A stretch of 25,241 nt of DNA, taken from positions 1 to 25,241 of the IMG/VR virus record IMGVR_UViG_3300025732_000247; one strand, written 5' to 3'. The stretch's first letter is position 1. The number at the start of each line of letters is the position of its first letter. Shown here piece after piece: positions 1 to 25,241 of the stretch. The notes under the pieces were generated by a model, which was not told where the DNA came from, did not search any database, and saw only the letters and a program-made list of their open reading frames with translations. Source of the stretch: a virus. A program made the position numbers and the translations under genes.

Positions 1-194
1 AGAGTTTTACTATCACCAACTCTGGATATGATGCTTACTTTGGAATGTCTGCAACTGCACTTTCTCAGGACACTGAGTTTGAGGTTGCTGAATGTGCCAC
101 TAAGTCTCAAATCAAATCTGCTTTTGTGAAGTCTCTGAAAACTAAAAAACTTAACAAGAAAGTTCTTGGTGAGTTCATTTCCCTTGTTGCCTAA
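1..194 (+). CDS. 3' end of an unidentified gene (partial)
   Basis: An open frame enters from the left edge (first full codon at base 3) and stops at TAA 192-194, giving about 63 C-terminal residues. They include a G-Y-D-A-Y-F-G-M-S-A-T stretch, an acidic segment, and a lysine-rich region before the end (KSLKTKKLNKKVLGEF). I do not recognise the family from this fragment. No membrane segment or catalytic motif is visible. The stop codon lies inside a CTAAATA late-promoter-like motif that probably serves the next gene. Its strand and its position upstream of cobS suggest phage coding sequence, but its function cannot be judged. Confidence 0.7.
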   Translation, partial: SFTITNSGYDAYFGMSATALSQDTEFEVAECATKSQIKSAFVKSLKTKKLNKKVLGEFISLVA

Positions 195-197
195 ATA
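191..197 (+). promoter_or_regulatory. CTAAATA late-promoter-like motif
   Basis: CTAAATA overlaps the stop codon of the preceding gene and lies 21 bases before the ATG at 219. It is a variant of the T4 late promoter box TATAAATA. Similar boxes precede the other late genes in this window at 13966, 15350, 16512, 20256 and 20649. A start site would be expected a few bases downstream, near 203. Confidence 0.5.
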
Positions 198-218
198 CAT
201 AAAAAACTGTTTAGTAAT

Positions 219-545
219 ATGAGAACTTTTCAAGAGTTTATGATAATCGCTGAGGGTATGTCTCTCAAAGATTTCAAAGCAAACCGCAGAACTCTCAAAC
301 GTAGAGAATCTTCTGCTGATGCTAAGAAGAGAGGTCATGTAGGTAAGGAATGGTACAACAGTGGTAGAACCTATTCTCCCGATGAAGCAAAGAGAATGCG
401 TTCAAAACTAGATGATGAAGAAAGACGCACAAGACATCGTAGTTCTGTAGATCCTGATAGTGAAGATGATAGTTCATTCTCAGCATCAAAAACAAAAAAT
501 CCTAAGAAACTGCGTAAGCAAAAGGCAATGGGTGAACTGGGATGA
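219..545 (+). CDS. Small basic protein with a T4 internal-protein-like N-terminus
   Basis: This 108-residue protein is highly charged, with many Arg, Lys, Asp, Glu and Ser residues, and no predicted membrane segment. It begins MRTFQEFMIIAEG. That resembles the capsid-targeting leader of T4 internal head proteins (M-K-T-Y-x-E-F-I-x-E-A) and contains I-A-E|G, which fits the (L/I)-x-E|(A/G) site of the T4 prohead protease. The basic, low-complexity body would suit a DNA-associated internal head protein. A CTAAATA late motif lies 21 bases upstream. It overlaps the next gene by ATGA (542-545), so the two are probably translationally coupled. The function is inferred; no catalytic domain is seen. 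Confidence 0.75.
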   Translation: MRTFQEFMIIAEGMSLKDFKANRRTLKRRESSADAKKRGHVGKEWYNSGRTYSPDEAKRMRSKLDDEERRTRHRSSVDPDSEDDSSFSASKTKNPKKLRKQKAMGELG

Positions 546-727
546 AAACTAGATTTCCATTTGAACATGTAGTAAAATACGATACTAAAGAAGTATGGAT
601 TGAGTGTAATAGCAGCACAACTGCTATGGGTATTCCTGCACTAGTAAAAAAATATTATCCAGGTTACACTGGTCATATTGCAAGTGAGGAGTACCTTGAA
701 GAACTCAAGAACCAGTTGGCAAACTGA
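542..727 (+). CDS. Small conserved-looking hypothetical protein
   Basis: The 61-residue protein begins at an ATG overlapping the previous stop codon and ends just before an intrinsic terminator (734-756). It has mixed aromatic and charged character (VKYDTKEVWIECNS, KKYYPGYTGHI) and an acidic C-terminal helix. No membrane segment or known motif is visible. Its place directly before a strong terminator makes it the last gene of a short late transcript shared with the upstream gene. I do not recognise it. Confidence 0.65.
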   Translation: MKTRFPFEHVVKYDTKEVWIECNSSTTAMGIPALVKKYYPGYTGHIASEEYLEELKNQLAN

Positions 728-732
728 CCACA

Positions 733-756
733 GGGGTCCCAAGAGGACCCTTTTTT
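733..756 (+). terminator. Intrinsic terminator
   Basis: GGGTCC (734-739) pairs with GGACCC (745-750) around a 5-base loop and is followed by six T residues (751-756). It ends the short transcript of the two preceding genes. A TATAAT box follows after only four bases. Confidence 0.85.
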
Positions 757-760
757 CGTT

Positions 761-766
761 TATAAT
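761..766 (+). promoter_or_regulatory. TATAAT -10 box upstream of cobS
   Basis: A perfect TATAAT lies 26 bases before the cobS ATG at 792, directly after the terminator T-tract. No recognisable -35 box sits 16-18 bases upstream, because that region is the terminator hairpin. It is either a -10-only early promoter or one that needs an activator. Confidence 0.45.
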
Positions 767-791
767 GACTAGGTTGAAACAAAGCAAACGA

Positions 792-1895
792 ATGGCACTC
801 TCCTCTGATTACATCCGCACTTCCCTCCAGAACCTGTATGGAAACACCATCACAGGTGCTGATATTCGTGCCTGGTGTACTCTGAACGATGCTAACTATC
901 AAACTGTTACTAAGAAACTTGACCAGTTCAAAGTTGGTCGTGGTAAGTGGAATCTTGAAGTGACGCAACAAAAAGTAGAAGAAATCGAACGTACTTTCCA
1001 AGCACCTGCTGTGGTTCCTCCTGTAGAGCAAAACCTTATTCCCGAAAAAGATGATACCTTCGTCAAGTTTGGTAACTTTGCTGATGTTAAAAAAATTATC
1101 CAGTCCCGTCTGTTTTATCCGACGTTCATTACGGGTCTGTCGGGTAACGGCAAAACGTTCTCTGTGGAGCAAGCGTGTGCTCAACTTAAGCGTGAACTGA
1201 TTCGCGTAAACATTACGATTGAAACTGATGAAGATGACCTTATCGGTGGTTTTAGGCTTGTTGGTGGGAACACTGCATGGCATAACGGTCCCGTCATTGA
1301 AGCACTTGAGCGAGGAGCAATCCTTCTCCTTGATGAGATCGACCTTGCATCTAACAAGATCCTCTGCCTTCAGTCTATTCTAGAAGGTAAGGGTGTGTTC
1401 CTTAAAAAGATTGGTCGCTGGGTCAAACCTGCTGCTGGTTTTAATGTGATTGCCACCGCAAACACCAAGGGTAAGGGTTCTGATGATGGTCGCTTCATTG
1501 GCACCAACGTGCTCAACGAGGCATTCCTGGAACGCTTCCCCGTGACCTTTGAGCAGTCCTATCCTGCCCCTGCGACCGAACAGAAGATCCTGGAAGGTGT
1601 TGCTCTGGACCTTGGTGTGGAAGATCGTGATTTCTGTAAGCGTCTGGTGGACTGGGGTGATATTATCCGCAAGACCTTCTATGATGGTGGTATTGAGGAA
1701 ATCATCAGCACCCGCCGCCTGGTTCACATTATCCGTGCTTACAGCATCTTCCAAGACAAGGCAAAGGCAATCCAAGTTTGCGTGAATCGCTTTGATGACG
1801 AAACCAAGCAAGCATTCCTTGAACTTTATGACAAGGTGGACGCCGATTTCCAAATGCCTTCCGAAGAATCCATTGACACATACAAGTCTGTTTGA
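792..1895 (+). CDS. cobS: CobS-like AAA+ ATPase (cobaltochelatase subunit homologue)
   Basis: The 367-residue product is an AAA+ ATPase of the MoxR/CobS type, a well-known cyanophage gene. The Walker A motif GLSGNGKT is at residues 115-122. Walker B (LLLDEID) has its Asp-Glu at 181-182. A sensor-1-like V-I-A-T-A-N-T and an F-L-E-R-F segment follow. In bacteria CobS works with CobT and CobN to insert cobalt in aerobic cobalamin synthesis. In cyanophages the gene has been proposed to support cobalamin-dependent metabolism, but no cobN or cobT is visible here, so a general chaperone-like ATPase role is equally possible. The ATG at 792 (MALSSDY) was chosen because the upstream in-frame ATG at 765 lies inside a TATAAT box, and one at 678 lies inside the preceding gene. 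No strong Shine-Dalgarno sequence is seen. A terminator follows at 1904. Confidence 0.88.
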   Translation: MALSSDYIRTSLQNLYGNTITGADIRAWCTLNDANYQTVTKKLDQFKVGRGKWNLEVTQQKVEEIERTFQAPAVVPPVEQNLIPEKDDTFVKFGNFADVKKIIQSRLFYPTFITGLSGNGKTFSVEQACAQLKRELIRVNITIETDEDDLIGGFRLVGGNTAWHNGPVIEALERGAILLLDEIDLASNKILCLQSILEGKGVFLKKIGRWVKPAAGFNVIATANTKGKGSDDGRFIGTNVLNEAFLERFPVTFEQSYPAPATEQKILEGVALDLGVEDRDFCKRLVDWGDIIRKTFYDGGIEEIISTRRLVHIIRAYSIFQDKAKAIQVCVNRFDDETKQAFLELYDKVDADFQMPSEESIDTYKSV

Positions 1896-1901
1896 TAGAA
1901 T
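1873..1901 (+). promoter_or_regulatory. Sigma70-type promoter for the gp45 cluster
   Basis: TTGACA (1873-1878), a 17-bp spacer, then TAGAAT (1896-1901). It lies across the 3' end and stop codon of cobS. The expected start site, about 1908, falls inside the 5' arm of the terminator hairpin (1904-1910). Transcripts begun here would therefore lack a full hairpin and escape termination, while read-through from cobS would be stopped. Confidence 0.65.
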
Positions 1902-1903
1902 AT

Positions 1904-1930
1904 GAGGAGGTCAATGTGCCTCCTCTTTTT
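1904..1930 (+). terminator. Intrinsic terminator after cobS
   Basis: GAGGAGG (1904-1910) pairs perfectly with CCTCCTC (1919-1925) around an 8-base loop, followed by five T residues (1926-1930). It ends the cobS transcript 9 bases after the stop codon. Confidence 0.85.
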
Positions 1931-1950
1931 AACCTTTACTATGAAATAAA

Positions 1951-2460
1951 ATGTCTGAAAACTTTGAGAGCACTTACGAAAACTCACTTGCGGGTTCTTG
2001 GGGAGATACTGTAATTTATGGTGGTGAGGGAACCGATACCATTTCTTTTAATGGTGCCCAAGATTTTGTTTATGCCGCACAATCTGTTCCATTCACTTAC
2101 TTTGGAAATTCTTCTCCTGATACAATCACTTTTAATTTGAATATGCCTGAAGATACGAACAAAAACGGTTTCTGGAAATATGAAGAAGATAAAACTCTAA
2201 AAGAAATTGAGCAATACCTTTCTAGTACCTATCATTCTCATTATACTTCTGAGCAATCTAAAACTCAGACTCTTGATTTGATTGAAAGTATTGGAGACTC
2301 GGAAGCATTTACTCGTTCAAATGCCATCAAGTATCTTTCTCGCTTTGGTAAGAAGAATGGCAAATCTAAGATGGACATTCTGAAAGCAATCCATTATTGT
2401 ATTCTTTTGTATCACTTTGCTGGTCTCCACAAAAACACTACTTCTGACTTTCCTTATTGA
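1951..2460 (+). CDS. DUF3310-like protein
   Basis: This 169-residue protein has two parts. The C-terminal half (about residues 105-160) has the DUF3310 pattern: a hydrophobic D-L-I-E-S-I-G helix, then N-A-I-K-Y-L-S-R-F-G-K-K and K-M-D-I-L-K-A-I-H-Y. That family is common in phages and has been loosely called a nucleotide-kinase-like protein, without proven activity. The N-terminal ~70 residues are Gly/Thr/Asp rich and contain one G-G-E-G-T-D-T-I-S-F segment resembling a single RTX repeat, which may be coincidental. No Shine-Dalgarno sequence is obvious. It is the first gene after the 1873-1901 promoter, and its stop codon is two bases before the gp45 ATG, so it is cotranscribed with the sliding clamp. 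Confidence 0.75.
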   Translation: MSENFESTYENSLAGSWGDTVIYGGEGTDTISFNGAQDFVYAAQSVPFTYFGNSSPDTITFNLNMPEDTNKNGFWKYEEDKTLKEIEQYLSSTYHSHYTSEQSKTQTLDLIESIGDSEAFTRSNAIKYLSRFGKKNGKSKMDILKAIHYCILLYHFAGLHKNTTSDFPY

Positions 2461-2462
2461 TT

Positions 2463-3128
2463 ATGAAACTTTCTGATAATACTCTCTCTGTTCTTAAAAA
2501 CTTTTCCTCTATTAATCAGTCAATTCTGTTTAAGGAGGGTAATAAACTTCGCACCATCAGTGTGATGAAGAATATTCTTGCTGAGGCAACAATTACTGAA
2601 GAACTTCCTAAAGATTTTGGTATCTATGACCTTAATCAGTTTCTAAATGGTCTTGGTCTGCATCAAAATCCAGAACTTGATTTTGTAAATGATGGATACG
2701 TGGTCATTCGTGAAGGTAAGATGCGATCTAAGTATTTCTTTGCCGATCCTAACGTCATCATCACTCCTCCTGACAAAGCAATCAATCTTCCTAGTGAAGA
2801 TGTATGTTTTGAACTGAGCACTGAGCAACTGGACAAACTCCTTAAAGCAGCTGCTGTATATCAACTTCCAGACATTTCTGCTGTTGGTGAAGCAGGTGTT
2901 GTGAAACTGGTTGTCCGCGATAAAAAGAACGACACCTCTAATGATTTTTCTATTATTGTTGGTGAAACCGATTCTGAATTTGTCTTTAACTTCAAAGTAG
3001 AGAACATTAAGATTCTCCCTGGAACTTATGAGGTGGTCGTGTCACAAAAACTTTTGTCACAATTTACTTCTAAGAACCACGATCTGGTGTATTATATTGC
3101 TCTGGAGCCTGATTCTACATTTGGTTGA
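2463..3128 (+). CDS. gp45: gp45 DNA polymerase sliding clamp
   Basis: The 221-residue product matches the T4 gp45 sliding-clamp family in length, N-terminal pattern (K-L-S-D-N-T-L-S-V-L-K-N-F-S-S-I-N) and position next to gp44 and gp62. Gp45 forms a trimeric ring that tethers gp43 polymerase to DNA and in T4 also activates late transcription. The I-Y-D-L-N-Q-F-L and F-E-L-S-T-E-Q-L-D-K-L segments fit the repeated clamp-fold halves. The ATG at 2463 was chosen because it restores the family N-terminus; an in-frame TTG at 2457 overlaps the previous stop codon. The stop codon overlaps the next ATG by one base (TGATG at 3126-3130). Late motifs elsewhere in the window are consistent with a T4-like clamp-dependent late switch. 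Confidence 0.93.
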   Translation: MKLSDNTLSVLKNFSSINQSILFKEGNKLRTISVMKNILAEATITEELPKDFGIYDLNQFLNGLGLHQNPELDFVNDGYVVIREGKMRSKYFFADPNVIITPPDKAINLPSEDVCFELSTEQLDKLLKAAAVYQLPDISAVGEAGVVKLVVRDKKNDTSNDFSIIVGETDSEFVFNFKVENIKILPGTYEVVVSQKLLSQFTSKNHDLVYYIALEPDSTFG

Positions 3129-3640
3129 TGAACATCTTTGTCACTTCTCCTTGGCCTGCTGAGAGTGCCATCTGCCTCCCAGACAAGCACGTTGTTAAAA
3201 TGCCCCTAGAGTGCTGTCAGATGCTCTCTATCGTTGCCTCCGACAAGTGGGGGCACGGGTACGGGACTCTCCCTAAGGCAGATGGAACCCCCTACAAGAC
3301 CGAGAAAGGAGCATTCCGCAATCATCCCTGTACCAAGTGGGCTATGGAGAGTATCCATAATGCCTACTGGTTAATCAAGTGGGGACTGAACTTGTCTGAT
3401 GAATACTGCCTGCGGTATAATAAAACTCACTCCTGTTATAAGACTCTTGTAGATGCTTATTATTTGTTTCCAAAAGGAAAGATTACGGAGGTGACACCAT
3501 TTGCCCGTGCTATGCCAGATGAATATAAACTTGACACAAGCATTGACACTTTTACTGCTTACAAGATGTATATCGCATCCAAACCTTGGGTTGCATCTAA
3601 TTATCTTCGTATGCCAGAACGAAAACCTAAATGGATATGA
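3128..3640 (+). CDS. Conserved phage protein with DKHVVKM motif
   Basis: The 170-residue protein belongs to a widespread but uncharacterised phage family. Its recognisable marks are a start of M-N-I-F-V, D-K-H-V-V-K-M-P-L-E near residue 20, N-H-P-C-T-K-W-A-M-E-S near 60-70, Y-W-L-I-K-W-G-L, a T-H-S-C-Y-K region, and P-F-A-R-A-M-P-D-E-Y-K near residue 135. The invariant-looking His, Asp, Cys and Trp residues would suit an enzyme, but I know of no reaction. The ATG at 3128 overlaps the gp45 stop codon, which suggests translational coupling. It ends P-K-W-I, and the next small protein ends P-E-W-I. The family is sometimes labelled a DNA glycosylase in databases, and I cannot support that from sequence. 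Confidence 0.8.
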   Translation: MNIFVTSPWPAESAICLPDKHVVKMPLECCQMLSIVASDKWGHGYGTLPKADGTPYKTEKGAFRNHPCTKWAMESIHNAYWLIKWGLNLSDEYCLRYNKTHSCYKTLVDAYYLFPKGKITEVTPFARAMPDEYKLDTSIDTFTAYKMYIASKPWVASNYLRMPERKPKWI

Positions 3641-3759
3641 ACTATCGGAAAGGTGATTGTTTCCTTGACAAGGACACCCACAAGTTGTATATTTTTGATG
3701 GGACTGAATGGTGGGAGATTGTTCCCACCAGTGAATTGAAAAAACCTGAATGGATTTAA
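3637..3759 (+). CDS. 40-residue acidic/aromatic small protein
   Basis: A short frame opens with ATG overlapping the previous stop codon (ATGA, 3637-3640) and closes at TAA 3757-3759, three bases before gp44. The 40 residues (MNYRKGDCFLDKDTHKLYIF, then a D-G-T-E-W-W-E-I core, ending KKPEWI) look like a small beta-rich protein. Support is the tight packing in a coupled operon; no homologue is recognised. The promoter for gp44 (3665-3693) lies inside this frame, so part of its sequence may be constrained by that role. Confidence 0.6.
   Translation: MNYRKGDCFLDKDTHKLYIFDGTEWWEIVPTSELKKPEWI
3665..3693 (+). promoter_or_regulatory. Sigma70-type promoter for gp44
   Basis: TTGACA (3665-3670), a 17-bp spacer, then TATATT (3688-3693), inside the preceding 40-codon gene. 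The expected start is near 3700, giving a ~63-base leader before the gp44 ATG. It would let the clamp loader be transcribed separately from the clamp. Confidence 0.6.
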
Positions 3760-3762
3760 ATT

Positions 3763-4707
3763 ATGACAAGTGAATTTCTTTTTGTGGAGAAATACCGTCC
3801 TCAAGTAATTGATGATTGTATTCTTCCTGATGAAACTAAAAAAACATTTAAGGAGTTTGTAGCAAAGGGTGAGATTCCCAATCTGCTTCTTGCTGGTCCC
3901 CCTGGTATTGGTAAGACAACTATTGCAAAAGCATTATGTAATGAACTAGGGGCAGATTTTTATGTTATCAACGGATCCGACGAAGGGCGTTTCCTGGATA
4001 CTGTACGGAACCAGGCAAAGAACTTTGCTTCGACCGTCTCACTTACAGGATCTTCTAAGCACAAAGTAATTATTATTGACGAAGCAGACAATACCGGTAA
4101 TGATGTTCAACTCCTACTACGGGCAAATATTGAGGCATTTTATAACAACTGCCGATTCATCTTCACCTGTAATTACAAGAACAAGATTATTGAGCCTCTT
4201 CACTCCAGATGTGCGGTCATTGACTTCACAATCAAAGGAAAGCAAAAAGTCCAACTTGCGGGAAGTTTCTTTCAACGAGTTCAATCAATCTTGGATCAGG
4301 AAGGTATTGCGTATGATCAAAAAGTCATTGCAGAACTGATTAACAAACATTTTCCAGACTTCCGACGAGTTTTGAATGAATGTCAGAGATATTCTACTGG
4401 CGGCAAAATTGATTCGGGTATTCTTGCTTCTTTCTCTGATGTAAAAATCAATGATCTCATCAAAAATCTCAAAGACAAAAACTTCCCAGAAGTTCGTAAG
4501 TGGGTGGTCTCCAACCTGGACAACGATGCTTCTCACCTTCTTCGCAGGGTTTATGACTCCGCTTATGATTGCTTACTTCCCCAATCTATCCCTGCTGCCG
4601 TTCTTATTATTGCTAAGTATCAATACCAATGTGCGTTCGTGGCTGATCAAGAAATTAACCTCCTAGCAGCACTAACTGAAATTATGATTGAGTGTGAATT
4701 CAAATGA
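3763..4707 (+). CDS. gp44: gp44 clamp loader large subunit (AAA+ ATPase)
   Basis: The 314-residue protein is the T4 gp44/RFC-type clamp loader ATPase. It starts with the family signature V-E-K-Y-R-P (8-13). Walker A GPPGIGKT is at 45-52, Walker B IIIDEAD at 103-109, a sensor-1 segment (F-T-C-N-Y) near 134-138, and the arginine-finger motif S-R-C at 148-150. With gp62 it forms a 4:1 complex that opens the gp45 ring and loads it at primer ends using ATP. The ATG at 3763 gives the expected N-terminus. The stop codon overlaps the next gene by ATGA. It has its own candidate promoter at 3665-3693. In T4 gene 62 follows directly; here two genes are inserted between them. Confidence 0.96.
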   Translation: MTSEFLFVEKYRPQVIDDCILPDETKKTFKEFVAKGEIPNLLLAGPPGIGKTTIAKALCNELGADFYVINGSDEGRFLDTVRNQAKNFASTVSLTGSSKHKVIIIDEADNTGNDVQLLLRANIEAFYNNCRFIFTCNYKNKIIEPLHSRCAVIDFTIKGKQKVQLAGSFFQRVQSILDQEGIAYDQKVIAELINKHFPDFRRVLNECQRYSTGGKIDSGILASFSDVKINDLIKNLKDKNFPEVRKWVVSNLDNDASHLLRRVYDSAYDCLLPQSIPAAVLIIAKYQYQCAFVADQEINLLAALTEIMIECEFK

Positions 4708-4907
4708 GACATCAAGTAAAATCAAAGTGGTATTACATTTTCTGGGGTGCTATGGCGGTTGCCGTAGTTGGTGGGCAGATTTATTTTGGGTCTGGTTATC
4801 GTGAGATGGCAGAAGCAACCAAAAGTACTGATATTCGTGTGTCATGTGAGGTTTATGACCCATATCCACCAATGCAAAAAGGTAACAAAACTGGAGAGTT
4901 TGAATGA
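4704..4907 (+). CDS. Small single-pass membrane protein
   Basis: The 67-residue protein has a basic N-terminus (R-H-Q-V-K-S-K), one hydrophobic segment at about residues 10-30 (Y-Y-I-F-W-G-A-M-A-V-A-V-V-G-G), and a polar, acidic tail with a single Cys. This is the layout of an N-terminal membrane anchor. It overlaps gp44 upstream and dam downstream by four bases each, so it is translated within the clamp-loader operon. I do not know its function. A membrane protein in a replication operon may tether something to the thylakoid or cell membrane, but that is speculation. Confidence 0.75.
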   Translation: MRHQVKSKWYYIFWGAMAVAVVGGQIYFGSGYREMAEATKSTDIRVSCEVYDPYPPMQKGNKTGEFE

Positions 4908-5755
4908 AATCTCTTAAGACACCTTTGAGGTATCCAGGTGGTAAGTCCCGTGCTTGTGAAAAGATGGGACCTTATTTTCCAGACCTTCGTAACTATAGGG
5001 AGTTTCGTGAACCTTTCCTTGGAGGAGGAAGTGTTGCAATTTATATCACCAAGAAGTATCCTAACCTAGATATTTGGGTAAATGACCTTTACGAACCTCT
5101 TGTAAATTTCTGGCAACAACTCCAGATGTTTGGTACTGATCTTAAGGATAAACTTGTAGATCTTAAGACGACAAACAATAATCCTGTCCTGGCAAAAGAA
5201 CTTTTTCTTAAAGCAAAGGAGCAAGTCAATGACAAAGATTTGCCTAGCATTGATCGTGCTGTGGCTTTCTATGTTGTCAATAAGTGCAGTTTCAGTGGTC
5301 TCACAGAGAGTTCATCCTTTTCGCAACAAGCCTCTAACAACAACTTCAGTTTGCGGGGGATCGAAAAGTTGCCTGAGTATTCTACGTTAATCTCAAAATG
5401 GCGTATAACTAATTACTCATACGATTATCTGTTGGATGGAGACACTACTGCTTTTGTGTATCTTGATCCTCCTTATGATATTAAGGATAATCTCTATGGG
5501 CGTAAGGGATCAATGCACAAAGGATTTGATCACGATAGGTTTTCTGCCGATTGCGATTTTCGCTATCCTATGCATCAACTGATTAGTTATAACTCAGATC
5601 AATTAGTAAAGGATCGTTTTAAAAACTGGAACACTGGTGAGTTTGATTTGACATATACCATGCGTTCGGTTGGTGAATACATGCGAGAACAAAAAGAAAG
5701 GAAAGAATTGTTGTTATTTAATTATGGAACTGAAGGACTGGCTGAATTCAATTAA
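4904..5755 (+). CDS. Dam-type DNA adenine N6-methyltransferase
   Basis: The 283-residue protein is a D12-class (alpha) adenine methyltransferase. L-R-Y-P-G-G-K-S-R at 8-16 and F-L-G-G-G-S at 38-43 form the AdoMet-binding region, N-D at 60-61 follows, and the catalytic D-P-P-Y is at 188-191. The S-F-S-G-L-T segment near 129-134 is typical of the Dam family. It transfers methyl groups from AdoMet to adenine. The target is not readable from sequence; GATC is likely from the family, and GATC sites are present in this window (e.g. 1337-1340), so they have not been eliminated. It sits between gp44 and gp62 and its 3' end overlaps gp62 by 32 bases. It may protect phage DNA from restriction. Confidence 0.9.
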   Translation: MKSLKTPLRYPGGKSRACEKMGPYFPDLRNYREFREPFLGGGSVAIYITKKYPNLDIWVNDLYEPLVNFWQQLQMFGTDLKDKLVDLKTTNNNPVLAKELFLKAKEQVNDKDLPSIDRAVAFYVVNKCSFSGLTESSSFSQQASNNNFSLRGIEKLPEYSTLISKWRITNYSYDYLLDGDTTAFVYLDPPYDIKDNLYGRKGSMHKGFDHDRFSADCDFRYPMHQLISYNSDQLVKDRFKNWNTGEFDLTYTMRSVGEYMREQKERKELLLFNYGTEGLAEFN

Positions 5756-6092
5756 CTTCACAAAAGAAGATCTATCGGAGGATATTAAAGATTACTCTCC
5801 ATTTATTATTAATCGTTGCTTGTCTGGACATATTGATTGTGTAATGTATGCAAATGAAATGAATATTCACCATCAACTTGACAAAGATATGCAATATTCG
5901 TTTTATCTAAATACTCTTAGGAAACGGAAGAGATTTTCTCCCTGGCTCCGAAAGGATAAAGTCAACGACTTAGAATGTATTAAATCATACTATGGTTATA
6001 GTAATGAGAAAGCATCCCAAGCACTGAAAATCCTGACACCAGAACAAATTACTTTCATCAAACAACGACTTGATATTGGAGGAAAAAAATGA
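5724..6092 (+). CDS. gp62: gp62 clamp loader small subunit
   Basis: The 122-residue product fits cyanophage gp62 in length, in its place between gp44 and regA, and in content (M-E-L-K-D-W-L-N-S-I-N start; N-R-C-L-S-G-H near residues 28-34; R-K-R-F-S-P-W near 70). It is the non-ATPase subunit of the gp44/62 complex. The ATG at 5724 was preferred to an in-frame ATG at 5670 because it yields the family N-terminus. It still overlaps the methylase gene by 32 bases, more than the usual four here. The stop codon overlaps the regA ATG (ATGA at 6089-6092), which fits the coupled translation known for T4 genes 44-62-regA. Confidence 0.85.
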   Translation: MELKDWLNSINFTKEDLSEDIKDYSPFIINRCLSGHIDCVMYANEMNIHHQLDKDMQYSFYLNTLRKRKRFSPWLRKDKVNDLECIKSYYGYSNEKASQALKILTPEQITFIKQRLDIGGKK

Positions 6093-6526
6093 CTACTACG
6101 GTAGAACCTACTGTTCAATGGTCACAGGACCAAATGGTAGAGGTAATTCTTAATGAACCTGATGACTTTTTAAAAGTTCGTGAAACTTTGACTCGTATCG
6201 GAGTTGCTTCTAGAAAGGAGAAAAAACTCTATCAATCCTGTCATATTCTACATAAACAGGGTAGATACTTCATTGTTCACTTTAAGGAACTGTTTGCTCT
6301 TGATGGCAAACATGCTAACCTAACCGTGAATGATGTTCAGAGACGTAATCGTATTGTTCGTCTTCTTGCAGATTGGGGACTAATTACGGTCGTTAAGGAA
6401 GATGCTGTAACCGATATCGCACCACTCAATCAAATCAAAGTTCTTGCTTACAAGGACAAAGGTGACTGGATTTTGGAACAGAAGTATAATATTGGTAAGA
6501 AAGGAAAAACTCAAGAAGCAGAATAA
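6089..6526 (+). CDS. regA: RegA translational repressor
   Basis: The 145-residue protein is a RegA homologue, slightly longer than T4 RegA (122 residues). Recognisable parts are V-E-V-I-L-N-E-P-D-D-F-L-K-V-R-E-T-L-T-R-I-G-V-A-S at about 18-42, the S-C-H-I-L-H-K-Q-G-R-Y-F-I-V-H-F-K-E segment near 50-67, and the R-R-N-R-I-V-R-L-L-A-D-W-G-L region near 85-98. RegA binds translation-initiation regions of early mRNAs, including those of its own operon in T4. A strong GGAGG lies just before the ATG. The stop codon is embedded in an AATAAATA late-like motif, then comes a hairpin and a terminator at 6575-6610. Confidence 0.93.
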   Translation: MTTTVEPTVQWSQDQMVEVILNEPDDFLKVRETLTRIGVASRKEKKLYQSCHILHKQGRYFIVHFKELFALDGKHANLTVNDVQRRNRIVRLLADWGLITVVKEDAVTDIAPLNQIKVLAYKDKGDWILEQKYNIGKKGKTQEAE

Positions 6527-6529
6527 ATA
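6522..6529 (+). promoter_or_regulatory. AATAAATA late-promoter-like motif at the regA stop codon
   Basis: This differs from the T4 late box TATAAATA in one base and contains the regA stop codon (6524-6526). The predicted start is near 6535, where a small hairpin begins. It may drive a short RNA ending at the 6575-6610 terminator. It could also be no more than a chance run of A and T. Confidence 0.3.
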
Positions 6530-6534
6530 ATCCT

Positions 6535-6612
6535 GTGCCATTCGTGCGGCACTCTACAAAAGTCGGAACACCCTAAAAAGAGGTTGGGTTTTTACCCCTC
6601 CTCTTTTTTTGT
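6535..6612 (+). ncRNA. Candidate short non-coding RNA downstream of regA
   Basis: A late-like box (6522-6529) precedes a hairpin with GTGCC (6535-6539) pairing GGCAC (6548-6552). About 20 unpaired bases follow, then the 6575-6610 terminator. The segment has no open frame. It could be a ~75-base late RNA or just the 3' UTR of the regA operon. Confidence 0.25.
6575..6610 (+). terminator. Intrinsic terminator of the gp45-regA cluster
   Basis: AAAGAGG (6577-6583) pairs with CCTCTTT (6600-6606), with an inner GGG/CCC pairing around a T-rich loop, followed by T residues to 6610. It separates the replication cluster from hsp20. Confidence 0.85.
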
Positions 6613-6618
6613 ATCTTG

Positions 6619-6624
6619 TATAAT
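6619..6624 (+). promoter_or_regulatory. TATAAT -10 box upstream of hsp20
   Basis: A perfect TATAAT lies nine bases after the terminator T-tract and 62 bases before the hsp20 ATG. No -35 box is seen at the usual distance, as with the box before cobS. The leader between would be about 55 bases. Confidence 0.45.
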
Positions 6625-6685
6625 TAGTAGTGGATGCCGTAAGGGTCCACACAAAACAAACTCGCTTTTTTAAGGAGCTACCACA

Positions 6686-7117
6686 ATGAACATCGCAAGA
6701 TATAGTGCTGCGGATCTTCCTGCTTTAATGGATAAGATTACAAAAAACAGCATTGGAATGGACGAGTACTTTGATCGTCTGTTTAACCTTCATGAAACTA
6801 CAACAAACTACCCTCCATATAACTTGGTGCAAATAAATAATGTGGAATCTCACTTGGAAATTGCATTAGCGGGATTTAAGAAAGGAGAGGTTTATGTTTT
6901 CACAGAGTATGGAAAACTTTTTGTCGAAGGACAAAAAGAAGATACAGAGTCGGAACGGACGTTTATCCACAAGGGAGTGGCTAGCAGAAGTTTTAAACGA
7001 GCGTGGACTTTATCCGACGACACAGAAGTTAGGGAAGTTGTATTCGAAGACGGACTTCTACGGATCGTACTTGGGAAAATAGTTCCGGAACATCACGCAC
7101 GTAAGGACTATCTCTAA
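6686..7117 (+). CDS. hsp20: Hsp20-family small heat-shock protein
   Basis: The 143-residue protein has an alpha-crystallin-type domain at about residues 43-130. It begins Y-P-P-Y-N-L-V and includes the E-I-A-L-A-G-F strand, K-L-F-V-E-G-Q-K, an I-H-K-G-V-A-S-R-S-F-K-R stretch, the W-T-L-S-D-D loop and the hallmark D-G-L-L-R-I-V-L. Small heat-shock proteins hold unfolding proteins in an ATP-independent way; cyanophages commonly carry one. The C-terminal I-x-I motif of many cellular homologues is not clear here. AAGGAG (6672-6677) sets the start at 6686. The gene is alone between two terminators, so it is its own transcription unit. Late-like CTAAATA covers its stop codon. Confidence 0.88.
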   Translation: MNIARYSAADLPALMDKITKNSIGMDEYFDRLFNLHETTTNYPPYNLVQINNVESHLEIALAGFKKGEVYVFTEYGKLFVEGQKEDTESERTFIHKGVASRSFKRAWTLSDDTEVREVVFEDGLLRIVLGKIVPEHHARKDYL

Positions 7118-7120
7118 ATA
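7114..7120 (+). promoter_or_regulatory. CTAAATA late-promoter-like motif at the hsp20 stop codon
   Basis: It overlaps the hsp20 stop codon (7115-7117) and lies 21 bases before a terminator hairpin. No gene lies between, so it would drive only a very short RNA. It is either non-functional or part of the recurring stop/late-box/terminator pattern. Confidence 0.25.
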
Positions 7121-7140
7121 GAATTGAATATCGTCGGCGC

Positions 7141-7182
7141 GAGGAGCACCTGGCAAAATCCAGGTTGACTCCTCCTTTTTTT
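7141..7182 (+). terminator. Intrinsic terminator after hsp20
   Basis: GAGGAG (7141-7146) pairs with CTCCTC (7169-7174). An inner helix pairs ACCTGG (7148-7153) with CCAGGT (7160-7165) around a 6-base loop. A run of seven T residues follows at 7176-7182. The 3' part of the hairpin also holds the -35 box of the next promoter. Confidence 0.9.
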
Positions 7183-7193
7183 CTTGCTAAAAT
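7165..7193 (+). promoter_or_regulatory. Sigma70-type promoter for the gp43 cluster
   Basis: TTGACT (7165-7170) inside the terminator hairpin, a 17-bp spacer, then TAAAAT (7188-7193). The expected start, about 7200, falls on the GGAGG ribosome-binding sequence (7198-7202), so the leader to the ATG at 7215 would be very short. Confidence 0.6.
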
Positions 7194-7214
7194 AACTGGA
7201 GGTCGCAGTGTGTT

Positions 7215-7592
7215 ATGACGATTAAATTAATGCTTCTTAAGTCAGGTGAAGACTTGATTTCTGATGTCACCGAAATGGTTTATGGTGAGGAGGAGAATCA
7301 AAGGGTAGTTGGATATTACTTGGACAAACCGTGCTTGATTAGGATGCGTAATCCTAGTTTAGTTGAAGAAGGTGAAACAGAGAAAAAAACAGGTTTTGAA
7401 GTTTCTCTATATCCATGGCTTCCTCTTTCTGCTGATGAAAGAATTCCTGTTCCAGCAGACTGGTTGGTGACAATGGTAGAACCAACAGTTAAACTAAAAG
7501 AAATGTATGTAAAAGATGTAATGAATCATGGAAAAGAAACTAACGAAAATTCTGGCACTGATGAACAATCTGATTCTGATAAGTCAGATTGA
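7215..7592 (+). CDS. Small beta-rich protein, possibly Sm-like
   Basis: The 125-residue protein starts I-K-L-M-L-L-K-S-G-E-D-L-I-S-D-V, followed by V-V-G-Y-Y-L-D-K-P-C-L-I-R-M. This alternation resembles the strand order of Sm/Hfq-like folds, but it is weak evidence. A Y-P-W-L-P-L-S-A-D segment and an acidic, Ser/Asp-rich tail (residues 107-125) follow. GGAGG at 7198-7202 and the upstream promoter support this start. It is the first gene of the gp43 cluster and its end overlaps the next gene by 65 bases. The function is unknown to me. Confidence 0.72.
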   Translation: MTIKLMLLKSGEDLISDVTEMVYGEEENQRVVGYYLDKPCLIRMRNPSLVEEGETEKKTGFEVSLYPWLPLSADERIPVPADWLVTMVEPTVKLKEMYVKDVMNHGKETNENSGTDEQSDSDKSD

Positions 7593-7791
7593 AGAAGTTG
7601 GTGCTGACATTGGAGAACCTGATTGTAAATTAGTCAATCCATTTGTGGTCAGAAGTGACCAAACTTTAGAACCATTTCTTTGTGGATATACAAAGGAAAA
7701 AACTTTTATGATGAGTTCGGATAAGATTTTGACACTTGCTGATCCGACCCCAACTCTACTTGAAAAATATGAGGACTTGATTAAGGAATGA
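7528..7791 (+). CDS. Small conserved protein upstream of gp43, possibly Sm-like
   Basis: The 87-residue protein contains L-I-L-I-S-Q-I-E-E-V-G-A-D-I-G-E-P-D-C-K-L and later S-S-D-K-I-L-T-L-A-D-P. This strand pattern is again reminiscent of an Sm-like barrel. The start at 7528 overlaps the previous gene by 65 bases. An in-frame ATG at 7561 (M-N-N-L-I-L) is a credible alternative and neither has a good Shine-Dalgarno sequence. The end overlaps the gp43 ATG by four bases, so it is probably coupled to the polymerase. No function is assigned. Confidence 0.68.
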   Translation: MEKKLTKILALMNNLILISQIEEVGADIGEPDCKLVNPFVVRSDQTLEPFLCGYTKEKTFMMSSDKILTLADPTPTLLEKYEDLIKE

Positions 7792-10283
7792 GATTTTACA
7801 CTAATGTTCAGTTGATTGGAAATCAGTTTTTGGTTCGTGGAGTAGAGAATGGTAAGAGATTTGAAACAAGAGATGAGTTTTTTCCAACTCTTTTTGTAAA
7901 GACAAAAAAAGATTCCAAGTATAGAACATTAAGTGGCGAAGCAGTAGAACCCATCAATCCCGGAACTGTAAGGGATTGTCGTGAGTTCTACAAGAAATAT
8001 GATGAAGTTGCTGGATTTGAAATATTTGGTAACGACAGATATATTTGTCAGTATATTTCTGAGAAATATCCTGAAGATGAAATCAAGTTTGATATCAGTA
8101 AAATTAAACTTGTAACCCTAGATATTGAGGTTGCTTCGGAGGAAGGATTCCCTGATGTGGAGTCTTGCTCTGAAGAAATCCTTGCGATTACAATTCAGGA
8201 TTATACAACTAAAGAGATTACTACTTGGGGTGTTAAACCATTTAACAACAAGCAAAGTAATGTAACTTATCATCACTGTCCAAGTGAGTATGAGTTATTG
8301 AATCACTTCATCAACTATTGGATGGTTGACGTTCCCGATGTTGTGACTGGATGGAACATTCAGTTGTATGATATTCCTTATATTTGTAAGCGTCTGAATC
8401 GCGTTCTTGGTGAGAAAATCATGAAGCGTTTCTCTAACTGGGGACTTGTAACGGAAGGTGAGACTTATATTCAAGGGCGTAAGCACACAACATTTGATGT
8501 TGGTGGATTGACTCAACTTGATTATCTTGATCTTTATAAGAAGTTCACTTACAAAGCACAGGAATCATATCGTCTGGATTATATTGCTGAAGTAGAACTT
8601 GGACAGAAGAAACTGGACCACTCTGAGTTTGATACATTCAAAGACTTCTACACTCAAGGTTGGCAAAAGTTTATTGAGTATAACATCGTTGACGTGGAAC
8701 TTGTTGACCGTTTGGAAGACAAGATGAAACTGATTGAGCTTGCTCTGACGATGGCATATGACGCTAAAGTGAACTATGTTGATGTGTTCTATCAGGTTCG
8801 CATGTGGGATAATATTATCTACAACTATCTCAAGAAGCGTAATATTGTTATTCCTCCAAAGAATAAATCTCAGAAGAATGAAAAGTATGCTGGTGCCTAT
8901 GTAAAAGAACCGATTCCAGGTAAGTATGATTGGGTTGTAAACTTTGACCTTAATTCTCTGTATCCGCATTTGATTATGCAATACAATATTTCTCCAGAAA
9001 CTCTTGTGGATGAAAAACATCCCTCAGTTAATGTAGAAAAGATTTTGAATAAGAATCTTACTTTTGAGATGTATAAAGACTATGCTGTTTGTGCAAACGG
9101 AGCAATGTTCCGTAAAGACATTCGTGGATTTCTTCCTGAACTGATGGAGAAAATGTATCAAGATCGTGTCATCTTTAAGAAGAAGATGATTGAGGCAAAG
9201 AAACAATATGAAAAGACAAAGAACAAAGAACTTGTAAAAGAGATTGCTCGCTGTAATAATATTCAGATGGCAAAGAAGATTTCTCTTAACTCTGCTTATG
9301 GTGCCATCGGTAATCAATACTTTAGGTATTACAAACTTGAGAATGCGGAGGCAATTACTCTCAGCGGTCAGGTGTCTATCCGATGGATTGAAGGTAAAAT
9401 GAATTCTTATATGAATAAGGTTCTTAAAACTCAGGATGTTGATTATGTTATTGCTTCAGATACTGATTCCATTTATCTTAATATGGGTCCTTTGGTTGAA
9501 ACTGTATACAAAGGAAGAGAGAAAACTACTGAAAGCATTGTCGCGTTCCTTGATAAGGTCGCTTCGCTGGAACTTGAAAAGTATATTGAAAGTTCTTACC
9601 AAGAACTGGCTGAGTATGTGAATGCATATGACCAGAAGATGCAGATGAAGCGAGAGAATATTGCTGACCGTGGCATCTGGACTGCTAAGAAGCGTTATAT
9701 TCTTAATGTATGGGATAGCGAAGGTGTCCGATATGAGGAACCTAAACTGAAGATGATGGGCATTGAAGCAGTCAAATCTTCTACTCCTGCTCCTTGCCGC
9801 AAGATGATTAAGGATGCACTTAAACTTATGATGAGTGGAACTGAGGATGAAGTGATTGACTTTATTGAAAATGCTAGAAATGAGTTTAGAAAACTACCTC
9901 CAGAACAAATCTCATTTCCACGCTCTGCTTCTGATGTTCAAAAGTATCAATCTTCATCGGACATTTATATAAAAGGAACCCCTATCCATGTTCGTGGAGC
10001 ACTTCTGTTTAATCATTATATTAAACAGAACAAACTAACAAACAAATACTCTCTTATTCAAAATGGAGAGAAGATTAAGTTCATTTATCTGAAGAAACCA
10101 AATACTATTCATGAGAATATTATTTCCTTTATTCAAGAGTTTCCAAAGGAACTTAATCTTGACAAATACATAGACTATGAACTACAATTTGAGAAAGCAT
10201 TTCTAGAGCCACTCAAGATTATCCTTGATGCGATTGGGTGGTCTGTAGAAAAAACTGTAAACCTTGAATCATTTTTTGCTTGA
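7788..10283 (+). CDS. gp43: gp43 family B DNA polymerase
   Basis: The 831-residue replicative polymerase of T4 type has all the catalytic motifs. Exo I D-I-E at 112-114 matches the T4 numbering, Exo II is G-W-N-I-Q-L-Y-D (Asp195) and Exo III is Y-N-I-V-D (Asp302). Polymerase motif A is D-L-N-S-L-Y-P from 387, motif B is K-x3-N-S-A-Y-G at 497-504, and motif C is D-T-D-S at 558-561. It is shorter than T4 gp43 (898), as usual for cyanophages, and is intact, with no intein or intron. The C-terminus (N-L-E-S-F-F-A) has the hydrophobic, aromatic character of the clamp-binding tail that docks on gp45. The ATG overlaps the previous stop codon (ATGA) and the end overlaps the next ATG by one base. Confidence 0.97.
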   Translation: MRFYTNVQLIGNQFLVRGVENGKRFETRDEFFPTLFVKTKKDSKYRTLSGEAVEPINPGTVRDCREFYKKYDEVAGFEIFGNDRYICQYISEKYPEDEIKFDISKIKLVTLDIEVASEEGFPDVESCSEEILAITIQDYTTKEITTWGVKPFNNKQSNVTYHHCPSEYELLNHFINYWMVDVPDVVTGWNIQLYDIPYICKRLNRVLGEKIMKRFSNWGLVTEGETYIQGRKHTTFDVGGLTQLDYLDLYKKFTYKAQESYRLDYIAEVELGQKKLDHSEFDTFKDFYTQGWQKFIEYNIVDVELVDRLEDKMKLIELALTMAYDAKVNYVDVFYQVRMWDNIIYNYLKKRNIVIPPKNKSQKNEKYAGAYVKEPIPGKYDWVVNFDLNSLYPHLIMQYNISPETLVDEKHPSVNVEKILNKNLTFEMYKDYAVCANGAMFRKDIRGFLPELMEKMYQDRVIFKKKMIEAKKQYEKTKNKELVKEIARCNNIQMAKKISLNSAYGAIGNQYFRYYKLENAEAITLSGQVSIRWIEGKMNSYMNKVLKTQDVDYVIASDTDSIYLNMGPLVETVYKGREKTTESIVAFLDKVASLELEKYIESSYQELAEYVNAYDQKMQMKRENIADRGIWTAKKRYILNVWDSEGVRYEEPKLKMMGIEAVKSSTPAPCRKMIKDALKLMMSGTEDEVIDFIENARNEFRKLPPEQISFPRSASDVQKYQSSSDIYIKGTPIHVRGALLFNHYIKQNKLTNKYSLIQNGEKIKFIYLKKPNTIHENIISFIQEFPKELNLDKYIDYELQFEKAFLEPLKIILDAIGWSVEKTVNLESFFA

Positions 10284-10447
10284 TGGACTTGCCTATTAAT
10301 GACGAAGAACTGAATACTATTATTAGTGCTATGCATCTTGGCGGTGATGTAGCACTTTATCAAAAATTAAAACTGGTAAAAGAACTCAAAGAACAGGGTT
10401 TACCTTATAAAAAAATACTTCGTGAACAATACGGGATGGTAGCGTGA
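10283..10447 (+). CDS. 54-residue hypothetical protein between gp43 and uvsX
   Basis: A short frame joins gp43 and uvsX, with one-base TGATG overlaps at both ends (10281-10285 and 10445-10449). The 54 residues are mostly helical and charged: an acidic start ([10 protein letters not shown]), a hydrophobic middle (I-I-S-A-M-H-L), then Lys-rich [11 protein letters not shown] and a Y-K-K-I-L-R-E-Q-Y end. The exact fit into the coupled operon supports translation. No family recognised. Confidence 0.7.
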
Positions 10448-11451
10448 TGGATTTTCTTAAAGATATTGTAAAAGAGATTGGTGATGACTTCACCAAATTA
10501 GCATCAGACATTGATGAGACTGAAACTTATGTTGACACAGGTTCGTACATTTTTAATGCACTGGTTTCAGGTAGCGTATTTGGTGGTGTATCTGGGAATA
10601 AGATTACTGCTATTGCTGGAGAGTCTTCTACTGGAAAGACTTTCTTTTCTCTCGCTGTGGTTAAGAATTTTCTTGATACTAACCCCGATGGTTATTGCCT
10701 CTACTTTGACACTGAGGCTGCTATTACTAAATCACTGATTGAATCTCGTGGAATTGATACTACTCGTTTGGTTGTTGTCAATGTTGTTACTATTGAGGAG
10801 TTCCGTACAAAAGCACTCAAAGCCGTAGATATATACCTAAAGTCACCAGTAGAAGAACGCAAACCTTGTATGTTTGTGTTGGATTCTTTGGGAATGCTAT
10901 CTACAAGTAAAGAAATCAATGATGCACTGAATGAAAAAGAAGTGAGGGATATGACCAAATCCCAACTTATTAAAGGTGCTTTCCGAATGCTCACACTTAA
11001 ACTAGGACAGGCAAATGTACCGCTCATTGTCACAAATCATACATACGATGTCATCGGAGCTTATGTACCAACAAAAGAAATGGGCGGAGGTTCTGGACTC
11101 AAGTACGCAGCAAGTACGATCATCTATCTCAGCAAAAAGAAAGAAAAAGATGGAACAGAAGTGGTCGGCAATATTATCAAAGCTAAGACTGCTAAATCGC
11201 GTTTGAGTAAGGAGAATAAACAAGTTGAAGTTCGTCTTTATTATGACGAGCGTGGACTTGATCGTTATTATGGTCTTCTTGAACTTGGTGAGATTGGCGG
11301 TCTCTGGAAGAATGTCGCAGGACGTTATGAGATTGATGGTAAAAAGATTTATGCCAAACAAATTCTCAAGGAACCTGAAGTATATTTCACTCAAGAAGTA
11401 ATGCAACAACTTGATGAGATTGCTAAGCAGGAGTTCAGTTACGGTTCGTGA
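10447..11451 (+). CDS. uvsX: UvsX RecA-like recombinase
   Basis: The 334-residue protein is the T4-type RecA homologue. Walker A G-E-S-S-T-G-K-T is at 58-65, a D-T-E segment at 88-90, and Walker B F-V-L-D-S-L-G at 143-149. A V-T-N-H-T-Y motif (sensor/L2-border region) near residues 195-200 and a [12 protein letters not shown] loop follow. It polymerises on single-stranded DNA and catalyses strand exchange for recombination-dependent replication and repair. The ATG at 10447 was chosen over an in-frame GTG three bases upstream because it follows the preceding stop codon in the TGATG arrangement typical here. The stop codon overlaps a GTG start (GTGA). Confidence 0.95.
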
Positions 11452-11990
11452 TAAAGATTCTGAAGACTGGAATAAATGTAAAGAAAGTTGTAGATCAACT
11501 TGAAAAATATCCACAAGATTGGGACCATCAGAAACATCTGAAGGATTCTCAGTCCTTAGTTGATAGAGGATTTGCTGACTTGCCAGTAAGTGCTCTTCAA
11601 CTTATAATGGGTGGTGTCAAGAAAAAGGAAGATTTTGTTGGTGATTCTGAAATCAATATCAAAACTCCAGCATATCAACATCATAGTGAAATAAGGAAGA
11701 TTATTCGTAAAGAGTTTGGTAATAGAGAATTACATCGCTGCGGATTTCTTTCTCTTCCTGTTGATGAGATTGTTGGAGCACATATTGATGAAGGAACTTA
11801 TTATCAAACCAGAGATAGATATCATCTTTCTATTTTAGGAACTTATCAGTATTTTTGCGGAACTGATACTACTATTGTTGAACCAGGAACTCTTCTTTGG
11901 TTTAATAATAAATTACCTCATGGAACCGTTAATATCGGTGATGAGACCCGAATAACATTTGTATTTGATATGCCCCATGGACAAAGTTGA
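11448..11990 (+). CDS. Aspartyl/asparaginyl beta-hydroxylase-like Fe(II)/2-oxoglutarate oxygenase
   Basis: The 180-residue protein carries the jelly-roll oxygenase signature. Fe(II) ligands are H112-x-D114 (G-A-H-I-D-E-G) and H158 (L-P-H-G-T-V), and R168 ten residues later would bind the 2-oxoglutarate carboxylate. D-R-Y-H-L-S-I-L near 123-130 and E-P-G-T-L-L-W-F near 145-152 fit the aspartyl/asparaginyl hydroxylase family. The substrate is unknown; related enzymes hydroxylate protein side chains. The GTG start at 11448 overlaps the uvsX stop codon, and no upstream ATG is available. The 3' end overlaps gp41 by 14 bases. An oxygenase inside the recombination/helicase operon is odd. Confidence 0.8.
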
Positions 11991-13353
11991 AATTCTGATT
12001 CTTCGTAATCTTCTTCATAATGAAGCATATGTTCGCAAAGTTATTCCATTTATTAAATCGGAATACTTTGAGGATACAAATCAAAAGATAGTATTTGAAG
12101 AAATTTTAAAATTTGTTCAGGAATATAACCAACCAGCGACAAAAGAAGTTCTTTGTATTGAAGTAGAAAAGCGTCAAGACATTAATGATACTTCTTTCAA
12201 AGAAATCACTCAGATGATTAGTTATCTGGATGATGAGGCGGCAGAGTTTAATTGGTTAGTTGATACTACTGAAAAGTGGTGTCGTGATCGTGCTATTTAC
12301 CTTGCACTTATGGAGTCAATTCATATTGCTGATGGTAATGATGATAAGAAGAATCGTGATGCTATTCCTAGCATTCTTTCTGATGCTCTAGCAGTATCTT
12401 TTGATACTCACATTGGACACGATTATCTGTTAGATTACGAAGAACGTTATGAATCCTACCATAGAAAGGAAGAGAAGATTGAATTTGATCTTGAATACTT
12501 TAACAAAATCACAAAAGGTGGTTTACCTAATAAGACTCTCAATATCGCTCTTGCTGGTACGGGTGTCGGCAAAAGTCTCTTTATGTGCCATGTTGCTTCT
12601 TCCGTCTTATTGCAAGGCAGGAACGTTCTCTACATCACTCTTGAAATGGCGGAGGAACGAATTGCTGAAAGAATTGACGCAAACCTTTTAAACGTTCCCA
12701 TCCAAGATATTGGAGAACTTCCAAAACAGATGTTTGAAAGTAAGGTTACAAATCTTGCTAAGAAAACTCAAGGACAACTGATTATTAAAGAGTATCCTAC
12801 TGCGTCCGCCCACTCAGGACACTTTAAAGCACTTCTAAATGAACTTGCATTGAAGAAATCATTCCGTCCAGATATTATCTTTATTGATTATCTAAACATC
12901 TGTGCTTCTTCAAGGTATCGTGGTGGTAGCAATATCAACTCTTATACCTTTGTGAAGTCAATCGCAGAAGAACTTCGTGGACTTGCCGTGGAGTTTAATG
13001 TTCCTATTGTAAGTGCTACTCAGACAACTCGTTCTGGATATGGATCTTCTGATGTGGAACTTACTGATACTTCTGAAAGTTTTGGTCTGCCTGCTACTGC
13101 TGACCTTATGTTTGCCCTTATTTCTACAGAAGAACTTGAAGGTCTTGGTCAAATTTTGGTCAAGCAACTTAAGAACCGATATAATGACCCTACCATTCAT
13201 AAGCGTTTCGTGATTGGTATTGATAGGGCTAAGATGCGTCTTTACGACTGCGAACAATCTGCTCAACAAGATATCCTTGACAATGGAAAAGATGAAGAGT
13301 ATGATTATGAAGAAAAGAAACCTAAGAAATCATTTGAGGGATTTAAATTTTGA
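11977..13353 (+). CDS. gp41: gp41 replicative DNA helicase (DnaB-like)
   Basis: The 458-residue protein is the T4 gp41/DnaB-type hexameric 5'-3' helicase. An N-terminal helical domain (about 1-130) is followed by the RecA-like core. Walker A A-G-T-G-V-G-K-S ends at Ser200, the T-L-E-M-A-E-E segment is near 225, and Walker B I-I-F-I-D-Y-L-N-I has Asp304. S-A-T-Q-T-T-R-S-G near residue 347 is the H3-type motif. The C-terminus is acidic and then basic (E-E-K-K-P-K-K-S-F-E-G-F). It works with gp61 primase as the primosome. The ATG at 11977 ([13 protein letters not shown]) restores the family N-terminus; an upstream in-frame TTG at 11959 was rejected. Confidence 0.95.
   Translation: MDKVEILILRNLLHNEAYVRKVIPFIKSEYFEDTNQKIVFEEILKFVQEYNQPATKEVLCIEVEKRQDINDTSFKEITQMISYLDDEAAEFNWLVDTTEKWCRDRAIYLALMESIHIADGNDDKKNRDAIPSILSDALAVSFDTHIGHDYLLDYEERYESYHRKEEKIEFDLEYFNKITKGGLPNKTLNIALAGTGVGKSLFMCHVASSVLLQGRNVLYITLEMAEERIAERIDANLLNVPIQDIGELPKQMFESKVTNLAKKTQGQLIIKEYPTASAHSGHFKALLNELALKKSFRPDIIFIDYLNICASSRYRGGSNINSYTFVKSIAEELRGLAVEFNVPIVSATQTTRSGYGSSDVELTDTSESFGLPATADLMFALISTEELEGLGQILVKQLKNRYNDPTIHKRFVIGIDRAKMRLYDCEQSAQQDILDNGKDEEYDYEEKKPKKSFEGFKF
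13277..13305 (+). promoter_or_regulatory. Sigma70-type promoter for mazG
   Basis: TTGACA (13277-13282), a 17-bp spacer, then TATGAT (13300-13305), inside the 3' end of gp41. The expected start is near 13312, 41 bases before the mazG ATG. The same spacer length is seen in five other candidates here. Confidence 0.55.
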
Positions 13354-13772
13354 TGACTGAAAATAAAGTTATTGATAGCAATAAGTATATTGAGTTTGTT
13401 CGCCAAACTACAAGTCCTGCTAGTAGCGACTTCGCACAACTTCTGTCGCGTATGACCGAACTTGAAGCAGCAAATGATGCTGATGTTCCTCGTCTTCTGA
13501 CTGCTGCTCTTGGTATTAGTGCTGAAGCAGGTGAGTTCACTGAAGTTGTGAAAAAGATTATCCTTCAAGGTAAAGCTTATACTGAAGAAAATGTCTTTCA
13601 TATGAAGCGTGAACTTGGAGATATCTGCTGGTATATCGCACAAGCGTGTATGGCACTTGATACCAACTTCCATGAGATTATGGAAATGAACTATGAGAAA
13701 CTGAGTGCTCGTTATCCTGAAGGGGCATTTGATGTATATCGTTCTGAAAATCGTGTGGAGGGAGACCTGTGA
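13353..13772 (+). CDS. mazG: MazG-like nucleotide pyrophosphohydrolase
   Basis: The 139-residue protein is a single-domain MazG homologue, a common cyanophage gene. The metal-binding pattern is E58-A-G-E61 and E87-L-G-D90, in the all-alpha NTP pyrophosphohydrolase layout. It is followed by N-Y-E-K-L-S-A-R-Y-P near 113-122. Such enzymes cleave (d)NTPs to monophosphates and pyrophosphate. Phage versions have been proposed to alter ppGpp or to recycle host nucleotides, though reported cyanophage enzymes prefer dNTPs. The ATG at 13353 overlaps the gp41 stop codon (TGATG). A candidate promoter lies 48 bases upstream, inside gp41. Confidence 0.9.
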   Translation: MTENKVIDSNKYIEFVRQTTSPASSDFAQLLSRMTELEAANDADVPRLLTAALGISAEAGEFTEVVKKIILQGKAYTEENVFHMKRELGDICWYIAQACMALDTNFHEIMEMNYEKLSARYPEGAFDVYRSENRVEGDL

Positions 13773-13939
13773 GTAAAGTAAGCGTAGAAATGTCTGTCCG
13801 TGCTGCAGCAGCAGTCCGTCAAGTTTTGTTTGATGCACAGAAAGGATATACTACTGGACCTTCTGTTCCAGAGCGTGTCTTTGAAATTCGTGAAGTCATT
13901 ACTGACCTTGACGACGCAATTAGTCAAGTAGTTGAATAA
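13769..13939 (+). CDS. 56-residue hypothetical protein (GTG start)
   Basis: A GTG start overlaps the mazG stop codon (GTGA, 13769-13772) with a very strong GGAGGGAG sequence at 13757-13764. The 56 residues are helical and Ala/Val rich (V-R-A-A-A-A-V-R-Q-V), with an acidic end (I-T-D-L-D-D-A-I-S-Q). The ribosome-binding site and exact coupling support it. It is the last gene of the gp43-mazG unit, just before a terminator. No family recognised. Confidence 0.72.
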   Translation: MSKVSVEMSVRAAAAVRQVLFDAQKGYTTGPSVPERVFEIREVITDLDDAISQVVE

Positions 13940-13944
13940 CTGTC

Positions 13945-13966
13945 AAGACCCGCAAGGGTTTTTTTT
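13945..13966 (+). terminator. Intrinsic terminator of the gp43-mazG unit
   Basis: ACCC (13948-13951) pairs with GGGT (13956-13959) around a GCAA (GNRA) tetraloop. It can be extended by A-T and G-T pairs, and a long T-tract runs to 13966. The last T is also the first base of a TATAAATA late box. Confidence 0.85.
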
Positions 13967-13973
13967 ATAAATA
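13966..13973 (+). promoter_or_regulatory. T4-type late promoter TATAAATA
   Basis: A perfect match to the T4 late consensus, 27 bases before the ATG at 14001 and fused to the preceding terminator T-tract. It marks the switch from the replication genes to the late island. Confidence 0.8.
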
Positions 13974-14000
13974 TCCTTAGAAGAATATAACGATTTTCTA

Positions 14001-15203
14001 ATGGATACCAAGCAACTTAGGGATTTGATGGAAGCATATTCTGAAGTTTATGCTCCAGAGCAACTTGATGAAGCATATTTGAGTGAAATTCCGACATCAA
14101 CGCAGATGGGTGGAAAACCTGCACAAGCAGCAAGACCACAACCAAGAGTAATGACTGCATTCGATGCTGGTGGTGGTAATGCAAGAGTTCGAGAATTAAT
14201 GCGTCAAGGAATTGGTGGTGTTGAAGCAAATAGAAGAGTCTCTACAACTGGTGAATATCTTCAAAGACAAGCAGCTACGAAAGCTGACGCATCTAGAAAT
14301 AGGTTTCCAACAGGACTTGCTGGTAGACCTGCTGGTAGTAATCCTCCCGCTAGACCTGCTGGTAGTAATCCTCCCGCTAGACCTGCTGGTAGTAATCCTC
14401 CCGCTAGACCTGCTGGTAGTAATCCTCCCGCTAGACCTGCTGGTAGTACTCCTCCCGCTAGACCTGCTGGTAGTAATCCTCCCGCTAGACCTGCTGGTAG
14501 TAATCCTCCCGCTAGACCTGCTGCTGCCCCCACAGGAGGAGTAGCAAAACCAACTCCAGCACCTTCAACTCCAGCAGAAAAACCATCTGCAATGGACCAG
14601 TGGGCAAAGGCAAATCCAAGACTTGCCCAAGCACAGCAGATTAGAAAGCAAGGTGGTTCTAGAGCAGAAGTAAATAAAGCACTCTATAATAAGGGAACAG
14701 CAGCTGCCACTTCAACCCCAACAGTTGTTAAGGCTGGATTTGATTTATTTGATGTTGTAAAGGGATATTTGATTGATGAGGGATTTGCTGAGACTGAGCA
14801 AGCAGCAATCGCTATTATGGCAAATATGAGTGAAGATTGGAAAACTACTATTATTGGTGAAGCATCAAGTAGAGATGAATTCACAAGAGCAGCTATTGCT
14901 CGTAATTCTGGTAGAAAGGGTGGAATTACATTTGAACCAGGACCAAACTGGGACCCCTCTGCTAATCGTGGAAGAGGTGCTCATTTAAATCCAAAGCAAA
15001 AGGAAAAGCAGCGTCGTAAAGCACTTCGTCAAGAAGAGTATATGGATGAAGCACAAGAGGCTCGCAATAACCCTGAGAAGTATGAAAGAGAGCAAAGCAA
15101 AAAATCTGCTCCTGTTCGTGGAGAAAGAACTCCTATGCCTCCAAGAGGAGATAAGCGTAGAGAGGACTTTGAGAAGTGGTATGCTAAGCAGATGGGTCGC
15201 TGA
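14001..15203 (+). CDS. Late modular protein with 9-residue proline-rich repeats
   Basis: This 400-residue late protein has four parts. The N-terminus (1-30) is M-D-T-K-Q-L-R-D-L-M-E-A-Y with L-D-E|A, a possible prohead-protease site. A linker follows. Residues 109-171 are seven near-identical R-P-A-G-S-N-P-P-A units (one has T for N) plus a degenerate eighth. A C-terminal module (about 250-290) contains V-V-K-G-Y-L-I-D-E-G-F and I-M-A-N-M-S-E-D-W-K, a pattern I know from cyanophage structural proteins. The last ~110 residues are highly basic. Further (L/I)-x-E|(A/G) sites occur (I-D-E|G, I-G-E|A). It is probably a virion or internal head protein driven by the TATAAATA box upstream. A terminator follows at 15228. 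Confidence 0.85.
   Translation: MDTKQLRDLMEAYSEVYAPEQLDEAYLSEIPTSTQMGGKPAQAARPQPRVMTAFDAGGGNARVRELMRQGIGGVEANRRVSTTGEYLQRQAATKADASRNRFPTGLAGRPAGSNPPARPAGSNPPARPAGSNPPARPAGSNPPARPAGSTPPARPAGSNPPARPAGSNPPARPAAAPTGGVAKPTPAPSTPAEKPSAMDQWAKANPRLAQAQQIRKQGGSRAEVNKALYNKGTAAATSTPTVVKAGFDLFDVVKGYLIDEGFAETEQAAIAIMANMSEDWKTTIIGEASSRDEFTRAAIARNSGRKGGITFEPGPNWDPSANRGRGAHLNPKQKEKQRRKALRQEEYMDEAQEARNNPEKYEREQSKKSAPVRGERTPMPPRGDKRREDFEKWYAKQMGR
14325..14513 (+). repeat. Seven tandem 27-bp repeats within a coding region
   Basis: Seven 27-base units encode R-P-A-G-S-N-P-P-A. The fifth unit differs by one base (AAT to ACT, Asn to Thr); the others look identical. Near-identity at synonymous positions points to recent expansion by slippage or recombination. 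Being a multiple of three, copy-number change keeps the frame. Confidence 0.95.
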
Positions 15204-15209
15204 TAAATA
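15202..15209 (+). promoter_or_regulatory. GATAAATA late-like motif at the stop codon
   Basis: It overlaps the stop codon at 15201-15203 and lies 19 bases before the 15228 terminator hairpin. No gene lies between. It is another instance of a late-like box placed between a stop codon and a terminator; significance uncertain. Confidence 0.25.
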
Positions 15210-15227
15210 ACCACGGAAGGTTGCTCT

Positions 15228-15258
15228 AACCCTCTTGACTTTTAGTTGAGAGGGTTTT
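15228..15258 (+). terminator. Intrinsic terminator before tRNA-Ala
   Basis: A 12-bp stem (15228-15239 with 15245-15256, two G-T pairs) surrounds a TTTTA loop, and T residues run to 15258. The 5' arm contains the -35 box of the tRNA promoter, and the final T begins its -10 box. Confidence 0.85.
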
Positions 15259-15263
15259 ATAAT
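15235..15263 (+). promoter_or_regulatory. Sigma70-type promoter for tRNA-Ala
   Basis: TTGACT (15235-15240), a 17-bp spacer, then a perfect TATAAT (15258-15263). The expected start, near 15270, is about four bases before the tRNA. The promoter overlaps the terminator almost completely. Confidence 0.75.
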
Positions 15264-15273
15264 CTTTATATTC

Positions 15274-15347
15274 GGGGATATAGCTCAGATTGGTAGAGCG
15301 CGGTCTTTGCAAGGCTGATGTCAGGAGTTCGAGTCTCCTTATCTCCA
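15274..15347 (+). tRNA. tRNA-Ala (anticodon TGC)
   Basis: A full cloverleaf can be drawn. The acceptor stem GGGGATA pairs with TATCTCC (one G-T pair), the D arm is GCTC/GAGC, and the anticodon stem CGGTC/GGCTG encloses a TTTGCAA loop with anticodon TGC. The T arm is AGGAG-TTCGAGT-CTCCT. The discriminator base is A and the 3' CCA is not encoded. It would read GCA and other Ala codons. It lies in the middle of the late island among alanine-rich genes but has an early-type promoter. A CTAAATA late box follows three bases after its 3' end. Confidence 0.96.
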
Positions 15348-15349
15348 TT

Positions 15350-15356
15350 CTAAATA
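15350..15356 (+). promoter_or_regulatory. CTAAATA late-promoter-like motif
   Basis: It lies between the tRNA 3' end (15347) and the ATG at 15374, in a 26-base gap. It matches the CTAAATA variant seen before 219 and 20292, and probably drives the next gene late in infection. Confidence 0.55.
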
Positions 15357-15373
15357 CCTATAAAACGAGTCCT

Positions 15374-16513
15374 ATGTCAAAGGCAGTTAATTTAGGATCT
15401 GTGATGGAGGGAATATTTGCCATCGCAGTTGGTTTGATAATGTGTGAGAGTGATGCTCCTAGTAGAAAACTTAGTGTTGGAAATGTAAATTCTATTCGTA
15501 GACAAGTTGGTGATTCTATGTACACTCGTGCCGGATTTACTAAAGTTCTTTTTAGGGGGAAACAATTTAGATTAAAAACAAAAGGTTCACAACCTGATTA
15601 TGTTCCGGATTTTGTAACCGTAACTTTAAAAGTTAGTCTAAAAGAAGGGGAAGTATCTAGTGCTTTTGGTAAAAAATATTTTGATAATACGAAAGAATCT
15701 GTAATACAAAGTCTAATTTCTCAAGTTGTAAATTCATCTACAAAATATAAAAGAGATTTACGACAAGCGCAAGATCAATATTTGCTCAATAATAAACCTG
15801 AAAAAGTAGATATTGTTATCGTCGCGGATGGTGTTGGTGGAGAATTGTCTGGAGGGGATTTGAAAGGAGATGTTGCTGTAAATATTACGATTAATGGAAC
15901 TCCAATTATAAACAGGAATTTAAATTTTTCTTTAAAGGCAGGAAAAACTCCAAGTAAAACAATATCTAATGAAAGTCCTTATAGATCTATGGTTAGAATT
16001 AATGAAACTTTTAAGCTTGGTGTTGATACTAAACAATATTCTTTTTTGGATGGGCAAGCGAGAACACCAAAAGAAAAATATGAAAAGGTGAAATATATTA
16101 CAATGTTTTATAATCAAGTTCTTGATAGGTTAGTTGAATCTTTTAAAGTTGGTGCTGGATCTGCTAAAGCGTGGGATTTTTTAAAAAAAGCTGCTTTTGG
16201 GAAAGACTATGCTCAAGTTGTTTCTATCGGAACTGGTGCTACTTATGAATCTAGTATTGAATACATAGATGCTTTGCAGAAAAGATATCCAATTTTAATT
16301 GCTGAGAGAGCACCTGGAAAAAATGGACCAAATGTTAAATTTATCATAAAAGAAATTGATAAACCTCTGTTTCAGATAAGATTTAAAAATAGATCAAAAA
16401 TTCTTGGTCCTGAAGAGGCATCTATTTCTGAGTTAAAAATGATGATAGAAACTGAAAAAATATTCAAACAACCTTCAAATTGGGATCCAGAAGTTGGTAA
16501 TATTGGTGTTTAA
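15374..16513 (+). CDS. Unidentified late protein with a weak PD-(D/E)XK nuclease-like pattern
   Basis: I do not firmly recognise this 379-residue protein. It has no membrane segment or low-complexity regions, so it looks like a globular enzyme. The central part reads K-V-D-I-V-I-V, then L-K-G-D166-V-A-V-N-I-T-I, and about 20 residues later N-F-S186-L-K188-A-G-K. This spacing resembles the D...(E/S)-x-K core of restriction-like nucleases. A K-P-L-F-Q-I-R-F-K-N-R segment occurs near residue 330. The match is suggestive only. The gene looks visibly richer in A/T than its neighbours, which may mean recent acquisition. The start at 15374 was chosen because the longer frame runs back into the tRNA. 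It has its own late box. Confidence 0.75.
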   Translation: MSKAVNLGSVMEGIFAIAVGLIMCESDAPSRKLSVGNVNSIRRQVGDSMYTRAGFTKVLFRGKQFRLKTKGSQPDYVPDFVTVTLKVSLKEGEVSSAFGKKYFDNTKESVIQSLISQVVNSSTKYKRDLRQAQDQYLLNNKPEKVDIVIVADGVGGELSGGDLKGDVAVNITINGTPIINRNLNFSLKAGKTPSKTISNESPYRSMVRINETFKLGVDTKQYSFLDGQARTPKEKYEKVKYITMFYNQVLDRLVESFKVGAGSAKAWDFLKKAAFGKDYAQVVSIGTGATYESSIEYIDALQKRYPILIAERAPGKNGPNVKFIIKEIDKPLFQIRFKNRSKILGPEEASISELKMMIETEKIFKQPSNWDPEVGNIGV

Positions 16514-16519
16514 TAAATA
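16512..16519 (+). promoter_or_regulatory. AATAAATA late-promoter-like motif
   Basis: One mismatch to TATAAATA, overlapping the previous stop codon and 36 bases before the ATG at 16555. It is the most likely late promoter for the nucleotidyltransferase gene and the one after it. Confidence 0.5.
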
Positions 16520-16554
16520 TATAAAGATAAAAAGAAGTGCGTTAAGATACATTA

Positions 16555-17859
16555 ATGAAAAACTTTTTCCAATTTTTGTCTGAGGCAACCCAGTCGCAAG
16601 CAGCAATGCAGGCGAAGAAACTTGGATTGTCTGGAGATGGTCACGGTGGATGGGTTGATCGTAGTGGAAAAGTTGTAGCCAGAACAGAAGACGGCAAACT
16701 TAAATTCACTGGTGAGAGGAAGGCAAAGGGTAAAGAAGAACCTACTGCTGAACCAAAGAAAGCAACTACACCACAACAACCTCAAGCGGCAGCACCTGCC
16801 CCACAAGCAGAACCTCAACAAGCACAAGCAGCATCGCAAGAAGCACAACCTGGTGAGGAACCAGCACCAACTTTAACAGTAGTATTTGGTCGCTTTAATC
16901 CTCCAACAATTGGGCATGAAAAACTTTTAAAATCTGCTGAAAAAGCATCTGCTGGTGGAGACTTAAAAATATATCCATCAAGAACTCAAGACCCTAAAAA
17001 GAATCCTTTAGACCCTGACACAAAAATTTCCTATATGAGAAAGATGTTCCCTGAGTTTGGGGAAAGAATTATTAATGACTATAAGATGGCAACTATATTT
17101 GATGTTCTTAGTGCAGCAGATCAAGATGGATATGGTAATGTAAATATTGTCGTTGGATCTGACCGTCAAGCAGAGTTTGAAAATCTTGCACAAAAATATA
17201 ATGGAAACCTTTATAACTTTGATTTAATTCGTGTTATCTCTGCTGGTGTAAGAGACGCTGATGCTGAGGGTGTTGAGGGAATGTCTGCATCAAAAATGAG
17301 AAAAGCAGTTACTGATAATGACTTTAATTCTTTCCGTAGAGGAACTCCTAAAACTTTAGATGATGGAGAAACACAAACTCTCTTTGATGCGGTTCGCCAA
17401 GGAATGGGTGCTAAAAAGGTAAAGGTTAAAAAAGAAAGTTTTGGTCTTTGGGAAATCGCTCCAAAATATGATATGGAGACTTTGCGTGAAAACTACATCA
17501 ATGGAAACATTTTTAATATAGGTGATATTGTTCAGAACTTAAACACTGGACTAATTGGTGAAGTAATGCGTAGAGGAACCAATTATCTCATCTGTGTTGC
17601 CGAGGAAGGATATATGTTCAAGTCTTGGATTAAAGACTTGATGGAATATGATGAAAAAACAATGAATAGAAAGATGAGACTGCCAGGAAAACCAAATACA
17701 TTAGTTGGAACCACTGGTTATTTCAAATACGCTGTTGATATGACCCCTGGATTTGAGAAGGGTGAGAAGACAAACCTTCAACCAGGTGCTAAACCATATA
17801 AAGGATACACGGTTTCAAATGTGAGAGAATTCCTAAATAAGTATAAGGTAAAGAAATAG
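16555..17859 (+). CDS. Late protein with a cytidylyltransferase/NMNAT-like nucleotidyltransferase domain
   Basis: The 434-residue protein is mosaic. Residues 1-11 (MKNFFQFLSEA) resemble T4 capsid-targeting leaders with L-S-E|A cleavage. Residues 13-55 form a module (Q-A-A-M-Q-A-K-K-L-G-L, G-D-G-H-G-G-W) that I associate with cyanophage structural proteins. Residues 60-105 are an Ala/Gln/Pro linker. The enzyme domain (about 106-290) has G-R-F-N-P-P-T-I-G-H at 112-121, the HIGH-type nucleotide-binding motif, and S-A-S-K-M-R at 244-249, corresponding to the I-S-S-T-x-x-R motif. Such enzymes join a nucleotide to a phosphate, as in NAD, CoA or CDP-alcohol synthesis. The substrate cannot be read here. 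The C-terminal ~130 residues (G-T-N-Y-L-I-C-V, M-F-K-S-W-I-K-D) form a further module. Confidence 0.88.
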   Translation: MKNFFQFLSEATQSQAAMQAKKLGLSGDGHGGWVDRSGKVVARTEDGKLKFTGERKAKGKEEPTAEPKKATTPQQPQAAAPAPQAEPQQAQAASQEAQPGEEPAPTLTVVFGRFNPPTIGHEKLLKSAEKASAGGDLKIYPSRTQDPKKNPLDPDTKISYMRKMFPEFGERIINDYKMATIFDVLSAADQDGYGNVNIVVGSDRQAEFENLAQKYNGNLYNFDLIRVISAGVRDADAEGVEGMSASKMRKAVTDNDFNSFRRGTPKTLDDGETQTLFDAVRQGMGAKKVKVKKESFGLWEIAPKYDMETLRENYINGNIFNIGDIVQNLNTGLIGEVMRRGTNYLICVAEEGYMFKSWIKDLMEYDEKTMNRKMRLPGKPNTLVGTTGYFKYAVDMTPGFEKGEKTNLQPGAKPYKGYTVSNVREFLNKYKVKK

Positions 17860-17869
17860 TAAGTTTACA

Positions 17870-20245
17870 ATGTCTATTAATCCTCTGAATGATATCTCCA
17901 AGGTATATCTGGAGCAGATTGCCGAAGCTTCTGTAAAGGAAAGAGCGGCAAAGGCAGTTGATCATCAAAGAAAAGGAACTCACGGTGATGATGATGAGCT
18001 AGAGCAACTTCAAGGAGATGTTCAAAAGTCTATCAATAAATTGAAGAAGAGAAGAGTAACAAGAGCATCAGCATCTCTTGCCGCAAGAAGAGTTCAGGGA
18101 GATGTAGAAAGGTCGAATAATTACGGTCCTCAGCGTCCCAAACCAGGAACAGTTACTGGTCGTCGTATCGAAGAACCAGAACCAACTGGATCAAAACCAA
18201 AAGGTTATCGCACTGAAGAAATTGGGATTAATGAGGCAAAGAAGAGAAAGGTAAAGCGTTGGTGGGATGATGATGGTGATGGTATTGGATATGAGAAAGG
18301 TGAAGTTTCTGGTAAGTTTAAGAGAAAGAAAGTAAAAGAATCATCCGATTATGACCCCATGGATGATGATGAGTTTGACCATGATGAAGCAGAAGAAAAT
18401 AGAGGAGTATCTGGAAAGAATAATCCTAAGGGTGGTAAAGCATTAGGTAAGAAAAAGAAAGGGATGAAGGAAGGTTTCTCAAACTGGAGACAAGATCTTG
18501 TAGAGATCGTCGCAACTGATGACGAAGATCAGAAAAAAATAGACGTAAAGAAAAAAATAAACAACAAAATTAAAACCTCAGCAATGGGTGGTGGTATCAA
18601 ACTAGGTGAAGCAGTTGAACAGATTGGTGGAACCCTCATTGAAATGGTTCAGATTGATAACATTCTTGACGACTTCACTGATTATGAAATTGACTTACTC
18701 TCCGATTCATTAATCGAAAAAGTAGTTGAAGAAGTTTTCTATAACTATCTTGAGGAAGGATATGATGCTGAAGAGATTGAAGATTATATCTGTGAGTCTA
18801 TTGATATCTCACTAAGTATTCTCAATGAAGCAAAAGTAACCTTTGGTCACGATACTCCTAATACTGAAAAGAAAGAAGGAGTTCTTCAAAAAATCAAAGG
18901 TGCTGTTAAGAAGGTAGGAAAGGCAGTTGCTCGTGGAGTTGGTTATGCTGCTGGTGCTGCTGTAAGAGGAGCAAAGGCAGTTGGTAGAGAAGCAAAATCT
19001 GGATATGAAAGAGGTAGAAGTGGATCTTCCTCTGGAGAAACTTCAAGATCTTCAGCATCCTCAAGATCTTCAGCACCCTCAACATCTTCTTCTAGTGATT
19101 CTGGAAGTGAAGGTGGTGAAAAGAAACCTGGTATTCTCTCAAGAGTTGCTTCTAAACTCAAGAAAGGACTTAAGAAAGCAGTTGCTAAAGGGGCAAGAGC
19201 AGTTTCCAGAGGAGCAAGAAATGTTGCTCGCAAGATGGAAGGTGGAGAAACCAAGAAAGCAGAAGCACCAAAAGCAGCACCTAAGAAGGCAGAAAAACCC
19301 GCCGACCCTTGGGGAGAACCTACAACTCCACCAAAAGCAAAGGCAAAACCAAAAGCATCCACTAAGAAAACTACAGCACCAAAAGCAAAAGCACCAGCTA
19401 AGAAAAAGAAGACGAGTAAGTTAGATGACCTTCTTGCTACGGTAAGAAGTGAAAGTGTTTGGATTAATGAAATGCCCTATCAAGTTTATGGTTCTCCTGA
19501 TGGTAAGAAAGAAAAGAAGATTGGTAAACCAGTAAAGAGTAAAAAGTATGCTGACGCAAGAGCAGCAGAACTAGAAGATACTCATAAAGCAACTGGTGGG
19601 CAGTATCGCTCTCAGTATGTCAAGAATTCTTTTGAACCCAAAGGTGAGTTGGTTGATGAGAAGACTTTAACTGATGCTGAAATGAAAAAGCGTGAAGAGA
19701 TTATTAAGTCTATGAAGGGTAAGGCAGAAGATTTTGAAAGAAGATATCCTGGTCGTGGTAGAGAAGTGATGTATGCCACTGCTACAAAGATGGCAAAGAG
19801 AATAGAAGAACAAGCACTTGATGAAAATATTTTAAGTGGAATTGTTGATAAAATTAAAGGTAGAAAGGAAATTGGTAGAACTGGAAGTGGTGGAAAAATT
19901 TACGCACCAACAAAACCAAAACCATCCACCGCCAAGTATCCATCATCACCTAAACCAGCTGCTGCTAGACCAACTGGAAGTGCTGCTGTTCAAGCAGTGA
20001 AAGATGACCCTTGGACTAAAGGTGCTATCTCAAGAGATGATGTAATGAGAGCAAGACAAGATATGAGAGCTGCTAGAGGAACCTCTCCAAAACCAACCTC
20101 TTCTAAACCAACTTCTTCTAAGCCAAGTAGAGGTGGAACATCATCATTATCAAACGCATCTTCATCTCCATCTAGTGTAACTAAAAAATATCAAGTCGGT
20201 GGATCTAGAGGTTATGGTATTTCTGGCATTAAACTAGCAGACTAG
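17870..20245 (+). CDS. Large basic modular late protein (probable internal/structural virion protein)
   Basis: The 791-residue protein is assembled from modules seen in cyanophage structural proteins. The N-terminus ends in Q-I-A-E|A (residues 17-20), a possible prohead-protease site. W-W-D-D-D-G-D-G-I-G-Y-E at 131-142 has a Ca-binding-loop look. An F-S-N-W-R-Q-D-L segment lies near 203, and an acidic helical region around 255-320 ends I-L-N-E|A. Lys/Ala/Gly-rich helices lie at about 334-378, and a second, similar one at about 416-457. Ser-rich and Lys/Ala/Pro-rich linkers follow, then an S-K-K-Y-A-D-A-R region near 560. Many (L/I)-x-E|(A/G) sites occur. No catalytic domain is seen. It starts 11 bases after the nucleotidyltransferase gene and is probably cotranscribed. 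The very basic composition suits DNA contact inside the capsid. Confidence 0.85.
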   Translation: MSINPLNDISKVYLEQIAEASVKERAAKAVDHQRKGTHGDDDELEQLQGDVQKSINKLKKRRVTRASASLAARRVQGDVERSNNYGPQRPKPGTVTGRRIEEPEPTGSKPKGYRTEEIGINEAKKRKVKRWWDDDGDGIGYEKGEVSGKFKRKKVKESSDYDPMDDDEFDHDEAEENRGVSGKNNPKGGKALGKKKKGMKEGFSNWRQDLVEIVATDDEDQKKIDVKKKINNKIKTSAMGGGIKLGEAVEQIGGTLIEMVQIDNILDDFTDYEIDLLSDSLIEKVVEEVFYNYLEEGYDAEEIEDYICESIDISLSILNEAKVTFGHDTPNTEKKEGVLQKIKGAVKKVGKAVARGVGYAAGAAVRGAKAVGREAKSGYERGRSGSSSGETSRSSASSRSSAPSTSSSSDSGSEGGEKKPGILSRVASKLKKGLKKAVAKGARAVSRGARNVARKMEGGETKKAEAPKAAPKKAEKPADPWGEPTTPPKAKAKPKASTKKTTAPKAKAPAKKKKTSKLDDLLATVRSESVWINEMPYQVYGSPDGKKEKKIGKPVKSKKYADARAAELEDTHKATGGQYRSQYVKNSFEPKGELVDEKTLTDAEMKKREEIIKSMKGKAEDFERRYPGRGREVMYATATKMAKRIEEQALDENILSGIVDKIKGRKEIGRTGSGGKIYAPTKPKPSTAKYPSSPKPAAARPTGSAAVQAVKDDPWTKGAISRDDVMRARQDMRAARGTSPKPTSSKPTSSKPSRGGTSSLSNASSSPSSVTKKYQVGGSRGYGISGIKLAD

Positions 20246-20255
20246 ATACAAAATC

Positions 20256-20262
20256 CTAAATA
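20256..20262 (+). promoter_or_regulatory. CTAAATA late-promoter-like motif
   Basis: It lies between the stop codon at 20245 and the ATG at 20292, in a 46-base gap. It probably drives the two tiny genes that follow. Confidence 0.55.
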
Positions 20263-20291
20263 GTCCAGGATACTCTCACCCGGAGGACATC

Positions 20292-20471
20292 ATGGGCGCA
20301 GTCGTAGCGGTTGTAAAACCAATCGTACTTCAACTTGCTTCACATCCAGCAGTTAAGAATCTTGTTATTGAACTTCTTGAAAAGTATGTAAAATCCACAG
20401 ATAACAGTATTGATGACATGGTTCTTCTTACTGTTAAGGAACTTCTCTTCAAGCCACAATCTGAAGGATGA
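20292..20471 (+). CDS. 59-residue late small protein
   Basis: GGAGG (20282-20286) sits five bases before the ATG. The 59 residues start with a hydrophobic, Val-rich stretch (G-A-V-V-A-V-V-K-P-I-V-L-Q-L-A), followed by an amphipathic helix (V-I-E-L-L-E-K-Y-V-K-S) and V-L-L-T-V-K-E-L-L. It could be weakly membrane-associated but has no clean transmembrane segment. It overlaps the next gene by ATGA. The ribosome-binding site, late box and coupling support translation. Function unknown. Confidence 0.78.
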   Translation: MGAVVAVVKPIVLQLASHPAVKNLVIELLEKYVKSTDNSIDDMVLLTVKELLFKPQSEG

Positions 20472-20635
20472 TTACCTGTTTAGTCACAAACTGGGGAATA
20501 ACTGTCGTTTTAGGTCTTTTGCTAACCATGTCTGAATGGCTAGCTAAAACAAAAAGATTTGAAGAAAACGGAATTCTTGACTTAGTAAATCATTTCTTAA
20601 AAACAGTTTTAAAACACAAGAGAGGCCAAAAGTAA
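20468..20635 (+). CDS. 55-residue single-pass membrane protein
   Basis: The start overlaps the previous stop codon (20468-20471). It has one hydrophobic segment at about residues 3-23 (C-L-V-T-N-W-G-I-T-V-V-L-G-L-L-L) and a basic C-terminus (K-T-V-L-K-H-K-R-G-Q-K). The size, single membrane span and late position make it a holin-like candidate, without homology evidence. Its stop codon lies in the loop of the following terminator. Confidence 0.72.
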   Translation: MITCLVTNWGITVVLGLLLTMSEWLAKTKRFEENGILDLVNHFLKTVLKHKRGQK

Positions 20636-20649
20636 GGTCTCTCTTTTTT
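20618..20649 (+). terminator. Intrinsic terminator after the small late genes
   Basis: AAGAGAGGCC (20618-20627) pairs with GGTCTCTCTT (20636-20645, one G-T pair) around an 8-base loop that contains the upstream stop codon. T residues run to 20649. It is fused to the TATAAATA box that follows. Confidence 0.88.
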
Positions 20650-20656
20650 ATAAATA
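20649..20656 (+). promoter_or_regulatory. T4-type late promoter TATAAATA
   Basis: A perfect late consensus starting on the last T of the terminator tract, 33 bases before the ATG at 20690. The arrangement is the same as at 13966. Confidence 0.8.
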
Positions 20657-20689
20657 TTCATAGCAAATAATTTTTTACGGAAGAAAGAC

Positions 20690-21211
20690 ATGGCACTCTG
20701 GGGAAATAACGATGCAGTAGGTGCTGGTGGTACAGTAACATTAAATTATGCCACTGGCGTTGTAACTGGAAGCGGCACTACATTTGGACAAACTGGTGCT
20801 GCTCAAGAAGGTGATGTAATTAGATTTGGTAATCGTGCTGGAATCTATTTTGGTGATGCTGTAATTGTAAGTATCGCTAGCACAACCTCTCTCACAATTG
20901 GATCAACTGCTGGTTTGAGTGGAGTTGCCATCGCAGGAACTAGTTTCAAAGTTTCTCAACTTCCAAAGTACACTGTTCTTGATTCTAAGTATAGTGAAGC
21001 ATCTTGGGGAACAGATGATTCCTATGTTTATGGTGTTGCTGATGGTGGTATTGCCGCTGCTCAAGGAACATCATATGCCCTAACTCATGAAGGTTGGGTT
21101 GGTGTTACTACATATATGGGAACTGAAGGCGGACTGAGAGTAAAGACTGAGACTCTTGTTGCTATGTCGGGAATTACAACTGGTAACGCACCTACATTCC
21201 CACCTGCATGA
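20690..21211 (+). CDS. Probable virion structural protein (MALWGN family)
   Basis: The 173-residue protein begins M-A-L-W-G-N-N-D, a start I know from cyanophage virion proteins. It is rich in Gly, Ala, Thr, Ser and Val, with alternating strand-like segments (G-T-V-T-L-N-Y-A-T-G-V-V-T-G-S-G), and no charged linkers, membrane segments or protease-like sites. This composition is typical of exposed beta-rich capsid decoration or tail proteins. GGAAG lies upstream of the ATG. The perfect late promoter and isolated transcription start suggest high expression. Its exact place in the virion cannot be told. It is followed, with no terminator, by a small gene at 21218. Confidence 0.8.
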   Translation: MALWGNNDAVGAGGTVTLNYATGVVTGSGTTFGQTGAAQEGDVIRFGNRAGIYFGDAVIVSIASTTSLTIGSTAGLSGVAIAGTSFKVSQLPKYTVLDSKYSEASWGTDDSYVYGVADGGIAAAQGTSYALTHEGWVGVTTYMGTEGGLRVKTETLVAMSGITTGNAPTFPPA

Positions 21212-21217
21212 TAGTAT

Positions 21218-21610
21218 ATGATTTTTAATGAATTGAATGAGGATAATTTCCTCTTATTCGCAATTAAAAATTATGAGAATCCTCAAGCAGTAACGCGAGA
21301 GGATTTTGATAAGGACTTAAATCACTTTAAGTATATTAAAAGATTATTGAAACGATATAAGAATAGTGGACAGTTAAAAACTCACCTTCTTCTTAATCAT
21401 TTTATTATTCTTTATAATATTTTTGGTGAGGCAACAACTCCAATGCTATTTTTCAAAATAGAAAAAGAGTTGTGGTCTTCTATGAAAACTTTTATAATAT
21501 TTTTGGGTAAACTGCCAGAATATCCAAAAACATATATTCATGATATTCAGGTTGATCTGTATTGTTTATCCGAACTTTATAAAATCTATAATGGAAAAGA
21601 AGAAGATTGA
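21218..21610 (+). CDS. Conserved phage protein of unknown function (DUF7207-like)
   Basis: The 130-residue protein fits a family widespread in tailed phages. Its pattern is F-N-E-L-N-E-D-N-F-L-L-F-A, a Y-E-N-P-Q-A segment, F-K-Y-I-K-R-L-L-K-R-Y near 38-48, L-L-L-N-H-F-I-I-L-Y-N-I-F-G near 57-70, and F-F-K-I-E near 77. It is all-helical, with no catalytic motif known to me. The family name is from memory and not certain. It starts seven bases after the structural gene and overlaps the next by 20 bases. A Shine-Dalgarno sequence is not apparent. Confidence 0.75.
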   Translation: MIFNELNEDNFLLFAIKNYENPQAVTREDFDKDLNHFKYIKRLLKRYKNSGQLKTHLLLNHFIILYNIFGEATTPMLFFKIEKELWSSMKTFIIFLGKLPEYPKTYIHDIQVDLYCLSELYKIYNGKEED

Positions 21611-21815
21611 CCGAATTATAGACTTAGTAAAATCTCATCTTTATGAAGAGATGCCTACTATGTCTATGGGTAATGGAAAAATTGCTGGTAGTGTTGAAGC
21701 GGGTGATGATCCTCCTGTAAGAAAAAGAAAAAGACAGTACATGTCTGGTGGTCGTGGTAGCAGAAAATTCTGGTTAGACTATCTCAAATCCTCCAACAGA
21801 AATGGAACAAGTTAA
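21591..21815 (+). CDS. Small basic conserved phage protein
   Basis: The 74-residue protein contains a helical start (M-E-K-K-K-I-D-R-I-I-D-L-V), an E-M-P-T-M-S-M-G-N-G-K-I-A-G segment, P-P-V-R-K-R-K-R and G-G-R-G-S-R-K-F-W-L-D-Y-L near the end. This pattern recurs in T4-like cyanophages. The ATG at 21591 was chosen over an upstream in-frame start at 21540, which lies deep in the previous gene; it still overlaps by 20 bases. It overlaps the next gene by 14 bases. The function is unknown. Confidence 0.75.
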   Translation: MEKKKIDRIIDLVKSHLYEEMPTMSMGNGKIAGSVEAGDDPPVRKRKRQYMSGGRGSRKFWLDYLKSSNRNGTS

Positions 21816-22182
21816 GGTTGCAATACTGGAACAAAAGATTGAAGATGTAAAAGATATTATTATTAAGATTGATAATGCTATTGAAAAACTTAGTGAAGTA
21901 AATAGTAACGTGAGTAAGATGCTCGCGGTACATGAAGAAAGGATTACCAAGCAAGAAGAAACTGACAACATACTCTTTGCTAAAATTGACAAACTCCGTG
22001 ATAAAGTTGACAGGGATTATGACAGCATTGTGTCAAGAGTACAATCTATAGAAAAAAGAGTGTGGATGGCAATTGGTGCAATTGCTTGTATATCTTTTAT
22101 ACTTAACAATGCTCGTGCGATTCAAATCTTGACACCACAACCTCAAAGTTCTATAATGGAGAGCAGGAACTTTAAGGTTTAG
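21802..22182 (+). CDS. XhlA-like protein: coiled coil plus C-terminal membrane segment
   Basis: The 126-residue protein has a long heptad-patterned coiled coil (about residues 5-88, rich in Ile, Leu, Val, Glu, Lys and Asp), then one membrane segment at about 89-110 (V-W-M-A-I-G-A-I-A-C-I-S-F-I-L). The last ~16 residues are polar. This is the architecture of the haemolysin XhlA family, which in some phages helps holin-endolysin lysis, though family membership is inferred from layout alone. A structural or membrane-anchoring role is also possible. It overlaps the previous gene by 14 bases. The consensus promoter for gp61 (22129-22157) lies inside its 3' end. Confidence 0.75.
   Translation: MEQVKVAILEQKIEDVKDIIIKIDNAIEKLSEVNSNVSKMLAVHEERITKQEETDNILFAKIDKLRDKVDRDYDSIVSRVQSIEKRVWMAIGAIACISFILNNARAIQILTPQPQSSIMESRNFKV
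22129..22157 (+). promoter_or_regulatory. Perfect-consensus sigma70-type promoter for gp61/nrdA
   Basis: TTGACA (22129-22134), a 17-bp spacer and TATAAT (22152-22157): both boxes and the spacing are ideal. It lies in the end of the XhlA-like gene. The expected start is near 22164, 21 bases before the gp61 ATG. Confidence 0.75.
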
Positions 22183-22184
22183 TT

Positions 22185-23153
22185 ATGGATTTTGTTGATG
22201 TTAAATACATCAATTTGATATCTGCACGGTTTCAAAAGTTTAAAAAGATAAAGAATAATCTTTATAACTTCAGATGTCCTATTTGTGGCGATTCCCAGAA
22301 AAATAAGAGCAAAGCAAGAGGATATCTATATCAAGTAAAGAATAATACAAACTTCAAGTGTCATAATTGCGGAGTCAATATCTCCTTTAATAATTTTCTA
22401 AAGCAAATTGACTCAGTAATTTACAAGCAATATACTTTTGAAAAATTTAAGGATGGTAAAACTGGTAGAAACTTTACTGCAGAAGAACCAGTATTTAAGT
22501 TTGAAACTCCAAAATTTAAACCAAAGTTAGATCTACTAAAAGCATCTGAAAATGCTGATGCAAAAAAATATCTAGAAAGTAGAAAACTTAATCCGGATAA
22601 ATTTTATTACACTGACCAATTTAAATCGTGGACAAATTCTCTAAAAGATGTCTTCGATGATACAACTAAAGATGAACCTAGGATTATCATTCCTTTGTTC
22701 TATCAAAATACCCTTATTGGATTTCAAGGAAGAGCACTTGGTCCTAGCAAGGTTAAATATATTACCGTAATGCTTAACGATGACGCACCAAAAATCTACG
22801 GTCTCGATGAGATTGAAAAAAACAAAACTGTATACATCACAGAAGGTCCATTCGACTCCACTTTCATTTCAAACGCGATTGCTCTTTGTGGAGCTGACGG
22901 TGATATTAGTAAGTGGGGTATTAGCGATTGTGTTTGGATCTATGATAACGAACCACGTAATGCAGAAATCCACAACAGAATCTCCCGTGTCATTGACAGA
23001 GGTGAGAAAGTTGTGATTTGGCCATCTTCTTTGAGGGAGAAGGACGTTAATGATATGATTTTATCTGGACTGAATGTTAAGTCTGTGATAGAATCAAATA
23101 CATATTCTGGACTAGAAGCAAAACTTAAATTTACTACTTGGAAGAAAATATGA
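22185..23153 (+). CDS. gp61: gp61 DNA primase
   Basis: The 322-residue protein is the T4-type primase that lays RNA primers for lagging-strand synthesis and partners with gp41. An N-terminal zinc-binding domain has C31-x2-C34 and C59-x2-C62 (C-P-I-C-G-D and C-H-N-C-G). The Toprim-type catalytic core has T-E220-G-P-F-D at 219-224 and Y-D254-N-E256 further on. Between them, I-I-I-P-L-F-Y and F-Q-G-R-A-L-G near 165-185 are family-typical. The ATG at 22185 is two bases after the preceding stop codon. The stop codon overlaps the nrdA ATG (ATGA). It has its own consensus promoter immediately upstream. Confidence 0.94.
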   Translation: MDFVDVKYINLISARFQKFKKIKNNLYNFRCPICGDSQKNKSKARGYLYQVKNNTNFKCHNCGVNISFNNFLKQIDSVIYKQYTFEKFKDGKTGRNFTAEEPVFKFETPKFKPKLDLLKASENADAKKYLESRKLNPDKFYYTDQFKSWTNSLKDVFDDTTKDEPRIIIPLFYQNTLIGFQGRALGPSKVKYITVMLNDDAPKIYGLDEIEKNKTVYITEGPFDSTFISNAIALCGADGDISKWGISDCVWIYDNEPRNAEIHNRISRVIDRGEKVVIWPSSLREKDVNDMILSGLNVKSVIESNTYSGLEAKLKFTTWKKI

Positions 23154-25241
23154 GCAACGGCACCAAAGTTAAAAAGCGTGATGGGCGTATTGAGTCTCTT
23201 GACCTAGACAAGATGCATTTGATGGTTGAAGAGGCATGTAAGGGTCTTGCAGGGGTCTCTGCAAGTCAAGTTGAAATGAAGTCTGGTATTCAATTTTATG
23301 ATGGAATTTCTACAGGAGAAATTCAAGAAATTCTAATTCGCTCTGCTTCTGATTTGATTGATCTAGACCACCCCAACTACCAATATGTTGCTGCAAGGCT
23401 ACTTCTCTTTGCTGTTCGTAAGCAACTTTATGGGAAGATGAAGGAACTTCCTACTCTGGAGCAGCACATTATTGAGTGTGTATCAGCAGAAGTTTATGAT
23501 CATGATATCTATAATAAGTACTCTCAAGAAGAGATTGCAAAGGCTAATAGTTACATTGATCATGATCGTGACTATCTCTTCACTTATGCGGGTCTACGTC
23601 AGGTCGTTGATAAGTACCTCGTGCAGGATAGAAGCAGTGGTGGAGTATATGAAACTCCACAGTTTATGTACATGATGATTGCTTTGACTATCTTTGCAGA
23701 GTATCCAAAAGAAACCAGAATGTCATACGTTAGGAGATACTATGACGCAATCTCAAAGCACAAAATCAACATTCCAACCCCCATCATGGCGGGAGTGCGA
23801 ACTCCGCTTAGACAATTTGCTAGCTGTGTCCTTGTTGACGTTGATGACACCCTCGATAGTATCTTTACTAGCGATATGGCTATTGGCAGATATGTTGCAC
23901 AAAGGGCGGGCATCGGTATTAACGCAGGTCGAATCCGTGGTATCAATAGTAAAATTAGAGGCGGTGAAGTCCAGCACACTGGCGTTGTACCGTTTCTCAA
24001 AAAGTTTGAAGCAACTGTCCGTTGCTGTACGCAAAATGGCATACGAGGCGGAAGCGCAACAGTCCACTTCCCGATCTGGCACCAAGAAATCGAAGACATT
24101 CTAGTTCTTAAGAATAACAAAGGAACTGAAGACAACCGAGTTCGCAAACTTGATTACTCTATCCAAATTTCTAAGTTGTTCTATGAAAGATTTATTCAAG
24201 ACGGTGAGATTACGCTTTTCTCCCCACATGATGTACCTGGACTTTATGATCGCTTTGGACTCGATGGTTTTGATGAGCTCTACTGTTCATATGAAAAAGA
24301 TTCGTCCATTCCGAAAAAGACTGTTAAGGCACAAGAACTCATCCTTAACCTTCTTAAAGAACGTGCGGAAACGGGTCGTGTCTACATTATGAATATTGAC
24401 CACTGCAATTCCCATTCCTCATTTAAGGATAAAGTGAACATGTCAAATCTCTGTCAAGAGATTACTCTACCCACTGATCCTCTTCAACATATTGATGGTG
24501 AAGGAGAAATTGCACTTTGTATTCTTTCTGCTATTAATGTTGGTAAAGTTAAGTCTGATGATGAACTTGAAGATCTTTGTGACCTTTCTGTTCGTGGACT
24601 AGAAGAGTTGATTGACTATCAGAAATATCCCGTAGCAGCGGCAGAAATCGCCACTAAGGCACGTCGTTCTCTTGGTATAGGATTTATTGGTCTTGCACAC
24701 TATTTGGCAAAACTTGGATACAATTATGATTCACAGGAATCCTGGGATGCTGTTCATGGACTCTCTGAGTCTTTCCAGTTTTATCTACTAAAAGCATCAA
24801 ACCAACTTGCTAAAGAAAAGGGTTATTGTGAATACTTTGGACGCACTAAGTATGCCGATGGCATTCTTCCTATTGATACATACAAAAAGGATGTAGACGA
24901 AATTTCATCTATTAAGTATCAACATGATTGGGAAGGTCTTCGAGCATCTATCCTGGAGCATGGTCTCCGACACAGCACACTGTCCGCACAGATGCCTTCA
25001 GAGAGCAGCTCCGTTGTGTCAAACGCAACCAATGGAATTGAACCTCCTCGCGGGTTCTTGTCCATTAAGAAAAGTAAGAAAGGGCCACTCAAACAGATTG
25101 TTCCCCAGTATCATACTCTTAAGAATGCTTACACGCTTCTTTGGGATATGCCTAGCAATACTGGTTATATCAATATTGTTGCTGTTATGCAAAAGTTCTT
25201 TGATCAAGCGATTTCTGGAAACTGGTCGTATAATCCAGAGA
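23150..25241 (+). CDS. nrdA: NrdA, class Ia ribonucleotide reductase large subunit (3' truncated by the window)
   Basis: The frame starts at the ATG overlapping the gp61 stop codon and stays open to the end of the window: 697 codons, with about 60-70 missing by comparison with E. coli NrdA (761). It reduces ribonucleoside diphosphates to deoxyribonucleotides with the NrdB radical subunit, supplying phage DNA synthesis. Key residues are present: the redox pair Cys226 (F-A-S-C-V-L) and Cys457 (I-A-L-C-I-L-S), and N433-L-C435-Q-E437, holding the thiyl-radical Cys, Asn and Glu. A-T-N-G-I-E-P-P-R-G near residue 626 is also typical. The N-terminus resembles the ATP-cone region (K-K-R-D-G-R-I-E). 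nrdB is expected downstream, outside the window. No intron or homing endonuclease is seen within it. Confidence 0.96.
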   Translation, partial: MSNGTKVKKRDGRIESLDLDKMHLMVEEACKGLAGVSASQVEMKSGIQFYDGISTGEIQEILIRSASDLIDLDHPNYQYVAARLLLFAVRKQLYGKMKELPTLEQHIIECVSAEVYDHDIYNKYSQEEIAKANSYIDHDRDYLFTYAGLRQVVDKYLVQDRSSGGVYETPQFMYMMIALTIFAEYPKETRMSYVRRYYDAISKHKINIPTPIMAGVRTPLRQFASCVLVDVDDTLDSIFTSDMAIGRYVAQRAGIGINAGRIRGINSKIRGGEVQHTGVVPFLKKFEATVRCCTQNGIRGGSATVHFPIWHQEIEDILVLKNNKGTEDNRVRKLDYSIQISKLFYERFIQDGEITLFSPHDVPGLYDRFGLDGFDELYCSYEKDSSIPKKTVKAQELILNLLKERAETGRVYIMNIDHCNSHSSFKDKVNMSNLCQEITLPTDPLQHIDGEGEIALCILSAINVGKVKSDDELEDLCDLSVRGLEELIDYQKYPVAAAEIATKARRSLGIGFIGLAHYLAKLGYNYDSQESWDAVHGLSESFQFYLLKASNQLAKEKGYCEYFGRTKYADGILPIDTYKKDVDEISSIKYQHDWEGLRASILEHGLRHSTLSAQMPSESSSVVSNATNGIEPPRGFLSIKKSKKGPLKQIVPQYHTLKNAYTLLWDMPSNTGYINIVAVMQKFFDQAISGNWSYNPE

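Follow-up and report, generated by a model that had tools for sequence, protein, structure and literature searches.

What kind of protein carries a tandem repeat in which nearly every copy is the same in DNA, and what would change in that protein as the number of copies changes? This question is raised by the window analyzed here, a 25,241-nucleotide stretch of viral DNA, in which seven 27-bp units stand head to tail within a 400-amino-acid open reading frame (ORF). The best account, to which we give a probability of roughly 0.58, is that a young in-frame minisatellite lies in a basic linker, predicted to be disordered, within a late protein of mosaic build that is most likely the precursor of internal head proteins. 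The repeat itself is an ordinary young minisatellite; the protein that hosts it is the more interesting result and, judged from its sequence, is apparently a mosaic version of the T4-type internal head proteins that has not been described before. The features of the locus are collected in Table 1.

Table 1. Features of the repeat gene and its surroundings, in window coordinates (an arrow marks a candidate cut)
Feature	Position	Strand	Basis
Stand-alone cargo module after short CTS-like segment ending IAE↓G	219..545	+	same module in L075
T4-type late-promoter-like TATAAATA	13966..13973	+	shortly 5' of start codon
Mosaic protein, 400 aa, net charge +19	14001..15203	+	ORF; fragment and charge computation
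Propeptide-like N-terminal segment, residues 1-11, LME↓A	14001..14033	+	motif in relatives
LDE↓A at residues 22-24, second candidate site for prohead protease	14064..14072	+	motif
N-terminal module, residues 25-107, partly helical (predicted)	14073..14321	+	model; relatives L084-L092
27-bp x 7 array RPAGSNPPA, A14449C in unit 5	14325..14513	+	Tandem Repeats Finder; model
Partial eighth unit and remaining Pro/Ala-rich basic linker	14514..14588	+	Tandem Repeats Finder; composition
AMDQWAKANP module	14589..14738	+	kept in relatives, 3' of differing Pro/Ala linkers
Three-helix module, residues 247-287, ends IIGE↓A	14739..14861	+	41-sequence alignment; model, mean pLDDT 91.3
Basic module ASSRDEF...RQEEYMDE (+5)	14862..15050	+	sequence comparison; charge
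C-terminal module AQEARNNPEKY...YAKQMGR (+5)	15051..15200	+	sequence comparison; charge
tRNA-Ala(TGC)	15274..15347	+	also 3' of syntenic gene in S-SCSM1
379-aa neighbor, counterpart of SSCSM1_90 (labeled virion protein)	15374..16513	+	position only
Cytidylyltransferase/NMNAT-like protein, T4-CTS-like N-terminus, LSE↓A at residue 10	16555..17859	+	PHROG 395; N-termini
791-aa basic neighbor at SSCSM1_92 position (labeled virion protein)	17870..20245	+	position

The array and its copy number

An earlier note on this DNA had described seven near-identical units with one changed base in unit five, placed between the N-terminal part of the protein and its C-terminal modules, and both statements proved correct. 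Units 1 to 4, 6 and 7 are identical, while the A-to-C change in unit 5 replaces Asn with Thr; the array is in frame with the ORF and makes up residues 109 to 171 of its product. Tandem Repeats Finder reports 7.4 copies at 14324-14523 (98% matches, score 393), against a score of 80 for the next-best array in the window and a maximum of 46 when the codons of the repeat gene were shuffled 30 times. With near-identical units arranged head to tail and in frame, the array qualifies as an intragenic minisatellite. Since no synonymous differences are found among the seven copies, either the array is young or its units are kept alike by recombination; the unit is also missing from all relatives read, and the recent expansion that had been proposed is thereby supported. 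Upstream of the array stands a short near-repeat, CTTGCTGGTAG and then CCTGCTGGTAG, which by its sequence could have been the seed. Two ORFs lying over the array, 14212-14544 (+) and 14261-14533 (-), were rejected as separate genes; they are by-products, kept open only by a unit whose length is divisible by three.

When the unit was sought in other phage genomes, a DNA scan of IMG/VR for the exact 27 bp matched one other contig, L082, and a peptide search of IMG/VR for the array returned L082 alone. Aligned along 8,171 bases (6299-14469), this sister contig and the window show 16 differences, of which 15 are clustered at 11483-11575 and the sixteenth is at 14449, where L082 has A and the window has C. 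It contains five plain units and then ends within the array. The A at 14449 means that the variant unit lies elsewhere in L082, that the base differs, or that the two assemblies resolved the array differently. As for the cluster (93 bp, within ORF 11448-11990), the L082 differences fall in nine synonymous and five nonsynonymous codons, a pattern as of an exchanged tract, or of two strains joined during assembly.

The further claim that copy number varies is supported indirectly: in a homologous linker the metagenome assemblies L014 and L015/L016 are one 42-bp unit apart, with zero other mismatches over approximately 1.7 kb. Copy-number turnover is thus real for homologous linkers of the same class. 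The count of seven was set by the assembler in a single virus contig, and short reads are poorly suited to resolving a 200-bp array of near-perfect copies. When an array approaches read length, assemblies often interrupt or shorten it, and L082 stops inside the array with a different base at the variant position. That both the count and the unit 5 variant arose in short-read assembly, and that the real array is longer, shorter or mixed, is a serious prospect, although somewhat short of an even chance: the window was assembled through the array, its variant unit is unique, and the one-unit indel between L014 and L015/L016 exists, albeit in data that are themselves assembled. This alternative concerns the count only and is compatible with our main reading.

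A mosaic protein with modules ending in a protease-type motif

The repeat gene belongs to a mosaic family, present in T4-like cyanophages, with modules that vary in order and number; from IMG/VR, the best 80 of 141 related places were kept. Several contigs carry family genes in tandem, three at L076:1545-4370 and pairs in L006, L055, L056, L059, L069, L081 and L163. The N-terminal module of the window protein recurs in L084-L092 behind a different upstream segment. Likewise, the body of ORF 219-545 is 59% identical to residues 207 to 306 of the mosaic ORF in L075, and its cargo module, GMS[LM]KDFKANR..., follows directly after IAE in ORF 219-545 and after IME, the end of a three-helix module, in L075.

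In T4, according to PMC9026906, gp21, the prohead protease, cleaves behind L/I-x-E, and a short N-terminal targeting sequence brings internal proteins into the head; residues 4, 7, 8 and 10 of this sequence were found to matter, and it is removed at a gp21-type site. Motifs of this type abound in the mosaic family, where [ILV]xE[AGS] occurs 324 times in 26,208 residues, against 91 times in shuffled sequences. Near the N-terminus, [ILVMF]xE[AGSNI] is found in 77 of the 80 members that start with Met, mostly at residue 11. The LME of the window protein, at residues 9 to 11, accordingly has the form of a short propeptide ending in L/I-x-E; targeting residues of the IPIII type are absent in register at positions 4 and 7, which are K4 and R7.

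The distribution of the motif along the chain is more telling. We scored module ends for a motif within five residues in 213 distinct contexts and compared the result with 1000 random sets. [IL]xEA was near 34 of the 213 ends (random mean 9.0, largest of the 1000 sets 20), and [ILV]xE[AGS] was near 71, against 26.2 at random. E[AGS] lacking a hydrophobic P3 was not enriched at module ends (24/213 versus 24.6), and module starts gave weak enrichment (56/336 versus 42.5). The reversed motif was itself somewhat enriched at module ends (p 0.004; 18/213 versus 9.3), and part of the signal is therefore explained by helices with acidic ends.

Cyanophage S-SCSM1 provides a reference for such sites. 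In its gp23, LAE↓A aligns exactly under LTE↓A of T4 gp23, the site of the residue-65 cut (521 versus 456 residues in the mature form), and a protease and a scaffold are present, both labeled virion protein. The motif density per 100 residues is highest in the scaffold (2.89), followed by the protease (1.85) and SSCSM1_89 (1.24), and is at most 0.58 in the remaining 45 virion-labeled proteins. For the repeat protein it is 1.00; since the AAA-type enzyme ORF at 678 of the window reaches 1.08, density alone proves nothing. Nor is a single N-terminal motif diagnostic of virion proteins, as 4 of the 48 virion-labeled proteins of S-SCSM1 carry one versus 12 of its 201 other ORFs, which is no separation.

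The three-helix module is the best-predicted part of the protein. A fold search with it matched no PDB entry at E 0.001; among viral models, 11 matches had a probability of at least 0.98, all eight named ones being from cyanophages, and the top matches included the protein of S-SCSM1 labeled "virion protein" (E 1.5, TM-score 0.88). Searches of Pfam and PHROG with the window protein returned nothing at 0.001. In the open-access literature, we found no paper on capsid targeting sequences of cyanophages or on mosaic internal proteins that are cleaved in them, PMC9026906 being the one paper that mentions both cyanophages and a capsid targeting sequence; an open-access search for the T4 targeting peptide likewise gave no paper.

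A more far-reaching version of our account is possible and is offered tentatively. In this scenario, the protein would be a shuffling, cleavable polyprotein of T4-like cyanophages, in which short basic or helical cargo modules are joined at prohead-protease sites. The three-helix module and the N-terminal segment would serve for packaging, cutting would take place in the prohead, the pieces would leave the head along with the DNA, and the unstable cationic repeat would shift the charge by one Arg per copy.

Composition of the linker

What is kept among relatives is the type of linker, rich in Pro and Ala, while the repeat unit differs. Relatives that share the downstream AMDQWAKANP module have Pro/Ala-rich linkers built from other units, mostly with Lys in place of Arg, and those that share the upstream module (L084-L088) have AAKPAAKP-type linkers. 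A composition rule applied to 82 dereplicated family members (out of 199 ORFs) identified a Pro/Ala linker in 28, and all 28 linkers are net positive; together they hold 270 Lys and Arg versus 38 Asp and Glu among 2030 residues. Across the whole mosaic family, Asp and Glu make up 15.3%. In the AlphaFold model of the window protein, the linker has a pLDDT of about 38 to 43 and no secondary structure and is thus predicted to be disordered; with a 12-row alignment and a mean pLDDT of 55.9, only the contrast between the linker and the rest of this model is meaningful.

Each copy of the repeat contributes nine residues and one arginine. The earlier note had proposed that repeat number would tune spacer length; because each unit carries one Arg and all 28 linkers are net positive, charge is, on these compositions, an equally good candidate for what repeat number would change. 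Another possibility is that the repeat is a plain flexible spacer that does no more than fix how far apart the folded regions of a protein of unassigned role lie, its copy number drifting neutrally. The predicted disorder is in keeping with this, as is the retention of Pro/Ala composition among relatives whose units are wholly different. A neutral spacer, however, need not be net positive in every one of 28 linkers with almost no acidic residues, and the segments on both sides are small modules themselves, so we regard this explanation as rather unlikely.

Genomic context

In S-SCSM1, the gene between mazG and tRNA-Ala that adjoins the tRNA is SSCSM1_89, the syntenic counterpart of the repeat gene. 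Its product begins with MDSKTFNSLSE↓A, which is similar to the start of the window protein, and contains the three-helix module, here ending in ILDE↓A; SSCSM1_89 and the next four protein genes bear the label "virion protein" in the depositor's record. That record carries 48 such labels, and 45 proteins of S-SCSM1 were detected by mass spectrometry according to PMC9602691, in whose passages considered here ORF89 is not named. From gene order, the context points to the virion for the repeat protein. In phage Bellamy, mazG and tRNA-Ala stand without a gene between them, and the mosaic gene is therefore accessory. The annotated start of Bellamy gene 170, at 10049 of L173, cuts off a conserved CTS-like N-terminus that starts at 10001.

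The NMNAT-like neighbor follows the T4 pattern more closely. Its N-terminus, M-K-x-F-x-x-F-[LIV]-x-E-A, is conserved in 16 of 16 distinct relatives, and the copy in the window has F4 and F7, whereas the repeat protein keeps the cut site with residues 4 and 7 out of register. An NMNAT/cytidylyltransferase was detected in the virion proteome of S-SCSM1 (PMC9602691), and NMNAT-like proteins were detected in those of S-CREM2 (PMC10665884) and S-SZBM1 (PMC9146016). In PMC9146016, S-SZBM1_139, a basic protein beside NMNAT, is also among the virion proteins detected, and _141 to _143 are not listed. The product of 17870-20245 is long and basic with Lys/Ala/Pro-rich stretches, to be compared with S-SZBM1_139; its counterpart SSCSM1_92 does not have the N-terminal Glu site that is present in the window.

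With respect to timing, PMC2984593 gives late promoters of the form TATAAATA for T4 and NATAAATA for S-PM2 and reports the form in cyanophages. The window holds two matches to TATAAATA against a chance mean of 1.19, so that the count is not above chance, and the number of the broader ATAAATA in the window is not above chance either. The second match, at 20649, is shortly 5' of ORF 20690, and both sites precede putative virion genes. The position of TATAAATA before the repeat gene is suggestive of a late promoter, as far as sequence can tell.

These observations also bear on whether the protein is in the virion at all. Its modules might instead be linear binding motifs or peptides acting on the host, never present in the virion, with L/I-x-E↓A marking acidic helix ends favored for recombination. 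The enrichment of the reversed acidic motif and the undiagnostic nature of a lone N-terminal motif would fit such peptides; the virion label of SSCSM1_89, the cargo module standing directly after xxE in two unrelated contexts, and the late-promoter-like site before the gene all speak against them and leave this explanation improbable. A role in the tail fiber or in adsorption, with the repeat as a stalk that differs in length according to receptor access, is rejected as very improbable, given that the one weak hint, a PHROG tail-fiber profile match over a low-complexity stretch, has a chance-level E of 7.3, that no tail-fiber domain is found, that the locus lies in a mazG-tRNA-NMNAT cluster away from the tail genes, and that the protein has basic modules and prohead-protease-like junctions.

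A proposed model for a probable internal head protein with an unstable linker

Considering these data, we propose the following model for the preferred reading, that of an internal-head-protein precursor. First, the mosaic gene would be expressed late in infection by a T4-like cyanophage. The N-terminal segment ending in LME↓A and the three-helix module would hold the protein in the prohead core, where the prohead protease, a gp21 homolog, may cut between modules at L/I-x-E↓A, as the motifs suggest. The basic, partly unfolded pieces would then stay with the packaged DNA and perhaps be ejected. The largest predicted piece, residues 25 to 260 with a charge of +18, holds the repeat, and copy number would alter its length and charge. 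The internal proteins of T4 are described in PMC9026906 as basic, binding DNA at low salt, nonessential, and differing between phages; these traits fit a gene that is accessory, changes quickly and can accommodate an unstable repeat.

If this reading is true, many "hypothetical" mosaic genes of cyanophages could be read as internal head cargo. The ends of the cargo would be predictable from L/I-x-E↓A and could be checked in existing virion mass-spectrometry data, and the modules could be assayed on the host. The presence of NMNAT-like enzymes in cyanophage virions would be explained by a T4-like packaging tag.

Comparison with known systems

As a repeat, the array resembles intragenic minisatellites (VNTRs), which consist of in-frame near-identical units and whose copy number is expected to vary; what sets it apart is its place, a linker within what is probably a head protein. 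The linker, in turn, resembles histone-H1-like or KAAP-type tails, which combine Pro and Ala with Lys or Arg, are of low complexity, are predicted to be disordered, and are nearly free of acidic residues, as is the case here; it is distinguished from them by the use of Arg rather than Lys in this phage.

As a protein, the closest likeness is to T4 IPI, IPII, IPIII and Alt, with which the window protein shares a short N-terminal segment ending in L-x-E↓A, a basic character, and poor conservation between phages (PMC9026906 for the T4 side). Unlike these, it consists of several modules with several candidate sites per chain, its targeting residues 4 and 7 are out of register, it contains a repeat linker predicted to be disordered, and no match to the profile of a known family was found for it. 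The ejection proteins of giant phages (phiKZ, SPN3US and 201phi2-1), which the same source (PMC9026906) describes as packaged proteins that a gp21-like protease cleaves behind a Glu, are similar in that the window protein would be cut in the same way; the phiKZ motif, however, is S/A-x-E, and the giant-phage proteins are likened by description, not by sequence. Multiple candidate gp21 sites per chain are a trait shared with the T4 prohead core proteins gp22 and gp67, from which the window protein differs in being mosaic, accessory and basic, with modules that are shuffled.

Follow-up and report, generated by a model that had tools for sequence, protein, structure and literature searches.

An uncultured T4-like cyanophage encodes a protein that is best explained as a late-expressed, head-packaged and ejected adenylyltransferase of the HxGH superfamily, a reading to which we give a probability of roughly 0.6. 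Its gene lies on a 25,241-bp IMG/VR virus record, a phage fragment that was analysed whole and is called the window below. Pfam and PHROG matching found a family-B DNA polymerase, UvsX, a DnaB-like helicase, MazG and a gp61-type primase among the window genes, and the window is a T4-like cyanophage fragment of the Kyanoviridae type.

The ORF at 16555–17859 matched the PHROG profile phrog_395, annotated as 'cytidyltransferase' (E = 2.5e-103, residues 98–402), and homologs of its 434-residue product were present in 533 of 50,697 phage records, mostly from Synechococcus and Prochlorococcus myoviruses, with distant ones in Methylophilales, enterobacterial and Pseudomonas phages. The closest isolate proteins are at most ~66% identical to the window protein, and over the full length identity is 59% with S-SM2 and 56% with S-SCSM1 ORF91 (QFG06348.1). 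The Pfam family CTP_transf_like matched the window protein weakly (E = 0.065) and its relatives significantly. The gene sits between gp41/mazG and gp61/nrdA genes, as T4-GC190 does, with the helicase at 11959 and mazG at 13350 on one side and the gp61-type primase at 22185 on the other. Judged by its sequence, the protein is a member of the T4-GC190/phrog_395 family of cyanophage nucleotidyltransferases. A first-pass annotation of this DNA had pointed to GRFNPPTIGH and SASKMR motifs placed between phage-type modules; both motifs were recovered exactly in this ORF, with family matches far beyond chance, and the modules correspond to phrog_3561 (match over residues 2–83) and phrog_4808. The ORF is organised as follows, with model confidence (pLDDT) where relevant.

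16555..17859, plus strand: CDS, 434 aa, ATG start, T4-GC190/phrog_395 nucleotidyltransferase family protein
16585..16710, plus strand: small N-terminal module, residues 11–52, with DGHGGW; common to other cyanophage proteins; phrog_3561; pLDDT ~85
16711..16866, plus strand: Ala/Gln/Pro-rich linker, residues 53–104, low confidence, pLDDT mostly <50
16864..17415, plus strand: nucleotidyltransferase domain, residues 104–287, with a PPAT/NMNAT-like fold in the model
17476..17667, plus strand: C-terminal small beta module, residues 308–371; phrog_4808; pLDDT ~80

The C-terminal module is a gene of its own in S-RSM4 and S-PM2, and the name 'ribonucleotide reductase alpha subunit' that it bears in phrog_4808 and S-PM2p144 looks like a misannotation. 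Where nucleotidyltransferases lack the N-terminal leader described below, this module is a separate small gene starting MKDF (L084:5531-5785, L187:6059-6334), which might bring its partner into the head. Another label that looks spurious is 'cytidyltransferase' for the downstream gene (SSM1_191, Syn9 gp185), as that sequence has neither GRFNPP nor SASKMR.

A T4-type leader and detection of homologs in virions

Two features at the start of the gene bear on packaging and timing.

16513..16519, plus strand: T4-late-type promoter motif ATAAATA, ~36 nt before the start codon
16555..16584, plus strand: MKNFFQFLSE, a putative capsid-targeting sequence of ten residues; the prohead protease is predicted to cut after E10 (L-S-E/A, the slash marking the cut)

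The start of the window protein, MKNFFQFLSE/A, resembles that of T4 IPII/IPIII, MKTYQEFIAE/A. The first ten residues of T4 IPIII are enough for packaging, and T4 mutagenesis has assigned positions 4 and 7 to targeting and positions 8 and 10 to processing, with the cut made after L/I-X-E (PMC9026906). To avoid circularity, leader conservation was read in 70 homologs fetched by the enzyme motif rather than by the leader, starting from an anchor downstream of it. K2 was conserved in 68, F4 in 66, F7 in 69 and E10 in 67 of these; position 8 was L or I in 62 and otherwise F or V, and there was free variation at positions 5, 6 and 9. The window protein has the conserved residues at positions 4, 7, 8 and 10 together with the L/I-X-E cleavage motif, so that the capsid-targeting leader suspected on the first pass holds up in relatives retrieved without its use. 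Within the S-SCSM1 genome the leader pattern occurred in 2 of 402 ORFs, one of them the nucleotidyltransferase ORF91, and the major capsid protein of this phage has the same type of junction, FLAE/A, near residue 58. The second ORF with the pattern, ORF30 (L171:44215-44535; MKTFKQFMSES), is encoded among structural genes; its product is a small hypothetical protein and a candidate for packaging. Since our search of the literature (open PMC set) on capsid targeting in cyanophages gave no description of such a leader, its match to the T4 capsid-targeting sequence may be unreported.

Members of the family have been seen in virions repeatedly. Sullivan et al. (2010) listed T4-GC190, a 'putative citidylyltransferase', as a cyanophage core gene and found its product in virions of S-SM1 but not of S-PM2 (PMC3037559). 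Mass spectrometry later detected S-SCSM1 ORF91, called an NMNAT (2022; PMC9602691), S-CREM2 ORF154 (2023; PMC10665884) and, by 2 peptides only, S-SZBM1_140 (2022; PMC9146016). Carry-over of an abundant protein is a possible cause of detection according to the authors themselves (PMC10665884, PMC9602691). The S-SCSM1 authors proposed that ORF91 may enter the host and alter NAD levels (PMC9602691), the S-CREM2 paper likewise proposes a carried, injected NMNAT-like enzyme (PMC10665884), and the function of the virion homologs was left open in all of these studies (PMC3037559, PMC9602691, PMC10665884, PMC9146016). We found no enzyme assay of the T4-GC190 product in the literature searched (open PMC set). 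A virion NMNAT of S-CBWM1, considered as a further literature parallel, was dropped as evidence because it has no match to the T4-GC190 family.

Leader presence agrees with virion detection, although this comparison covers two leaderless homologs in very few phages and the sample is tiny. S-PM2p142, a fusion in which the C-terminal half of DUF6267, a family discussed below, precedes the enzyme, was not detected in S-PM2 virions (PMC3037559); PA5oct gp177, unlike most of the genes around it, carries no note of detection by mass spectrometry. Taken with the mass spectrometry of homologs, the T4-type leader and the late promoter motif give good support to virion carriage, and we consider it very probable that this nucleotidyltransferase family is packaged in virions, as had been proposed for the window protein. 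Since the S-SCSM1 (PMC9602691) and S-CREM2 (PMC10665884) papers already state the idea of an injected NMNAT-like enzyme, that idea is not new. The first-pass observation is confirmed, and its interpretation is partly supported and mostly right. The gene family, its presence in virions and the injected-enzyme hypothesis were already known; the present analysis adds the capsid-targeting signal and the late-motif evidence, corrects the class of substrate and connects the enzyme to a probable ligase.

Probable late expression, and neighbouring genes

The ATAAATA motif had been read as a late-like promoter. A single copy is not unusual in the window, which holds 6 occurrences of this 7-mer against 6.3 expected, and support for the reading therefore comes from recurrence: of 152 homologous loci, 110 have ATAAATA no more than 60 nt ahead of the start codon versus 14.8 expected from shuffling, an excess that is inflated by relatedness of the loci, and its most frequent position among them is -27. 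The motif also precedes the window genes starting at 14001 and 20690. In S-SCSM1 the nucleotidyltransferase gene sits in a run mostly annotated as virion proteins, one of which has a counterpart in the window.

20690..21211, plus strand: virion-protein neighbour; 63% identity to S-SCSM1 ORF95, whose annotation records its presence in virions

Several neighbouring genes have features of their own. The gene that follows the nucleotidyltransferase (window 17870-20245; L083:13235-14644; L082:13243-14805) encodes otherwise unalignable Lys/Ala-rich proteins with a conserved start, LNDISKVYxxxV, which may be a head-targeting leader of a second type; in S-SCSM1 this gene product has a virion-protein annotation. 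The window gene at 14001-15203, for which no Pfam or PHROG match was obtained, starts MDTKQLRDLMEA, with an L/I-x-E/A-type junction near the N-terminus, and possibly encodes another packaged protein; a perfect TATAAATA lies upstream of it at 13966. A tRNA-Ala (TGC) occupies 15274-15347 and overlaps the called start of the ORF at 15290-16513, whose true start is therefore probably 15374. In P-SSM2, the product of the gene upstream of the nucleotidyltransferase, PSSM2_192 (L088:7121-7798), shows a possible PD-(D/E)xK nuclease pattern, DAMF...HKLEVKL.

An apparently ligase-like gene beside the nucleotidyltransferase

The gene directly upstream of the nucleotidyltransferase in S-SM1, Syn9 and S-RSM4 encodes DUF6267 (PF19782), for which we found no mention in the literature searched. 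It is one small gene away in Melnitz-3, and in S-PM2 the two are fused or split-fused, with a 591-aa S-PM2 entry on record; phrog_455 covers both. Copies of DUF6267 lie at the following places.

L084:3778-4977
L085:3329-4573
L188:2296-3267
L189:1772-2731
L187:2526-4302

DUF6267 was carried by all 9 of the Kyanoviridae genomes tested and by neither of the 2 non-Kyanoviridae genomes. When IMG/VR loci were fetched by DUF6267 and counted where a motif was readable and the flank sufficient, the nucleotidyltransferase lay within 200 nt in 77 loci and nearby in 19 more (mostly at 230-440 nt), with 18 loci without it; in most evaluable loci DUF6267 is no more than ~300 nt upstream. The family conserves KxDG, EG and K...R in 62 sequences. 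Its model (pLDDT 90) aligned in VIA-align best with a Naegleria gruberi ligase (Z = 8.1, 183 residues), REL1 (7.8) and T4 Rnl2 (7.2), and the matches below these three were mostly further RNA and DNA ligases. A Foldseek search alone gave no significant ligase match, so the fold call draws on the motifs and VIA-align. From motifs and model, DUF6267 is apparently an unrecognised Rnl2-like family of RNA/DNA ligases.

This association suggests that the nucleotidyltransferase and the DUF6267 ligase might form a nucleic-acid repair pair whose targets would be RNA or DNA ends or tRNA, and which could, for instance, reverse damage done by host nucleases at the onset of infection. PDB profile searches with the nucleotidyltransferase family, although they returned weak matches only, had as their best a UPF0348, HIGH-NTase1-type protein (E = 0.0035), from a group which we take to include tRNA-modifying enzymes. 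In the lineage of the window itself, however, full-length nucleotidyltransferase loci with enough flank comprised 70 without an upstream DUF6267 and 2 with one, and DUF6267 was not found in the 25-kb window fragment. PA5oct has the nucleotidyltransferase without DUF6267, ligase Z scores near 8 are modest, and we know of no HxGH enzyme that directly modifies nucleic-acid ends. Overall we regard a repair pair as unlikely, but it competes seriously with the NMN/NaMN reading given below. More doubtful still is its fullest form, in which cyanophages would package and inject a two-enzyme kit for nucleic-acid repair or modification, made up of the T4-GC190 nucleotidyltransferase and the DUF6267 ligase, that works on the ends of RNA or DNA within minutes of infection, T4-type capsid-targeting leaders delivering at least the nucleotidyltransferase.

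A predicted nucleotidyltransferase fold with conserved motifs

The signature motifs of the HxGH superfamily are all found in the enzyme domain, together with one specific to the family.

16888..16917, plus strand: motif 1, GRFNPPTIGH, residues 112–121; T/HxGH nucleotide-binding signature; G, R, P, P, G and H invariant
17155..17166, plus strand: GSDR motif at the NMNAT GxD position; G, D and R invariant
17239..17256, plus strand: SAGVRD motif, specific to the family, with SxGxR invariant; may lie towards the acceptor substrate
17284..17301, plus strand: motif 2, SASKMR, residues 244–249; equivalent of ISSTxxR; S and R invariant

Invariance here refers to eight divergent phage domains, down to ~33% identity. 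A PDB single-sequence search with the window protein found nothing. An AlphaFold model of the protein built from 85 sequences had pLDDT mostly >90 across residues 104–285 and a disordered linker at residues 54–94, and in VIA-align its best fold matches, which cover 150–161 residues, were PPAT (3otw; Z = 14.3, 150 residues, 2.8 A), NadD (5vir; 13.3), NadM (2r5w; 13.0) and NMNAT (1m8g; 12.9). In the model the domain has the Rossmann-type nucleotidyltransferase fold (Z 13-14 over ~150 residues), and its sequence has T/HxGH, GxD and SxSxxR-type motifs. With differences in Z of about 1 between PPAT and NadD/NadM, fold comparison does not pick the closest of these, and the substrate therefore cannot be read from it. 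The structure prediction that had been suggested as a check on the active site thus returned a full PPAT/NMNAT-type fold with all signature residues. Neither of the outcomes named beforehand as refuting, a fold devoid of the nucleotide-binding pocket and absence from virions, was encountered. The model supports a complete PPAT/NMNAT-type domain, and catalytic activity as a nucleotidyltransferase is probable.

The protein might also serve as a packaged structural module that has lost its activity, in keeping with its detection among structural proteins of the virion and with flanking small modules common to other phage proteins. We consider this improbable, as the GR..PP..GH, GxDR and S...R residues are invariant in very divergent phages and even in stand-alone forms, a pattern difficult to account for unless the domain is catalytic or, at the least, binds a nucleotide.

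Substrate class

The packaged protein would then be an enzyme, and its profile matches lean towards adenylyl transfer. Among 85 homologs, NCBIfam models were matched by 85 (cyt_tran_rel), 76 (nadR_NMN), 66 (NadD) and 47 (CoaD), and no glycerol-3-phosphate cytidylyltransferase model was among the 25 most-matched NCBIfam families listed for them. Because these matches favour NMN, NaMN and pantetheine-phosphate adenylyltransferases, adenylyltransferase activity is likelier, on sequence profiles, than cytidyl transfer as annotated. Scores seen fall far short of the equivalog cut-offs (12.6 bits versus 341 for nadR, 11.9 versus 112 for TIGR00482), and those for NMN/NaMN adenylyltransferases (NadD, NadM, NadR) were not reached. 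The first-pass proposal of an NMNAT- or cytidylyltransferase-like enzyme, each half of it a guess, fares better in its first half than in its second. It is very improbable that the protein is a transferase of the cytidylyl or NDP-sugar type that modifies surfaces or lipids by way of glycerol-3-phosphate or phosphosugars, despite the widespread 'cytidyltransferase' annotation, a suggested glycerol-3-phosphate role (PMC9146016) and the suggestion that phages, cyanophages among them, make NDP-sugars with enzymes of the HIGH superfamily (PMC7824862). Both the NCBIfam matches and the best fold matches are to adenylyltransferases, although enzymes with a common fold may differ in substrate.

For the adenylyltransferase that we favour, NMN or NaMN would be the leading acceptor, a choice that we make tentatively. 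Every NadM-bearing phage is reported also to carry NadV (PMC9503650), whereas none of five phage genomes tested had NadV/NAMPT (PF04095), one of the five, S-CBWM1, being without the T4-GC190 family, and the window is represented by a fragment only; this contrast disfavours NAD salvage. The link to the ligase-like gene likewise speaks against a role confined to supplying NAD. The phage Namat enzyme (PMC12774641) was rejected as a relative, being an unrelated Nampt-type enzyme.

Proposed mechanism and comparison with known systems

We propose that the protein would be expressed late in infection and that its first ten residues would act as a T4-type capsid-targeting sequence, docking it onto the prohead core. 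A gp21-type protease would then remove the leader after E10, and the mature protein would stay inside the head until it is ejected with the DNA. Its middle domain, a member of the HxGH (PPAT/NMNAT) superfamily, would be an adenylyltransferase that uses ATP and transfers AMP to a small phosphorylated acceptor; were this NMN or NaMN, the product could supply NAD early in infection.

The T4-GC190 proteins of the isolates S-SM1, S-SCSM1 and S-SM2 have the same leader, domain order and genomic place as the window protein. S-SM1, S-SCSM1 ORF91, S-CREM2 ORF154 and S-SZBM1_140 belong to the same family and are virion-detected, whereas the window protein comes from a fragment of an uncultured phage. 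PPAT (CoaD), NadD and NadM/NadR share the fold and the T/HxGH, GxD and SxSxxR signatures; the window protein differs from them in being only ~9-17% identical, in its own SxGxRD motif and in scoring below every curated cut-off seen, and no Nudix or kinase partner domain was matched in it.

The first-pass annotation had drawn its analogy with T4 Alt. The notion of an enzyme that is packaged in the head and enters along with the DNA carries over, but Alt has ADP-ribosyltransferase chemistry and an enzyme domain of another superfamily, and no ADP-ribosyltransferase domain or fold is listed among the Pfam and fold matches of the window protein. As T4 IPII/IPIII share the 10-residue MKxxxxF(L/I)xE leader with its E10/A junction, the comparison with T4 is better made with these proteins than with Alt. 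They differ in cargo, the window protein carrying a nucleotidyltransferase rather than an IP-type protein, and its cleavage is predicted.

T4-GC190 belongs to the core genes of T4-like cyanophages. Its product has been reported in virions since 2010, yet we found no measurement of its substrate in the literature searched. The leader opens the packaging claim to a direct mutational test, and the conserved active site does the same for the enzyme claim. The tie to a probable ligase sets a concrete alternative beside the NAD hypothesis, which has been repeated in the literature.
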